From Streptomyces mobaraensis (lineage in GTDB: Bacteria; Actinomycetota; Actinomycetes; Streptomycetales; Streptomycetaceae): a DNA stretch of 64,000 nt. Both the position numbers and the translations under genes were made by a program. The notes under the pieces were generated by a model. The model was given only the letters and a program-made list of their open reading frames with translations, was not told the origin of the DNA and did not search any database. The stretch lies in contig NZ_CP083590.1 of the NCBI RefSeq assembly GCF_020099395.1, positions 5,580,001 to 5,644,000 on the forward strand. Reading direction: 5' to 3'. Below, piece by piece: positions 1 to 64,000 of this stretch; the first letter of the stretch is position 1; each line of letters opens with the position of its first letter.

Positions 1-41
1 CCGCGGGCCGTGACGGCGGCCCCGAGCGAGGTGCGGTCCAT
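1..41 (-). CDS. 5' end of an unidentified minus-strand gene (partial)
   Basis: A minus-strand ATG at 41-39 is preceded by a good ribosome binding site (GGAGG, seven bases upstream). Only 13 codons lie in the window, beginning Met-Asp-Arg-Thr-Ser-Leu-Gly-Ala, which is too little to identify the product. A perfect palindrome of TetR-operator type lies about 55 bases upstream at 96-117, so this may be a TetR-family regulator gene or a TetR-controlled target such as an efflux pump. That is inference from the operator alone. Confidence 0.4.
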   Translation of the reverse strand, partial: MDRTSLGAAVTAR

Positions 42-95
42 GCGACGGCCTCCAGGTGACGTGGCGGTGGTGCGGCTTCCGTGAGCGTCCTGCAC

Positions 96-117
96 TTGCA
101 CTGACCAGTCAGTGCAA
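96..117. promoter_or_regulatory. Perfect palindromic operator, TetR type
   Basis: Arms TTGCACTGAC and GTCAGTGCAA are exact reverse complements separated by CA. The core ACTGACCAGTCAGT resembles operators bound by many TetR-family repressors. It sits between the divergent minus-strand gene starting at 41 and the plus-strand HEPN gene starting at 270, closer to the former. The regulator is not identifiable from this window. Confidence 0.6.
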
Positions 118-269
118 AAAGTATGGCGCACCCCTCCTTTGCCCCGTCGCCGGGGTCGCATGCCCAAAGTCCTTGCAGGTCAGGGCGATTGTCAGTGGGG
201 TGCAGGACGATAAGGGCAGACGGTGGTACGGGCGTCCGGCCCGCACCGCCCCGACGGAGGAGGTTCGTC

Positions 270-770
270 ATGGCCCGCAGCAGGAGCGACGTCCGCCTTT
301 CCCCGGGCACGGGCGTGTGGGACGTGCCCCCGCCCGCCCGCGCCACCGCCCCGCCCGCCGTCGCCGAGCACCTCGCCCAGGCCCGGCAGGCCCTGGTGGA
401 GGCCGCCGCCCTCGACGCCCCGCACGAGCGGTTCGCCACCGCCCACCTCGCCGCACTGCGCACCGCCGCAGCCGTGCTCGCCGCGCGGGGCCGGCCGGAG
501 ACCACGGCCCGCCGGCGGCACCGGATCCGCAGCGCCTGGGAGATCCTCCCCGAGGCGGTGCCCGAACTCGCCGAGTGGAGCGCCCTCTTCGCCGCCGGCG
601 CCGCCCGCCGGGCGCGGGCCGAGGCCGGCATAGCGTCGGCGGCGGACGAGCGGGAGGCCGACGAGCTGCTGCGCGCGGCGGCGACGTTCCTGCGGCTCGT
701 CGAACGGGGGCTGGTCCACCAGCCCCGGCTCCCCGCACAACCGGCCCCCGGCCGCGGCGGGGTGGGGTGA
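270..770 (+). CDS. SAV_6107-type HEPN domain protein
   Basis: A 166-residue, alpha-helical, Arg/Ala-rich protein. The ATG at 270 was chosen because a GGAGGAGG-type ribosome binding site sits directly upstream (255-263), although the frame stays open to 123. Its length, composition and place near the Streptomyces division cluster fit the small HEPN family named after S. avermitilis SAV_6107. HEPN domains often belong to RNases or nucleotidyltransferase partners. I see no clear catalytic Arg-x4-6-His motif, so an RNase role is not supported and the function is unknown. The family call rests on memory of the family and synteny. Confidence 0.6.
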   Translation: MARSRSDVRLSPGTGVWDVPPPARATAPPAVAEHLAQARQALVEAAALDAPHERFATAHLAALRTAAAVLAARGRPETTARRRHRIRSAWEILPEAVPELAEWSALFAAGAARRARAEAGIASAADEREADELLRAAATFLRLVERGLVHQPRLPAQPAPGRGGVG

Positions 771-917
771 GCGGCGGGTGACCGGGCCCGCCGCGGCCCG
801 CGGAGGAGCGGAGTGCGGGCGGCCGGGACCCGGCCCATTAAGGTGGGGGCGCCGACGACCGTCATCCGCCACCGCCGTACCGGCGGTGCCGCCACCCGCG
901 CCGAGGAGCCACCCGCC

Positions 918-1688
918 GTGTCCGAGCCTTCCCTGGGTGGGGAGACCCCATCGCGTCCCCGCGCGTCCCTGCGTACCGCCGTGGTCTGGGAGGTCCTGCG
1001 GGACGCCCTCGACCGGCGGGCCGAGGCTGATGGGGGTCTTGAGGTCCTCGACGCGGGCGGCGGCAGCGGCCAGTTCGCCGTCGAGGTGGCCCGCCTCGGC
1101 CACCGGGTCACCGTCGTCGACCCCAGCCCCAACGCGCTGTTCGCGCTGGAGCGCCGGGCCGCCGAGGCCGGCGTCGCCGACCGGGTGCGCGGCGTCCAGG
1201 GCGATACCCAGGGCCTGTTCGACGTGGTCGGCCGCGGCGCGTACGACGCCGTCCTCTGCCACGGCGTCCTGGAGTACGTGGACGACCCCGCCGAAGGCCT
1301 GCGGGCCGTCGCCGCCGCCCTGCGCCCCTCCGGCGTGCTCAGCCTGCTCGCCGCCGGCCTCGGCGGCGCGGTCCTCGCCCGCGCCCTCGCCGGCCACTTC
1401 ACCGAGGCCCGGCAGGCCCTCACCGACCCTGCCGGGCACTGGGGCGCCGGCGACCCGGTGCCGCGCCGCTTCACCGCCGACCAGCTCTCGGACCTGGTCA
1501 CCGGCGCCGGCCTGGACGTCACCGCCGTGCACGGCGTCCGCGTCTTCGCCGACCTCGTCCCCGGCGTTCTCGTGGACGCCCAGCCCGGTGCCCGGGACGC
1601 CCTGGCCCGGCTGGAGGCCGAGGCGGCGGCGCTCCCCGCCTTCCACGCGGTGGCCACCCAGCTCCACGTCCTGGCCGAACGGGTCTGA
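918..1688 (+). CDS. Class I SAM-dependent methyltransferase
   Basis: A 256-residue Rossmann-fold methyltransferase. Motif I is DAGGGSGQFA, followed by the acidic end of strand 2 (VTVVDPSP) and the post-motif YDAVLCHGVLEYVDDP, typical of ubiE/smtA-like enzymes. The methyl acceptor cannot be read from sequence. The chosen start is GTG at 918, with GAGGAG upstream and agreement with where the recognisable fold begins. A GTG at 813, also with a strong GGAGGAG site, would add 35 residues and cannot be excluded. Its neighbours give no pathway hint. Confidence 0.8.
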   Translation: MSEPSLGGETPSRPRASLRTAVVWEVLRDALDRRAEADGGLEVLDAGGGSGQFAVEVARLGHRVTVVDPSPNALFALERRAAEAGVADRVRGVQGDTQGLFDVVGRGAYDAVLCHGVLEYVDDPAEGLRAVAAALRPSGVLSLLAAGLGGAVLARALAGHFTEARQALTDPAGHWGAGDPVPRRFTADQLSDLVTGAGLDVTAVHGVRVFADLVPGVLVDAQPGARDALARLEAEAAALPAFHAVATQLHVLAERV

Positions 1689-1853
1689 ACCGGGGCCGCA
1701 CGGGCCCGCCCGATCAGCCCGTTCGCCCCGTATGATCGGTAGACACGGTCCGGCATGACGGGTCGGCGGGCAGGGAATGAACGTCCCGACGTCTTCACCA
1801 CAACACCGACCGCCACACCGGGTCCGGTGGGCGAATTGGCGCAGAGGGGCGGG

Positions 1854-1882
1854 TTTCACGGGGGCGATTCCCTGCCTATCCT
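1854..1882 (+). promoter_or_regulatory. Candidate promoter for the DUF3040 gene
   Basis: A -35-like TTTCAC (1854-1859) and a -10-like TATCCT (1877-1882) are separated by 17 bases. Transcription would start near 1889, giving an untranslated leader of about 45 bases before GTG 1934. Inferred from spacing and partial consensus only. Confidence 0.35.
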
Positions 1883-1933
1883 GAAAGGGTCGCACCCCGG
1901 TCGCCCCCCGCGACCGACGAGTAGGAGGACTCC

Positions 1934-2338
1934 GTGCCGCTCTCGGAGCACGAGCAGCGCATGCTCGAGCAGATGGAGCGAGCGCTGTACGCCGAAGATC
2001 CCAAGTTCGCCACAGCGCTCGAAGGCAGCGGCCTGCGCACGTACACCCGGCGACGGGTCTACCAGGCGATCGCGGGCTTCCTGGTGGGCATCGCGCTCCT
2101 CATGGCCGGAATGGTCGCCCAGTGGATCTGGATCAGCGTGGTGGGGTTCCTCGTCATGCTGGGGTGTGCGGTGCTGGTGGTGACGGGGTGGCGCAAGGCG
2201 CCACGTCCCGGGTCCGCGCCCGGCGCGGGACCCCTGAGCGGCGGCCTCGCCGCACGCCGGCAGATGCGGCAGCGCCGCTCGATGATGGACCGGATCGAAC
2301 AGCGGTGGCAGCGGCGCCGCGACGAGCAAGGGCGTTGA
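1934..2338 (+). CDS. DUF3040 membrane protein
   Basis: A 134-residue protein starting MPLSEHEQRMLEQMERALYA, the characteristic opening of the actinobacterial DUF3040 family. Two adjacent hydrophobic helices (about residues 42-82) form a membrane hairpin, followed by a basic cytoplasmic tail rich in Arg and Gln. GTG 1934 follows an AGGAGG site at 1923-1928. The function is unknown. It lies convergent to the transglutaminase operon, with a nested palindrome between them. Its last third shifts to G-ending codons. Confidence 0.85.
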   Translation: MPLSEHEQRMLEQMERALYAEDPKFATALEGSGLRTYTRRRVYQAIAGFLVGIALLMAGMVAQWIWISVVGFLVMLGCAVLVVTGWRKAPRPGSAPGAGPLSGGLAARRQMRQRRSMMDRIEQRWQRRRDEQGR

Positions 2339-2367
2339 GGTCGCCCCGGTCCCACCCTTTCGCCGTT

Positions 2368-2515
2368 TCCTGGGGGCAAGCCCCCAGACCCCCTTGTCCT
2401 CAAACGCCGGACGGGCTGAAATCAGCCCGTCCGGCGTTTGAGGACAACCGCGCGGAGCGCGGTTTCGGGGGTGCGGGGGCTTGCCCCCGCAAGAAACGGT
2501 GAAATGGGGGTCCCC
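2368..2515. repeat. Nested palindromic element, copy 1
   Basis: The core is a perfect 24-bp inverted repeat (2396-2419 with 2422-2445, spacer AA), both arms built on CGCCGGACGGGCTGA. It is flanked by GC stem-loops and an outer pair CGCCGTTTC (2371-2379) / GAAACGGTG. Similar elements occur near 27240, 38320, 49020, 52000 and 61100. It lies between the convergent DUF3040 and transglutaminase genes and probably ends transcription from both sides. Confidence 0.8.
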
Positions 2516-2539
2516 CCTCTGGGGGAGGGACCGGGGCAC

Positions 2540-4900
2540 CTACCGCCGCAGGCGAAGCCCCCGCAGGGACCGTCCCAGCGACGCCGGCGCGAAGAACGCC
2601 CGCAGCCGGGCGGCCCGCCCGGCCGCAGCCCGGAGCCCGGCCCGGACAAGGGCCACGTCACCGGCCGGCGCCCCGGAAAGCGCGGGCCGAGGCGAGTACG
2701 ACGCCACTTCCACCGCATCGGCCACCCGCCCCGCCGCGGCAGCGGCGTCACCCTCCAGCGAGCCCTCCCGCACGAGACGCTCCACCGCCCCCCGCGGCGT
2801 CCGCGCCGCGTCGGGCGGGATCCCGTAGTCCCAGGCCGTATCCAGCAGCTCCCGCCAGGCGGCCAGCGTGCGGCCCGCCGCCTCCTCCGGGGTCCGCGGC
2901 TCGGGGCCGCCGAGCCGCCGGGCCCGGATGCGGGTGCGCAGCAGCGGGGGAGCGGCCAGCAGGAGGACCACCAGCAGGGCGCCCGCGGCGGCCACCGGGA
3001 GGACCGGGATGCCGGAGTCCGAGTCCGGCGGATCGGCGGAGAGCGCCGGGGAGCGCTTCCCCGACGGGTCGGGGCACTCCCCGTGCGACGGCCGCCCGGA
3101 GCGGCAGTCCGCGCCCGCCGTCGGTGCCGGCCGGGGCGCGGCGGAGGAGCCCGGGGTGGGGACGGGGGCGCCCGGCGAGGCCCCGGGGGCGGGCTGTTCG
3201 ACGGTGTACACCGGGCGGCTGCCGCGGCTGGGCGTCGGCTCGAAGCGGGTCCAGCCCGCACCTTCGAAGTACAGCTCCGGCCAGGCGTGGGCGTCCTTGG
3301 AGCCGACGGACATGGAGCCGTCCTCCTGGCGGTCGCCCGCGGTGAAGCCGACCGCGACCCGCGCCGGGATGCCCAGCGTCCGTGCCATCGCCGCCATCGA
3401 GAAGGAGAAGTGGACGCAGAAGCCCCGCTTCTCCTCCAGGAAACGGGCGACGGCCTCGTCGTCGCCGCCCGTCCGCACGTCGGTGTCGTAGGTGAACCCG
3501 CCGCCGACCGCGAACCACTCCTGGAGCCGTACCGCCCGCTCGTAGTCGCTGCGCGCGCCCTCGGTGACCTGCCGGGCCCGCTCCGCGACCACGGCGGGGA
3601 GTGTCGACGGCACCTTGGTGTACTCGCGGTGCAGCGCCTCGGGCGGCCGGGGCGCGTTGGCGAGCTGCTCGGCCGTCGGCTGGGGGGCCAGGGTCGACAC
3701 CTGGTAGCGCAGCCCGCGGGTGGTCTGCCCGTGGTCGCCGACCAGGGTCCGGCCCTCCGGCTCGTACCGCCACTGGCCGCTGACGCGTACCGAGTCCGCC
3801 GGGTAGGGCAGCGGCAGGTAGTCCTGCCCGTAGCCGTCGGCGGCCACGACCGAGGTGTTCACCCGGACCGTGCGCACGTCGGGGGAGAGGCCCTGGGGCG
3901 TGGGCAGCCGGTCCGGGACGTCGGTGACGCGCCGTTCCGAGGTGCGCCAGGTGGCGCCGTCGAACCGGTCGAGCGCGACGATCCGCAGATACAGGTCCTG
4001 CGGCGCTTCGGACGAGGTGCGGTAGCGCAGGAGCTCGCGGTTCTCCCGCTGGTTGAGGCTGTCCCGCAGCGAGACCAGCGGGTTGACCGCGGAGATCGTG
4101 CCGCCCTCGCGCTCCTGCCCGGAGTCCCGGCCGCGCGGCGTCAGCAGGCCGCCGCCGATCGCGGGCAGCACCGCCGGGACGGCCACGGCCACCCCCAGCG
4201 CGAGCACGCCGATCCGGCGGCCGGTGCGGCCGGGGGCGAACGCGCTCCCGAACGCACCCGCGAGCGCGCCCCCGACCGGGCCTCCCGACGCGGGTTCCGG
4301 GGCTCCGGCCTGGCCGGCGAACCCCCGGCGGGCCAGGCGCTCCCGGCTCTCCGCGAGGAGCAGCAGCAGATAGCCGCCCGCGCCCGCCAGGAACCACAGC
4401 CAGTCCCCGCCGCCCTGGGCCAGCCCGGCCCCGACGGAGTACAGCGCCAGCAGCGGCAGCCCGGCGGTCGCCGCGCTCCGGTAGGCGACCGCCAGCAGGT
4501 CCACGACCAGGCCGATCACCAGCACGCCGCCGACCAGCATCAACCGGATGCCCGGCGACGCGGGCGCCGGTATCGCGTACCGCCCGATGTCGTCCGCGCC
4601 CTGGTTCAGCAGCCGGGAGAACTCCGCGAACGCCTCCGGGCCCGGCAGCAGCCCGGCGACGGCGTGACCGCGGGCGAAGACCAGGGTGAGCAGCAGCAGC
4701 CCGGTGAGCGCCTCCGCGACGGTCGCGAGCGGCCGGGCCGCCACGAACCGCCGGACCACCACTCCGGCCGCGGCCTGCACGGCGAGCAGCGCCGCCGCCT
4801 GGACGAGCCAGCCGGCGCCGTCCACCAGTGGCACCATCGCGCAGGCGGCCCCGACCGTGGCCACCACGGCGCACAGAGCGGCCCGTATACCGCCACTCAT
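2540..4900 (-). CDS. Transglutaminase-like membrane protein, TgpA family (DUF3488/DUF4129)
   Basis: A 786-residue integral membrane protein. The N-terminal ~220 residues hold several hydrophobic helices (DUF3488-like). A large extracytoplasmic transglutaminase-like domain follows, with the Cys-His-Asp/Glu signature: KRGFCVHFSFSMAAMARTLG, then SKDAHAWPELYFEG and GWTRFEPTP. Another membrane helix (PVLPVAAAGALLVVLLLAAP) precedes a cytoplasmic DUF4129-like C terminus. The start is ATG 4900, with GGAGGA upstream; the open frame continues to 5077 but homologous proteins begin at the first hydrophobic helix. It follows moxR and DUF58 genes, the usual trio linked to envelope protein processing or assembly. 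The substrate is unknown. Confidence 0.88.
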   Translation of the reverse strand: MSGGIRAALCAVVATVGAACAMVPLVDGAGWLVQAAALLAVQAAAGVVVRRFVAARPLATVAEALTGLLLLTLVFARGHAVAGLLPGPEAFAEFSRLLNQGADDIGRYAIPAPASPGIRLMLVGGVLVIGLVVDLLAVAYRSAATAGLPLLALYSVGAGLAQGGGDWLWFLAGAGGYLLLLLAESRERLARRGFAGQAGAPEPASGGPVGGALAGAFGSAFAPGRTGRRIGVLALGVAVAVPAVLPAIGGGLLTPRGRDSGQEREGGTISAVNPLVSLRDSLNQRENRELLRYRTSSEAPQDLYLRIVALDRFDGATWRTSERRVTDVPDRLPTPQGLSPDVRTVRVNTSVVAADGYGQDYLPLPYPADSVRVSGQWRYEPEGRTLVGDHGQTTRGLRYQVSTLAPQPTAEQLANAPRPPEALHREYTKVPSTLPAVVAERARQVTEGARSDYERAVRLQEWFAVGGGFTYDTDVRTGGDDEAVARFLEEKRGFCVHFSFSMAAMARTLGIPARVAVGFTAGDRQEDGSMSVGSKDAHAWPELYFEGAGWTRFEPTPSRGSRPVYTVEQPAPGASPGAPVPTPGSSAAPRPAPTAGADCRSGRPSHGECPDPSGKRSPALSADPPDSDSGIPVLPVAAAGALLVVLLLAAPPLLRTRIRARRLGGPEPRTPEEAAGRTLAAWRELLDTAWDYGIPPDAARTPRGAVERLVREGSLEGDAAAAAGRVADAVEVASYSPRPALSGAPAGDVALVRAGLRAAAGRAARLRAFFAPASLGRSLRGLRLRR

Positions 4901-5405
4901 ACCCGTCCTCCCCGTTCCCGCCCGTACGTAACGTATGACCCATACGACCCGTACGGCCCGTGCCCTCCGGCCCCGGCCGTCCCCGCCCGTTCCCGCTCCG
5001 TCCCCGGCCGGCCCCGCGCCGCCCCGGCCCGCCCGCGAGCGCCGTCCGCCGTGCCGCGCACCGGCCGTACCGCGCACCGGCGGGGGACGGGCGCGGGGCC
5101 CGTCCCGTCCGCGCGGTGTCCCGCGTCACGCCGCGCCCGGGTGCGTCCGCGAGTGTCGTCCGCCGTGCCGGGCAGTGCCCGCGCCGCGCACCGGCACGGC
5201 GCGGGCACCCCGCCCGTACGGCGGCCTGTGCCGCGCCGCACCCCGGGTCGTCCGGGGCGGCCGATCGCGTATCGCGTGCCGTCCGCCGTGCCGGATGCAG
5301 GCCGTGCCCCGCACCGGCAAGGCGCGGGCGCCGAACCCGTCCTATCCGCGTCGTGCCCCGCGCCGCGCCGGGCGGCCCCGGGGGCCGCCGTGTCCCACGC
5401 CCCGT
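4901..5405. other. 505-bp non-coding gap with degenerate GC-rich tandem repeats
   Basis: No convincing gene is seen here. The stretch contains three imperfect copies, each beginning TCCGCCGTGCC (5045, 5159 and 5282; periods 114 and 123 bp), made of GCGCACCGG- and GCGCGGGC-like blocks. It separates the DUF58 stop from the transglutaminase start inside an otherwise compact operon. All frames stay largely open because of base composition, so openness is not evidence of coding. Confidence 0.6.
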
Positions 5406-6788
5406 TCACGCCCATCCTCCCGGCCCCCCGTACCCGGGAGCGCCCGTGGGCCCCGGCGCGGGCACGCCCCGCCCCGCCGGTGTCCCCGCGAGCTGCCACA
5501 GGGCGGGGAACGGGAGGTGCGGGGTCATGGCGAGGGCCGTCCAGCCGGCGGCGTGGAGGGTGTGGAGCGGGACAAAGGCGTTCGGGTGGCCCAGGGGGGC
5601 GCCCGGCCAGGCGACCGGGTCGAGGAGGAACGCGAGCGCCGTGGTGCCGCGCCGCCGCAGGCCGGCGACGCGCGCGGCCTCCTGCGGGCTCAGCCCGCCG
5701 AGGAACGCCACGAGCAGCCCCCCGGTGTCGCCGCGCAGCGCCTCCTGGGCGGCGGACAGCCCGACGGCCTCGGAGTGGTCGACGACCGCGAGCGCGTCCA
5801 GCAGTGTCCCGGCCGCGTCCGCCGGGTCGAGGGCCCCGCCGGCCCGTCCGCCGACGCCGTCGGGGCCGGAGAGCCAGGCGCCGGTGTCGGTCAGCAGCCG
5901 TACGGTGAAGCCGAGTTGGAGCAGGTGGACGGCGACGGACGCGGCCGCCGCCACCGCCCGTTCGAAGGGCGCGCCCGGCCCGGCCCCGGCGAAGGCGACG
6001 CCCCGGGTGTCGAGCAGCACGGTGGCCTGGGCCCGCCGCTGCTGCTCCTCCCGGCGGACCATGAGCTCGCCGGTCCTGGCGGTGGCCCGCCAGTGGATCC
6101 GGCGTACGTCGTCGCCGTGCCGGTAGGCGCGCGGAATGATGTCGTCGTCGCCGGCGAGGGCGAGGGTGCGCAGGCTGCCGTCGCCGCGCCCGGCCGCGTC
6201 GCCGGACATCCGCAGCGGCGGCAGCGGCTCGCAGTAGGGGACGGCCGTGAGCATCGCGTGGGTGCCGAAGCCACGGCTGACCTCGCACATGCCGAACGGG
6301 TCGGTCAGCCGCAGCCGCAGCGGCCCCAGCGGGTAGCGGCCGCGCAGGTCGGCCCGGACCCGGTAGGCCACCTCGCGGTGGCCGCCCGGCCGCATCCGGT
6401 CCAGGGTGAACCGCGGGTGCGGGCCGAGCACCCAGGGCACCTGGTCCTCGACCAGCAGCACGCCGGTGGGGACGCGGGCGACGTTGGCGACGCGCAGCCG
6501 CACCTGTGCCTCCTGCCCGGCGGTCACCCGGGCGGGGGAGAGCGTACGGTCGCCGGTGATCCGGTGCCGGGTGCGGTGCAGCACCAGGACGCACACCACC
6601 GGCAGGACGGCCAGCAGCAGCCCCACCCGCAGCAGCCCCTCCTGGCCCAGGACGTAGGAGCAGACGACGGCGGCGGCCCCGGCGGCCAGGAAGGACCGGC
6701 CGCGCGTGGTCAGCCCCCCGAACGCCGCCCGCAGTCCGCCGTCGCCGTCGGCGGCCGGTTCGCCCGGGGGGTACGGGTGGTCCGTCAC
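5406..6788 (-). CDS. DUF58 domain protein
   Basis: A 460-residue protein. Two hydrophobic helices near the N terminus (about residues 32-72) anchor it in the membrane. The DUF58 signature HGDDVRRIHWRATARTGELM lies at about residues 220-240, followed by a von Willebrand A-like region (ATVLLDTRG). ATG 6788 overlaps the moxR stop by 4 nt (ATGA), so translation is probably coupled. DUF58 proteins go with MoxR AAA+ ATPases and transglutaminase-like proteins in many bacteria and are thought to act with them as an envelope chaperone/maturation module. The client is unknown. Confidence 0.88.
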   Translation of the reverse strand: MTDHPYPPGEPAADGDGGLRAAFGGLTTRGRSFLAAGAAAVVCSYVLGQEGLLRVGLLLAVLPVVCVLVLHRTRHRITGDRTLSPARVTAGQEAQVRLRVANVARVPTGVLLVEDQVPWVLGPHPRFTLDRMRPGGHREVAYRVRADLRGRYPLGPLRLRLTDPFGMCEVSRGFGTHAMLTAVPYCEPLPPLRMSGDAAGRGDGSLRTLALAGDDDIIPRAYRHGDDVRRIHWRATARTGELMVRREEQQRRAQATVLLDTRGVAFAGAGPGAPFERAVAAAASVAVHLLQLGFTVRLLTDTGAWLSGPDGVGGRAGGALDPADAAGTLLDALAVVDHSEAVGLSAAQEALRGDTGGLLVAFLGGLSPQEAARVAGLRRRGTTALAFLLDPVAWPGAPLGHPNAFVPLHTLHAAGWTALAMTPHLPFPALWQLAGTPAGRGVPAPGPTGAPGYGGPGGWA

Positions 6789-7789
6789 GGCCGTCGCGCC
6801 TCCGGGGGCCGCGGCGCGGCCTGCTCCGGGACGGGGACGGGGGTGAGCCGCAGGATGTCCAGGACGATCTGCTCCGGGGTGCGCCGGCTCAGCTGCGCCT
6901 GCGCGGTCGGCAGCAGCCGGTGCGCCAGCACCGCGACGGCCACCGCCCGGACGTCGTCGGGCAGCGTGTAGTCGCGGCCGGCCAGCGCCGCCGTGGCCTT
7001 GGCGGCGCGCAGCAGGTGCAGGGTGCCGCGCGGCGACGCGCCGAGCCGCAGCTCGGGGTGGTGCCGGGTGCCGTTGACCAGGTCGACCGCGTACCGCCGC
7101 ACCGACTCGGCGACGTGCACGGCCCGGACGGCCTCGACCAGCTTGACGATGTCGTGGGCGTGCGCGGCCGGCTGGAGGTCGTCCAGCGGGGAGGTGCCGC
7201 CGTGCAGGTCCAGCATCCGCAGTTCGGCCTCCGGGCTGGGGTAGCCCATGGAGACCCGGGCCATGAACCGGTCGCGCTGCGCCTCCGGCAGCGGGTAGGT
7301 GCCCTCCATCTCGACCGGGTTCTGGGTGGCCACCACCATGAAGGGGCTGGGCAGTTCGTGGGTCACGCCGTCGGCCGTTACCTGGCGCTCCTCCATCGAC
7401 TCCAGCAGCGCGGACTGGGTCTTCGGGGAGGCGCGGTTGATCTCGTCGCCGATGACGATCTGCGCGAAGATGGCCCCGGGTCTGAACTCGAACTCCCGCC
7501 GCTCCTGGTCGAAGACGCTGACGCCGGTGATGTCGGACGGCAGCAGGTCCGGCGTGAACTGGATGCGCCGCACCGAGCAGTCGATCGAGCGGGCCAGCGC
7601 CTTGGCGAGCATGGTCTTGCCCACCCCCGGCACGTCCTCGATCAGCAGGTGGCCCTCGGCCAGCAGCACGGTCAGCGCGGTCCTGACGACCTCCGGCTTG
7701 CCCTCGATCACGGCCTCGACGGAGGCGCGCACCCGCTCCGCCGTACTCGTCAGATCGCTCAGGCCCGCTCGTTCGTCAAAGGTCGTCAC
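6785..7789 (-). CDS. MoxR-family AAA+ ATPase
   Basis: A 334-residue AAA_3 ATPase. Walker A is EDVPGVGKTMLAKAL, Walker B IVIGDEINRA, and sensor 1 lies in VVATQNPVEMEGTYPLPEAQ, followed by DRFMARVSMGYPSPEAE. GTG 7789 was chosen because GAGGAGG sits six bases upstream; an upstream ATG at 7813 has no such site. First gene of a moxR-DUF58-transglutaminase operon. MoxR ATPases are thought to drive chaperone-like maturation of partner proteins using ATP. The partner here is presumably the von Willebrand-like DUF58 protein. Confidence 0.92.
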   Translation of the reverse strand: MTTFDERAGLSDLTSTAERVRASVEAVIEGKPEVVRTALTVLLAEGHLLIEDVPGVGKTMLAKALARSIDCSVRRIQFTPDLLPSDITGVSVFDQERREFEFRPGAIFAQIVIGDEINRASPKTQSALLESMEERQVTADGVTHELPSPFMVVATQNPVEMEGTYPLPEAQRDRFMARVSMGYPSPEAELRMLDLHGGTSPLDDLQPAAHAHDIVKLVEAVRAVHVAESVRRYAVDLVNGTRHHPELRLGASPRGTLHLLRAAKATAALAGRDYTLPDDVRAVAVAVLAHRLLPTAQAQLSRRTPEQIVLDILRLTPVPVPEQAAPRPPEARRP

Positions 7790-7965
7790 CCCGGCCCTCC
7801 TCGGCCCGTCCACACGTTCACGGGATTCCGTCCCCCCACCGGGAACGGCCCCTCCCCAACCCCGCCGGCGTCCCGTCCGCGCGAGGCGGGCGGGACGGCG
7901 GTTCCTTACGCATTCTCACCGCCCGCGCGGCACGACGGCAGCGCGGGCGGGTCCTCCGGTGCGGT

Positions 7966-8517
7966 TCAGGGCCGCGGGTCGATCTCCCGCAGCAGCCCGG
8001 TGGTCACGTCGAAGACGAACCCGCGGACGTCGTCCTTGTGCGGCAGGAACGGGGAGGTGCGCACCCGCTGCATGGACTGCCGGACGTCCTGGTCCAGATC
8101 GCGGAACGCCTCCACCGCCCACGGCGGCCGCTGTCCGACCTCCTCCTCGATCTCGTGCCGGAAATCCTCCGTCAGGTTCAGCAGGCCGCAGCCCGTGTGG
8201 TGGATGAGGACCACCGAACGGGTACCCAGCGCGCGCTGGCTGATGGTCAGGGACCGGATGATGTCGTCGGTGACGACACCGCCGGCGTTGCGGATGGTGT
8301 GGCAGTCGCCGAGCTCCAGGCCGAGCGCGGCGTGCAGGTCGATGCGGGCGTCCATGCAGGCGACGACCGCGACCTTGAGGACCGGCCGGGCGTCCATGCC
8401 CGGATCGGTGAACTCGGCGGCGTAGCGCGCGTTGGCCGCCACGAGACGGTCCGTGACCGTGGAGTGGCCGCCGTCGGCGCCGGAGGTGCTGGGGGGCGGA
8501 GACGCGGATATCGACAT
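7966..8517 (-). CDS. Beta-class carbonic anhydrase
   Basis: A 183-residue enzyme that hydrates CO2 to bicarbonate. The zinc ligands and catalytic dyad are visible: ACMDAR (Cys plus Asp-Arg) near residue 55 and LIHHTGCG (His...Cys) near residue 110. Length and motifs fit the short actinobacterial beta-CA subgroup. ATG 8517 is preferred; an in-frame GTG lies two codons upstream at 8523. No clear Shine-Dalgarno sequence is visible for either. It is monocistronic and divergent from the division cluster. Confidence 0.88.
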
Positions 8518-8944
8518 GTGCACGAAGGTAGTCGGCTACCGGCCCGTCGGCCCCCCGAAGAGGCGGGCAAACGCCGTCAACGTGGCCATCTGTGAGGCAA
8601 GCCACAGCCCGGAGGGGCGTGCGGCCGACCGGGTGAGCCCGCCGCCGCGGCCCGTCCTCCGGCGCGCTGGCCGGTTGATTGACCGGGGGGACGAGTGGAC
8701 TAAAGTGGCGCGAAGTGGGAGGCGAGCCGCTCCCCCCGAACCGCCGGAACCCAGCGACCCAGCCGTACCAGGAAATCCGGAAACCCGCCACGTGCGCGAG
8801 GTGTCCGTACCCCTCGGCCCCTTCCCGCTCCCCGGCCGTCCCGCGCCGCCCGCCGGCGCCGGGCCGGGCGGCGCCTCCCCTTCGAGCGGGCGGGGACCCG
8901 GCGGTGCGTGCGCCCCGCGCCGTACCGCACTCCCAGAAGGGCGC
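8518..8944. other. Divergent intergenic region ahead of rsmH
   Basis: About 430 bp between the carbonic anhydrase and rsmH. The left part is the start region of the carbonic anhydrase; the middle holds the candidate dcw promoter with AGTGG repeats (described separately). From 8720 to 8944 lies a long GC-rich leader in which I find no gene. No mraZ gene is present here, although mraZ precedes rsmH in many bacteria. Confidence 0.6.
8679..8719 (+). promoter_or_regulatory. Candidate dcw promoter with MraZ-box-like direct repeats
   Basis: A -35-like TTGACC (8679-8684) and -10-like TAAAGT (8701-8706) are separated by 16 bases. Overlapping and following the -10 are three AGTGG pentamers at 8694, 8704 and 8714, exactly ten bases apart. 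Direct TGG-containing pentamers separated by five bases are the known binding pattern of the repressor MraZ ahead of rsmH in other bacteria. The promoter assignment is inference; the repeats are seen directly. Confidence 0.5.
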
Positions 8945-9913
8945 ATGAGCAGCAACGCGCGTCACGTCCCCGTCATGCTCCAGCGCTGCCTGGACATGCT
9001 CGCCCCCGCTCTCACGGAGCCCGGTGCCGTCGTCGTCGACTGCACGCTGGGCGCCGGGGGGCACAGCGAGGCGCTGCTCACCGCCTTCCCGGAGGCCCGG
9101 CTCGTCGCCCTCGACCGCGACCCCACCGCCCTCGCCCTGGCCGGCGGCCGGCTGGCCCCCTTCGGCGACCGCGCCACCCTCGTCCAGGCCGTCTACCACG
9201 AGCTCCCCGAGGTGCTGGAGCGGCTGGGCATCCCGCGCGTCCAGGGCGTCCTGTTCGACCTCGGCGTCTCGTCCATGCAGCTCGACGAGGCCGACCGCGG
9301 CTTCGCCTACGCGCAGGACGCGCCGCTCGACATGCGCATGGACCAGACGAAGGGCATCAGCGCCGCCGAGGTCCTCAACACCTACCCGCCCGGCGAACTC
9401 GTCCGCATCCTGCGGGCGTACGGCGAGGAGAAGCAGGCCCGGCGGATCGTCGAGGCGGTCGTCCGGGAGCGCGAGAAGGAGCCCTTCACGCGCAGCGCCC
9501 GGCTGGTCGAGCTGATCCGCGACGCGCTGCCGCAGGCCGCCAAGCGCACCGGCGGCAATCCCGCGAAGCGCACCTTCCAGGCGCTGCGCATCGAGGTCAA
9601 CGGCGAACTGGCCAGCGTCGAACGGGCCATTCCGGCCGCGGTCAAGGCGCTCGCGGTGGGCGGCCGGATCGCGGTGCTGTCCTACCAGTCGCTGGAGGAC
9701 CGCATCGTCAAGCAGGTCTTCGCGGCGGGCGCCGCCACCACCGCGCCCCCCGGCCTGCCGGTGGTCCCCGAGCGCTACCAGCCGCGGCTGAAGCTGCTCA
9801 CCCGCGGCGCCGAACTGCCCACCGAGGAGGAGGTCGCCGAGAACCGGCGGGCCGCCCCCGCCCGGCTGCGCGGAGCGGAGCGCGTCCGCGAGGACGTGAC
9901 GGACGCGCCATGA
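8945..9913 (+). CDS. rsmH: 16S rRNA m4C1402 methyltransferase RsmH (MraW)
   Basis: A 322-residue SAM-dependent enzyme that N4-methylates C1402 of 16S rRNA in the decoding centre. It opens with [16 protein letters not shown]. The SAM-binding segment [17 protein letters not shown], the [20 protein letters not shown] block and the C-terminal [14 protein letters not shown] are diagnostic. ATG 8945 follows AGAAGG. The frame stays open far upstream, but homology begins at this Met. First gene of the dcw cluster; its stop overlaps the ftsL start (ATGA). Confidence 0.95.
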
Positions 9914-10476
9914 CGGCCACCGCGCGCACCCGGGGCACCGCCGGCGGAAGCCGGCTCGGCCGACTGCTGCCGGTCGGGACCGGCGGCGCGCGGCGCACCC
10001 CCTTCGTGCTGCTGGTCGTGGTGCTGCTCGGCTCCGGGCTGATCGGCCTGCTGCTGCTCAACTCGGCGCTCAACCAGGGCTCGTTCGAGCTCAGCAGGCT
10101 CCAGCGGAAGACCACCGAGCTGACCGACCGGCAGCAGGCCCTCCAGCAGGAGGTCGACCAGCTCGCCGCCCCCGACGCGCTGGAGCGCCGGGCCCGGGAG
10201 CTGGGCATGGTCCCCGGCGGCAGCCCCGCCTTCCTCAACCCCGACGGGACGGTCAGCGGCGTGCCCGCCCCCGCGCCCGAGGCGGGCGCGGCCCCCGGCG
10301 ACGGCGGGCCGGACCCGGCCGCGTACCGGCCGCCGGCGCCCGCGCCGGTACCCGCGCCCGTACCGTCCCCCGTGCCGGCCCCGGGGCCTCCGGCGGCCGA
10401 ACCGGCGCCCTCGCCGGCACCTGCGGCACCCTCAGCACCCTCAGCACCCTCCCTCCCCGGACTTCCAGGCAGGTGA
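9910..10476 (+). CDS. ftsL: Cell division protein FtsL
   Basis: A 188-residue bitopic membrane protein of the divisome, partner of FtsQ and DivIC/FtsB. It has a short basic cytoplasmic N terminus, one hydrophobic helix ([20 protein letters not shown], about residues 34-54), a coiled coil (about 58-92, with heptads such as [20 protein letters not shown]), then a Pro/Ala-rich tail of about 80 residues ending in repeated Pro-Ser motifs. ATG 9910 overlaps the rsmH stop by 4 nt. FtsL is poorly conserved, so the call rests on position and architecture. Confidence 0.88.
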
Positions 10477-10480
10477 CGTC

Positions 10481-12385
10481 GTGACGGCGCCCAGGCAGCA
10501 GCCCCGCCGCCCGGTTCCCGGGCCCGCCCGCCCCGCGGCCCGCCCGGCGCGCCCCCGCGTCGGCGCCCGCCCGCTCCGCCTGGGCAATCCGCGGCCCCGG
10601 CTCCGGCTGATCGGCCTCGGCCTCACCCTGGTGCTGCTGGTGTTCACCGTGCGGCTGCTCCAGGTGCAGGCCGTCGACGCCGACGCCTACGCCGCCCGCG
10701 CCAACGTCAACCGCTACATCCCCGTCACCCTGGCCGCCGAGCGCGGTGCCATCACCGACCGCAACGGCGTGGACCTGGCCACCACCGTCGACGCCTACGA
10801 CATCACCGCCGCCCCCGACCTGCTCACCCCCGAGCGCACCGGCCTCAAGAACGCCGCCCACAAGGCCGCCGAGCTGCTGGCCCCGGTCCTGGGCGGGCCC
10901 GTCGACGAGGTAGAGGAGAAGCTCACCGCCAACCCGGCCTCCAAGTACGTGGTCCTGGCCCGGCAGCAGCCGCCCCAGGTCTGGGACCGCATCCGGGAGC
11001 TCAAGCAGGGCAAGGCCGCCCGCGTCCGCGGCACGCACGGCGCCCTGAACCTGCTCACCGGCGTCAACCGCGAGGCGCACAGCAAGCGCGTGTACCCCAA
11101 CGGCGACCTCGCCGCCGGGATACTGGGCTTCGTCAACGCCGACGGCAAGGGCGGCGGCGGGCTGGAGGCCCAGCTCAACACCGCGCTCGCGGGCAAGGAC
11201 GGCAAGCGGGTCTACGCCCAGTCCGGCGGCCGGCAGGTGCCCACCGGCGACCTCAAGGAGCAGGCCGCCGTCCCCGGCTCGGACGTCGAGCTGACCATCG
11301 ACCGGGACATCCAGTGGGCCGCCCAGAGTGCCATCGCCGCCCAGGTCCGCGCGTCCGCCGCCGACCGCGGCTACGTCGTCGTCCAGGACTCCCGCAGCGG
11401 CGAGATCCTGGCCATGGCCAACGCCCCCGGCTACAACCCCAACGACCTCGCCCACGCCGACCGCGCCGCGCTGGGCAACGCCGCGCTCCAGGACGCCTAC
11501 GAGCCCGGCAGCGTCAACAAGGTGATGACGATGGCGGCCGTGCTGGAGGAGGGCGTCGCCACCCCCGGCACCCGGGTGGAGGTCCCCAACCGGCTGCCGC
11601 GCGCCGACCGGGCGTTCGCCGACGACATCGACCACGCCACCTGGCACCTCACCCTCAACGGGGTGCTCGCCAAGTCCAGCAACATCGGCACCATCCTGGC
11701 CAGCGAGCAGCTCGGCAAGACCCCCGAGGAGTCGGGCGCGGTCCTCTACTCGTACCTGCGCAAGTTCGGCCTCGGGCAGCCCACCGGCCTGGGCTTCCCG
11801 GGCGAGACGCCGGGCATCCTGGCCCCGGCGCGGGAGTGGAGCGCCTCCCAGCGCTACACCGTCCCGTTCGGCCAGGGCCTGTCCCTCAACGCCGTCCAGG
11901 CCGCCTCCGTCTACTCGACGATCGCCGGCGGCGGCGAACGCGTCCGGCCGACACTGGTGCGCGGCACCAAGGGCCCCGACGGGCGCTACCTCCCCGCGCC
12001 CGCCCCGCCCCGCACCCGGGTGGTCAGCGAGAAGACCGCCAAGCAGCTGTCGGAGATGCTGGAGTCGGTCGTCGACGACCGGGACGGCACCGGGACCAAG
12101 GCGAAGATCCCCGGCTACCGGGTGGCCGGCAAGACCGGCACGTCCAACCGGGTGGATCCGCGCACCGGCCGCTACCACGGCTACACCGCCTCCTTCGCCG
12201 GCTTCGCCCCCGCCGACCAGCCCCGCGTCACCGTCTACTGCGCCATCCAGAACCCCACCCGGGGCAGCTACTTCGGCGGCCAGATCTGCGGACCGGTGTT
12301 CCAACAGGTCATGTCCTTCGCGCTGAAGACGCTCCAGGTGCCGCCCTCCGGCAGCGGGCCGCCCCGGCTGCCCGTGGAGTACTGA
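10481..12385 (+). CDS. ftsI: Penicillin-binding protein FtsI (division transpeptidase)
   Basis: A 634-residue class B PBP that cross-links septal peptidoglycan. After a basic Pro-rich N terminus there is one membrane anchor (about residues 42-62), the PBP dimerisation domain, and the transpeptidase domain with all three active-site motifs: SVNK (SxxK, catalytic Ser) in AYEPGSVNKVM, SSN in LAKSSNIGT, and KTG in AGKTGTSNRV. GTG 10481 starts five bases after the ftsL stop. Cognate polymerase is FtsW, in the same cluster. Confidence 0.95.
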   Translation: MTAPRQQPRRPVPGPARPAARPARPRVGARPLRLGNPRPRLRLIGLGLTLVLLVFTVRLLQVQAVDADAYAARANVNRYIPVTLAAERGAITDRNGVDLATTVDAYDITAAPDLLTPERTGLKNAAHKAAELLAPVLGGPVDEVEEKLTANPASKYVVLARQQPPQVWDRIRELKQGKAARVRGTHGALNLLTGVNREAHSKRVYPNGDLAAGILGFVNADGKGGGGLEAQLNTALAGKDGKRVYAQSGGRQVPTGDLKEQAAVPGSDVELTIDRDIQWAAQSAIAAQVRASAADRGYVVVQDSRSGEILAMANAPGYNPNDLAHADRAALGNAALQDAYEPGSVNKVMTMAAVLEEGVATPGTRVEVPNRLPRADRAFADDIDHATWHLTLNGVLAKSSNIGTILASEQLGKTPEESGAVLYSYLRKFGLGQPTGLGFPGETPGILAPAREWSASQRYTVPFGQGLSLNAVQAASVYSTIAGGGERVRPTLVRGTKGPDGRYLPAPAPPRTRVVSEKTAKQLSEMLESVVDDRDGTGTKAKIPGYRVAGKTGTSNRVDPRTGRYHGYTASFAGFAPADQPRVTVYCAIQNPTRGSYFGGQICGPVFQQVMSFALKTLQVPPSGSGPPRLPVEY

Positions 12386-12512
12386 CCGTGCCGCCGCGCC
12401 GCGCCACCGGGGCGTGCCGACTGTGACGCACGGCACGTCGGAACCGGGGAACCGCGGCCCGGCGCGCCCCTCGCTTCGCGACGGGCCGGGTGCGCCCGGT
12501 ACGCTCACCGCC

Positions 12513-14147
12513 GTGCCCCACGCTGATCAGTCCCCAGCCACCACCCCGGAACCCACCGCTCCGGGAGCGCCCCGCCCCACCCGGGTCCGGCCGGTGCCGC
12601 TCACCGAGCTCGCCGGTCAGCTGGGCGTCCGCGCCCCCGAGGGCGCGGGAGCCGCGGTCACCGGCATCACGCACGACTCCCGTGCCGTCCGCCCCGGCGA
12701 CCTCTACGCGGCCCTGCCCGGCGCCCGGTTCCACGGCGCCGCCTTCAGCGAGCAGGCGGCGAAGCTCGGCGCCGCGGCCGTGCTGACCGACCCGGCGGGC
12801 GCCGAGCGCGCCGCCGCCACCGGCCTGCCGGTCCTGGTCGTCGACGACCCGCGCGGCCGGATGGGCGCCCTCGCGGCCGCCGTCTACGGCGAGCCCGGCC
12901 GGGACCTGCTGCGCATCGGCATCACGGGCACCTCCGGCAAGACCACCACCGCCTACCTCATCGAGGGCGGCCTGCGCGCCTGGGAGCGCTCCCGCGCCAC
13001 CGGCGACCGCCCGGCGGCCCTCACCGGCCTGATCGGCACCGTCGAGTCCCGCATCGGCGACGAGCGCGTGAAGTCCGAGCGCACCACCCCCGAGGCCACC
13101 GACCTCCAGGCCCTGTTCGCCGTGATGCGCGAGAAGGGCGTCCACTCGGTGGCCATGGAGGTCTCCAGCCACGCGCTGGTGCTCGGCCGGGTCGACGGCT
13201 GCGTCTTCGACGTCGCCGTCTTCAACAACCTCAGCCCGGAGCACATGGAGTTCCACTCCGACATGGAGGACTACTTCCGGGCCAAAGCCGAGCTCTTCAC
13301 CAAGGAGCGCAGCCGGATCGGCGTGGTCAACGTCGACGACGCGTACGGCCGCCGGCTCGCCGGGGGCGAGTCCGAGGTCCCCGTCGTCACCTTCTCCGCC
13401 GCGGGCAGCCCGGACGCCGACTGGCGCGCGGTGGACGTCGAGAGCGGCCTGTTCGACTCCACGTTCACCATCGAGGGCCCCGACGGCGTCTCCGTCCCCG
13501 GCCGTTCGCCGCTCGCCGGCCCGTTCAACGTCGCCAACGCGCTCGCCGCCGTCGTGGCGCTGGTCGCCGCCGGCGCCGACCCGCGGACCGCCGCGGACGG
13601 CGTCGCCGCCGTCGCCGGCGTCCCCGGCCGGCTGGAGCGTGTCGACGCCGGGCAGGGCTACCTCGCCGTCGTCGACTACGCCCACAAGACGGACGCCGTC
13701 GAATCGGTTCTCCGCGCCCTGCGCAAGGTCACCCCCGGCCGCATCCACGCCGTCCTCGGCTGCGGCGGCGACCGGGACACCACCAAGCGCGCTCCTATGG
13801 GCGCCGCGCTGGCCCGGCTCGCCGACACCGCCGTCCTGACCTCCGACAACCCCCGCTCCGAGGATCCCCTCGCGATCCTCGCCACCATGCTCGCGGGCGC
13901 CGCCGAGGTGCCCGCCGCCGAGCGCGGCGCCGTCCTCCTCCTGGAGGACCGCGCCGCCGCCATCGCCGCCGCCGTCGCCCGCGCCGAGCCCGGAGACACC
14001 GTCCTCGTCCTGGGCAAGGGCCACGAGCAGGGCCAGGACATCGCCGGAGTGGTACGCCCCTTCGACGACCGCCAGGTGCTGCGCGAGGCCATCGAGCGCG
14101 GCGCCGGTACCCACGCGGTCACCAAGCACCGGAACGACCAGGGATGA
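12513..14147 (+). CDS. murE: UDP-MurNAc-tripeptide synthetase MurE (diaminopimelate-adding)
   Basis: A 544-residue Mur ligase that adds diaminopimelate to UDP-MurNAc-L-Ala-D-Glu (LL-DAP is expected in Streptomyces). The ATP-binding motif is GITGTSGKTTTAY. The DNPR motif that marks DAP-adding MurE is present in LTSDNPRSEDP. Mur ligase catalytic, central and C-terminal domains are complete. GTG 12513 was chosen because a -10-like TACGCT lies seven bases upstream, suggesting a leaderless mRNA. A GTG at 12414 would add 33 low-complexity residues. Part of the cytoplasmic lipid II precursor pathway. Confidence 0.93.
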   Translation: MPHADQSPATTPEPTAPGAPRPTRVRPVPLTELAGQLGVRAPEGAGAAVTGITHDSRAVRPGDLYAALPGARFHGAAFSEQAAKLGAAAVLTDPAGAERAAATGLPVLVVDDPRGRMGALAAAVYGEPGRDLLRIGITGTSGKTTTAYLIEGGLRAWERSRATGDRPAALTGLIGTVESRIGDERVKSERTTPEATDLQALFAVMREKGVHSVAMEVSSHALVLGRVDGCVFDVAVFNNLSPEHMEFHSDMEDYFRAKAELFTKERSRIGVVNVDDAYGRRLAGGESEVPVVTFSAAGSPDADWRAVDVESGLFDSTFTIEGPDGVSVPGRSPLAGPFNVANALAAVVALVAAGADPRTAADGVAAVAGVPGRLERVDAGQGYLAVVDYAHKTDAVESVLRALRKVTPGRIHAVLGCGGDRDTTKRAPMGAALARLADTAVLTSDNPRSEDPLAILATMLAGAAEVPAAERGAVLLLEDRAAAIAAAVARAEPGDTVLVLGKGHEQGQDIAGVVRPFDDRQVLREAIERGAGTHAVTKHRNDQG

Positions 14148-14212
14148 CAGACCGCCATGCGCGCACAAACCTCCCCCCGGAAGCCCGACCGAACGGCTGG
14201 AGGTGACCCCCG

Positions 14213-15637
14213 GTGATCCCCCTGTCCCTCGCCGAGATCACCGCCCTCGTCGGCGGGCGGCAGCACGACATACCGGACCCGGACGCCCTGGCTACCGGCC
14301 CGGTCGTCTACGACTCCCGTGAGGTCGTCCCCGGCGGCCTGTTCGCGGCCTTCGCCGGGGAGCACGTCGACGGCCACGACTACGCCGGACGCGCCATCGA
14401 GGCGGGGGCGGTCGCCGTACTGGCCACCCGGCCCGTCGGCGTACCCGCCATCGTCGTCCCGGACGTCGTCGCAGCCCTCGGGGCCCTGGCCCGCGCCGTC
14501 GTGGAGCGCCTGGGCGCCACCGTGGTCGGACTGACCGGCTCCGCCGGGAAGACCAGCACCAAGGACCTGATCGGGCAGCTGCTGGGCCGCCTGGGACCGA
14601 CGGTGTGCCCGGCCGGCAACCTCAACAACGAGATCGGCCTCCCGGTGACCGCCCTGCGCGCCACCGAGGAGACCCGCCACCTCGTCCTGGAGATGGGCGC
14701 CCGCGGCGTCGGCCACATCCGCTACCTCGCCGAGCTCACCCCGCCGCGCATCGGCCTCGTGCTCAACGTCGGCACCGCGCACATCGGCGAGTTCGGCGGC
14801 CGGGAGCGGATCGCGCTGGCCAAGGGCGAGCTGGTCGAGGCGCTGCCGGCGGCGGCCGAGGGCGGCGTCGCCGTGCTCAACGCCGACGACCCGCTGGTCC
14901 GCGCCATGACCGCGCGCACCAAGGCCCGTACGGTGCTGTTCGGCGAGGCCGCCGACGCCGACGTACGGGCGGCGGACGTCCGCCTCACCCCGGACGGCCG
15001 GCCCGCCTTCACGCTGCACACCCCCACCGGGTGCGCCGAGGTGACCATGCGGCTGTACGGTGAGCACCACGTGTCGAACGCGCTCGCCGCCGCCGCCGTC
15101 GCCCACGAGCTGGGCATGCCCGTGCAGGAGATCGCCTCCGCGCTCTCCGAGGCGGGCCAGCTCTCCCGCTGGCGGATGGAGGTCACCGAGCGCGCGGACG
15201 GCGTGACGATCGTCAACGACGCCTACAACGCGAACCCCGAGTCCATGAAGGCCGCGCTCCGCGCGCTGGCCGCCATGGGCGAGACCGCCAGGGCGCGGGG
15301 GGGCCGCACGTGGGCGGTGCTCGGCCAAATGGCGGAGCTCGGCGAGGAGTCGCTCGCCGAGCACGACGCGGTCGGACGGCTGGCCGTCCGGCTCAACGTC
15401 AGCAAGCTCGTGGCAGTCGGGGACAGGGAAGCGGCCTGGCTGTGCATGGGCGCCTACAACGAGGGTTCGTGGGGTGAGGAGTCGGTGCACGTGTCCGACG
15501 TGCGGGCGGCGGTCGACCTGCTGCGCAGCGAGCTGCGTCCGGGGGACGTCGTCCTGGTGAAGGGGTCCCGCTCGGTCGGGCTGGAGCGGGTCGCGGAACA
15601 GCTGCTCGCGGGTGAGGGCGAGGTCACCGGTCGATGA
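14213..15637 (+). CDS. murF: UDP-MurNAc-tripeptide D-Ala-D-Ala ligase MurF
   Basis: A 474-residue Mur ligase that adds D-Ala-D-Ala to complete the UDP-MurNAc-pentapeptide. The P-loop is [15 protein letters not shown]. The conserved [11 protein letters not shown] and [16 protein letters not shown] blocks are typical of MurF. GTG 14213 follows GGAGG at 14199-14203. It overlaps mraY by 4 nt (ATGA), so the cytoplasmic and membrane steps are probably coupled in translation. Confidence 0.95.
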
Positions 15638-16698
15638 ACCAGATCCTTGTCGCGGGAGTCGTCGGACTCTTCCTGACGCTGATCGGCACCCCGCTGCTGA
15701 TCAAGTTCCTCGCCCGCAAGGGCTACGGCCAGTTCATCCGGGACGACGGCCCGCGCGGCCACGCCGGGAAGAAGGGCACGCCCACCATGGGTGGCATCGC
15801 CTTCATCCTGGCGACCCTGGTCGCGTACGCCGTCACCAAGGTGGCGACCAGCAGCAAGCCGACCACCTCCGGTCTGCTGGTGCTGTTCCTGACCGCGGGC
15901 ATGGGCCTGGTCGGCTTCCTCGACGACTACATCAAGATCGTCAAGCAGCGCAGCCTCGGTCTGCGGGCCAAGGCCAAGATGGCCGGCCAGCTGATCGTCG
16001 GCATCGCCTTCGCGGTGCTGGCCCTGCAGTTCGCGGACACCCGCGGCCAGACCCCGGCCTCGACCCGGCTGTCGTTCACCCAGGACTTCGGCTGGGCGCT
16101 GGGCCCGGTGATCTTCGTGGTCTGGGCGCTGTTCATGATCCTCGCGATGTCGAACGGCGTGAACCTCACCGACGGCCTCGACGGCCTCGCCACCGGCGCC
16201 TCGGTGATGGTCTTCGGCGCGTACGTGTTCATCGGCACCTGGCAGCACGGCCAGTCCTGCGGCAACCCGCTGACCGCGGGCGCCGCCTGTTACGAGGTCA
16301 GAGACCCCCTCGACTTGGCCGTCGTGGCCTCCGCCCTGATGGGCTCGTGCTTCGGCTTCCTCTGGTGGAACACCTCGCCCGCCAAGATCTTCATGGGCGA
16401 TACCGGCTCGCTCGCCCTCGGCGGCGCGCTCGCGGGACTGGCCATCTGCTCCCGCACCGAGCTCCTCATCGCGGTCCTCGGCGGTCTGTTCGTCCTCATC
16501 ACCATGTCCGTGGTGATCCAGGTCGGCTCGTTCCGCCTCACCGGGAAGCGCGTCTTCCGGATGGCCCCGCTCCAGCACCACTTCGAACTCAAGGGGTGGA
16601 GCGAAGTCCTGGTGGTGGTCCGCTTCTGGATCATCCAGGGCCTGTGCGTGGCCGTCGGCCTCGGAATCTTCTACGCGGGATGGCTGGCCATCAAGTGA
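15634..16698 (+). CDS. mraY: Phospho-MurNAc-pentapeptide translocase MraY
   Basis: A 354-residue polytopic membrane enzyme that transfers phospho-MurNAc-pentapeptide to undecaprenyl phosphate, giving lipid I. About ten hydrophobic helices are visible. The signature Asp motifs are present: [17 protein letters not shown] (double Asp) and [15 protein letters not shown], plus the C-terminal [11 protein letters not shown]. The start overlaps the murF stop and the gene ends overlapping murD (GTGA). Confidence 0.96.
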
Positions 16699-18146
16699 CC
16701 ACCTCGGAATTCCACGGCAAGCACATCACCGTCGCCGGCCTCGGCGTGAGCGGCGTCAGCGCCGCCCGCGCCCTGGCCGGCCTCGGCGCCCGGGTCACCG
16801 TCGTCGACGGCGGCGACGGCCCGGCCCTGCGCGAGCGCGCGGCCGGCCTCGGCGCCGACGTCACCGTCCGCCTGAACGACGCCGACACCCTCCCCGAGGG
16901 CACCGACCTCGTCGTCACCTCGCCCGGCTGGCGCCCGGACAGCCCGCTGTTCACCGCCGCCGCCGAGGCCGGCGTCGATGTCGTCGGCGACGTCGAGATC
17001 GCCTGGCGGCTGCGCGGCGAGGGCGCGCCCCCGTGGCTCGCCGTCACCGGCACCAACGGCAAGACGACGACCGTGCGGATGCTCGCCTCCATCCTGGAGG
17101 CCGCCGGCCTGCGCACCGCCGCCGTCGGCAACATCGGCACCCCCATCGTCGACGTGGTGCTCTCGCAGGAGCCCTACGACGTCCTGGCCGTCGAACTCTC
17201 CAGCTACCAGCTGCACTGGGCGCCCTCGCTGCGCGCCCATTCCGCGGCCGTCCTCAACCTGGCCCCGGACCACCTCGACTGGCACGGCTCGATGAAGGCG
17301 TACGCCGCCGACAAGGGCCGGGTCTACGAGGGCAACCGGATCGCCTGCGTCTACAACACCGCCGACCCGCGCACCGAGCAGCTGGTCCGCGACGCCGACG
17401 TCGAGGAGGGCTGCCGCGCCATCGGCTTCACCCTCGGCGCCCCCGGCCTCTCCGAACTCGGCGTGGTCGACGGCATCCTCGTCGACCGGGCGTTCGTCGC
17501 CGACCGGCAGCGCAACGCCCAGGAGCTCGCCGAGGTCTCCGACATCCACCCGCCGGCGCCGCACAACATCGCCAACGCCCTGGCCGCCGCCGCCCTGGCG
17601 CGCGCCTTCGGCGTGGAGCCCAAGGCCGTCCGCGACGGCCTGCGCGCCTTCCGGCCGGACGCCCACCGCATCGCCCACGTCGCCGACGTGGCCGGGGTGG
17701 CGTACGTGGACGACTCCAAGGCCACCAACACCCACGCCGCCGAGGCTTCCCTGGCCGCCTACGAGTCCGTGGTGTGGATCGCGGGCGGCCTCGCCAAGGG
17801 CGCGACCTTCGACGACCTGGTCACCGGCGCCGCCGGGCGGCTGCGCGGCGCCGTCCTGCTCGGGGCCGACCGGGCCCTGATCAAGGAGGCGCTGGCACGA
17901 CACGCCCCGGATGTCCCGGTGGTGGACCTCGACCGGACCGACACTGGGGCGATGGCCGAGGCCGTCCGGGAGGCGGCCCGGCTCGCCGCCCCCGGCGATA
18001 CGGTCCTGCTGGCCCCGGCCTGCGCGTCGATGGACATGTTCACCCACTACGGCGAGCGGGGCGAGGCGTTCGCGGCGGCGGTCCGGGAACTGGCCGACGA
18101 GGCCGGGCCCGGGGAGCCCGCCGACGGCCGCGCCACGGACAACTAG
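16695..18146 (+). CDS. murD: UDP-MurNAc-L-Ala:D-Glu ligase MurD
   Basis: A 483-residue Mur ligase that adds D-glutamate to UDP-MurNAc-L-Ala. The N-terminal Rossmann segment is [17 protein letters not shown], the P-loop [15 protein letters not shown], and the central block [13 protein letters not shown]; the C-terminal domain contains [15 protein letters not shown] 16695 overlaps the mraY stop by 4 nt. An ATG at 16680 inside mraY would add five residues. Confidence 0.95.
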
Positions 18147-18204
18147 CCGCCACGGCCCCGCGCCGCGGGCCGGGCGGCCCGGAACAGCAGCGGAGGGGAC
18201 CCGG

Positions 18205-19626
18205 ATGCACGCCGACCACGTCCACGCCACCGCGGGCCCGCCCGGCGCCTGGACGGCCCTGCGCGGGCCCTCCGCGCGCCCCCGGTCCGCCCGCCCGTCC
18301 GGCGCCGCCCCGGCCCGCGGGGCGGCGGGCAGACGCCCGGCCACGGGCTCCCCGCGCGGCGGCCCGCCGCGCGGCCGGCTCCCCGGCGGCCCGGGCGGGC
18401 TGCGCGCCCTGCACGCCCGCGCGCGCCGCGCCTGGGACCGGCCCCTGACGGCGTACTACCTCGTCCTCGGCGGCTCGCTGCTGATCACCGTGCTGGGCCT
18501 GGTGATGGTCTACTCGGCCTCCCAGATCAAGGCCCTGCAGAGCGGGCTGGCCCCCACGTACTTCTTCCGCAAGCAGCTCCTCGCCGCCGCCATCGGCACC
18601 GTCCTGCTGCTGGTGGCCGCCCGGCTGCCGGTGAAGGTGCTGCGGGCGCTCGCCTACCCGCTGCTCGCCGTGTCGGCGTTCCTGCTGGTCCTGGTCCAGG
18701 TGCCGGGCATCGGCGAGACCATCAACGGCAACACCAACTGGATCTCCCTCGGCGGCCCCTTCCAGGCCCAGCCCAGCGAGTTCGCCAAGCTGGCCCTGGT
18801 GCTCTGGGGCGCCGACCTGCTGGCCCGCAAGCAGCAGAAGAAGCTGCTCACCCAGTGGAAGCACCTGCTGGTGCCGCTGGTGCCCGTCACCTTCGTGCTG
18901 CTCGGCCTGATCATGGTCGGCGGTGACATGGGCACCACCGTGGTGCTCACCTTCGTCCTGTTCGGCCTGCTCTGGGTGGCCGGCGCCCCCACCCGGCTGT
19001 TCGCCGGGGTGATCGGTGTCACAGGCGCGCTCGCCGTCCTGTTCATCAAGACCAGCGCCAACCGGATGTCCCGCCTGGACTGCATCGGCGCCACCGACCC
19101 GGGCGCCAACGACCAGTGCTGGCAGGCCGTGCACGGAATCTACGCTTTGGCCAACGGCGGCTGGTTCGGTGCCGGACTGGGTGCCAGCGTCGAAAAATGG
19201 GGCGAACTGCCCGAGCCCCACACCGACTTCATCTTCGCGATCACCGGCGAGGAGCTGGGCCTGGCGGGGACGCTGTCGGTCCTCGCCCTCTTCGCGGCTC
19301 TAGGCTATGCGGGTATCCGCGTGGCCGGACGCACGGAGGACCCCTTCGTGAGGTACGCCGCGGGAGCGGTGACCACCTGGATCACGGCCCAGGCCGTGGT
19401 CAACATCGGTGCGGTGCTCGGCCTGCTGCCGATCGCCGGTGTGCCGCTCCCGCTGTTCTCCTACGGAGGGTCCGCCCTGCTGCCGACCATGTTCGCCATC
19501 GGGCTCCTGATCGCCTTCGCGCGCGACGAACCCGGTGCGCGGGCGGCGCTGGCCATGCGGCAGCCTGGGGTGAGATGGAAGACGATGAGACGGCGCGTCA
19601 AGAAGCGGCCGTCCGGAGAGCGGTGA
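18205..19626 (+). CDS. ftsW: Division SEDS glycosyltransferase FtsW
   Basis: A 473-residue protein of the FtsW/RodA/SpoVE family, the septal peptidoglycan polymerase that works with FtsI. A long Pro/Arg/Gly-rich cytoplasmic N terminus (about 80 residues) precedes ten membrane helices. Family motifs include GLVMVYSAS, QPSEFAKLALVLW, ITGEELGLAGTL and the C-terminal PLFSYGGSALLPTM. ATG 18205 follows GGAGGGG at 18192-18198. The basic extension is longer than in most non-actinobacterial FtsW proteins. Confidence 0.95.
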   Translation: MHADHVHATAGPPGAWTALRGPSARPRSARPSGAAPARGAAGRRPATGSPRGGPPRGRLPGGPGGLRALHARARRAWDRPLTAYYLVLGGSLLITVLGLVMVYSASQIKALQSGLAPTYFFRKQLLAAAIGTVLLLVAARLPVKVLRALAYPLLAVSAFLLVLVQVPGIGETINGNTNWISLGGPFQAQPSEFAKLALVLWGADLLARKQQKKLLTQWKHLLVPLVPVTFVLLGLIMVGGDMGTTVVLTFVLFGLLWVAGAPTRLFAGVIGVTGALAVLFIKTSANRMSRLDCIGATDPGANDQCWQAVHGIYALANGGWFGAGLGASVEKWGELPEPHTDFIFAITGEELGLAGTLSVLALFAALGYAGIRVAGRTEDPFVRYAAGAVTTWITAQAVVNIGAVLGLLPIAGVPLPLFSYGGSALLPTMFAIGLLIAFARDEPGARAALAMRQPGVRWKTMRRRVKKRPSGER

Positions 19627-19632
19627 ATTTCG

Positions 19633-20724
19633 GTGCATGTCGTACTCGCCGGCGGGGGGACCGCCGGCCACATCGAGCCCGCGCTCGCCCTCGCGGACGC
19701 CCTGCGCAGGCAGGACCCGACCGTGGGGATCACGGCGCTCGGCACGGAGCGCGGGCTGGAGACCCGGCTCGTGCCCGAGCGGGGCTATGAGCTGGGCCTG
19801 ATCCCGGCGGTGCCGCTGCCCCGCAAGCCCACGCCCGAGCTGATCACCGTGCCCGGGCGGCTGCGCGGCACCATCAAGGCCGCCGAGCAGATCCTGGAGC
19901 GCACCAAGGCCGACTGCGTGGTCGGCTTCGGCGGCTATGTGGCGCTCCCCGGCTACCTGGCCGCCAAGCGGCTCGGCGTGCCGATCATCGTCCACGAGGC
20001 CAACGCCCGCCCCGGCCTGGCCAACAAGATCGGCTCGCGCTACGCGGCCGGCGTCGCGGTGTCCACCCCGGACAGCAAGCTGCGCAACGCCCGTTACGTG
20101 GGCATCCCGCTGCGCCGCACGATCGCCACCCTGGACCGGGCGGCCCTGCGCTGGGAAGCGCGCGCCGCGTTCGGCCTGGAGCCGAACATGCCGACCCTGC
20201 TGGTCTCGGGCGGCTCCCAGGGCGCCCGCCGGCTGAACGAGGTCGTCCAGGCGGTCGCCCCGTCGCTGCAGCGCTCGGGCATCCAGATCCTGCACGCGGT
20301 CGGCCCGAAGAACGACGTGCCGCATGTCGACAACATGCCCGGTATGCCGCCTTACATCCCGGTATCGTATGTGGATCGCATGGACCTCGCGTACGCCGCG
20401 GCCGACATGATGCTCTGCCGCGCGGGCGCGATGACCGTCGCCGAACTCTCCGCCGTCGGGCTCCCGGCCGCCTACGTCCCGCTGCCCATCGGCAACGGCG
20501 AACAGCGGCTCAACGCCCAGCCGGTGGTCAAGGCGGGCGGCGGACTGCTGGTCGACGACGCCGAGCTGAGCCCGGAGTGGATCCACCACAACGTGCTCCC
20601 GGTCCTCAGCGACCCGCAGCGGCTGTACGACATGTCCCGCGCCGCCGCCGAGTTCGGCCGCCGGGACGCCGACGAGCTGCTCGTCGGCATGGTCTACGAG
20701 GCGATCGCCGCCCGCAGGGGCTGA
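19633..20724 (+). CDS. murG: Lipid II synthase MurG
   Basis: A 363-residue GT28 glycosyltransferase that adds GlcNAc to lipid I at the inner membrane face. Glycine-rich loops VVLAGGGTAGHIEPALALA and LLVSGGSQGARRLNE, the HEANARPGLANK segment and the sugar-nucleotide motif CRAGAMTVAELSAVGLPA are diagnostic. GTG 19633 lies six bases after the ftsW stop. Its length is normal for the family. Confidence 0.96.
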   Translation: MHVVLAGGGTAGHIEPALALADALRRQDPTVGITALGTERGLETRLVPERGYELGLIPAVPLPRKPTPELITVPGRLRGTIKAAEQILERTKADCVVGFGGYVALPGYLAAKRLGVPIIVHEANARPGLANKIGSRYAAGVAVSTPDSKLRNARYVGIPLRRTIATLDRAALRWEARAAFGLEPNMPTLLVSGGSQGARRLNEVVQAVAPSLQRSGIQILHAVGPKNDVPHVDNMPGMPPYIPVSYVDRMDLAYAAADMMLCRAGAMTVAELSAVGLPAAYVPLPIGNGEQRLNAQPVVKAGGGLLVDDAELSPEWIHHNVLPVLSDPQRLYDMSRAAAEFGRRDADELLVGMVYEAIAARRG

Positions 20725-20748
20725 CGTCGCGGCAGGAGGCTGGGAAGC

Positions 20749-21630
20749 GTGGCCGGACCGACGACCGCCCGGCGCGGTGACGAACGGAACCGTAAGCCGA
20801 AGCGGAAGTCGCCGGCCGGCTCCTCCCAGGCTCCCAAGAAGGGCGGGAAAAAAGGCGGAAAAGAGGGCGGAAAGCCCAAGTCCGCCGCGACGGCGGGGGC
20901 CCGCACGGGCCTCCGCCGCCTGCTGCCCCGCCGCTCCCGCCTGGTCTTCTGGACGGTCGCGGCCGTCCTGCTCGGCGCCGGCGCCGGCTGGGTCCTCTAC
21001 GGCTCCGGCTGGCTGCGCGCCACCCGCGTGGACGTGGACGGCGTCGAGGTGCTCTCCGCCGCCGAGGTGCGCGAGGCCGCGGCCGTCCCGCTCGGCGACC
21101 CGCTGATCTCCGTCGACACCGACGCCATCGCCGCCCGGCTGCGCGCACGGCTGCCCCGGATCGAGTCCGTCGACGTCTCCCGGGACTGGCCGCACGGCGT
21201 CGCCGTCGAGGTGACGGAGCGCCAGCCGCGGGCGATCGTCGAAAAGGACGGCAAGTTCGTCGAGATCGACGGCTCCGGAGTGCGGTTCGCCACAGTCGAC
21301 CGGCCGCCCGCCAAGGTGCCGCGGCTGGTGATGGAGGCCCCGGCGGACGCTCCGAGCACCCGCCGGTTCGGGCGCCCCCGTCTCGAACGCGAGGGCGTGC
21401 GCGCCGCCGCCGCGCTCCCGTCCGACGTGCGCCGCGACACCCGCGTGATCCGGGTACGCTCATACGATTCGATCATCATGGAGCTGACGGGTGGTCGGAC
21501 CGTCGTCTGGGGCAGCGGTGAACGGGGTGACGCGAAGGCCCGTTCGCTCACCGCCCTGATGAAGGCGGCGCGCGGGGCGGACCACTTCGACGTGAGCGCC
21601 CCGGGCGCCCCTGCCGCGTCGGGGAGTTGA
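20749..21630 (+). CDS. ftsQ: Cell division protein FtsQ (POTRA domain)
   Basis: A 293-residue bitopic divisome protein. It has a long Lys-rich cytoplasmic N terminus (KKGGKKGGKEGGK, about residues 25-40), one membrane helix (LVFWTVAAVLLGAGAGWVLY, about 64-84), then a POTRA domain beginning WLRATRVDVDGVEVLSAAEV and an FtsQ domain. GTG 20749 has an AGGAGG site upstream (20733-20738). Known from the family to link FtsL/DivIC to the Z-ring machinery. Confidence 0.93.
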   Translation: MAGPTTARRGDERNRKPKRKSPAGSSQAPKKGGKKGGKEGGKPKSAATAGARTGLRRLLPRRSRLVFWTVAAVLLGAGAGWVLYGSGWLRATRVDVDGVEVLSAAEVREAAAVPLGDPLISVDTDAIAARLRARLPRIESVDVSRDWPHGVAVEVTERQPRAIVEKDGKFVEIDGSGVRFATVDRPPAKVPRLVMEAPADAPSTRRFGRPRLEREGVRAAAALPSDVRRDTRVIRVRSYDSIIMELTGGRTVVWGSGERGDAKARSLTALMKAARGADHFDVSAPGAPAASGS

Positions 21631-21870
21631 CGGCGGCCCGGAGCTGGCAGCACCCTGGTTGGCTACGCCTATGGGTGATCACATAGGGTGAAAAGAAAAA
21701 CGGGAGGTTCGGCGTGTTCGTTGAACACGCGCCACTTGTCGACTTAGTGTCCTGTTCCGAGAACCCAGGGAACAGTGGCACGGGTAACCCTAAACTTCAA
21801 CGTTAGGGTTCGGGTTGGCATTGCGAACCGTCCCCCAGGCATACGTAACTCGAGGCGAGAGGCCTTCGAC
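21631..21870 (+). promoter_or_regulatory. ftsZ promoter region with several dyads
   Basis: This 240-bp gap carries signals expected of the developmentally controlled Streptomyces ftsZ. A good promoter candidate is TTGAAC (21721-21726), 18 bases, TAGTGT (21745-21750). A GACAC box of the type bound by WhiA lies on the minus strand at 21747-21751, overlapping that -10. Dyads seen: GTGATCAC (21675-21682) inside CCTATG...CATAGG; GCGTGTTC/GAACACGC (21712-21730); AACCCTAA/TTAGGGTT (21786-21793, 21803-21810). A second weak promoter (TTGCGA 21821, GTAACT 21845) lies close to the start. Which sites are used is not shown by sequence. Confidence 0.55.
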
Positions 21871-23105
<1,235 letters not shown>

Positions 23106-23109
<4 letters not shown>

Positions 23110-23924
23110 CCGGGCAGGACGTGACCCCGGTGATAGGAAACCCGGCCCCGGACACCAGGGGACGGCCACACGTGGCACACGAGAGCGGCGCGCACTTCGC
23201 CTTCACCGACCGGTGGGGCGGGGTGAGCGCCGCTCCGTATGCGGAGCTCAACCTGGGCGGCGCGGTCGGCGACGACCCCGCCGCCGTCCGGGCCAACCGG
23301 GAGCGGGCGGCCCGGTCGCTCGGCATCGACCCGGCGGCGGTCGTCTGGATGCACCAGGTGCACGGCCGGGACGTGGCCGTGGTCGACGGGCCCTGGGGCC
23401 CCGACGACGAGATCCCCGCGGTGGACGCGGTGGTGACGGACCGCCGGGGGCTCGCCCTCGCGGTGCTGACCGCCGACTGCACCCCCGTCCTGCTGGCCGA
23501 CCCGGTCGCCGGGATCACGGGCGCGGCCCACGCCGGCCGCCCCGGCCTGGTGGCAGGAGTGGTGCCCGCGGTGGTCGAGGCGATGACCGGACTCGGCGCC
23601 GACCCGGCCCGGACGGTCGCGTGGATCGGCCCGTCGGTCTGTGGCGGCTGCTACGAGGTGCCGGAGGCCATGCGGGCCGACGTCACCGCGGTGGTGCCCG
23701 AGGCGTGGGCCACCACCCGGTGGGGCACCCCGGCCGTGGACGTGGCCGCCGGGGTCCGGGCGCAGCTCGTCCGAATGGGCGTCAGCCTCGCGGGGCAGTC
23801 GGACGTTTGCACGATGGAATCGGCGGACCACTTCTCCTACCGGCGCGACCGCGTGACCGGACGGCTCGCCAGTTATGTGTGGCTCGGCGACGACCGCGCC
23901 GGGGAAGGAGGGGACGGTCGATGA
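23106..23924 (+). CDS. pgeF: YlmD/PgeF-family purine nucleoside phosphorylase-like protein (laccase domain)
   Basis: A 272-residue Cu-oxidase_4 (DUF152) protein. Conserved metal-site motifs are [32 protein letters not shown] and [13 protein letters not shown]. Members of this family have been described as purine nucleoside phosphorylases/adenosine deaminases (YlmD/YfiH) and as a peptidoglycan editing factor (PgeF). GTG 23106 overlaps the ftsZ stop by 4 nt; in-frame GTGs at 23121 and 23172 are possible alternatives. The HAGWRG motif common elsewhere reads HAGRPG here. Confidence 0.85.
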
Positions 23925-24652
23925 CGGACCGCAGGACGCAATTGGCCGGCAACCTCGCCCGGGTGGAGGAACGTATCGCCCGCGCCTGTGCGGCGGTGGG
24001 CCGAAAGCGTGACGAGGTGACCCTGATCGTGGTCACCAAGACCTATCCCGCGAGCGACGTCCGGCTGCTCGCGGAACTGGGGGTCCGTCACGTCGCCGAG
24101 AACCGCGACCAGGACGCGGCGCCGAAAGCCGCGGAATGTGTGGATCTGCCGCTCACCTGGCACTTCGTCGGTCAATTGCAGACAAACAAAGTGAAAAGCG
24201 TGGTGAATTATGCCGACGTGGTGCACTCCATTGACCGGTTGAGACTGGTCACCGCGCTTTCCGCCGCCGCGGTACGGAAAGGCCGGGGTCCCGGACGGGA
24301 AATCGGCTGCCTGATCCAGGTGGCCCTCGACGCGGAGTCGGGCGACGGCGTCGGCCGCGGCGGCGTCGCGCCGGACGGGGTGGCGGCCCTCGCCGACGCC
24401 CTGGCCGAGGCCGAGGGGCTGCGCCCGGCGGGGCTGATGACGGTCGCTCCGCTGGCCGGGCCCTACGCGGGCCGCCCCCGGGCGGCCTTCGAGCGGCTGC
24501 GGGAAATCGCAACGGACCTGCGCGCGGCGCATCCGGCTGCGAACATGGTGTCCGCGGGAATGAGCGCGGATCTGGAGGACGCCGTGGCGGCGGGTGCGAC
24601 ACATGTACGCGTCGGCACAGCGGTACTCGGAGACCGACCCGGCCTCGGGTAA
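23921..24652 (+). CDS. yggS: YggS/PLPBP pyridoxal phosphate homeostasis protein
   Basis: A 243-residue PLP-binding alpha/beta-barrel protein. The PLP lysine lies in [13 protein letters not shown]. The conserved [15 protein letters not shown] and [16 protein letters not shown] blocks are present; the usual GENR-type motif reads AENRDQDA. YggS proteins control PLP and amino-acid pools without known catalysis. ATG 23921 overlaps the preceding stop by 4 nt. The usual yggS-sepF-yggT order of Gram-positive division clusters is kept. Confidence 0.92.
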
Positions 24653-24716
24653 CGTCGCCAAGAGTCGGACCACAGCACAAAATATGGTCATTCCCGTCAA
24701 AAGGCGGGCGGACCAA

Positions 24717-24748
24717 GTGGATCCAGCGCCGTTGAGGAGCCGATCCAC
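24717..24748 (+). promoter_or_regulatory. Hairpin just upstream of sepF
   Basis: Perfect 7-bp inverted repeat GTGGATC (24717-24723) / GATCCAC (24742-24748) with an 18-base loop, ending nine bases before the sepF ribosome binding site. It lies in the 118-bp yggS-sepF gap. It could be an operator or an RNA hairpin. No function can be assigned from sequence. Confidence 0.35.
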
Positions 24749-24770
24749 CACAGAGCGGAGGACGCAGAGA

Positions 24771-25382
24771 ATGGCCGGCGCGATGCGCAAGATGGCGGTC
24801 TACCTCGGCCTCGTGGAGGACGATGGGTACGACGGCCGGGGATTCGATCCCGATGACGAGTTCGAGCCCGAGCCGGAGCCCGACCGGCGCCGGCAGCAGC
24901 ACCAGCAACACCAGGCTCAGCAGACGCAACCGGACGAACCGGTACGGGTCGCCCAGCCTCCGGCACAGCGCGAACCGGCTCCGCTGACAGCGGAAACGGG
25001 ACGACCCGCCCGAATCGCCCCCGTGTCGTCCATCACACCCGAACGCCACTCCCTGGAGAAGAACGCACCGGTGATCATGCCCAAAGTCGTGTCCGAGCGG
25101 GAGCCTTACCGCATCACGACATTGCACCCTCGGACCTACAACGAGGCCCGTACCATCGGGGAACACTTCCGTGAAGGCACCCCGGTGATCATGAATCTGA
25201 CCGAGATGGACGACACCGACGCGAAGCGACTTGTCGACTTCGCCGCGGGTCTGGTCTTCGGCCTCCACGGCAGCATCGAACGGGTGACGCAGAAGGTGTT
25301 CCTGCTGTCTCCTGCTAACGTCGATGTCACGGCGGAGGACAAGGCCCGCATCGCAGAGGGCGGGTTCTTCAACCAGAGCTAG
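24771..25382 (+). CDS. sepF: Cell division protein SepF
   Basis: A 203-residue Z-ring membrane anchor. It opens with [18 protein letters not shown], an amphipathic helix predicted to bind membrane. A disordered Glu/Gln/Arg-rich linker (about residues 20-90) follows, then the SepF core (about 105-190: RPYNEA-type [51 protein letters not shown]). ATG 24771 follows GGAGGA. It tethers FtsZ through the FtsZ C-terminal peptide; actinobacteria lack FtsA, so SepF is the main anchor. Confidence 0.94.
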
Positions 25383-25454
25383 AGACGCACAATCAGGCAA
25401 TGCCGGTGAGAGACGGTCAATAGGCCGGGCACAAGGGGAGAGGGAAGCGCGAGG

Positions 25455-25739
25455 ATGGACATCGCACGGCAGGTGGTCTACATCGCGCTGTACGTCTTCC
25501 TCATCGTGCTCATCTTCCGGTTGGTGATGGATTACGTCTTCCAGTTCGCCCGCTCGTGGCAACCCGGTAAGGCGATGGTGGTCGTCCTTGAGGCCACCTA
25601 CACTGTCACCGATCCGCCACTCAAGCTTCTGCGGCGGTTCATCCCGCCGCTGCGTCTCGGGGGCGTGGCGCTCGACCTGTCCTTCTTCGTACTGATGATC
25701 ATCGTCTACATCCTGATCACCGTCGTGGAGCGGCTGTGA
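25455..25739 (+). CDS. YggT/YlmG family membrane protein
   Basis: A 94-residue integral membrane protein with two hydrophobic segments (residues 7-28 and 70-90) and the family motif between them, TVTDPPLKLLRRFIPPLRLGG. YggT proteins sit next to sepF and divIVA in Gram-positive bacteria and their plastid relatives affect nucleoid and division-site organisation. The molecular function is unknown. ATG 25455 is preceded by GGGAAGCGCGAGG. Confidence 0.9.
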   Translation: MDIARQVVYIALYVFLIVLIFRLVMDYVFQFARSWQPGKAMVVVLEATYTVTDPPLKLLRRFIPPLRLGGVALDLSFFVLMIIVYILITVVERL

Positions 25740-25800
25740 ACGCGGCTGTGAACGATACGGTCTTGCCGATTGCCGACGACTACGTTGAGGTGAAGAAGAG

Positions 25801-26997
25801 ATGCCGCTGAGCCCCGAGGACGTGCGGAACAAGCAGTTCACGACCGTCCGTCTGCGAGAAGGCTACGACGAGGACGAGGTCGACGCCTTTCTCGACGAGG
25901 TCGAGGCAGAACTGACCCGCCTGCTCCGGGAGAACGAGGACCTGCGCGCCAAGCTGGCGGCAGCGACCCGAGCCGCGGCGCAGAACCAGCAGCAGAACAT
26001 GCGCAAGCCCGAGCCGCAGGACCAACGACCAGGTCCCGGGGCTCCGGTGCCCGCCGCCATATCCGGCCCGCAGCCGGTGCCGCCGAACCAGCAGCAGATG
26101 GGCGGCCCGCCGCAGCTTCCGGGCGGTGCCCCGCAGCTGCCGGCCGGGCCGGGCGGACACGGCCACGGTCCCCAGGGCCCGCACGGCGCGGGTCCGATGG
26201 GACAGAACCCCATGGGCCAGGGCGGCCCGATGGGTGGACCCATGGGCGGTCCCATGGGTCAGGGCGGTCCCGGCCCCATGGGCCAGGGCGGTCCGATGGG
26301 CCAGGGTGGTCCCGGCCCGATGGGCCAGGGCGGTCCGATGGGCGGCCCCGGTCCCCAGATGCAGCAGCCGGGTCAGGGCCCGGGTGGCGACAGCGCCGCC
26401 CGTGTGCTCTCGCTCGCGCAGCAGACGGCCGATCAGGCGATCGCGGAGGCCCGCTCCGAGGCCAACAAGATCGTCGGCGAGGCCCGCAGCCGCGCCGAGG
26501 GCCTGGAGCGGGACGCCCGCGCCAAGGCCGACGCGCTGGAGCGGGACGCGCAGGAGAAGCACCGCGTGGCCATGGGCTCCCTGGAGTCCGCCCGCGCCAC
26601 GCTGGAGCGCAAGGTCGAAGACCTGCGCGGCTTCGAACGCGAGTACCGCACGCGGCTGAAGTCCTACCTGGAGAGCCAGCTGCGCCAGCTGGAGAACCAG
26701 GCGGACGACTCCCTCGCCCCGCCGCGCGCCACCGGCGCCCCGTCGCTGCCGCCGGCCCCCTCCATGAGCGGGTCGATGGCCTCGGCCGGTGCCGGCATGG
26801 GCGGTCACAGCATGGGCGGCAACTCGTCCATGGGCGGCGGCCACGGCCAGTCGTCGGGCAACCCGTCGTACGGCGGGCAGCAGCAGATGTCGCCCGCGAT
26901 GACGCAGCCGATGGCTCCGGTGCGGCCGCAGGGGCCGCAGCCGATGCAGGCGCCTTCGCCGATGCGTGGGTTCCTCATCGACGAGGACGACAACTGA
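25801..26997 (+). CDS. divIVA: Polar growth protein DivIVA (Wag31-like)
   Basis: A 398-residue coiled-coil protein essential for tip growth and branching in Streptomyces. The N-terminal membrane-binding DivIVA domain reads MPLSPEDVRNKQFTTVRLRE, then YDEDEVDAFLDEVEAEL. A Gly/Pro/Gln/Met-rich insert (about residues 60-200) contains short GPMGQGG repeats. A second coiled coil (about 205-300) starts ARVLSLAQQTADQAIAEA, and the C terminus is Gly/Met/Gln-rich. ATG 25801 lies after GAGGTGAAGAAG. The insert and tail are typical of Streptomyces DivIVA and longer than in mycobacterial Wag31. Confidence 0.96.
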   Translation: MPLSPEDVRNKQFTTVRLREGYDEDEVDAFLDEVEAELTRLLRENEDLRAKLAAATRAAAQNQQQNMRKPEPQDQRPGPGAPVPAAISGPQPVPPNQQQMGGPPQLPGGAPQLPAGPGGHGHGPQGPHGAGPMGQNPMGQGGPMGGPMGGPMGQGGPGPMGQGGPMGQGGPGPMGQGGPMGGPGPQMQQPGQGPGGDSAARVLSLAQQTADQAIAEARSEANKIVGEARSRAEGLERDARAKADALERDAQEKHRVAMGSLESARATLERKVEDLRGFEREYRTRLKSYLESQLRQLENQADDSLAPPRATGAPSLPPAPSMSGSMASAGAGMGGHSMGGNSSMGGGHGQSSGNPSYGGQQQMSPAMTQPMAPVRPQGPQPMQAPSPMRGFLIDEDDN

Positions 26998-27040
26998 CGG
27001 CGGCGGGCCGCTGCCGCTGAGCGGTGGTCGTCGCAATCAC

Positions 27041-27081
27041 AACGGGCCGGGCCCCGGGGTATCCCCGGGGCCCGGCCCGTT
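27041..27081 (+). terminator. Strong hairpin downstream of divIVA
   Basis: A perfect 19-bp stem (27041-27059 with 27063-27081) with a TAT loop, about 43 bases after the divIVA stop. No U-tract follows, as is usual for terminators in this GC-rich group. It probably ends the division cluster transcript. Confidence 0.8.
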
Positions 27082-27112
27082 GTCCTGTCGTGTGCATGTA
27101 TGCTGATCGGCA

Positions 27113-27195
27113 GCGCCGGGGTGTGTAGTTCAGTAGGTGGAACGCCTCGATGGCATCTAGGAAGACGGCGGTTCGATTCCGTCCCGCTCCGGCGC
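27113..27195 (+). ncRNA. tRNA-like element, Ala(GGC)-like cloverleaf with abnormal acceptor
   Basis: D arm GTTC/GAAC (27128-27131, 27140-27143) with AGTAGGTG loop; anticodon stem 27145-27149/27157-27161 with one C-T mismatch and loop ATGGCAT (anticodon GGC, 27152-27154); variable AAGAC; T arm GGCGG/CCGTC with TTCGATT loop (27172-27178). Canonical T8, G18-G19, T33, G53-C61 and TTC-A are all present. The normal 7-bp acceptor cannot form. Instead GCGCCGGGG (27113-27121) pairs with CTCCGGCGC (27187-27195), nine pairs, leaving TGTG and CCG unpaired at the junction. No CCA is encoded. A -10-like TATGCT lies at 27099-27104. It could be a tRNA pseudogene or a tRNA-mimic RNA. Confidence 0.6.
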
Positions 27196-27232
27196 GTTGG
27201 CTTTGGTTGGAGAGGGTGGGGCCCCGGTCCCG

Positions 27233-27352
27233 CCCTTTCGCCGTTTCCTGGGGCTGCGCCCCAGACCCCCTTTGTCCTCAAACGCCGGACGGGCTGACTA
27301 ATCAGCCCGTCCGGCGTTTGAGGACAGCGCCCGCAGGGCGCTTTGGTGCGGG
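27233..27352. repeat. Nested palindromic element, copy 2
   Basis: Core arms at 27274-27297 and 27302-27325 are perfect 24-bp inverted repeats identical to copy 1, with spacer CTAA. The left outer part (CGCCCTTTCGCCGTTTCC and a GGGGCTGCGCCCC hairpin) is present. The right outer part is shortened to a GCGCCCGCAGGGCGC hairpin. It sits between the tRNA-like element and the convergent ileS stop at 27361, so a bidirectional terminator role is likely. Confidence 0.8.
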
Positions 27353-27360
27353 GCTCGGGG

Positions 27361-30300
27361 TTACGCCTTGCGCAGGCGGAACGTCAGGGACAGGGAATCG
27401 TCCGTGAACGGCTCGCCGAACGCCTCGTCACCCTCGCCCGTCGCGAAGTCCGTCGCGAGGACCTCGTCCGCGATGAGGGAGGAGTGGTCGGACAGGGCCG
27501 TCCGGACCTCCTCGTCAGCCGACTGCCAGCGCAGGGCGATACGGTCGGCCACGTCGAGGCCGGAGTTCTTGCGGGCCTCCTGGATCAGGCGGATCGCGTC
27601 GCGGGCCAGGCCCGCGCGGCGCAGTTCCGGGGTGATCTCCAGGTCGAGGGCGACCGTGGCGCCGGAGTCGGAGGCGACGGACCAGCCCTCGCGCGGGGTC
27701 TCGGTGATGATGACCTCGTCGGGGGTCAGCGTCACCGTCTCGCCGTCGACCTCCACCGACGCGTTGCCCTCGCGCAGGGCCAGGGACAGCGCCGCCGCGT
27801 CCGCCGCGGCGATCGCCTTGGCCACGGCCTGGACGCCCTTGCCGAACCGCTTGCCGAGGGCGCGGAAGTTGGCCTTGGCGGTGGTGTCGACCAGGGAGCC
27901 GCCGACCTCGGAGAGGGAGGCGAGGGAGGAGACGTTGAGCTCCTCGGTGATCTGGGCGCGGAGCTCCTCGCCGAGCGTCTCGAAGCCGGCCGCCGCGACC
28001 AGCGCGCGGGACAGCGGCTGGCGCGTCTTGACGCCGGACTCGGCGCGGGTGGCGCGGCCCAGCTCGATCAGGCGGCGGACCAGAAGCATCTGACGCGACA
28101 GCTCCGGGTCGGTCAGGGACGCGTCCGCCACCGGCCAGGTGGCCAGGTGCACCGACTCCGGGGCCTCCGGGTCGACCGGGACGACCAGGTCCTGCCAGAC
28201 GCGCTCGGTGATGAAGGGCACCAGGGGGGCCATCAAGCGGGTGACCGTCTCGACGACCTCGTGCAGCGTACGGAGCGCGGCCGCGTCGCCCTGCCAGAAG
28301 CGGCGGCGGGACCGGCGGACGTACCAGTTGGACAGGTCGTCGACGAACGCGGACAGCAGCTTGCCGGCGCGCTGGGTGTCGTACGCCTCCAGGGCCTGGG
28401 TGACCTGGTCGGTGAGCGTGTTGAGCTCGCCGAGCAGCCAGCGGTCCAGCAGCGGGCGGTCGGCCGGGGCCGGGTCGGCGGCCGACGGGGCCCAGCCGGC
28501 GGTGCGGGCGTAGAGGGCCTGGAAGGCGACCGTGTTCCAGTAGGTCAGGAGGGTCTTCCGCACCACCTCCTGGATCGTGCCGTGGCCGACGCGGCGCGCC
28601 GCCCACGGGGAGCCGCCGGCCGCCATGAACCAGCGGACCGCGTCCGCGCCGTGCTGGTCCATCAGGGGGATCGGCTGGAGGATGTTGCCCAGGTGCTTGG
28701 ACATCTTCCGGCCGTCCTCGGCCAGGATGTGGCCCAGGCAGACGACGTTCTCGTACGACGACTTGTCGAAGACGAGCGTGCCGACGGCCATCAGGGTGTA
28801 GAACCAGCCGCGGGTCTGGTCGATGGCCTCCGAGATGAACTGCGCCGGGTAGCGCTTCTCGAAGAGCTCCTTGTTCTTGTACGGGTAGCCCCACTGGGCG
28901 AACGGCATGGAGCCCGAGTCGTACCAGGCGTCGATCACCTCGGGGACGCGCGTCGCGGTCCCGGCGCAGGTCGGGCACGGGAACGTGACGTCGTCGATGT
29001 ACGGGCGGTGCGGGTCGAGGCCGCTCTGGTCGGTGCCGGTGAGCTCGGAGAGCTCGGCGAGGGAGCCGACGCAGGTGAGGTGGTCGTCCTCGCAGCGCCA
29101 GATGGGCAGCGGGGTGCCCCAGTAGCGGTTGCGGGAGAGCGCCCAGTCGATGTTGTTGTTCAGCCAGTCACCGAAGCGGCCGTGCTTGACCGAGTCCGGG
29201 AACCAGTTGGTCTTCTCGTTCTCCGCGAGCAGCTTGTCCTTGACCGCCGTGGTGCGGATGTACCAGGACGGCTGCGCGTAGTAGAGGAGCGCGGTGTGGC
29301 AGCGCCAGCAGTGCGGGTAGCTGTGCTCGTACGCCACGTGCTTGAAGAGGAGGCCGCGCGCGCCGAGGTCGGCGGTGAGGGCCTCGTCGGCCTTCTTGAA
29401 GAACTGGCCGCCGACGAGCGGCAGGTCCTCCTCGAACGTGCCGTCGGCGCGGACCGGGTTGACCACCGGCAGGCCGTAGGCGCGGCAGGTGCGGAGGTCG
29501 TCCTCACCGAAGGCCGGGGCCTGGTGGACGATGCCGGTGCCGTCCTCCGTCGTCACGTACTCGGCGTTGACGACGTAGTGGGCGGCGTCCGGGAACTCGA
29601 CCAGGTCGAACGGGCGGCGGTACGTCCAGCGCTCCATCTCGCGGCCGGTGAAGCGCTGGTCCGTGGCCGTCCAGCCCTCGCCGAGGGCCTTCTCGAGGAG
29701 CGGCTCGGCGACGACGAGCTTCTCGTTGCCGTCCGTCGCCACGACGTAGGTGACGTCCGGGTGCGCGGCGGCGGCCGTGTTGGAGACCAGCGTCCACGGC
29801 GTCGTCGTCCAGACGAGGAGCGCGGCCTCGCCGGCCAGCGGGCCGGAGGTGAGCGGGAAGCGGACGAAGACGGACGGGTCGACGACCGTCTCGTAGCCCT
29901 GCGCCAGCTCGTGGTCGGACAGGCCGGTGCCGCAGCGGGGGCACCAGGGGGCCACGCGGTGGTCCTGGACCAGCAGGCCCTTGGTGAAGATCTCCTTCAG
30001 CGACCACCAGACGGACTGGACGTAGTCCGGGTCCATGGTGCGGTACGCGTCGTCCAGGTCCACCCAGTAGCCCATGCGGGTGGTGAGCTCGCTGAACGCG
30101 TCGGTGTGCCGGGTCACGGACTCGCGGCACTTGGCGTTGAACTCGGCGATGCCGTACGCCTCGATGTCCTGCTTGCCGGAGAAGCCCAGCTCCTTCTCGA
30201 CGGCCAGCTCGACGGGCAGGCCGTGGCAGTCCCAGCCGGCCTTGCGGCCCACGTGGTAGCCCTGCATGGTGCGGAAGCGGGGGAAGACGTCCTTGAAGAC

Positions 30301-30519
30301 GCGGGCCTCGATGTGGTGCGCGCCCGGCATGCCGTTGGCGGTCGGCGGGCCCTCGTAGAAGACCCACTCGGGCCGGCCCTCGGACTGGGCCAGGGTGCGG
30401 GCGAAGATCTTCTGCTCCTGCCAGAAGTCGAGCACGGCGCGTTCGAGCGCGGGCAGGTCGACCTGGGCGGGGACGGAGCGGTACTGGGGCGCGGGGCTCT
30501 GGGGGCTCGCGGAACTCAT
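27361..30519 (-). CDS. ileS: Isoleucyl-tRNA synthetase, eukaryotic-like (type 2)
   Basis: A 1052-residue class Ia synthetase that charges tRNA-Ile. The HIGH-equivalent is PTANGMPGAHHIEARVFKD and the KMSKS loop is GRKMSKHLGN (about residue 606). The editing CP1 domain contains WTTTPWTLVSNTAAA, and CPRCGTGLSDHE is Cys-rich. The PTANG..G.HH form of HIGH and the length mark the type 2 (eukaryotic-like) IleRS, a class that includes mupirocin-insensitive enzymes. ATG 30519 follows GGAGG. It is controlled by an upstream T-box. Confidence 0.95.
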   Translation of the reverse strand: MSSASPQSPAPQYRSVPAQVDLPALERAVLDFWQEQKIFARTLAQSEGRPEWVFYEGPPTANGMPGAHHIEARVFKDVFPRFRTMQGYHVGRKAGWDCHGLPVELAVEKELGFSGKQDIEAYGIAEFNAKCRESVTRHTDAFSELTTRMGYWVDLDDAYRTMDPDYVQSVWWSLKEIFTKGLLVQDHRVAPWCPRCGTGLSDHELAQGYETVVDPSVFVRFPLTSGPLAGEAALLVWTTTPWTLVSNTAAAAHPDVTYVVATDGNEKLVVAEPLLEKALGEGWTATDQRFTGREMERWTYRRPFDLVEFPDAAHYVVNAEYVTTEDGTGIVHQAPAFGEDDLRTCRAYGLPVVNPVRADGTFEEDLPLVGGQFFKKADEALTADLGARGLLFKHVAYEHSYPHCWRCHTALLYYAQPSWYIRTTAVKDKLLAENEKTNWFPDSVKHGRFGDWLNNNIDWALSRNRYWGTPLPIWRCEDDHLTCVGSLAELSELTGTDQSGLDPHRPYIDDVTFPCPTCAGTATRVPEVIDAWYDSGSMPFAQWGYPYKNKELFEKRYPAQFISEAIDQTRGWFYTLMAVGTLVFDKSSYENVVCLGHILAEDGRKMSKHLGNILQPIPLMDQHGADAVRWFMAAGGSPWAARRVGHGTIQEVVRKTLLTYWNTVAFQALYARTAGWAPSAADPAPADRPLLDRWLLGELNTLTDQVTQALEAYDTQRAGKLLSAFVDDLSNWYVRRSRRRFWQGDAAALRTLHEVVETVTRLMAPLVPFITERVWQDLVVPVDPEAPESVHLATWPVADASLTDPELSRQMLLVRRLIELGRATRAESGVKTRQPLSRALVAAAGFETLGEELRAQITEELNVSSLASLSEVGGSLVDTTAKANFRALGKRFGKGVQAVAKAIAAADAAALSLALREGNASVEVDGETVTLTPDEVIITETPREGWSVASDSGATVALDLEITPELRRAGLARDAIRLIQEARKNSGLDVADRIALRWQSADEEVRTALSDHSSLIADEVLATDFATGEGDEAFGEPFTDDSLSLTFRLRKA

Positions 30520-30534
30520 CGGTGGCTACCTCCG

Positions 30535-30770
30535 GCTGGACGGTTGTGCGCTGTCCGTCGGAGGGACGAGAGCCGTTGTCCGTACTCCCGCGGTACCACC
30601 CTCCTTGGCCGCAGGCGCGTGCCTCCGGCCCCCTCATTGGGGTCGCGATGCCGGTTCTACTCACCCGGGGTGTGTGGTGACACCCTTGGCTTTCCTCCGG
30701 CGGCTCCGGGGTGATCTTCACACCGCGCACGCCTCCGGGCTCGCACCGTCCCCGGATCGCTGATGGCTGC
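30535..30770 (-). promoter_or_regulatory. T-box riboswitch leader of ileS
   Basis: The minus strand contains the T-box core TGGTACCGCGG (30598-30588) preceded by GGAGGG. Stem I sequence upstream has the candidate isoleucine specifier ATC (30715-30713) within TGAAGATCAC. Between the T-box and ATG 30519, CTCTCGTCCCTCCG could sequester the GGAGG ribosome site. This matches the actinobacterial ileS T-boxes that control translation initiation by sensing uncharged tRNA-Ile. The 5' boundary is approximate. Confidence 0.88.
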
Positions 30771-30811
30771 GTGCGGCGCTACTCGTCCCATCCACGCCTT
30801 TCGCTGCGCCC

Positions 30812-30817
30812 AGTGTA
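30812..30817 (-). promoter_or_regulatory. Candidate -10 for the ileS T-box transcript
   Basis: TACACT on the minus strand, about 40 bases upstream of the T-box 5' region. I see no convincing -35 at 17-18 bases, so the call is tentative. Confidence 0.3.
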
Positions 30818-30930
30818 CGGGGCGCGGGCGGGCCGGGCCGACCGGATATTCCGTCCGGGGCCGGGCGGGACGCGCCCCGCGGGTTACAGGGCCGGGCGCG
30901 GGGCACACGGGTCGGCACCGGCGTGCCCCG

Positions 30931-30959
30931 TTGCCGCGTGCTCCGAGCCGATTTATCGT
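30931..30959 (+). promoter_or_regulatory. Candidate promoter for the DksA/TraR operon
   Basis: TTGCCG (30931-30936), 17 bases, TATCGT (30954-30959). A start near 30966 would give a leader of about 40 bases before the ATG at 31009, whose ribosome site GAAGGGG is at 30994-31000. It diverges from the ileS T-box promoter. The remainder of 30818-31008 shows no gene. Confidence 0.45.
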
Positions 30960-31008
30960 TCCCGCACGATTCGCGCGCAAGATCATAAAATGTGAAGGGG
31001 TCGCGGTC

Positions 31009-31137
31009 ATGGCGGAGAAGTCCTCGACAGGGACCGCGGCGCGGGGGCCTGCCGGCCAGGCGGGACGGGCTCGTCGGGCCTGCCGGGGCGGTGGGATGCG
31101 CCGGGTGCGCCTCGTCCGGCGTAGTGGGGCGCTGTGA
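31009..31137 (+). CDS. Small basic upstream ORF coupled to the DksA/TraR gene (42 aa)
   Basis: ATG 31009 has a good ribosome site (GAAGGGG). The 42-residue product is rich in Arg, Gly and Ala (MAEKSSTGTAARGP at the start). Its TGA overlaps the next start as GTGATG, giving perfect translational coupling. I do not recognise the peptide. It may be a leader ORF. Alternatively a one-base frameshift may have split a longer gene whose original start was here. Codon use alone cannot decide. Confidence 0.45.
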   Translation: MAEKSSTGTAARGPAGQAGRARRACRGGGMRRVRLVRRSGAL

Positions 31138-32522
31138 TGGCGGGGGCCGCGGGTACGGGGACGGCGAAAGCGGCGAAGAAGGCCGCCGCGAAGCGTGCTC
31201 CGGCGAAGAAGGCCGCCGCGAAAGCCGTTCCGGCGAAGAAGGCCTCGGTGAAGGCGGCCTCGGCCACCAAGGCGCCCGCCAAGAAGACGGCGTCGAAGGC
31301 CGCGGCGAAGGGGGTGCCGGGGCCCGAGCAGGCGGCGGCCCGGGGTGCGGCGGGGAAGGCGGCGGCTTCGCCCGCGAAGAAGGCGGCCGGGAAGGCGGCC
31401 GTGGGGAAGGCTCCCGCGAGGGGGACGGCTGGGAAGTCGCCGGTGGTGGAAAAGGCCGCCGCCAAGGTGACCACGGCCAAGTCCGCCGCTGGGAAGACGG
31501 CGAAGGCCGGGGGCGGCGCGGAAGCCCCTTCGGAGAAGGCGGCGCCGAAGAAGGCGGTGTCGAAGAAGGCGGCCTCCAAGGCGGCACCGACCGGGAAGCC
31601 CGCGGCCAAGAAGACCGCGGCCAAGAAGGCGGCGCCTTCGGCGAAGAAAGCGGCGGCGAAGAAAACGACGGCGGTGAAGAAGACGGCGGTGAAGACGGCG
31701 GCGCCCCCGGCGAAGAAGGCTCTGGCCGGGAAAGCCTCGCCCTCGGCCGGCACGGCGGCGGCGAAGAAGGCGGCGCCCCCGGCGAAGAAGAGGGCCTCCG
31801 CCACGGGAGCGGCCCGGAAGGGGGTGGCCGGGAAAGCGGCGGGTGCGGACGGGGTGTCCGTCACGCGGGAGCGCGGGGCCGGTGAAGGCGCGCCCGCCAA
31901 GAGTGTCGCCTCGCCGCACCGGACGAGGCTTTCCGGGCCGGTCGTGGCGCCGAAGGCCGCTCCGCTGAAGGCGGGGGCCGTGGGAGAGGGGATCGTCGTC
32001 GCGGGGGACGCGCCGGCGGATACCAGTGAGGAGACGGGAGTGGGAACCGTGGCTGCGAAGAAGACCGTGGGCGAGGTGCCGGACGCGGTGAAGGTGCCGG
32101 GGGCGCGGGCGGACGGGGCCGCCGCACCCGGTGAGCTGGCCGTGCGGCCGGGGGAGGAGCCGTGGTCGCCGGGGGAGGTGGACGAGGCGCGGACCGTGCT
32201 GGAGGGCGAGGTGGCGCGGCTGCGGGGCGAGATCCGGTCGGCGGAGGAGGCGGTCAGCGGGCTGATGCGGGACTCCGGGGACGGGGCGGGGGACGACCAG
32301 GCCGATACCGGGACCAAGAACATCGCCCGGGAGCACGAGCTCGCCCTCGCCGCCAACGCCCGCGAGATGCTCGACCAGACCGAGCGGGCGCTCGTCCGGC
32401 TGGACGCCGGTACGTACGGCCTCTGCGAGAGCTGCGGGAGGCCGATCGGCAAGGCCAGGATGCAGGCGTTTCCCCGGGCCACGCTGTGTGTCGAGTGCAA
32501 ACAGCGCCAGGAACGTCGCTGA
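31137..32522 (+). CDS. DksA/TraR-type zinc-finger protein with histone H1-like Lys/Ala tail
   Basis: 461 residues. About residues 10-270 are dominated by Lys/Ala repeats (AAKKAAAK, PAKKAA) like histone H1 or the HupB tail. The last ~110 residues form a DksA/TraR coiled coil with the highly conserved DSGDGAGDDQADTGTKNI block, ending in a C4 zinc finger CESCGRP...LCVECK. DksA-type proteins bind RNA polymerase; the tail would bind DNA or RNA. Actinobacterial relatives I recall carry shorter basic regions. ATG 31137 (or GTG 31134) overlaps the upstream ORF stop. The KKTVGEVPDAVKV segment may be an alternative short start region. Confidence 0.85.
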   Translation: MAGAAGTGTAKAAKKAAAKRAPAKKAAAKAVPAKKASVKAASATKAPAKKTASKAAAKGVPGPEQAAARGAAGKAAASPAKKAAGKAAVGKAPARGTAGKSPVVEKAAAKVTTAKSAAGKTAKAGGGAEAPSEKAAPKKAVSKKAASKAAPTGKPAAKKTAAKKAAPSAKKAAAKKTTAVKKTAVKTAAPPAKKALAGKASPSAGTAAAKKAAPPAKKRASATGAARKGVAGKAAGADGVSVTRERGAGEGAPAKSVASPHRTRLSGPVVAPKAAPLKAGAVGEGIVVAGDAPADTSEETGVGTVAAKKTVGEVPDAVKVPGARADGAAAPGELAVRPGEEPWSPGEVDEARTVLEGEVARLRGEIRSAEEAVSGLMRDSGDGAGDDQADTGTKNIAREHELALAANAREMLDQTERALVRLDAGTYGLCESCGRPIGKARMQAFPRATLCVECKQRQERR

Positions 32523-32648
32523 CCCGGCGCGGGTGGTGTGCCGTACCCTCGTCCTCATCCGGGCAGTGCACCCGGAGCCCATCAGACACAGCGGTGCGCG
32601 GCACCGCCATGACCGGTGGTGGGTGACGCGCGGAAGCGAAGGACTCAC

Positions 32649-33227
32649 GTGACAGAGGCGGAGCAGGCCGGACGGCCCACCGGTACGCCGGAGGGCACCG
32701 ACGTGACCGGGGGGACGACGGGCGGCGACGGCGCGGCACGGGGCAGGCGCCGGCTCGTGGCGCTGTTCTCGGTCGCCGCGTTCGCCTACCTCCTCGACCT
32801 GTCCAGCAAGATGCTCGTGGTGGCGAAGCTGGAGCACCACGATCCGATCGAGGTGTTCGGCACCTGGCTGCAGCTGGACGTGATCCGCAACCGCGGGGCC
32901 GCGTTCAGCCTGGGCGAGACGATGACCATCGTCTTCACGATCATCGCCTCGGCGGTGATCCTGGTGATCGCCCGGATCGCCCGGAAGCTGTACAGCCTGC
33001 CCTGGGCGATCGCGCTGGGCCTGCTGCTGGGCGGCGCGCTGGGCAACCTCACGGACCGGCTGTTCCGTTCGCCCGGCGGGTTCGAGGGCGGGGTGGTGGA
33101 CTTCATCGCCCCCGCCCACTTCGCGGTCTTCAACTTCGCCGACTCGGCGATCGTCTGCGGCGGCTTCCTGATCGTGATCCTGTCCTTCCGGGGGCTGGAT
33201 CCGGACGGGACCGTCCACCAGGACTGA
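32649..33227 (+). CDS. lspA: Signal peptidase II LspA
   Basis: A 192-residue aspartic protease of the inner membrane that removes lipoprotein signal peptides. Four hydrophobic helices. Catalytic Asp motifs are visible in GNLTDRLFR and FNFADSAIV, and the [12 protein letters not shown] block is conserved. GTG 32649 follows AAGGA; the frame is open to 32616. The hydrophilic N-terminal ~40 residues are longer than in E. coli LspA, as usual in actinobacteria. Confidence 0.94.
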
Positions 33228-33294
33228 CCCCACGGGTACGCCTGAGCCAGGGCTGTCGTACGGCGGCGGCTCACCCGTCCGGCATACTCGACGG

Positions 33295-34236
33295 GTGAGC
33301 ACGATTCCCGAGATCCGCGCCCTGCCCGTACCCGACGGCCTGGAGGGCGAGCGCGTCGACGCCGCCATCGCACGTATGTTCGGGTTCTCCCGTACCAAGG
33401 CGGCCGAGCTCGCCGCCGCGGGCAAGGTCCAGCTGGACGGGGCCGAGGCCGGGAAGTCCGACCGCGTCAGCGGCGGCGCCTGGCTGGAGGTCGAGATGCC
33501 CGCGCCGCCCGCGCCGGTGCAGATCGTCGCGGAGCCCGTGGAGGGCATGGAGATCGTCCACGACGACGAGGACATCGTCGTCATCGTCAAGCCGGTCGGC
33601 GTCGCCGCGCACCCCAGCCCCGGCTGGACCGGCCCCACCGTCATCGGCGGCCTGGCCGCCGCCGGCTACCGGATCTCCACCTCGGGCGCGGCCGAGCGCC
33701 AGGGCATCGTGCACCGGCTGGACGTCGGCACCTCGGGGCTGATGGTCGTCGCCAAGTCCGAGCGCGCCTACACCCTGCTCAAGCAGCAGTTCCGCGAGCG
33801 CACGGTCGACAAGCGCTACCACACGCTCGTCCAGGGCCACCCGGACCCGATGAGCGGCACCATCGACGCGCCCATCGGCCGGCACCCCAACCACGACTAC
33901 AAGTGGGCCGTGACCGCCGAGGGCAAGCCCTCGGTCACCCACTACGACCTCATCGAGGCGTTCCGCGCCGCCAGCCTCCTCGACGTGAAGCTGGAGACCG
34001 GCCGCACCCACCAGATCCGCGTGCACATGGCCGCCCACCGGCACCCCTGCGTCGGCGACCTGACGTACGGCGCCGACCCGACGCTCGCCAAGCGGCTGCG
34101 GCTCACCCGCCAGTGGCTGCACGCCGTCCGGCTCGGCTTCGAGCACCCGTCGGACGGCCGCTGGGTGGAGTTCGCCAGCGAGTACCCCGAGGACCTGCGG
34201 CGCGCCCTGGAGATCGTGCGCGCCGAGAGCGCGTGA
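33295..34236 (+). CDS. RluD-type 23S rRNA pseudouridine synthase
   Basis: A 313-residue RluA-family enzyme. An S4 RNA-binding domain (about residues 14-65, [20 protein letters not shown]) precedes the synthase domain with catalytic Asp in [38 protein letters not shown] is the family's second motif. The lspA-rluD order is common. GTG 33295 has a -10-like CATACT eight bases upstream and no Shine-Dalgarno, suggesting a leaderless mRNA. The exact target uridines cannot be read from sequence. Confidence 0.92.
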
Positions 34237-34727
34237 GCGGGACCCCCGCCCGGGTCCCCGCCCAGGTACGGGTCGTCGCCGGGCCGGGAGAGCTAGAGGA
34301 CTGCTTCGCGGTGCGCCGCGAGGTGTTCGTGGGGGAGCAGAACATCCCCGAGGCGGAGGAGCTGGACGCCTACGACGTCCACGCCGTCCACCTGCTGGCC
34401 ACCGGCCCGTCCGGGCCCGTCGGCACCGTCCGCTTCCTGCACGGCGAGCCCGCCCGCCGGAAGTACGCCCACGCGGGTGTGGCGGACGACCTGACGGCCG
34501 TGCTCGGCCGGCTGGCCGTGGGCCGGGCCGCGCGGGGCACCGGGCTGGGCGCCGCCCTGGTCCGGGCCGTCGAGGAGGAGGCCCGGCGGCTGGGCCTCGC
34601 CCGCGTCTACCTGGAGGCGCAGACGCACGCGCTGGGCTTCTACGAGCGGCTGGGGTACGCGGCGTTCGGTCCCGAGTTCGACGAGGGCAGCGGGATACCG
34701 CACCGGGCGATGAGCAAGGCGCTCTGA
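34233..34727 (+). CDS. GNAT-family N-acetyltransferase
   Basis: A 164-residue acetyl-CoA-dependent acetyltransferase. The opening [21 protein letters not shown] and the acetyl-CoA loop [15 protein letters not shown] are recognisable, with a C-terminal [21 protein letters not shown]. It is close to the YjcF/ElaA-like subgroup. The substrate is unknown. GTG 34233 overlaps the preceding stop by 4 nt (GTGA), so it is cotranslated with the pseudouridine synthase. Confidence 0.88.
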
Positions 34728-34842
34728 CCCGCCGGCCGTCTTCGGGGCGGGTGGCCGCCGGGGCCCCCGGGGCCGCCTGACGAGCCGCTTCATGGCACGC
34801 TGGGGTGAACGACTGTTCCCCCATGCGCCCCGGAGGGCACTC

Positions 34843-36435
34843 GTGGACCAGCTGGCCCTGCTGTTCGTGCTGCTGCTCGGGGCGCTCGTCACGGTGCCGC
34901 TGGGCGACCGGCTCGGCCTGCCCTCCCCGGTGCTGATGACGCTGGGCGGCATCGTCCTCGCCCTGCTGCCGTTCGTACCGAACGTCGACGTCCCGCCGGA
35001 GTTCATCCTCCCGCTGGTCCTGCCGCCCCTGCTCTACGCCTCCGCGCAGCGCACCTCCTGGCGGCAGTTCGCGGCCAACAAACGGCCGATCTTCCTGCTG
35101 GCCGTCGCGCTGGTCTTCGTCACCACCTCGGCGGTCGCGGCCGTGGCCCACGCGATCGTGCCGGGCATCTCGCTCGCCGCGGCCGTGGCCCTGGGCGCGC
35201 TCGTCGCCCCGCCCGACCCCGTCGCCGCCACGGCCGTCGCCGGTTCGATAGGGCTGCCGCGCCGCCTGGTGTCGATCCTGGAGGGCGAGGGGCTCTTCAA
35301 CGACGTGACCGCCATCGTGCTCTACCACGTGGCCGTCGCCGCGGCCGTCAGCGGCAGCTTCTCCGTACCGCGGGCCGTCGGCGAGCTGGTGTTCTCCGCC
35401 GTAGTGGCGCTCGGCGTCGGCCTGCTGCTCGGCTGGGGCGCCAAGCGGCTGATGGACGTCCTCGGCGACGCGACGCTCCAGATCGGGCTCACGCTGCTGG
35501 TGCCGTTCGTCTCCTACGTCCTCGCGGAGGAGTTCAAGGGCTCCGGGGTGCTCGCGGTGCTGACCACCGCGCTCTTCCTCGCGGAGTTCGCGAGCGACGC
35601 GGACGACGTCCTGGGGCGGCTGGCCGGGCACACCTTCTGGGAGGTCGTCGACACCCTCGTCACCGGCGTCGCCTTCGGCCTCGTCGGCCTCGAACTGCAC
35701 AACGCCGTCGAAACCGCCTCCGGCCGCTGGGGCGAGATGCTCGGCATCGGGGGCGTCGTCCTCGCCGTGGTGATCGTCGTACGGCTGGCGTGGCTGCTGC
35801 CCGCCGCCTGGCTGGCCAAGCGGCTGCACAAGGGCCGCGACGTCGACGAGGAGATCCTCACCAGCTGGCGGGAGACCCTCGTGATGTGGTGGTCCGGGAT
35901 GCGCGGCGTGGCCTCCGCGGCGCTCGCCCTGGCCATCCCGCTGACCACCGACGACAAGTCGGCCTTCCCGGCCCGGGACGAGATCCTCTTCATCGCCTTC
36001 GCCGTCATCATCGGCACCCTCGTCGTCCAGGGGCTGACGCTGCCCTGGCTCGTCGACCTGCTCGGCGTGCGCGCCGACACCGACTGGACCCGCGAGCTGG
36101 AGCGGCAGCTCGCCATCCGCGCCGCCAAGGCGGCCCGCCACCGGCTGCTGGAGATCGAACAGGAGGAGGAGCTCTCCGAGGACCTGCGGGAGATGCTCCA
36201 CCGGCGCGCCTACGACGTCGGCGCCCGCATCAGCCCCGAGATGGTCGACGAGGAGCGGCGGGAGGCGCATACGCAGCGGGTGCAGCGGCTGCACACCATC
36301 CAGCGCATCCAGGCCGAGCTGCTCTCGGCGGCGCGGCACGCGGTCCTCGACGCGCGGAGCGAGCCGTGGATGGATCCGGAGGTGGTGGACCGGGTGCTGC
36401 GGCAGCTGGACATGCGGTCGTTGCGGGGGATGTGA
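34843..36435 (+). CDS. CPA1-family Na+/H+ antiporter
   Basis: A 530-residue cation/proton antiporter. About twelve hydrophobic helices (residues 1-410). The ion-site motifs are APPDPVAATAV and ILEGEGLFNDVTAIVLY, typical of NhaP/NHE-type CPA1 exchangers. The ~120-residue hydrophilic C terminus is helical and charged. GTG 34843 was chosen for the CGGAGG site seven bases upstream. An ATG at 34792 would add 17 residues. Ion preference cannot be told. Convergent with the MscS gene. Confidence 0.9.
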   Translation: MDQLALLFVLLLGALVTVPLGDRLGLPSPVLMTLGGIVLALLPFVPNVDVPPEFILPLVLPPLLYASAQRTSWRQFAANKRPIFLLAVALVFVTTSAVAAVAHAIVPGISLAAAVALGALVAPPDPVAATAVAGSIGLPRRLVSILEGEGLFNDVTAIVLYHVAVAAAVSGSFSVPRAVGELVFSAVVALGVGLLLGWGAKRLMDVLGDATLQIGLTLLVPFVSYVLAEEFKGSGVLAVLTTALFLAEFASDADDVLGRLAGHTFWEVVDTLVTGVAFGLVGLELHNAVETASGRWGEMLGIGGVVLAVVIVVRLAWLLPAAWLAKRLHKGRDVDEEILTSWRETLVMWWSGMRGVASAALALAIPLTTDDKSAFPARDEILFIAFAVIIGTLVVQGLTLPWLVDLLGVRADTDWTRELERQLAIRAAKAARHRLLEIEQEEELSEDLREMLHRRAYDVGARISPEMVDEERREAHTQRVQRLHTIQRIQAELLSAARHAVLDARSEPWMDPEVVDRVLRQLDMRSLRGM

Positions 36436-36523
36436 GGGTTTGCGCCGGGCGGTCGGCCCGGACCGGGCCCGGGGGCCAGGGGTCCGCTCGGGCCGGGTAG
36501 TCCGTTCACGCCGTGCGGTCGGC

Positions 36524-37627
36524 TCAGACCGGGCCCGGCCCCGGGCCGATGTCGCCCGACGTGGGCGGCGTCTGCCGGCGGTCCGGCGTCTCGGCCGGGC
36601 CCGGCGCGGGCGCCGTGCTGATGCGCGGCAGCGCGTACGGGTGCTTCCGGCGCAGCCACTCGATCAGCTGCTCGCGGACGACGCAGCGGAGCGTCCAGAT
36701 GTCGTCGGCGTCCTTGGCGGTCACCAGGGCCCGCACCTGGATGGTGGTGGGGGTGGTGTCCGTGACGACGAGGCTCCAGGCCCGGCCGTCCCACTCCCGG
36801 GCCCCCTTCACCACCTCGTGCAGCCGCTCCCGCATGAGGTCGATGGGGGCGGAGTGGTCCAGGTGGAAGAAGACCGTGCCGGTCATCCGGGGGTTGCCGC
36901 GCGACCAGTTCTCGAAGGGGCGGCTGGTGAAGTACGAGACCGGCATGGTGATGCGGCGCTCGTCCCAGGTGGTGACCACCAGATAGGTGAGGGTGATCTC
37001 CTCGACCGTGCCCCACTCGCCGCCCACCACCACGGTGTCGCCGATGCGCACCATGTCGCCGAACGCTATCTGCAGACCCGCGAAGAGGTTGCCGAGCGTG
37101 GACTGGGCCGCCACACCGGCCACGATGCCGATCAGACCGGCGGAGGCCAGCACGGACGTGCCGACCGTCCGCATGCCGGGGAAGGTCAGCAGCATCGCCG
37201 CCACCGCGACGACGCAGACGGCCGCCGTGACGATGCGGCGGATCAGCGTCACCTGGGTGCGGACCCGGCGCATCCGGGCCGGGTCGCGGCTGCCGGCCGC
37301 GTAGCGCGCGTACGCCGACTCGACTATGGCCGTCGCCACCCGCGTCGCGAGCCAGGCGCAGGCTCCGATGAGCACCAGGGTGAGCAGCCTGGTCAGCAGG
37401 GTCTCGTGTTTTTCGGACAGCTCGGCCGACTCGTAACCGCCGCGCAGCAGGGCCGTGCACAGCACCAGCCGCAAGGGCATCCGGCAGCGGCGCAGCAGGC
37501 GCCACAAGGGGGCTTCCGGATGCCGTTCGGCGATCCGGCGAACCGTTTTGTCGGCGGCCCAGCCCACCACGACCGTGATGACCAGGGCAGCGCCGAGGAC
37601 CGCGAGAGGCCGCAGCACGTCCTCCAT
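36524..37627 (-). CDS. MscS-family mechanosensitive ion channel
   Basis: A 367-residue channel with three to four hydrophobic helices. The pore helix and beta-domain entry VLASAGLIGIVAGVAAQSTLGNLFAGLQIA and then DMVRIGDTVVV show the MscS signature. An alpha/beta cytoplasmic domain (FHLDHSAPIDLMRERL...) and a Pro-rich disordered tail follow. ATG 37627 is best placed relative to AAGGAG; GTG 37633 is the alternative. It protects against hypo-osmotic shock. The tail contains a direct repeat of downstream DNA around 36450 and 36515. Confidence 0.9.
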   Translation of the reverse strand: MEDVLRPLAVLGAALVITVVVGWAADKTVRRIAERHPEAPLWRLLRRCRMPLRLVLCTALLRGGYESAELSEKHETLLTRLLTLVLIGACAWLATRVATAIVESAYARYAAGSRDPARMRRVRTQVTLIRRIVTAAVCVVAVAAMLLTFPGMRTVGTSVLASAGLIGIVAGVAAQSTLGNLFAGLQIAFGDMVRIGDTVVVGGEWGTVEEITLTYLVVTTWDERRITMPVSYFTSRPFENWSRGNPRMTGTVFFHLDHSAPIDLMRERLHEVVKGAREWDGRAWSLVVTDTTPTTIQVRALVTAKDADDIWTLRCVVREQLIEWLRRKHPYALPRISTAPAPGPAETPDRRQTPPTSGDIGPGPGPV

Positions 37628-37731
37628 GAGCACCAGCTCCTTCCGGCTCCTGCCGGGCGCGCGCTCCTCCTTTCGACCGTAGCTGGCACGATGGAGGCCA
37701 CGCGATCCAGCCCTGCAAGGAAGTGACTCCG

Positions 37732-38313
37732 GTGCCGTCTCCTACCACGATCGTCCTGTTCCATTCGGCCTACGGTCTGCGACCGGCCGTACACGCGGCC
37801 GCCGAGCGGCTGCGCGGCGCGGGGTACGAGGTGCACGTACCCGACCTCTACGACGGGCGGACGGCGGACACCGTCGAGGACGGCATGGCCATCAAGGACG
37901 AGATCGGGCGGGAGGAGCTGCTGCGGCGGGCGATCACGGCGGCGGCGCCGCTGTCCGAGCGGGGGCTCGTCTACGCGGGGTTCTCACTGGGCGGGTCGAT
38001 CGCCCAGAACCTCGCTCTGGGGGACGAGAAGGCCCGGGGGCTGCTGCTCTTCCACGGGACGTCCGATCTGGCGGAGGACGCGGCGGTGGACGAGCTGCCG
38101 GTGCAGCTGCATGTGGCCGATCCGGATCCGTTCGAGCCGCATGACTGGCTGAACGCCTGGTATTTGCGGATGGGGCGGGCGGGGGCGGAGGTTGAGGTGC
38201 ACCGGTACCACGGGGCCGGGCATCTGTTTACGGATCCGGAGCTTCCGGACTTCGACTCCGAGGCGGCTGAGCGGGCCTGGCGGGTGGCGCTCGCGTTCCT
38301 GTCGGAGCTGTAG
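37732..38313 (+). CDS. Dienelactone hydrolase-family alpha/beta hydrolase
   Basis: A 193-residue alpha/beta hydrolase. The nucleophile elbow is YAGFSLGGSIAQ, with Ser where classical dienelactone hydrolases carry Cys. The Asp is probably in VADPDPFEPHD and the His in YHGAGHLFTDP. The substrate is unknown. GTG 37732 is the better start, ten bases from AAGGA; GTG 37723 is too close to it. Codons at the 3' end shift to G/T endings. A nested palindrome follows. Confidence 0.87.
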   Translation: MPSPTTIVLFHSAYGLRPAVHAAAERLRGAGYEVHVPDLYDGRTADTVEDGMAIKDEIGREELLRRAITAAAPLSERGLVYAGFSLGGSIAQNLALGDEKARGLLLFHGTSDLAEDAAVDELPVQLHVADPDPFEPHDWLNAWYLRMGRAGAEVEVHRYHGAGHLFTDPELPDFDSEAAERAWRVALAFLSEL

Positions 38314-38321
38314 GAGGCCCC

Positions 38322-38448
38322 TGTCCCGCCCTTTCACCGTTTCTCGCGGGGGCTGCGCCCCCGCACCCCCGAAGCGCCCTGCGGGCGCTGTCCTCAAGCG
38401 CCGGACGGGCTGAATATCAGCCCGTCCGGCGCTTGAGGACGAACGGTC
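38322..38448. repeat. Nested palindromic element, copy 3
   Basis: Core arms 38390-38413 and 38417-38440 are a perfect 24-bp inverted repeat, with G for A in the sixth-from-end stem pair on both arms, that is, a compensated change. The left outer part has CGCCCTTTCACCGTTTC and a GGGGGCTGCGCCCCC hairpin. The right outer arm is missing. It lies between the convergent hydrolase and phoD genes. Confidence 0.8.
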
Positions 38449-38453
38449 AGCGG

Positions 38454-40148
38454 TCAGCGCACCGGCGCCTTCACCCGTTCCACCCGCTGGCTCCCGGACA
38501 GCGTGCGGTACGACCGTTCCCAGGACGACGTCGCCTTCGGGTCCCGCTTGTCGGAGAGGACGTAGTAGTCCATCTGCGCGCGCTCGGCGGTGATGTCGAG
38601 GACGCCGTAGCCGTGGGAGTCCATGTCGACCCACTTCACGTGCCGGTTGGCGGCCTGGATGGCGGCGACGGCCGGAAGCGAGACGGTGTGGGGGAGGACG
38701 TGGAGGGTGTCGTCGAGGTTGTCGGCGGTGACCGAGGTGACGACGAACTCGGTGGCGACCGAGCGGGAGACCGGGTACGTCGCGGCCGTCTCCGGGACGT
38801 CGTTGGCCCACGCCATGTGGATGTCGCCGGTGAGGAAGACGGTGTTGTTGATGCCGTGGCCGGTGAGGTGGCCGAGGAGTTCGCGGCGGTCGTGGGTATA
38901 GCCGTCCCACTGGTCGGTGTTGGCGGCGATGCCCTCCTCGGGCAGGCCCAGCAGCTTGGCGAGCGGCTTGAGGAGGTGGGCGGGCATGGCGCCGAAGGCG
39001 AGCGGGGACATCATCACCGGGTTGCCGACGAGCCGCCAGGTGGTGTCGGAGGCGGCCAGGCCGTCCTTCAGCCAGTCGAGCTGGGCGCGGCCGGTGAGGG
39101 TGCGGGACGGGGCGTCGACCGCGCCGCTGCCCGCCTTGACCTGCTCCGAGCGGAACGAGCGCAGGTCCAGCAGGTGCAGGTCGGCGAGGCGGCCGAAGCG
39201 CAGCCGGCGGTAGGTGGTGCCCTCGACGGAGGGGCGCACCGGCATCCACTCGAAGTACGCCTTCTTCGCCGCCGCGACGCGGTCGGCCCAGGCGCCCTCG
39301 GTGCCCGGCGTGTGGTTGACGGCGCCGCCGGACCAGGCGTTGTCGGCGAACTCGTGGTCGTCCCAGATGGCGACGAACGGCAGGGCCGCGTGCAGGGCCT
39401 GGAGGTCCGGGTCGGTCTTGTAACGGCCGTGCCGGGTGCGGTAGTCGGCGAGGGTGACGATCTCGTGTCTGGGCTCGTGCGGGCGGACGACGTACTTGGC
39501 GGCCGGGTACTCGCCCGACTTGTACTCGTAGAGGTAGTCGCCGAGGTGCAGCACCGCGTCCAGGTCGCGGCGGGCGGCGAGGTGGCGGTAGGCGGAGAAG
39601 TGGCCCGACTCCCAGTTGGCGCAGGAGACCACGCCGAAGCGGAGGCCGTCCGCCTGGGCGTCGGGGGCGGGCGCGGTGCGCGTCCGGCCGGTGGGGGAGT
39701 GGACCTCGCCCGAACCGCCGGTGCCCGCGCCGCCGGTGACCGTGAACCGGAAGAAGTAGTCCGTGCCGGGGCGCAGTCCGCGGACGTCGGCCTTGACCGT
39801 GTGGTCGCCGGCGGCGGACGCGGTGACCGTGCCGGAGGCGGTGACCCGGCCGAACCCGGCGTCCTCGGCGACCTGCCAGCTCACCTGGACGTCCGGGCCG
39901 AGCCCGGACCCGGGCACGGCCTCCGGGACCGGGGTCACCCGGGTCCACAGCAGGATGCCGTCGGGCAGCGGGTCGCCGGAGGCGACACCGTGCAGGAACG
40001 CGGGGGCCGAGGTCGTCTCGGCATGGGCCGCGGCGGTGGCGGCGGTGGCCGCGCGGGCGGCCGGGGCGACGGCGAGGGGCAGCAGCGCGGCGGTGGCCGC
40101 CACGCCGGTGACGGCCGCGCGGCGGGATATCGGGGGACGTGGGTTCAC
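38454..40148 (-). CDS. phoD: PhoD-type alkaline phosphatase (secreted)
   Basis: A 564-residue secreted phosphodiesterase/phosphatase needing Ca and Fe. The Tat signal has a twin Arg ([20 protein letters not shown]). An N-terminal Ig-like domain (about residues 50-150) precedes the metallophosphatase core with [25 protein letters not shown] and [16 protein letters not shown] 40148 was chosen from the signal peptide. It supplies phosphate from outside the cell; relatives are PhoP-controlled. A direct-repeat PHO box could overlap 40143-40175, but the match is poor. Confidence 0.92.
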
Positions 40149-40333
40149 GGGCGCTTACTTTATCGCCGTTCGCACATATGGGCGGACGCTCCGTCAGGAG
40201 TTCGTCCGTCCATCCCCGGGCGGTCGCCTCGATTTCGCGCCGAATTCCCGCGCCGCCGTCGGGAACCGTCCGGTGGCCGCCGGGGAGCCGGACGTCCGCG
40301 TGGGGCCTCCGCCTCCCCCGCCGGGGTCGGCCG

Positions 40334-41167
40334 CTACTTCTTGCGCGGGCCGAACTCCTTGTCCATGACCCCGTCGTACAGCTCCTTGGTCGCCGGCGGG
40401 ACCGGGCCGTTGGGCCCTTCCACGGTCAGCTGCTTGTCGCCGTGGAGGAGGGTCGGGGTGCCGTTGACGCCGTTCTTGCCGAAGAGCTTGCCCATCTCCA
40501 GGGCCCAGCGGTCGTAGACGTGGTCCTTGACGCTCGTCTCGAACTTGGTGTTGCCCTTCAAGGCCGGCACCTGCTGGGCTATGTCGATGAGGTGCTGGTC
40601 GTCGGCGAAGGCGTCGTCCCGCTCGTTCGGGTGGTTCTTCTTGGAGTAGAGGGCTTCCTTGTAGTCGAGGAAGGCGTCCGGGCTGACGTTCAGGGCGGCG
40701 CCCAGGGCGCTGACGGCGTTCTTGGAGCCGTCGCCCGTGAGCTGGCGGTCGAGGAAGTTGACCATGACGTAGCGGACCTTGAACCGCCCGTCCTTCATGT
40801 CCTGACGGACGGTCGAGCCGACGGCCTGCTCGAAGTCCGAGCACATGGGGCAGCGCGGGTCCTCGAAGATGGTCAGGGTTTCCTTGGCGCTCTTCTGGCC
40901 GATGACGATCTCGTTGCCGTTCTCACCGGTCGTGTTGGCGGGCTTGACGAGCGTCTTCTCGGAGGCCGCCTTCCAGTGGTCGCTGGTGCCGTCGTTCATC
41001 TTGGTGACCGCGACGACCACGCCGGCCGTGATCGCCAGGACGCCCACCACCGCGGCGCCGACGATGAGTTGGCGCCTGGTCTTGTCCTTCTTGGCCTGGC
41101 GCTCGCGCTCGGCGCGCAGCCGCTCGCGTGCGGCCTGCTTGTTCTGGGCGTTGTTGCGGTTGCTCAT
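40334..41167 (-). CDS. Membrane-anchored DsbA-like thiol oxidoreductase (copy A)
   Basis: 277 residues. A basic cytoplasmic N terminus (about 30 residues) and one membrane helix (LIVGAAVVGVLAITAGVVVAV) place a thioredoxin-fold DsbA domain outside the cell. The active site is DPRCPMCSDFE (CPMC) and the cis-Pro loop is VNGTPTLL. It closely resembles copy B at 41967. It lies 42 bp after a four-helix membrane protein gene. It should oxidise or isomerise disulfides in exported proteins. Confidence 0.9.
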   Translation of the reverse strand: MSNRNNAQNKQAARERLRAERERQAKKDKTRRQLIVGAAVVGVLAITAGVVVAVTKMNDGTSDHWKAASEKTLVKPANTTGENGNEIVIGQKSAKETLTIFEDPRCPMCSDFEQAVGSTVRQDMKDGRFKVRYVMVNFLDRQLTGDGSKNAVSALGAALNVSPDAFLDYKEALYSKKNHPNERDDAFADDQHLIDIAQQVPALKGNTKFETSVKDHVYDRWALEMGKLFGKNGVNGTPTLLHGDKQLTVEGPNGPVPPATKELYDGVMDKEFGPRKK

Positions 41168-41209
41168 GATGTCCTCTCACGGGACGTACGAAGGTCGGGG
41201 ACGGTGCGC

Positions 41210-41881
41210 TCAGGCGGTGCGTGCCTGGGGCGGTCCCCGACGTACGACGGAGTGGACGAGCAGGGGGAGGGCGCGGGCGTGCGGGGTGTCGCGGGACGGG
41301 CGTGCCGTCACGCCCGACGGGGCGGGTGCCGCGCCCTTCGCGATGGCCAGCAGCAGCGGGCGGAAGGCGAAGGCGGCCACCGCGCGCAGCAGCCGGGCGA
41401 GGGCCACTTCGCCGCGGTGGAGCCAGGCGGCGGCCAGCATGCCGACGGCGATGTGCAGGGCCAGCAGCAGCCACGGCGCCGCCGAGTCCAGCGCGTCCGC
41501 CGGTGGGCCCTGGCCCGCCGTGAGGTGGGCGAGCGGGGTGCCGACGTCGCCGCCGCGGCAGACCAGGTCGATGCCCATCGAGCGCAGCGGGCCCGCGACC
41601 GGGCCGCCCGCCGCGCCGTAGCAGGCGTGCTGGCCGGTGGTGAAGACCGTGTCGGCGGCCAGTTCCAGCGGGACGAGGAGGGCGGCTATGTGCCCGTAGC
41701 CGCGCTCGCGGCCGGCCAGGGCGTAGGCGAGGGCGAAGAAGGCGGCCGACAGGGCGGCGACCGTGGACACCGGGAGCGGCATCCGGGAGAGGAGCACGTG
41801 GGAGGCGGACGACAGGGTGACGCACACCGCGGTGAACAGCGCGGCGCGCAGCGCCCGCAACCGAACTCCCGTCCCCTCCAT
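41210..41881 (-). CDS. Unknown four-helix membrane protein with paired Cys (copy A)
   Basis: 223 residues, no recognised family. Four hydrophobic segments. Features shared with copy B (42833): SSASHVLLS in helix 1 (STSSHVLLS in B), GRERGYG, LLVPLELA.TVFTTGQH.CYG, a second Cys in DLVCRGGDVG (TLICGGGEVG in B) and His in helix 4 (LHIAVGMLAAAWL). The two conserved Cys are about 20 residues apart between helices 3 and 4. A DsbB/VKOR-like role toward the adjacent DsbA-like protein is possible but unproven. ATG 41881 has no clear ribosome site. Confidence 0.75.
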   Translation of the reverse strand: MEGTGVRLRALRAALFTAVCVTLSSASHVLLSRMPLPVSTVAALSAAFFALAYALAGRERGYGHIAALLVPLELAADTVFTTGQHACYGAAGGPVAGPLRSMGIDLVCRGGDVGTPLAHLTAGQGPPADALDSAAPWLLLALHIAVGMLAAAWLHRGEVALARLLRAVAAFAFRPLLLAIAKGAAPAPSGVTARPSRDTPHARALPLLVHSVVRRGPPQARTA

Positions 41882-41889
41882 AACCGGGA

Positions 41890-41923
41890 AGTGTGCCACG
41901 ACACGCCGTAATTGTCGTGTCAA
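41890..41923 (-). promoter_or_regulatory. Inverted repeat and -35-like element upstream of copy A cassette
   Basis: CACGACA (41897-41903) and TGTCGTG (41913-41919) form a perfect 7-bp inverted repeat with a nine-base spacer, next to a minus-strand TTGACA (41923-41918). The -10-like CACACT (41895-41890) is 22 bases away and eight bases from the ATG, so the spacing is unusual. Possibly an operator over the promoter. Confidence 0.35.
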
Positions 41924-41966
41924 GATTCGGCATCTTCCGGCGGGGACGGGAGCCGCGCCGCGCGGG

Positions 41967-42794
41967 CTACTTCAGGCGCGCGTCGACCGCCTGGCGGAAC
42001 TGCTCGGCGGTCATCGGAGCGCCCTTGCCCTGGGGGGTGTCCACCGTCAGCTTCTCACCGTCCAGCTTGATCGTCGGCGTTCCGGTCACATCCTTGTGGC
42101 TGTCGAACTCGTCGGACATCTCCAGCGCCCACTTGTCGAAGGTGCCGTCCTTGACGTTCTTCTCGAACTTCGCGTTGCCCTTTAGAGCGGGGACCTGCTG
42201 GGCGATCTTCAGCAGGGTGTCGTCGTTCGCGAAGGCGTCCTTGGTCTCCACGGGGTGGTTGGCCTTGGAGTACAGGGCCTTGTTGTAGGCGGAGAAGGCC
42301 TCGGGGCTGACGTCGAGGGCCGCGCCGACGGCGCTGAGCGCGTTCTTGGCGCCGGTGCCGCCCAGGCCGCGGTCGAGGAAGGCGCCGATGTGGTACCTGA
42401 CCTTGAACGTGCCGGCCTTGACGTCCTTGTCGATGGTGTCGCCGACGTTCTGCTCGAAGACCGAGCAGACCGGGCAGCGCATGTCCTGGTAGATCTCCAG
42501 GGTGTGCTTGGCGTTCTTGTCGCCGATGACGATCTCGGTGCCCTTGTCGCCCGCGGTGTTGGCCGGTTTCACGAGGGTCTTCTTGGCGGCGGCCTCCCAC
42601 GCGGAGTCCTTGCCGTCGCCGCCGAGCTGCGACACGGCCACGCCGATGCCGGCCGCGAGGGCCAGGACGCCGACGACCGCGCCGCCGACGAGGAGCTGGC
42701 GGCGGGTCCGCTCCTTTTTCGCCTGCTGCTCGCGCTCGGCGCGCAGCCGCTCGCGGGCGGACTGCTTGTTCTCCCAGTTGTTGCGCTTGCTCAT
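41967..42794 (-). CDS. Membrane-anchored DsbA-like thiol oxidoreductase (copy B)
   Basis: 275 residues, paralogue of copy A with the same start (MSKRNNWENKQSARERLRAE) and layout: cytoplasmic basic coil, one membrane helix, extracytoplasmic DsbA domain. The active site is DMRCPVCSVFE (CPVC), the cis-Pro TGTPTIK. ATG 42794 follows GGAGAAG. It lies 38 bp after its own four-helix membrane gene, as in cassette A. Dipeptides between the active-site Cys differ (PM versus PV), so redox potentials may differ. Confidence 0.9.
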   Translation of the reverse strand: MSKRNNWENKQSARERLRAEREQQAKKERTRRQLLVGGAVVGVLALAAGIGVAVSQLGGDGKDSAWEAAAKKTLVKPANTAGDKGTEIVIGDKNAKHTLEIYQDMRCPVCSVFEQNVGDTIDKDVKAGTFKVRYHIGAFLDRGLGGTGAKNALSAVGAALDVSPEAFSAYNKALYSKANHPVETKDAFANDDTLLKIAQQVPALKGNAKFEKNVKDGTFDKWALEMSDEFDSHKDVTGTPTIKLDGEKLTVDTPQGKGAPMTAEQFRQAVDARLK

Positions 42795-42832
42795 GATGCT
42801 GCTTCTCCGTGGTGTGGCTGCGGGGTTTCCGG

Positions 42833-43465
42833 TCAGGCGGGGGCGGCCTGGGCCGGGGGGCCGCGGCGGATGACGGAGTGGAGGAGCAGGGGGCGTGCGC
42901 CGGTGCGGGGGACGTACACGGCGGGGCGGGTGGGAGCGGGCACCCGCGCGGCCGGGGCGGTGCGGGCCGTGGCCAGGCGCAGCGGGCGGAACGCGGCGGC
43001 GCCGGCGGCGCGTACCAGCCGGCCGAGCGCCGCCTCGCCGCGGGCGAGCCAGGCGGTGGCCAGCAGGCCGGCCGCGAGGTGCCCGGCGAGCAGCAGCCAG
43101 GGGACGGTGCCGGGGCCGGCGACCCGGGCCAGCGGGCCGCCCACTTCTCCTCCGCCGCAGATCAGGGTGAGGGCGCCGGGCAGGGGCCGGCCGGCGGGGT
43201 CGTAGCAGGTGTGCTGGCCGGTGGTGAAGACGGTGGAGGCGGCCAGCTCCAGGGGGACGAGGAGGGCGGCCGTGCGCCCGTACCCGCGTTCGCGGCCGTA
43301 CAGCGCCCAGGCCGCGGCGTAGACGCCCGCCGTGACCGCGGCGACGACGGCTGCGGGCAGCTGCCGGCCGGACAGCAGGACGTGGGAGGAGGTGGACAGC
43401 AGCACGCACAGCGCCGTGAACAGGGCCGCCCGCAGGGCCCGCGCCGGTGCTGCGGATATGTCCAT
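42833..43465 (-). CDS. Unknown four-helix membrane protein with paired Cys (copy B)
   Basis: 210 residues, paralogue of the 41210 protein. Helices at about residues 8-28, 33-53, 60-80 and 120-140. Conserved His in LSTSSHVLLSG, paired Cys in TTGQHTCYDP and TLICGGGEVG, and His in LLAGHLAAGLL. The tail after helix 4 is basic and Pro-rich. ATG 43465 was chosen where homology to copy A begins; no Shine-Dalgarno is visible. It is first in a two-gene unit with the DsbA-like gene. The function is not known. Confidence 0.75.
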   Translation of the reverse strand: MDISAAPARALRAALFTALCVLLSTSSHVLLSGRQLPAAVVAAVTAGVYAAAWALYGRERGYGRTAALLVPLELAASTVFTTGQHTCYDPAGRPLPGALTLICGGGEVGGPLARVAGPGTVPWLLLAGHLAAGLLATAWLARGEAALGRLVRAAGAAAFRPLRLATARTAPAARVPAPTRPAVYVPRTGARPLLLHSVIRRGPPAQAAPA

Positions 43466-43661
43466 ATGGCGAGTCTGGCACGTTCTGCGGTAAGCGCTGC
43501 TTAAAGGACGATTCATGCGGGTGATACTCGAATGTGTGTGCGAAGGGTCGCCCGTGGCGTGGGTGACTCCCGGGCCCGGCTCGACGCCCGGGACGGGCCG
43601 GTAACCTTCAAGACTGCCGACTCTCGCCCGCCCCCATCCGTCCCGCCGGAGGTCCTCCACC

Positions 43662-46600
43662 GTGAGCAAGCCGCCCTTCACGCACCTGCACGTCCACACC
43701 CAGTACTCGCTGCTGGACGGCGCCGCGCGGCTGAAGGACATGTTCGCCGCCTGCAAGGACATGGGCATGACGCACATCGCCATGTCCGACCACGGCAACC
43801 TGCACGGCGCCTACGACTTCTTCCACCAGGCGAAGAAGGCCGAGATCACCCCGATCATCGGCATCGAGGCGTACGTCGCGCCCGAGTCCCGGCGGAACAA
43901 GCGGCGCATCCAGTGGGGCCAGCCGCACCAGAAGCGGGACGACGTGTCCGGTTCGGGTGGTTACACGCACAAGACGATCTGGGCGGCGGACGTCACCGGC
44001 CTGCACAACCTCTTCCGGCTGTCCTCCGACGCGTACGCCGAGGGCTGGCTGACCAAGTGGCCCCGGATGGACAAGGAGACCATCTCCCAGTGGTCCGAGG
44101 GCCTGATCGCCTCCACCGGCTGCCCGTCCGGCGAGGTGCAGACCCGGCTCCGCCTCGGCCAGTTCGACGAGGCGATCAAGGCGGCCTCGGACTACAAGGA
44201 CATCTTCGGCGAGGGCCGGTACTTCCTGGAGCTGATGGACCACGGCATCGAGATCGAGCGCCGGGTCCGCGACGGCCTGCTGGAGATCGGCAAGAAGCTC
44301 GGCATCCCCCCGCTGGTCACCAACGACTCCCATTACACCTACGCGCACGAGGCCGCGGCCCACGACGCCCTGCTCTGCATCCAGACCGGCAAGAACCTCT
44401 CCGACCCGGACCGCTTCCGGTTCGACGGCTCCGGCTACTACCTGAAGTCCACGGAGGAGATGTACGCCATCGACTCCTCGGACGCCTGGCAGGAGGGCTG
44501 CGCCAACACCCGCCTGGTCGCGGAGCAGATCAACATCGACGGCATGTTCACGGCCAAGAACCTCATGCCCAAGTTCGACATCCCCGAGGGCTACACCGAG
44601 GTCACCTGGTTCCGTGAGGAGACCATGCGGGGCATGCACCGCCGCTTCCCCGGCGGTATCCCCGAGGACCGCATGAAGCAGGTCGAGTACGAGATGGACA
44701 CGATCATCTCGATGGGCTTCCCGGGCTACTTCCTCGTGGTCGCCGACTTCATCATGTGGGCCAAGAAGCAGGGCATCGCCGTCGGCCCCGGCCGAGGCTC
44801 CGCGGCCGGCTCGATCGTCGCCTACGCCCTGGGCATCACCGACCTCGACCCCATCCCGCACGGCCTGATCTTCGAGCGGTTCCTCAACCCCGAGCGCATC
44901 TCGATGCCCGATGTCGACATCGACTTCGACGAGCGCCGGCGCTCCGAGGTGATCCGGTACGTCACCGAGAAGTACGGCGCCGACAAGGTCGCCATGATCG
45001 GCACCTACGGCACCATCAAGGCCAAGAACGCGATCAAGGACTCGGCCCGCGTCCTCGGCTACCCGTACGCCATGGGCGACCGCATCACCAAGGCCATGCC
45101 CGCCGACGTCCTCGGCAAGGGCATCCCGCTCTCCGGCATCACCGACCCCAACCACCCCCGCTACAGCGAGGCGGGCGAGGTCCGGGCGATGTACGAGAAC
45201 GAGCCGGACGTCAAGAAGGTCATCGACACCGCCATGGGCGTCGAGGGCCTGGTCCGCCAGATGGGTGTGCACGCGGCCGGCGTGATCATGTCCAGCGAGA
45301 CGATCACCGACCACGTCCCGGTCTGGGTCAGGCACTCCGACGGCGTCACCATCACCCAGTGGGACTACCCGAGCTGTGAGTCGCTCGGCCTGCTGAAGAT
45401 GGACTTCCTCGGCCTGCGCAACCTCACGATCATGGACGACGCCGTCAAGATGGTGAAGGCCAACAAGGGGATCGACATCGATCTCCTGAGCCTGCCGCTC
45501 GACGACCCCACGACCTTCGAACTGCTCCAGCGCGGTGACACCCTCGGCGTCTTCCAGTTCGACGGCGGGCCCATGCGGTCCCTGCTGCGGCTGATGAAGC
45601 CCGACAACTTCGAAGACATCTCCGCCGTGTCCGCCCTGTACCGGCCGGGCCCGATGGGCATGAACTCGCACACCAACTACGCGCTGCGCAAGAACGGCCA
45701 GCAGGAGATCACGCCGATCCACCCGGAGCTGGAGGAGCCGCTCCAGGAGGTCCTGGCCGTCACCTACGGCCTGATCGTCTACCAGGAGCAGGTCCAGAAG
45801 GCCGCCCAGATCATCGCCGGGTACTCGCTCGGCGAGGCCGACATCCTCCGCCGCGTGATGGGCAAGAAGAAGCCCGAGGAGCTGGCGAAGAACTTCGTCC
45901 TCTTCCAGAAGGGCGCGCGCGAGAAGGGCTACTCCGACGAGGCCATCCAGGCGCTCTGGGACGTGCTGGTCCCGTTCGCCGGCTACGCGTTCAACAAGGC
46001 GCACTCCGCCGCGTACGGCCTGGTGTCCTACTGGACCGCCTACCTCAAGGCCAACCACCCGGCCGAGTACATGGCGGCGCTGCTCACCTCCGTCAAGGAC
46101 GACAAGGACAAGTCCGCGACGTACCTCAACGAGTGCCGCCGCATGGGCATCAAGGTGCTCCCGCCGAACGTCAACGAGTCCGAGGCCAACTTCGCCGCCC
46201 AGGGTGACGACGTGATCCTCTTCGGCCTCACCGCCGTCCGGAACGTCGGCGCCAACGTCGTCGACTCGATCATCCGCTGCCGCAAGTCCAAGGGGAAGTA
46301 CACCTCGTTTCCCGACTTCCTGGACAAGGTCGAGGCGGTCGTCTGCAACAAGCGCACCGTCGAATCGCTGATCAAGGCCGGTGCGTTCGACGAGATGGGG
46401 CACACCCGCAAGGGCCTCACCGCGCACTACGAGCCGATGATCGACAACGTGGTGCAGGTCAAGCGCAAGGAGGCCGAGGGGCAGTTCGACCTCTTCGGCG
46501 GCATGGGCGAGGAGGACAGCAGCGAGCCCGGCTTCGGGCTGGACGTGGAGTTCTCCGACGTCGAGTGGGAGAAGTCGTACCTCCTCGCGCAGGAGCGCGA

Positions 46601-47201
46601 GATGCTCGGCCTCTACGTCTCCGACCACCCGCTCTTCGGCATCGAGCACGTCCTCAACGACAAGGCGGACGCCGGGATCAGCCAGCTCACCGGCGGCGAC
46701 TACTCCGACGGCGCGATCGTCACCATCGGCGGCATCATCTCCGGCCTCCAGCGGAAGATGACCAAGCAGGGCAACGCCTGGGCCATCGCCACCGTCGAGG
46801 ACCTGGCCGGCTCCATCGACTGCATGTTCTTCCCCGCCACCTACCAGCTGGTCTCCACCCAGCTCGTCGAGGACGCCGTCGTCTTCGTCAAGGGCCGGCT
46901 GGACAAGCGGGAGGACATCCCGCGGCTGGTCGCCATGGAGCTGATGGTCCCCGACCTGTCCAACGCGGGGACGAACGCCCCCGTGATCATCTCCATCCCC
47001 ACGGTGAAGGTCACCCCGCCGCTGGTCGAGCGGCTCGGCCAGGTGCTCACCCATCACCGGGGCTCCACCGAGGTGCGCATCAAGCTCCAGGGCGCGCGCA
47101 AGACGACCGTGCTGCGGCTGGACCGGCACCGGGTCAACCCCGATCCCGCTCTGTTCGGTGACCTGAAGCAGCTCCTCGGACCGTCCTGCCTGGCCGGCTG
47201 A
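43662..47201 (+). CDS. dnaE: DNA polymerase III alpha subunit DnaE
   Basis: An 1179-residue replicative polymerase. The N-terminal PHP domain opens FTHLHVHTQYSLLDGAARL. The polymerase core carries the catalytic Asp motif MPDVDIDFDERRR and VGPGRGSAAGSIVAY. Helix-hairpin-helix and OB-fold (IVTIGGIISGLQ) regions follow. GTG 43662 has GGAGG upstream. This is the DnaE1 type by length and gene context. It stands alone, with a terminator hairpin behind it. Confidence 0.97.
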   Translation: MSKPPFTHLHVHTQYSLLDGAARLKDMFAACKDMGMTHIAMSDHGNLHGAYDFFHQAKKAEITPIIGIEAYVAPESRRNKRRIQWGQPHQKRDDVSGSGGYTHKTIWAADVTGLHNLFRLSSDAYAEGWLTKWPRMDKETISQWSEGLIASTGCPSGEVQTRLRLGQFDEAIKAASDYKDIFGEGRYFLELMDHGIEIERRVRDGLLEIGKKLGIPPLVTNDSHYTYAHEAAAHDALLCIQTGKNLSDPDRFRFDGSGYYLKSTEEMYAIDSSDAWQEGCANTRLVAEQINIDGMFTAKNLMPKFDIPEGYTEVTWFREETMRGMHRRFPGGIPEDRMKQVEYEMDTIISMGFPGYFLVVADFIMWAKKQGIAVGPGRGSAAGSIVAYALGITDLDPIPHGLIFERFLNPERISMPDVDIDFDERRRSEVIRYVTEKYGADKVAMIGTYGTIKAKNAIKDSARVLGYPYAMGDRITKAMPADVLGKGIPLSGITDPNHPRYSEAGEVRAMYENEPDVKKVIDTAMGVEGLVRQMGVHAAGVIMSSETITDHVPVWVRHSDGVTITQWDYPSCESLGLLKMDFLGLRNLTIMDDAVKMVKANKGIDIDLLSLPLDDPTTFELLQRGDTLGVFQFDGGPMRSLLRLMKPDNFEDISAVSALYRPGPMGMNSHTNYALRKNGQQEITPIHPELEEPLQEVLAVTYGLIVYQEQVQKAAQIIAGYSLGEADILRRVMGKKKPEELAKNFVLFQKGAREKGYSDEAIQALWDVLVPFAGYAFNKAHSAAYGLVSYWTAYLKANHPAEYMAALLTSVKDDKDKSATYLNECRRMGIKVLPPNVNESEANFAAQGDDVILFGLTAVRNVGANVVDSIIRCRKSKGKYTSFPDFLDKVEAVVCNKRTVESLIKAGAFDEMGHTRKGLTAHYEPMIDNVVQVKRKEAEGQFDLFGGMGEEDSSEPGFGLDVEFSDVEWEKSYLLAQEREMLGLYVSDHPLFGIEHVLNDKADAGISQLTGGDYSDGAIVTIGGIISGLQRKMTKQGNAWAIATVEDLAGSIDCMFFPATYQLVSTQLVEDAVVFVKGRLDKREDIPRLVAMELMVPDLSNAGTNAPVIISIPTVKVTPPLVERLGQVLTHHRGSTEVRIKLQGARKTTVLRLDRHRVNPDPALFGDLKQLLGPSCLAG

Positions 47202-47221
47202 CGGTCCCGTCGCGTACGACG

Positions 47222-47254
47222 GAGGGCGCGCCCGCTTGTCGCGGGCGCGCCCTC
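47222..47254. terminator. Hairpin between dnaE and the convergent small gene
   Basis: A perfect 14-bp stem (47222-47235 with 47241-47254) with loop TTGTC, 20 bases after the dnaE stop and 30 bases before the convergent stop at 47285. Likely bidirectional terminator. Confidence 0.8.
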
Positions 47255-47284
47255 GCGTGCGTCGAGGCGCCGGTCGTGCGTCGG

Positions 47285-47446
47285 TCAGTTGTGGCCGAAG
47301 CGCTTCTGCCGGCTCTTGTGGGCGACGTCCGCCGGCGTCACCCGTGTCGACTGGGCCTCGATGGACGACTGCTGCGCCTGCTGCTGGCCGCGCTCGGCCT
47401 GCGTCGCCTTCTGCTGACTCCGGTCCTGCTTCTTGTTCTTGGCCAT
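47285..47446 (-). CDS. Conserved small hydrophilic protein (53 aa)
   Basis: A Gln/Lys/Arg-rich 53-residue protein (MAKNKKQDRSQQKATQAE at the start, KSRQKRFGHN at the end) without membrane segment or Cys. ATG 47446 has GTGGAGGCG upstream, at a somewhat long spacing. It is probably nucleic-acid- or ribosome-associated because of its charge, but this is inference. I recall short conserved genes of this type beside dnaE in Streptomyces. Confidence 0.65.
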   Translation of the reverse strand: MAKNKKQDRSQQKATQAERGQQQAQQSSIEAQSTRVTPADVAHKSRQKRFGHN

Positions 47447-47729
47447 GGCCGTTGTTCGCCTCCACTCCGGATGCCCCCCGGTGTCTCCGCACAACACCCT
47501 GGCACGCGCGGACGAAACCCGCATTTCGGTCCATAACCATGTGTGACAGGGATACTTCTCGGCCGCACCCCGTATCCGCCACGCCGATGATCCAGTTCGG
47601 ACTGATAACCCCCGTGCGGTCGGGCAGACTCCTGGGAAAGCCATGTGACAACCGGGGCACTGCCGTGCCGGGGGCGACCGCATCACTCGACATGCCGGAC
47701 ATGCTGGACATACGGAGAGAAGGTGCACC

Positions 47730-49010
47730 GTGGACCGCTGCGTCGTCCTGGTGGACGCCGGGTACCTGCTGGGCGCCGCCGCCAGCCTGCTGGCCGGGGA
47801 GCCCGCCCGGTCCCGCATCACCGTCGACCACACCACCCTCATCCAGGGCCTGCGCGAACGCGCCGAGGACGACACCCAACGCCCCCTGCTGCGCATCTAC
47901 TGGTTCGACGGCGCCCCCGACCGGGTGCCCCAGCCCGAGCACCGCCGGCTGCGCGTCATGCCCCGGGTCACCGTCCGGCTCGGCGCCCTCACCCGCACCG
48001 ACGGCCGCTGGGCCCAGAAGGGCGTCGACGCGGCCATGCACGCCGAACTCACCGAACTCGCCCGCAACCGGGCCTGCTCCGACATCGTCCTCGTCACCGG
48101 CGACGGCGACCTGCTGCCCGGCCTGATGTCCGCCAAGGAACACGGCGTCGCCGTCCACCTCTGGGCCGTCCAGGCCGCCGACGGCGACTACAACCAGTCC
48201 GAGGACCTCGTCGCCGAAGCCGACGAACGCCGCGTCCTCGACCGCACCTGGATCACCCGCGCCGTCCGCGCCCGCGAACTCACCGGGCCCTGCGCACCCG
48301 CCCCCACCGCCGAACCGGAGATCGCGGCGATCCTCTCCGCGCCGCTGCCCGAGAGCGGCGGGGCGGGGGACCGGGTGGGGGCGCCGGCCTCGTCCGCCGA
48401 GCGGCGGGAGCCCGTACGGAACGGGGTGCGGGCCGCGCCGGAGCCCGCCGCCGGTGCCGGCCCCGAGCGGGGAGAGGTCCCCGGTACACGGACCGTGCCC
48501 ACACCCAAGGACCTCGCCGTCCTCGGCAAGGGGCCCGCCGCCGGCGCGGCCGCGCCGGCGGCGCCCGCTCTCGGCCATCCGAACGCGACGTTGCGCTGGT
48601 CCTCCGACCGGGGGCTGGTCGACCGGGGGCCCGGCAACGGCTCCGGGGAGCCCCCCGAGATCGCCGCCCTCCCGACCCTCGCCCAGCTCACCAGTGCGGA
48701 GCAGCGGTGGGCCGACCGGGAGGAGGACATCACCACGGTGGGCGGTGACCCCTTCGAGGTGGGGCAGGTGTTCGCCCGGCGGTGGACCGAGCGGATCACC
48801 GATTCCGTGCACCTGCAGCACCTGTCGACCGAGTATCCGCGGATCCCGCACCGGATCGACGGGGAGCTGCTGCGGTATGCGGCGCGGTTCGGGCTGCTGG
48901 CGCACAAGGACGACCAGATCGATGAGCGGGACCGGTACGCGATTCGCGCCGGGTTCTGGCGCGAGATCGATGCGCGGACGGCGGCGGAGCACGCGCCTGC
49001 CGGCGATTGA
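47730..49010 (+). CDS. NYN-domain (PIN-like) protein
   Basis: 426 residues. The NYN/PIN-like nuclease fold occupies about residues 1-170, with acidic catalytic-type positions in CVVLVDAGYLLG, FDGAPD, KGVDAAMHAEL and IVLVTGDGDLLPGL. A Pro/Ala/Gly-rich disordered linker (about 190-310) leads to a conserved C-terminal helical domain (about 320-420; DPFEVGQVFARRWTER, IPHRIDGELLRYAA) resembling a winged-helix RNA-binding unit. NYN proteins are RNases or tRNA/rRNA processing factors. GTG 47730 was chosen by homology start. Codons become G-ending toward the 3' end. Confidence 0.85.
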   Translation: MDRCVVLVDAGYLLGAAASLLAGEPARSRITVDHTTLIQGLRERAEDDTQRPLLRIYWFDGAPDRVPQPEHRRLRVMPRVTVRLGALTRTDGRWAQKGVDAAMHAELTELARNRACSDIVLVTGDGDLLPGLMSAKEHGVAVHLWAVQAADGDYNQSEDLVAEADERRVLDRTWITRAVRARELTGPCAPAPTAEPEIAAILSAPLPESGGAGDRVGAPASSAERREPVRNGVRAAPEPAAGAGPERGEVPGTRTVPTPKDLAVLGKGPAAGAAAPAAPALGHPNATLRWSSDRGLVDRGPGNGSGEPPEIAALPTLAQLTSAEQRWADREEDITTVGGDPFEVGQVFARRWTERITDSVHLQHLSTEYPRIPHRIDGELLRYAARFGLLAHKDDQIDERDRYAIRAGFWREIDARTAAEHAPAGD

Positions 49011-49017
49011 GGGTGCC

Positions 49018-49175
49018 CCGGTCCCTCCCCTTCGCCGTTTCCTGGGGCTGCGCCCCAGACCCCGCTTGTCGCGGCTTCGCCGCTCGTCCTCAGACGCCGG
49101 ACGGGCTGAGACCAGCCCGCCCGGGGGTGCGGGGGCTCGCCCCCGCAAGAAACGGTGAAAGGGCGGGTCCGGGGC
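49018..49175. repeat. Nested palindromic element, copy 4 (degenerate core)
   Basis: Outer arms are present: CCTTCGCCGTTTCC with a GGGGCTGCGCCCC hairpin on the left, GAAACGGTGAAAGGGCGGG (49149-49167) on the right. The left core arm (from 49086, CTCAGACGCCGGACGGGCTG) is intact, but the right core arm stops after CCAGCCCGCCCGG. It lies between two co-directional genes, NYN and the ABC ATPase. Confidence 0.7.
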
Positions 49176-49232
49176 AACACCCCCGTACCCCCGTCGCAGC
49201 CGTCGCCCGCCGTACGCGTACCCTCATAGCTC

Positions 49233-50252
49233 GTGAGGATGGGCGTGAAGCAGGCGGCAGGGCACGCCGGGGAGCCGGTGGTGTGCTCGGTGCGCGGTCT
49301 GGTCAAGACATACGCCGCCGCTCGCGGTCGTCGCGGAAGACCGGCCGACCAGGAGATCCGCGCCAGCGACCGCATCGACCTCGACGTCCACCGGGGCGAG
49401 ATCTTCGGGCTGCTCGGCCCCAACGGTGCCGGCAAGACCACCCTCGTCCGTCAGCTCACCGGCCTCCTCCGCCCCGACCGGGGCAGCGTCGAGCTGCTGG
49501 GGCACGACCTCGTCCGGTACCCGGACCGTGCGGCGCGGCTCGTCGGCTATCTCGGGCAGCAGTCCAGCGCGCTCGACGAGCTGACGGTGGCGCTGGCCGC
49601 CGAGACGACCGGGCGGCTGCGCGGGCTGGGGCTGCGGGCGGCGCGGGCCGAGCGGGACGCCGTGCTCGACGAACTCGGACTGACGGCCCTCGCGGCCCGG
49701 CCGTTGAAGAAGCTCTCCGGCGGCCAGCGCCGCCTCGCCTGCTTCGCCGCCACCCTGGTCGGCGACCGCCCGCTGCTGGTCCTCGACGAGCCGACCACGG
49801 GCATGGACCCGGTCGCCCGGCGCGCCGTCTGGGCCGCCGTCGACCGGCGGCGCGCCGAGCGCGGGGCGACCGTCCTGCTCGTCACCCACAACGTCATCGA
49901 GGCCGAGACCGTCCTCGACCGCGTCGCCGTGCTGGAGCGCGGGCGCATCATCGCCTGCGACACCCCGGCCGGACTCAAGGAGCTCGTCGCGGACGAGGTG
50001 CGGCTCGACCTCGTCTGGCGCGACGCGCCGCCGCTCGACGTCCCCGAGGTCGCGGCGCTCCGCGACATCGCCACCGAGACCGGCCGCCGCTGGTCGCTGC
50101 GGCTCGGCCACGCCGAGGCCCGGGCGGCCGTCGCCGCCGTCACCGGCGGCCCCGCCTTCGCCGCGCTCGACGATTTCACGCTCGCCACGCCCAGCCTGGA
50201 GGATGTGTACCTCGCGCTGGGCGGCCGTGCGGAGGGTCTGGTGAAGGGGTGA
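49233..50252 (+). CDS. ABC exporter ATP-binding protein
   Basis: A 339-residue DRA/CcmA-type ATPase subunit. Walker A LLGPNGAGKTTLV, Q-loop YLGQQSSALDEL, signature LSGGQRRLACF, Walker B PLLVLDEPTTGMD and H-loop LVTHNVIEAE are complete. The 90-residue C-terminal extension is typical of drug exporters. GTG 49233 has a -10-like TACCCT eight or nine bases upstream, so the mRNA may be leaderless; ATG 49239 is the alternative. It pairs with the permease at 50311. Confidence 0.9.
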   Translation: MRMGVKQAAGHAGEPVVCSVRGLVKTYAAARGRRGRPADQEIRASDRIDLDVHRGEIFGLLGPNGAGKTTLVRQLTGLLRPDRGSVELLGHDLVRYPDRAARLVGYLGQQSSALDELTVALAAETTGRLRGLGLRAARAERDAVLDELGLTALAARPLKKLSGGQRRLACFAATLVGDRPLLVLDEPTTGMDPVARRAVWAAVDRRRAERGATVLLVTHNVIEAETVLDRVAVLERGRIIACDTPAGLKELVADEVRLDLVWRDAPPLDVPEVAALRDIATETGRRWSLRLGHAEARAAVAAVTGGPAFAALDDFTLATPSLEDVYLALGGRAEGLVKG

Positions 50253-50310
50253 GGGCTCGCAGGACGGCCGCCGCCGTACCCCCGCCCGTACCGAACAGGA
50301 GTCGTTCCGC

Positions 50311-51147
50311 GTGAGTGCTGTGTCCGCAGAAGCGGTGTCCGGGAAGGTACGGGAGCGGGGTGCGGTCCGGCCCCGGCCCGTGGGCGGGGAGCCCGCGCCG
50401 CTGGCGCCGCGCGCCCGGCTGCTGCCCGCGCTGTCGGCCGTCTACCGGGCGCAGCTCTCCCGCGCCCGGGTGGCGCGGATCCCGCTGCTGTTCGTGGCGA
50501 CCTTCCAGTCCGTCGGCATCATGATCCTGATGCGCGGCGTCGTGGACGGCGGCGACGAGGCGCGGGCCGTCGTGGCCGGCTCCAGCGTGCTGGTGGTCGC
50601 GTTCGTCGCGCTCAACCTGCTGGCCCAGTACTTCGGACAGCTGCGCGCGAGCGGCGGGCTCGACCACTACGCGACGCTGCCCGTGCCGCCTGCCGCCGTG
50701 GTGCTGGGCGCGGCGGGTGCCTACGCCTCGTTCACCGTGCCCGGGACGGCCGTCACCGCCGTCATCGGGAGCGTGCTGTTCAAGCTGCCGCTGGCCCATC
50801 TGTGGGTGCTGGCCGGCGTCATCCCGCTGTCCGGAGCCGCCCTGGCCGGGCTGGGCGCCGCCCTCGGGCTGCTCGCCCCCCGGCAGGAACTGGCGACGCT
50901 GCTGGGGCAGCTCGGGATGTCGGCGGCGCTGCTGCTCGGCGTGCTGCCCGCCTCCCACATGCCCGCGCCGATCGCCCTCGCCCGCGACCTGCTGCCGTCC
51001 ACCTACGGCGTGGAGGCGTTCGCCCGCAGCTTCGACGCGCACCCCGACTGGCTGCGGGTCGCCGGGGACCTCGGCGTCTGCGCGGCCGTCGGCGTGGTCT
51101 CACTGGCCGTCGCCACCTGGGCCTACCGCCGGGCGGCGGTGCGGTGA
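50311..51147 (+). CDS. ABC-2 type permease
   Basis: A 278-residue membrane subunit with six hydrophobic helices. The length and the ARLLPALSAVYRAQLSR amphipathic lead fit ABC-2 exporters. The family motif LPSTYGVEAFARSF stands before the last helices. GTG 50311 has AGGAG upstream and follows the ATPase by 58 bp, so the two form a heteromeric exporter. Substrate unknown. The stop overlaps a possible GTG of the next gene. Confidence 0.88.
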   Translation: MSAVSAEAVSGKVRERGAVRPRPVGGEPAPLAPRARLLPALSAVYRAQLSRARVARIPLLFVATFQSVGIMILMRGVVDGGDEARAVVAGSSVLVVAFVALNLLAQYFGQLRASGGLDHYATLPVPPAAVVLGAAGAYASFTVPGTAVTAVIGSVLFKLPLAHLWVLAGVIPLSGAALAGLGAALGLLAPRQELATLLGQLGMSAALLLGVLPASHMPAPIALARDLLPSTYGVEAFARSFDAHPDWLRVAGDLGVCAAVGVVSLAVATWAYRRAAVR

Positions 51148-51206
51148 CGCGCCGCGATGCCCGTCCTGCCGCCGACGGCGCGTCCTCGACCTGGCACGAT
51201 GGCGGG

Positions 51207-51830
51207 GTGACCGCACCACTGACCCCCGACGACCGGCCCCCGCGCAGCCCCTCCTACGAGAGCCGCGGCGGCCGGGCCGCCCTCCTCGACGCGGTGCGCG
51301 CCGAACTGCCCGCCGCCGGCGTCGTGGCCGCGGCCGTCACGCTCTCCGGGGCGCTGTTCGGACTGCTGTGGGTGTGGCTGGCACCGCACGTGCCGCTGAT
51401 CTCCGACGGCCGGGCGGTGTTCCTCAAGAACTCGGAGGGCGAACAGGCGATCGGCGCCGACGGCACGTTCGCCCTGCTCGGCCTGGGGTTCGGCGCGGTG
51501 GCCGCGGGCCTGGTCTTCCTCTTCCGGCGGGCCGGCGGCATCGCCGTCGTCGCCGCCCTGGCGGTGGGCTCCCTGCTGGCGTCGGTGCTCGCCTGGCGGC
51601 TGGGGGTCTACATGGGACCGGCCTCGGACGTGGCGGCCCACGCCCGGTCGGTCGGCAAGGGAGTCGTCTTCGACGCGCCGCTGCGGCTGGGGGCGAAGGG
51701 GATGCTGCTGGCTTTTCCGATCGCGGCGATGGCTGTGCATCTGCTGCTTACCGCGGCGTTCGGGCCGCGGGATCCGGAGCCGGGCCCGCCGTGGGAGGCG
51801 GGCGCCGGGCCCGGGGTGTCCTCTCGCTGA
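51207..51830 (+). CDS. DUF2567 membrane protein
   Basis: A 207-residue membrane protein with about four hydrophobic helices (GVVAAAVTLSGALFGLLWVWL at the first). The loop AVFLKNSEGEQAIGADGTFALLGLGFG is conserved in this actinobacterial DUF2567 family. GTG 51207 is preferred because of a -10-like CACGAT just upstream and the family start; GTG 51144 would overlap the permease stop and add 21 residues. The function is unknown. Confidence 0.8.
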   Translation: MTAPLTPDDRPPRSPSYESRGGRAALLDAVRAELPAAGVVAAAVTLSGALFGLLWVWLAPHVPLISDGRAVFLKNSEGEQAIGADGTFALLGLGFGAVAAGLVFLFRRAGGIAVVAALAVGSLLASVLAWRLGVYMGPASDVAAHARSVGKGVVFDAPLRLGAKGMLLAFPIAAMAVHLLLTAAFGPRDPEPGPPWEAGAGPGVSSR

Positions 51831-51837
51831 GCCTTGC

Positions 51838-51912
51838 TCAGGCCGGACGACGGCCGTGGTTCGCTCGGTTCTTCTTGAGACGCCACTTGCGCTTGCGGGT
51901 GCGCTTGGACAT
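51838..51912 (-). CDS. Ribosomal protein bL37 (24 aa)
   Basis: A 24-residue, extremely basic protein: MSKRTRKRKWRLKK, then NRANHGRRPA. The ANHG(K/R)RP ending matches the 24-residue 50S protein bL37 known from mycobacterial ribosomes. ATG 51912 has GAAAGGG upstream. It would bind 23S rRNA in the large subunit. The gene is easily missed by size filters. Identification rests on motif recall and charge. Confidence 0.82.
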   Translation of the reverse strand: MSKRTRKRKWRLKKNRANHGRRPA

Positions 51913-51989
51913 GCGGGCCCTTTCGTGGGCGGGTCGGTGACGCGTCGCGCTTCTGTCGTAGCGCGGTGTGGCGTCGGCGTCCAGGGGGT

Positions 51990-52228
51990 GTGTTGCCCCG
52001 GTCCCTCCCCCAGAGGGGGCACCCCCATTCACCGTTTCCTGGGGCTGCGCCCCAGACCCCCTTTTCGCGGCTCCGCCGCTTGTCCTCAAACGCCGGACAG
52101 GCTGGATAGTGCGGCCCTGGGCGCGCACTTCAGCCCGTCCGGCGTTTGAGGACAACCGCGCGGAGCGCGGCTTCGGGGGGCGGGGGCGCAGCCCCCGCAA
52201 GAAACGGTGAAAGGGCGGGATCGGGGCA
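51990..52228. repeat. Nested palindromic element, copy 5 (loop insertion)
   Basis: Core arms 52082-52103 and 52130-52153 match the other copies, but instead of a 2-4 nt spacer there are about 25 bases (TAGTGCGGCCCTGGGCGCGCACT-like, itself partly palindromic). Outer arms CACCGTTTCC (52030) / GAAACGGTGAAAGGGCGGG (52201-52219) and GGGGCTGCGCCCC hairpins are present. It stands between the bL37 and YbaK genes, both minus strand. Confidence 0.75.
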
Positions 52229-52241
52229 TCCCCACCCACCC

Positions 52242-52739
52242 TCACCCCCGCGCGATCTCCGCGACCTTCGCCCCCGTCAGCTCCGCCAGCACCTGCGGCT
52301 CCAGCTCCACCTCAAGCCCCCGGCGCCCCGCCGACACATGGATCGTGGGATGCGCCAAAGCAGACGCGTCAACCGCCGTAGGCAGCCGCTTGCGCTGTCC
52401 GAGCGGCGAGATGCCGCCCCGCACGTACCCGGTGGTGCGTTCCGCCGCGGCCGGGTCGGCCATCGCGGCCCGCTTGCCGCCGACCGCCGCCGCCAGGGCC
52501 TTCAGATCCAGGGAGCCGCTGACGGGGACGACGGCGACCGTCAGAGCACCGTCGACCTCGGCCACCAGCGTCTTGAAGACGCGGCCGGGCTCCACACCGA
52601 GAGCGTCGGCGGCCTCCTCGCCGTAGGAGGCGGACGCCGGGTCGTGGGTGTAGGCGTGCAGGGTGAAGGGGACGCCCGCCTTCTCCAGGGCGACTATGGC
52701 AGGGGTGCCGCCCGACGCGCCCGCGGCCTTCTTCGCCAA
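52242..52739 (-). CDS. ybaK: YbaK/EbsC-type aminoacyl-tRNA deacylase
   Basis: A 165-residue trans-editing protein that hydrolyses mischarged Cys-tRNA-Pro or related species. Family motifs: GVEPGRVFKTLVAEVDG, VVPVSGSLDLKALAAAVGGK and YVRGGISPLGQRKRLPT. The start is TTG at 52739, with GGAGG about nine bases upstream; no ATG/GTG precedes the homology. It begins 16 bp after the LON-domain gene, probably in the same transcript. Confidence 0.9.
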   Translation of the reverse strand: MAKKAAGASGGTPAIVALEKAGVPFTLHAYTHDPASASYGEEAADALGVEPGRVFKTLVAEVDGALTVAVVPVSGSLDLKALAAAVGGKRAAMADPAAAERTTGYVRGGISPLGQRKRLPTAVDASALAHPTIHVSAGRRGLEVELEPQVLAELTGAKVAEIARG

Positions 52740-52755
52740 ACCTCGTCGCCTCCGC

Positions 52756-53493
52756 TCAGTTGGGACTCGTCGGCCGCCGGGTGAAGTCCACCGCGGGCAG
52801 CGAGGGGAGCTTACCGATCAAGGCGGTCTCGGTGCGCAGCAGTCTCAGTTCGTCCGCCAGGCGGGACGCGGTGTCGGGGGCCTGGAGGAGCCGCTGCTTG
52901 GCCGGGACGTCGAGCATGGCGGCCGAGGCGACCAGGTAGGAGAGGACGGACGGCTCCTCGGGGATGTCCTGCCGGCCGGCCAGGGTGCGTTCGCTGGCCC
53001 CCGCCAGCCGCTTCTGGTAGGCGCGGAACGCCCGCAGCACCCCGGAGGCCAGGGCGCCGGCCCCCTCGCCGGGACGTTCCTCCAGCTCCTCCGTCTCGCC
53101 GGTGAGGAACGGGCCGGAGGCGTCGACCGACAGCAGCCGGAACCGGGTCGTCCCGGTGGCCAGGACCTCGAACGTGCCGTCCGGCCGCTCCCGCAGGGTC
53201 GCGGCCTCGGCCACGCAGCCGACGGCGTGGAACGCGGCGAGCGGGTCCGGGCCGAAGCCCGTCGCCGGGCCCGGTTCCGGCCGGGTCTCGGCCGGCAGGC
53301 CGAGGGCGCTGTGGGCCACCTCGAAGCCGTCGCGGATGGCCACGACGCCGAACCGGCGCGGGGCGTCGTCGGGCAGTTCCGCGAGGTGGCGCATCATCGC
53401 GCGGTACCGCTGCTCGAAGACGTTCAGAGGCAGGACGAGGCCCGGGAACAGCACCGAGTTGAGGGGGAAGATCGGCAGGCGCGCGGTGGTCAC
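52756..53493 (-). CDS. LON substrate-binding-domain protein
   Basis: A 245-residue protein made only of the LON N-terminal (ASCH/PUA-like) domain, without the AAA+ ATPase or Ser-Lys protease parts. It opens ARLPIFPLNSVLFPGLVLPL and has VFEQRYRAMMRHL and RFRLLSVDASGPF. Stand-alone LON-N proteins may bind damaged or unfolded proteins, but their role is unknown. The start is GTG 53493. It is followed closely by the YbaK gene. Confidence 0.88.
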   Translation of the reverse strand: MTTARLPIFPLNSVLFPGLVLPLNVFEQRYRAMMRHLAELPDDAPRRFGVVAIRDGFEVAHSALGLPAETRPEPGPATGFGPDPLAAFHAVGCVAEAATLRERPDGTFEVLATGTTRFRLLSVDASGPFLTGETEELEERPGEGAGALASGVLRAFRAYQKRLAGASERTLAGRQDIPEEPSVLSYLVASAAMLDVPAKQRLLQAPDTASRLADELRLLRTETALIGKLPSLPAVDFTRRPTSPN

Positions 53494-53556
53494 AGCCGGT
53501 AAGCCTAGGCCCTGCGGGGGCGGGAGCGCTCCCTCCCGCCCGGCCCCCGGGGTCCG

Positions 53557-55158
53557 TCACTGCCGGCGCAGCAGCCGCGACGCGCCCGCCGCGACCGTCG
53601 TCGCCAGCACCCAGCCGATCAGCACCAGCGCCGTGGCCAGCCATTGCCCCGTCCCCTCGGTCTTCCACGCCTGGCCCTGCCCGAGGTCGACGACGGGCAG
53701 CAGCAGGTCGAGGGTGTAGAGCGCCGCGTTCCAGGTGGGCGACTCCTGGGGTTTGACCGGCGGCAGGGGGTGGCGGGCGAACCAGAGGGTGCCGAGTGCC
53801 CAGAGCACGGCCATCCACAGGGCGGCCCGGCCGGGGCGGTAGCCGTAGGCGACCGTCCAGTCCTGGAGGTAGCCCCACGCCTTCCCGGCCAGGGGCAGCG
53901 TCTCGCGGCGGCGGCGCTGCTTGGCCAGCAGCACCGCCCGGGCGTCGGTGTCCTCGCCGCTGTCCCGCAGCGAGGCGGCCAGGCACTCGTAGGGCTCGGG
54001 CGCGTACTCGGGCGTCGCGGCGGACACCCACTCCAGCCGCCGCGGCAGCGGGAACGGGCCGTGCGGTATCAGCGTCTCGTACGAGAACCCGGCCATCACC
54101 AGCCCGCCCGGTCCCGGCCAGCTCTCCCACCGGTCGACGAGGTTGACCACCCGGGCGCCGGACAGCACCACCCGCCCGTGCTCCGGCCGCTGCCCGAGGA
54201 AGCGCAGCTCCGGCGTCTGGATGCGGCGGAGCGACACCTCCTGGCCGTCGGAGAGCGCCAGCCGCGCCCCGCTGAAGTCGAGCGCGTCGCCGAACCGGCC
54301 GTCGTCCAGTCGCATCCCGCCCTCGCAGCTGAAGTTCCGCAGCCGCGTCCCGTACGCCGGGCCGGTCGGGGAGATCCCGTAGGGGGGCGTGGCACCGGAC
54401 ACCACCGGGCCGTCCTCGGCGGCGGGCGTGAGGTAGACGGTGCGTTCGACGGTGAGCTGCGGGGCGTTGAGCGCCCGCCGTCCGAAGGGGTTGCTGAGGG
54501 TGGTGCCGCGCAGGCTGAGGGAGGCGCCTATCTTCGCGCCGCGCAGGCTCAGCTCCCCGTACGCCCTGGCCAGCTCGGCCTGGAGGTCCTGGCCGACGGT
54601 GAGGCCGTCGGCGGCGATGCACACCCCGCGCCGGTCGCGGCGCACCACGGCCTGGTTGAGCAGCAGGTCGGTGCCGACCCGGGCGTCGCTGAGCCGGATC
54701 CCGCGCCGGACGACGCAGCGCGGCAGGTGCAGGTCGCCCTCGGTGTGCAGCCGGGCGGCCTCCAGCCGGGGCAGGGTGCAGCCGACCAGCCGCAGGGTGG
54801 TGAACCGGCACTCGGGCAGCAGCACCTGCTGCTCGAAGCGGCAGTTCCGCAGCTCCACGTAGGGGACGACCGTGCCGCCGGAGAGGTCCAGCAGCCCGGT
54901 GATCTGCACCCCGTTGAGCTTGAGCGCCGGCACCCGGCCGGGTAACGCGGGCGGCCCGTCGAGCAGCAGCAGCGCGATCACCCGGGCCCGCACACTGCGC
55001 TCGGGGCCCCAGGTGTACGGGCCGTCGGGGTCGTTCCGCTCCGGGTGCGGGGTGCGCAGGTCGTGGGTGGTGCCGGAGCGGAAGGCCCGCCACATGCCCC
55101 GTTCGGCGGGGGTGAGCTCCAGGCCGGGGGGCGGATCTCCGTCGGGTGACGCGGTCAC
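53557..55158 (-). CDS. Beta-helix (pentapeptide-like) protein with C-terminal membrane segments
   Basis: 533 residues. About residues 70-400 consist of degenerate ~20-residue beta-strand repeats with Leu/Arg/Asp patterns (ALKLNGVQITGLLDLSG, IRLSDARVGTDLLLNQ, ELSLRGAKIGASLSLRG), suggesting a right-handed beta-helix. The C terminus has helices ALWMAVLWALGTLWFA and WLATALVLIGWVLATTVAAG. I recall Streptomyces homologues labelled 'membrane-associated oxidoreductase', but no cofactor or redox motif is visible here. GTG/ATG choice at 55158 is not certain. Divergent from hisD. Confidence 0.7.
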   Translation of the reverse strand: MTASPDGDPPPGLELTPAERGMWRAFRSGTTHDLRTPHPERNDPDGPYTWGPERSVRARVIALLLLDGPPALPGRVPALKLNGVQITGLLDLSGGTVVPYVELRNCRFEQQVLLPECRFTTLRLVGCTLPRLEAARLHTEGDLHLPRCVVRRGIRLSDARVGTDLLLNQAVVRRDRRGVCIAADGLTVGQDLQAELARAYGELSLRGAKIGASLSLRGTTLSNPFGRRALNAPQLTVERTVYLTPAAEDGPVVSGATPPYGISPTGPAYGTRLRNFSCEGGMRLDDGRFGDALDFSGARLALSDGQEVSLRRIQTPELRFLGQRPEHGRVVLSGARVVNLVDRWESWPGPGGLVMAGFSYETLIPHGPFPLPRRLEWVSAATPEYAPEPYECLAASLRDSGEDTDARAVLLAKQRRRRETLPLAGKAWGYLQDWTVAYGYRPGRAALWMAVLWALGTLWFARHPLPPVKPQESPTWNAALYTLDLLLPVVDLGQGQAWKTEGTGQWLATALVLIGWVLATTVAAGASRLLRRQ

Positions 55159-55278
55159 GGTTCCCTCCCTCTCGCACGCTCGGGCGGCGCCCGGCGCCTG
55201 TCACCCCCGTGGCGCCGGCCCCGCGTACTGGCTCGATTCCCGGTGGGTGACCCCTTGAACACGCAGCGTGCGACGACT

Positions 55279-55296
55279 TTGACGGGCGCCCGTCAA
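55279..55296. promoter_or_regulatory. 18-bp perfect palindrome upstream of hisD
   Basis: TTGACGGGC followed directly by its reverse complement GCCCGTCAA. It lies 108 bp before hisD and 120 bp before the divergent beta-helix gene. Symmetry suggests an operator; the binding protein is unknown. The rest of 55159-55403 shows no gene. A -10-like GACAAT (55391-55396) lies about eight bases before the hisD GTG, consistent with a leaderless hisD mRNA. Confidence 0.45.
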
Positions 55297-55403
55297 GCAC
55301 CTCGGCCGGTGGGTGCCACGGAGTGAAGATCCATTCCCGGCCGGCGTATCACTGGGTGGTACGGAGAGCCGTGCGGCGGGACGGGTCTGAGACAATTGGC
55401 CAT

Positions 55404-58418
<3,015 letters not shown>

Positions 58419-58422
<4 letters not shown>

Positions 58423-58586
58423 ACGGCCTCTCCACCGCCCTGATCCTGGTGGGCCTGTTCCTGGTCGGCGGGATTATCTCCTTCCTCAAGCAGGGGATGC
58501 CCAAGGGCGTCATCGTGCTGCTTGGCATCGGGGCCGCGATGGCCCTGACCGCCGGTGTGATGCGGATCGAAAGCCTGTGGTCATGA
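58419..58586 (+). CDS. 55-aa membrane protein within the his operon
   Basis: A 55-residue protein with two hydrophobic helices ([19 protein letters not shown] and [18 protein letters not shown]) joined by KQGMPKG. It overlaps hisB (GTGA) and hisH (ATGA) by 4 nt each, so it is almost certainly translated. I recall a small membrane protein at this position in other Streptomyces. The function is unknown; it has no known place in histidine synthesis. Confidence 0.82.
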
Positions 58587-59218
58587 GCAAGAAGGTCGTC
58601 GTCTTCGACTACGGGTTCGGCAACGTCCGGTCGGCCGAGCGGGCCCTCGCCCACGTCGGCGCCGATGTCGAGATCACCCGCGACTTCGACCGGGCCATGA
58701 ACGCCGACGGCCTCCTCGTCCCCGGCGTCGGCGCGTTCGCCGCCTGCATGAGCGGGCTGCGCGCGGCGCGCGGCGACTGGATCGTCGACCGGCGGCTGTC
58801 CGGCGGCCGGCCCGTGATGGGCATCTGCGTCGGCATGCAGGTCCTCTTCGCCCGGGGCGTCGAGCACGGCGTCGAGACCGACGGCCTGGACGAGTGGCCC
58901 GGCACCGTCGAGCCGCTCAAGGCCCCGGTCGTCCCGCACATGGGGTGGAACACCGTCACCGCCGCCGAGGGCTCCGCCCTCTTCGCCGGGCTCGACGCCG
59001 ACACGCGCTACTACTTCGTGCACTCCTACGCCGTCCGCGACTGGAGCCTCGACGTCACCAACGAGGCCATCAAGCCGCCCCTGGTGACCTGGGCCGAGCA
59101 TGGCGAGCCGTTCGTCGCCGCCGTCGAGAACGGGCCCCTGTGGGCCACCCAGTTCCACCCCGAGAAGTCCGGCGACGCCGGATCCCAGCTGCTGACCAAC
59201 TGGATCGAGACCCTCTGA
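58583..59218 (+). CDS. hisH: Imidazole glycerol phosphate synthase glutaminase HisH
   Basis: A 211-residue class I glutamine amidotransferase that feeds ammonia to HisF. The nucleophile is in [11 protein letters not shown]; His-Glu of the triad are in TQFHPEKSG. The oxyanion strand is [13 protein letters not shown] 58583 overlaps the upstream stop; the hisH stop and priA start share one base (TGATG). Confidence 0.96.
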
Positions 59219-59943
59219 TGCCCAAGCTCGAACTCCTCCCCGCCGTCGACGTCCGCGACGGCCAGGCCGTACGGCTCGTCCATGGCGAGTCGGGCTCCGA
59301 GACCTCGTACGGCGACCCGCTGGCCGCCGCCCGCGCCTGGCAGCAGGCCGGCGCCGAGTGGCTGCACCTCGTCGACCTGGACGCCGCCTTCGGCACCGGC
59401 GACAACCGGGAGCGGATCGCCGAGGTCGTCCGGGCCATGGACATCAAGGTCGAGCTGTCCGGCGGCATCCGCGACGACGCCTCGCTGGCCGCCGCCCTCG
59501 CCACCGGCTGCACCCGCGTCAACCTGGGCACGGCCGCCCTGGAGACCCCCGAGTGGGTCGCCAAGGTCATCGCCGAGCACGGCGACAAGATCGCCGTCGG
59601 GCTGGACGTGCGCGGCACCACGCTGCGCGGCCGCGGCTGGACCCGCGACGGCGGCGACCTCTACGAGACGCTCGCCCGCCTCGACTCCGAGGGCTGCGCC
59701 CGCTACGTCGTCACCGACATCGCCAAGGACGGCACCCTCCAGGGCCCCAACCTGGAGCTGCTCAAGAACGTCTGCGCGGCCACCGACAAGCCGGTCGTCG
59801 CCTCCGGCGGCGTCTCCTCCCTTGACGATCTGCGGGCCATTGCCAGTCTGGTACCGGAGGGTGTCGAAGGCGCGATCGTGGGCAAGGCCCTCTACGCGAA
59901 GGCGTTCACCTTGGAAGAGGCCCTGGAGGCAGTGTCCGTATGA
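59218..59943 (+). CDS. priA: Bifunctional isomerase PriA (HisA/TrpF)
   Basis: A 241-residue (beta-alpha)8 barrel. In actinobacteria that lack trpF this enzyme isomerises both ProFAR (histidine) and PRA (tryptophan). Catalytic Asp positions are [11 protein letters not shown] and [14 protein letters not shown]. The substrate loops [10 protein letters not shown] and [13 protein letters not shown] are conserved. No trpF was seen in the window, in line with dual function. Operon position after hisH. Confidence 0.94.
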
Positions 59944-60344
59944 GTGAGACCCCGGCTCCGCAGCGCGTGCAGACAGACAGTCCCTGGGAAGCGACGATCG
60001 GCTTCGCACGTGCCGTGGCGGCCGGGGACCGGGTGCACGTCGCCGGCACGATGCCGCTCGTCGACGGCGTCCTCGTCGGCGAGGGCGACCCCTACGAGCA
60101 GGCCCGGGCCGCCTTCTCCAACGCGCTCGCCGCGCTGGAGAAGTTCGGCCTCGGCCCCGAGTCCGTCGTCCGCACCCGGATGTACCTGACCCACGCGCGG
60201 GACGTGGACGCGGTCGGCCGCGCCCACAAGGAGCTCTTCGACGGGATCCGGCCCGCCGCGACCATGGTCGTCGTGTCCGGCTTCGTCGACTCGCGCGTCC
60301 TGGTCGAAGTAGAAGTAGAAGCATTCAGAGGAGCATCGGCGTGA
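59940..60344 (+). CDS. RidA-family (YjgF) protein
   Basis: A 134-residue member of the RidA/YER057c/UK114 superfamily. The conserved [39 protein letters not shown] and [21 protein letters not shown] segments are present. Archetypal RidA enzymes hydrolyse reactive enamines/imines and carry a conserved Arg near residue 105; I cannot confirm an aligned active-site Arg, so a paralogous RidA subfamily is possible. It overlaps priA and hisF by 4 nt on both sides. Confidence 0.88.
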
Positions 60345-61096
60345 CCCTCGCGGTCCGAGTCATCCCCTGCCTGGACGTGGACAACGGCCGCGTCGTCAAG
60401 GGGGTCAACTTCCAGAACCTGCGCGACGCGGGCGACCCCGTCGAAATGGCCCGCGTCTACGGGCGGGAAGGCGCCGACGAGCTCACCTTCCTCGACATCA
60501 CGGCCTCTTCCGGTAATCGTGAGACCACTTATGACGTGGTGCGGCGGACCGCCGAGCAGGTTTTCATCCCGCTCACCGTGGGGGGCGGGGTTCGGACCGC
60601 CGACGACGTCGACAAGTTGCTGCGGGCCGGGGCCGACAAGGTCGGGGTCAATACGGCGGCTATTGAGCGGCCCGATCTCGTGCGGGAGATCGCCGAGCGG
60701 TTCGGGCGGCAGGTGCTGGTGTTGTCGGTTGACGCGCGGCGGACTCCGTCCGGGTCTTTCGAGGTCACCACGCATGGCGGGCGGCGGGGGACCGGGCTCG
60801 ACGCCGTCGAGTGGGCGCATCGGGCGGCGGAGCTCGGGGCCGGGGAGATTCTGCTCAACTCGATGGACGCGGACGGGACGAAGGACGGGTACGACACGGA
60901 GATGATCGCCGCTGTGCGGCGGCATGTGTCGGTGCCGGTTATCGCCAGCGGCGGCGCGGGGGAGCTCGCGCACTTCGCCCCTGCGGTGGCGGCGGGCGCG
61001 GACGCGGTTCTGGCCGCGTCCGTGTTCCACTTCGGTGATCTGCGGATCGGGGAGGTCAAGGGGGCGTTGCGGGAGGCTGGGCATCCCGTGCGGTGA
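60341..61096 (+). CDS. hisF: Imidazole glycerol phosphate synthase cyclase HisF
   Basis: A 251-residue (beta-alpha)8 barrel producing imidazole glycerol phosphate and AICAR using ammonia from HisH. Catalytic Asp positions are [16 protein letters not shown] and [18 protein letters not shown] 60341 overlaps the RidA-family stop. From about 60500 on, synonymous codons turn from C-ending to G/T-ending (for example GTGTTGTCGGTTGAC), unlike the upstream genes, though the protein is intact. Confidence 0.96.
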
Positions 61097-61104
61097 GTTT
61101 TGCC

Positions 61105-61228
61105 CCGGTCCCGCCCTTTCACCGTTTCTTGCGGGGGCAGGCCCCCGCACCCCCGAAGCGCCCTGCGGCGGAGCCGCGACAAGGGGGTCTGGGGCGCAGC
61201 CCCAGGAAACGGTGAAAGGGCGGGGCTG
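61105..61228. repeat. Nested palindromic element, copy 6 (core lost)
   Basis: Only outer parts remain: CCCGCCCTTTCACCGTTTC (61110-61128) and its exact 19-bp reverse complement (61205-61223), with GCGGGGGCAGGCCCCCGC and GGGGCGCAGCCCC-type hairpins inside. The CGCCGGACGGGCTGA core is absent. It lies between the convergent hisF and TIGR03085 genes. Confidence 0.75.
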
Positions 61229-61236
61229 GGGATCCC

Positions 61237-61869
61237 TCAAAGCCCCAGCCGCGCAGCCAGCAGCTTCGCCTTGGCGACCTCGTCGCCTTCCAGCTCCACC
61301 CGCGCTGCGGCCTGCCGCCCGAAGGCGAAGAGAGTCAGCTCACCGGGCTCACCGGTGACCGTCACCACCGGGACGCCCCGGTTGCCGACCGCCGTGCGCC
61401 CGTCCGGACGCCGGAGGACGACGCCGACGGGCGCCTTGCGGCCGAGGACCCGGGCCATCTTCTCCAGGCGGGCCCAGAGCGCGTCGGCGAAGACCGGATC
61501 GAGCTCGCGCGGCGTCCAGTCGGGCTGGGCGCGTCGGACGTCCTCGGTGTGGACGTAGAACTCGACGGTGTTGGCGGCCTCGTCGATCTGCTTGAGGGCG
61601 AACGGCGAGGTGCGCGGCGGCCCGGTTCGGATGAGCTGGATCAGTTCCTCGTACGGCTTGGCGGCGAACTCGGCCTGGACCCGTTCCAGGCGGGCGGCCA
61701 GCGGTTTGAAGAGGACGCCCGCCGCGGCGTCGGAGCGGCGTTCGCGCACCACGACGTGGGCCGCGAGATCGCGGGCGCTCCACCCCTGGCAGAGCGTCGG
61801 GGCGTTCGGGCCCGCGGTCTCCAACAGATCCGCGAGAAGCAGGCGTTCGCGCTGTGCGTGGGTCGACAT
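61237..61869 (-). CDS. TIGR03085-family metal-binding protein (DinB/mycothiol-maleylpyruvate isomerase type)
   Basis: A 210-residue four-helix-bundle protein. It opens MSTHAQRERLLLADLLETAG and has the typical LCQGWSARDLAAHVVVRERR (His metal ligand) and EFYVHTEDVRRAQPDW (second His) segments. This actinobacterial family is related to mycothiol-dependent isomerases and S-transferases. The substrate is unknown. It is convergent with hisF. Confidence 0.87.
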   Translation of the reverse strand: MSTHAQRERLLLADLLETAGPNAPTLCQGWSARDLAAHVVVRERRSDAAAGVLFKPLAARLERVQAEFAAKPYEELIQLIRTGPPRTSPFALKQIDEAANTVEFYVHTEDVRRAQPDWTPRELDPVFADALWARLEKMARVLGRKAPVGVVLRRPDGRTAVGNRGVPVVTVTGEPGELTLFAFGRQAAARVELEGDEVAKAKLLAARLGL

Positions 61870-61922
61870 GGCGGCAGCCTACGGTCGGTGCCGCCGCTGT
61901 GCCACGGCGCCGCGCCCGCCGG

Positions 61923-62816
61923 CTACTCGGGCAGGGGGGCCGTCAGCTTGGCGCCGCCCGGCTTGTCGCTGCGGGCGATCCAGCAGGTGACCCGGCGCTC
62001 GCCGGTGAGCAGGTAGGTCCGCTCGTTGGGGTAGAGGGCGAAGTAGTAGTACAGGCGGCCGTCGTTCACGGCGCGCAGCCGCCGCTCGGCGTCCGGCTTG
62101 CACAGGCCGCGGGCCTTGTCCTGGATCTCCGACTCGGTCAGCAGGCCGTTGCTCAGTGTCCGGTTGGTGATCGCCTCGCCGTCGTGGCTGCCGTCGCAGG
62201 ACTTCTTCTCGACGCGGGTGACGGACGGGGTCATCGCCGGGTGGTCGAAGCACTCGCCGGGCTTGACGACGACCATGGGGACCACGATCGACGAGGAACC
62301 GGAGGGCGACGGCTCGGCGGAGGTCGTCGGCGGCAGGGGTATGTGCGGGAGCGTCGGCAGCGGCGACGGTCTGAACGTCGGGGCCTCGCTCGACGAGGTG
62401 CTGGGCGTGGAAGAGCCCTTCGCGGACGGTTTGTCGTCGCCACCCGAGTCCCTGGTCGCGAAGATGATGCCACCCACGATCAGGCCGACCACCAGCACCG
62501 CGCACACCACGATGGCGGCGACCTTCGCTCCGCCGCCCCCCGAGGGCGGCGGATTCATGCCGGGCTGTGCCCCGTAAGGGCCGTATCCGGGCGGCTGGTT
62601 CTGGCCGTACGGCTGCGGGCCCTGCCCGTACGGGGACTGGCCGCCGTAGGGCGGCTGCCCGCCGTACGGGGGCTGCCCGCCGGGGCCCTGCTGTCCGTCG
62701 CCGTAGGGCGGGGGCTGCTCGGGCGGCGGGCCGAAGCCCGACGGCGGTCCGAAGCCGCCGCCGCCCCCGGGCGGCTGCGGCGGGTTGGAGGGAGGGGGAG
62801 GAGGCGGTGAGGTCAT
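61923..62816 (-). CDS. Septum_form-type membrane protein with Pro/Gly/Tyr-rich N terminus
   Basis: 297 residues. The cytoplasmic N terminus (about 95 residues) has PPYGGQ-like repeats. One membrane helix follows ([23 protein letters not shown]), then a Ser/Pro linker and an extracytoplasmic domain with four Cys: [35 protein letters not shown] and VTCWIARSD. The GECFDH...C..SHDGE pattern resembles the Septum_form family (PF13845). Function unproven. ATG 62816 was chosen as the start of the Pro-rich segment. It diverges from hisI. Confidence 0.8.
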
Positions 62817-62880
62817 GACGGAAGCATGCCGTATCCCTCGGACATCCATGCGACCGGTCCAGGAGCGGCACAATGGCTCC

Positions 62881-63306
62881 ATGACCGGCAAGCCCCTTTC
62901 CAGTTCCGAGACCGGCCCCACCGGCTCCTCTCGCTCCTCCCGTCCCGCCGTCCCCGGCAGCACCGCGCTCGACCCCGCCGTCGCCGCGCGCCTCAAGCGC
63001 ACCGCCGAGGGCCTGGTGCCGGCCGTCGCCCAGCAGTACGACACCGGCGAGGTGCTGATGCTCGGCTGGATGGACGACGAGGCGCTGCACCGCACCCTCA
63101 CCACCGGCCGGTGCACCTACTGGAGCCGCAGCCGCAACGAGTACTGGGTCAAGGGCGACACCTCCGGCCACGTCCAGCACGTCAAGTCCGTGGCCCTGGA
63201 CTGCGACGGCGACACCCTCCTCGTCAAGGTCGACCAGACCGGCCCGGCGTGCCACACCGGGACGCGCACCTGTTTCGACGCCGGAGAGCTGCCGTTGGGC
63301 CAGTAG
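62881..63306 (+). CDS. hisI: Phosphoribosyl-AMP cyclohydrolase HisI
   Basis: A 141-residue Zn-dependent enzyme opening the purine ring of PR-AMP (third step of histidine synthesis); no HisE domain is fused. The conserved [52 protein letters not shown] and [10 protein letters not shown] motifs include the Zn Cys. ATG 62881 has a -10-like CACAAT (62869-62874) six bases upstream, so the mRNA may be leaderless. It directly precedes trpE. Confidence 0.94.
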
Positions 63307-63317
63307 GCTCCGCTGGC

Positions 63318-64000
63318 ATGGCTGCCACCTCCACCGCTCCGGGGCCCGCTCAGGTCCCCGACGCCGACACCTTCCGCGCGCTGGCCAAGGACCGCCGGGT
63401 CATCCCGGTCACCCGGCGCTTCCTGGCCGACGGCGACACCCCCGTCGCCCTCTACCGCAAGCTCGCCGCCGAACGGCCGGGCACGTTCCTGCTGGAGTCC
63501 GCGGAACAGGGCCGGAGCTGGTCGCGCTACTCGTTCATCGGCGTCCGCAGCGCCGCCACCCTCACGGCGCGGAACGGGGAGACCCACTGGCTGGGCACCC
63601 CGCCCGTCGGCGTCCCCACCGACGGCGACCCGCTGCGCACCCTGCGGGCCACGGTCGAGGCCCTGCACACCCCGCGCGACCTGATCGAGGGCGCCGGGCT
63701 GCCGCCCTTCACCGGCGGCATGGTCGGCTACCTGGGCTACGACGTCGTCCGCCGCCTGGAGAGGATCGGCGACCGGCAGGGGAAGGGCGACGGCCTCGGG
63801 CTGCCCGAGCTCACCATGCTGCTCACCTCGGACCTCGCCGTGCTCGACCACTGGAACGGCACGGTCCTGCTGATCGCCAACGCGATCAACCACAACGACC
63901 TGGAGACGGGCGTCGACGAGGCGTACGCGGACGCCGTGGCCCGCCTCGACGCGATGACCGCCGATCTGCACCGGCCCGTCCCCACCCACCCGACCGTGCT
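63318..64000 (+). CDS. trpE: Anthranilate synthase component I TrpE (5' part, runs off the window)
   Basis: The first 227 codons are seen from ATG 63318, opening MAATSTAPGPAQVPDADTFR. The N-terminal domain has the Trp-feedback/TrpE motifs TFLLESAEQGRSWSRYSFIG and PFTGGMVGYLGYDVVRRLER. Catalytic chorismate-binding parts lie beyond the window. It starts 11 bp after hisI, so his and trp genes may be cotranscribed; a -10-like TAGGCT (63304-63309) could also drive trpE alone. No leader peptide with Trp codons is visible. Confidence 0.93.
   Translation, partial: MAATSTAPGPAQVPDADTFRALAKDRRVIPVTRRFLADGDTPVALYRKLAAERPGTFLLESAEQGRSWSRYSFIGVRSAATLTARNGETHWLGTPPVGVPTDGDPLRTLRATVEALHTPRDLIEGAGLPPFTGGMVGYLGYDVVRRLERIGDRQGKGDGLGLPELTMLLTSDLAVLDHWNGTVLLIANAINHNDLETGVDEAYADAVARLDAMTADLHRPVPTHPTV

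Follow-up and report, generated by a model that had tools for sequence, protein, structure and literature searches.

Organization of the locus

The window, that is, the whole 64,000-nucleotide stretch of Streptomyces mobaraensis DNA that was analysed, contains two paralogous bicistronic units, each composed of a gene for a four-helix membrane protein (MP) and a gene for a membrane-anchored DsbA-like thioredoxin. An earlier note made from the sequence alone had described these units, and our analysis agrees with it on their coordinates and on the gaps of 38 bp (cassette 1) and 42 bp (cassette 2) that separate MP from DsbA. The features are as follows.

42833..43465, reverse strand: MP1 (P0001), four-TM membrane protein of the DsbA-linked branch, 210 aa
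43205..43207, reverse strand: MP1 Cys87 codon, where TM3 ends, on the predicted outer face; conserved in 121/121 and in 129/129 linked proteins
43157..43159, reverse strand: MP1 Cys103 codon, loop 3-4; conserved in 121/121 and in 129/129 linked proteins
41967..42794, reverse strand: DsbA1 (P0003), membrane-anchored DsbA-like thioredoxin, 275 aa; Thioredoxin_4, E 2.7e-34
42465..42476, reverse strand: DsbA1 active site CPVC, read from the sequence
41210..41881, reverse strand: MP2 (P0002), paralogue of MP1, 223 aa
41621..41623, reverse strand: MP2 Cys87 codon; conserved in 129/129 linked MPs
41558..41560, reverse strand: MP2 Cys108 codon; conserved in 129/129 linked MPs
40334..41167, reverse strand: DsbA2 (P0004), membrane-anchored DsbA-like thioredoxin, 277 aa; Thioredoxin_4, E 7.4e-30
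40841..40852, reverse strand: DsbA2 active site CPMC, read from the sequence

Identity between the paralogues is 60% for DsbA1/DsbA2 and 58% for MP1/MP2, and in path distance MP2 is nearer than MP1 to the single-copy Streptomyces genes. Both DsbA-like proteins exceed the Thioredoxin_4 cut-off of 23.2 bits (119.2 bits for DsbA1 and 104.7 for DsbA2), carry a CPxC motif and begin, as read from their sequences, with a basic N-terminus followed by a single hydrophobic stretch. Relatives of DsbA1 in the PDB include the disulfide oxidoreductase 4k6x, MdbA, and BdbD. The specialization of the cassettes by CPMC versus CPVC active sites, which had been put forward in the earlier note, found no support: among the 129 DsbAs linked to an MP, CPIC is the most frequent active site (52) and CPMC occurs in two.

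In both membrane proteins, C87 lies one residue past TTGQH and a second cysteine follows in the loop (C103 in MP1, 16 residues after C87; C108 in MP2, 21 residues after it), with His28 in helix 1 and His129 (MP1) or His143 (MP2) in helix 4, so that the arrangement of residues described in the earlier note was borne out. Neither protein has a match in Pfam, NCBIfam, or PHROG. At the C-terminus, Arg, Pro, and Pro are invariant in 78/78 family members and Gly is present in 77/78 (the RGPP motif). The AlphaFold2 model of MP2 (mean pLDDT 78.7, pTM 0.65) has long helices at residues 4-32, 38-55, 62-88, and 135-156 and short ones at 98-102, 104-108, 158-172, and 174-183; Foldseek and VIA gave no useful match to this fold. 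Lys and Arg number three in the N-terminal 12 residues of MP2, 1/5 in loop 1-2, 2/6 in loop 2-3, 2/46 in the Cys loop, and 10/67 in the C-tail, and this charge pattern suggests that the Cys loop is outside the membrane, i.e. extracytoplasmic; a cytoplasmic position had been named beforehand as evidence against a redox partnership with DsbA.

Conservation of the MP-DsbA pair

In 98 of 101 Streptomyces genomes (30/30 genomes with fetched loci, L023-L052, and 68/71 others), the MP gene is immediately followed on its strand by a DsbA-like gene, which answers the earlier call to check the co-occurrence of the two genes with a conserved pair. The three genomes in which the pairing was not seen comprise two contig ends (G001 and G044) and one unresolved case in a 1420-contig assembly (G097). 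A single MP-DsbA pair is found in nearly every sampled Streptomyces genome. Among 22 linked loci from relatives (L081-L102), a sample biased by the use of DsbA1 as the query, all four genes are whole in 16 and the other six reach a contig end within the unit. When loci were picked by family score only, 12 of 17 were linked, seven of them as trios with a further gene described below, and none in a second set of five; of 40 loci picked as family matches outside the DsbA-linked type, none was linked.

The residue table covers 186 distinct MPs whose loci extend 900 bp or more beyond the gene (129 DsbA-linked and 57 unlinked) and leaves out seven partial MPs, three distinct MPs with less than 900 bp downstream, and the ORF from a MauE locus (L216), which is still contained in the unlinked alignment used for hhalign. 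The loop Cys pair is present in 129/129 linked MPs and in 0/57 unlinked relatives, whereas the TM3 His shows the opposite distribution (0/129 and 57/57). The TM4 His is shared by both types (128/129 linked, the exception being a masked X, and 57/57 unlinked), and the TM1 His is kept in 57/57 unlinked and 106/129 linked MPs, being changed in 22 of the latter. C87 and C103/108 are the only conserved cysteines of the linked MPs, none of which (0/129) has a CxxC anywhere; an acidic TM3 residue, Glu at position 73, is found in 121/129. C20 in TM1 and His28 had appeared near-invariant in 121 sequences that included the two of the window, an impression that fails in the wider set, where they are kept in 77/129 and 106/129. 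The earlier note had regarded homologues that keep the DsbA neighbour and lack the Cys pair as evidence against its proposal, and no such adjacent pair exists among the 129 linked MPs. The distant locus L117 comes near to an exception: its order is an MP without the Cys pair, a sigma factor gene, and a DsbA-like gene, the last two genes away from the MP.

Relationship to a family of copper loci

Linked and unlinked MPs belong to one family (hhalign probability 99.9, E 2.3e-37, 216 columns). On the unrooted IQ-TREE tree of 100 rows (47/129 linked and 53/57 unlinked, with L117, L120, L122, and one of L123 dropped as long branches), the label changes between linked and unlinked only once, with support 99/97; the same single change has support 99/98 once the Cys loop and the columns that hold the trait residues are removed from the alignment, and a quick tree of 111 rows that keeps the long branches likewise has one change. 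The contrast between the two types is therefore a single evolutionary change, and the 129 linked MPs are not independent observations. Because the unlinked type occurs in several families and the linked type so far only in Streptomycetaceae, the direction of change was presumably from copper-type to DsbA-linked, and the DsbA-linked MP most likely descends from a His-based membrane family of copper loci.

Copper loci account for 28 of the 38 examined loci of the other family members, a gene context that suggests copper binding or transport by them, and 12 of the 38 include a sigma factor gene, of ECF type in L008. In several members, Met/His-rich loops occupy the position of the Cys loop. A locus of S. 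lividans that may be compared with these is sco-ecuc-SLI_4212-dtpA (PMC4736821). In the 51 linked loci that exceed 5 kb, and in 16 kb of the window, YcnI, SCO1, CopC-CopD, DyP, and the L008 sigma factor had no match, and PCuAC matched in a single linked locus (L179).

VKOR and other redox membrane proteins

VKOR is a quinone-linked oxidase; VKOR and DsbB have two Cys pairs each, both of them catalytic in DsbB. VKOR genes are present in 51/61 Streptomycetaceae genomes, two of them in the genome of the window. As the third gene after MP and DsbA, VKOR forms a trio in at least 19 loci of at least 15 genomes from part of the Streptomycetaceae, a count favoured by 12 loci that were chosen because a VKOR was listed near the MP. 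The flanks of the trios mostly differ, since no flanking cluster is shared by more than 4 of the 19 loci, and in 8 of the 15 genomes the VKOR of the trio is the only one found. The single-contig genome G313 has an MP-DsbA pair with no VKOR match and no DsbB above the cut-off.

The first impression that the MPs do not look like DsbB or VKOR agrees with our profile searches, in which VKOR, DsbB, and MauE gave no match above the cut-off. VKOR (PF07884) is missing from the Pfam matches of the window's MPs, and VKOR, DsbB (PF02600), and MauE (PF07291) from those of 78 family members, at E<=1 for the first two; hhalign of the family gave a probability of 1% or less with 28 VKORs and 0.1% with 19 MauE proteins, and there was no profile similarity to CopD. 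DsbB has no match at E<=1 in the window's own genome, and in G034 a DsbB match below the cut-off (17.6 bits, E 0.02) overlaps another MP-family member, on the same strand and in a frame of 313 aa. Carriers of the CcdA/DsbD type, which pass electrons across the membrane, have a conserved Cys pair inside membrane helices; we rejected this assignment, given that no more than 77/129 linked MPs retain C20, the Cys of TM1, and that Pfam gives no match.

Interpretation

Building on the genes, their pairing, the residue conservation, the single change on the tree, and the trios, all directly observed, we propose, with a probability of about 0.5, that the cassette is an extracytoplasmic thiol-redox module in which MP and DsbA would swap disulfides, with MP standing beside VKOR as a third component. 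Each cassette would supply a thioredoxin of DsbA type, anchored in the membrane, together with its own dedicated partner, the four-helix MP. The MP most likely derives from the His-based copper-locus family, has no TM3 His, and bears a Cys pair on the predicted outer face. C87 and C103/108 would form a disulfide and exchange it with the CPxC of the cognate DsbA, and the MP would cooperate with VKOR as a relay, docking partner, or second redox outlet, not as its replacement. The trios make a component beside VKOR more likely than a VKOR substitute. A VKOR in the same module also means that an oxidase is already present, which counts against our proposal, and the Cys pair could be a structural disulfide.

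The earlier suggestion that the MP is the electron acceptor of DsbA keeps part of its ground, namely the conserved pair and the invariant cysteines, and is weakened by the frequency of VKOR. In its strongest form, the MP itself would act as terminal oxidase, analogous to DsbB/VKOR though not homologous, and pass electrons from DsbA to quinone through the Cys pair (129/129), the TM3 Glu73 (121/129), and the TM4 His (128/129); the gene content of G313 speaks for this reading. We consider this unlikely, since VKOR is present in 51/61 genomes and in the same module at 19 loci or more, and the MPs have neither CxxC (0/129) nor a second conserved Cys pair, unlike VKOR and DsbB, whose CXXC is described as conserved in an excerpt of PMC4555120.

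Since the TM4 His, RGPP, and usually the TM1 His are retained, the MP may still have a part in metal handling or signalling. The MP might still handle copper, binding Cu(I) with the Cys pair and TM4 His while DsbA readies the Cys pair or carries Cu(I), as in ScsC/TlpA-type proteins. Thioredoxins of the TlpA type act together with copper proteins. In favour of this reading, the other family members sit mostly in copper loci (28/38; Pfam of representatives), several of them have Met/His-rich loops, and Cu(I) is bound by the DsbA-like protein ScsC (PMC8900818). We nevertheless find this improbable: the TM3 His is absent in 129/129 linked MPs and the TM1 His changed in 22, copper genes are nearly absent around them (one PCuAC match in 51 loci), and the recurrent extra neighbour, VKOR, is a disulfide gene. 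We give equally little credence to the MP being a client or sensor, in which the C87-C103/108 disulfide, structural or regulatory, would be put in place by DsbA, and the MP would report envelope redox through its predicted cytoplasmic C-tail. A DsbA gene adjoining its client would account for the pairing, the C-terminal Arg, Pro, Pro (78/78) and Gly (77/78) would suit a signalling tail, and the loci of unlinked relatives often have a sigma factor gene (12/38); however, the L008 sigma factor is unmatched in the 16 kb of the window and in all 51 linked loci, and a mere client would have no need to stay with both DsbA and VKOR in a trio with mostly differing flanks.

Our wider view, held more tentatively than the module itself and at somewhat under even odds, is that the DsbA-VKOR pathway of Streptomycetaceae may have the MP as its third core component. 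The MP would then have been recruited once from a copper-site protein whose His was traded for a Cys pair, would have no detectable kinship to DsbB, VKOR, or CcdA, and would guide the passage of electrons or substrates between the membrane and DsbA. No description of the MP family was found in the open-access literature searched; for S. coelicolor, an excerpt of PMC10433416 names one DsbA (SCO2634) and one VKOR (SCO1507). An unannotated membrane partner of DsbA, near-universal in Streptomyces, would fill a gap and offer a concrete target for better secretion hosts. It would also show clearly how a membrane protein with a metal site can become one of thiol-redox chemistry, an idea that the exchange of a His for a Cys pair opens to direct testing by point mutants.

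Comparison with known systems

The partner resembles the anchored oxidoreductases DsbA, MdbA, and BdbD of Gram-positives in its Thioredoxin_4 domain, CPxC, and N-terminal anchor, and differs in having an undescribed MP as a constant neighbour. ScsB-ScsC, the suppressor of copper sensitivity, also combines a DsbA-like protein, a membrane partner, and a copper link, the last here by probable ancestry only; the MP differs in having four helices and in matching nothing DsbD-like in Pfam. With the actinobacterial copper-locus family (YcnI/DUF1775-SCO1-PCuAC-CopCD-DyP) the MP shares homology over the whole protein, the TM4 His, and the C-terminal RGPP, whereas the DsbA-linked branch has the Cys pair in place of a TM3 His. 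Like the VKOR/DsbB oxidases, the MP is a small helical membrane protein with predicted extracytoplasmic cysteines and a gene beside DsbA; unlike them, it has no CxxC, a single conserved Cys pair, and no detectable profile similarity to VKOR, with which it can share one module.

Gene organization and protein domains

Four minus-strand genes occur in the window in the order MP1, DsbA1, MP2, DsbA2, MP1 and MP2 being the paralogous four-helix membrane proteins (MP), and the observation in the earlier note of two MP plus DsbA units stands. The unit is flanked as follows:

38454-40148: gene that the unit is upstream of, presumably PhoD-like as read from its sequence
43662, plus strand: start of the divergent neighbor, which we take from its sequence to be dnaE

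Both DsbAs carry a Pfam Thioredoxin_4 domain, and their solved-structure relatives in the PDB are the disulfide oxidoreductase 4k6x, MdbA, and BdbD. Neither Pfam nor NCBIfam at E<=1, nor PHROGs at E<=0.01, matched MP1 or MP2; PDB fold searches with MP gave nothing useful, and no description of the family was found in the open literature searched. A Pfam scan of 78 family members at E<=1 matched 13 families; VKOR, DsbB, MauE, DsbD, and CopD are absent from these matches, which agrees with the earlier claim that the MPs do not resemble DsbB or VKOR.

In the MP2 model, built from 78 aligned sequences, four long helices are seen; C87 closes helix three, and C108 (C103 in MP1) sits in the loop after it. 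The distribution of positive charges suggests that this Cys loop lies outside, on the same side as the DsbA domain. A C-terminal RGPP (e.g., window 41210-41260) is common to both branches of the family described below (Arg, Pro, and Pro in 78/78, Gly in 77/78), and the C-terminus bearing it is predicted to be cytoplasmic.

Conservation of the MP-DsbA pair

The MP family is present in all 101 Streptomyces genomes searched, and its pairing with DsbA is strong, as the earlier proposal would have it: all 30 genomes with fetched loci (L023-L052) have a DsbA-like gene directly beside an MP, and in 68 of the remaining 71 the top DsbA match is located 46-413 bp 3' of MP and shares its strand. As for the three misses, the MP of G001 lies at the first base of a contig, the DsbA of G044 is 256 bp from a contig end, and G097 is an assembly of 1420 contigs. 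The two-cassette form also occurs in S. huiliensis, S. abikoensis, S. griseocarneus, S. orinoci, and S. netropsis, among others; all four genes were found in 16 of 22 such loci (L081-L102), a contig end falling inside the unit in the other six, and these stretches contain dnaE in 17/22 and PhoD in 18/22.

Additional DsbA-like genes were also observed. Another Thioredoxin_4 gene, without MP (L019:5915-6646, genome position about 5650139) lies beyond the window end, ~30 kb from the cassettes, and many of the 71 genomes have a similar match ~25-55 kb from the cassette. In L029/L166, L032, L034, L035, L036, and L170, loci of some Streptomyces, an extra same-strand DsbA-like gene adjoins the single cassette; its active site is CPPC in L029, L032, L035, and L036.

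Linked and unlinked members of the family

After exclusion of 7 partial ones, we collected 212 open frames for MP, 189 of them distinct. At least 900 bp of sequence followed 186 of the distinct frames, and of these 129 were linked (DsbA-like gene adjacent downstream) and 57 unlinked.

Residues in linked and unlinked MPs (TM, transmembrane helix)
First loop Cys: linked 129/129; unlinked 1/57 (L103)
Second loop Cys: linked 129/129
Both Cys: unlinked 0/57
CxxC: linked 0/129; unlinked 1/57
TM1 His: linked 106/129; unlinked 57/57
TM3 His: linked 0/129 (D 94, N 18, others); unlinked 57/57
TM4 His: linked 128/129 (the remaining one is a masked residue); unlinked 57/57
TM3 position 73: linked Glu 121/129, Gln 8/129; unlinked Gln 56/57

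Alignment of the two profiles (hhalign 99.9) confirmed, at the level of sequence, that both types form one family. A 100-row IQ-TREE tree contains a single linked/unlinked change (support 99/97), and this is still so after removal of the trait-residue columns and the Cys loop (99/98). Since the tree needs one change in either case, the contrast represents one event conserved later, and the 129 linked MPs are not independent trials. The unlinked type is probably ancestral, as it occurs in several families and linked MPs were observed in Streptomycetaceae only, the trees being unrooted. The nearest approach to an exception among MPs without the Cys pair is the distant unlinked locus L117 (L117:5533-7934), where MP is followed by a sigma factor gene, a DsbA-like Thioredoxin_4 gene, and a gene presumably encoding a PepSY-like membrane protein; it hints that the MP family and DsbA also meet outside the linked branch.

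VKOR and the role of MP

The S. mobaraensis genome has two VKOR genes, both outside the window, and VKOR is present in 51/61 Streptomycetaceae genomes. The one-strand order MP-DsbA-VKOR was found in at least 19 loci from at least 15 genomes, with mostly unlike flanks (the most widely shared flanking cluster is in 4/19 loci); in eight of these genomes (G303, G315, G324, G327, G328, G330, G331, and G333) the trio VKOR is the only one found. TM1 His is lost in 18/19 trio-group MPs, and L178, close to this group, has MP-DsbA without VKOR.

These trios tie MP to the disulfide pathway and argue against a simple substitute for VKOR. We consider, with a probability of about one half, that MP would be a dedicated thiol-redox partner of its own DsbA, acting jointly with VKOR. 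The electron-acceptor role initially proposed for MP is possible and is weakened by the same trios; the suggested specialization of the cassettes by CPMC versus CPVC active sites is not supported, CPMC being found in only 2/129 linked DsbAs. A terminal oxidase is unlikely, and the natural test case for it is G313 (locus L172), a single-contig genome with MP-DsbA, no VKOR matches, and no DsbB above the cut-off; in G001, VKOR was not found and one DsbB exceeded the cut-off. We regard it as rather improbable that MP is a client or sensor.

Comparison with copper systems

Retention of a copper role by MP, in the style of ScsC, is likewise of low probability. The profile search found the family in 42/197 genomes of the class, and 42 unlinked-type loci (L008, L009, and 40 fetched) were sampled, in 38 of which MP was recovered by gene caller plus profile. 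Neighbor types were set by sequence clustering, and Pfam confirmed representatives of every type. Unlinked MP genes are mostly in copper neighborhoods: at least one of PCuAC, DUF1775/YcnI, SCO1, CopC-CopD, and heavy-metal ATPase occurs in 28/38 loci and none in 10/38 (PCuAC 23, DyP peroxidase 21, YcnI 19, SCO1 15, CopCD 15, sigma factor 12). Several unlinked MPs have a Met/His-rich stretch at the loop position of the linked Cys pair. The surroundings of linked MPs (51 loci >5 kb and a 16-kb part of the window) lack copper and sigma genes except for one PCuAC match, in L179.

In these 12/38 unlinked loci a sigma factor gene accompanies MP (e.g., L008:5890-6729, a locus whose sigma factor is of the ECF type), and several such MPs have Met/His-rich loops; unlinked MPs near sigma genes may serve in the membrane to sense signals for, or to regulate, a sigma factor that responds to copper.

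Among known systems, sco-ecuc-SLI_4212-dtpA of S. lividans is described in PMC4736821 as a copper operon, and YcnI of B. subtilis, in PMC8424229, as a copper binder.
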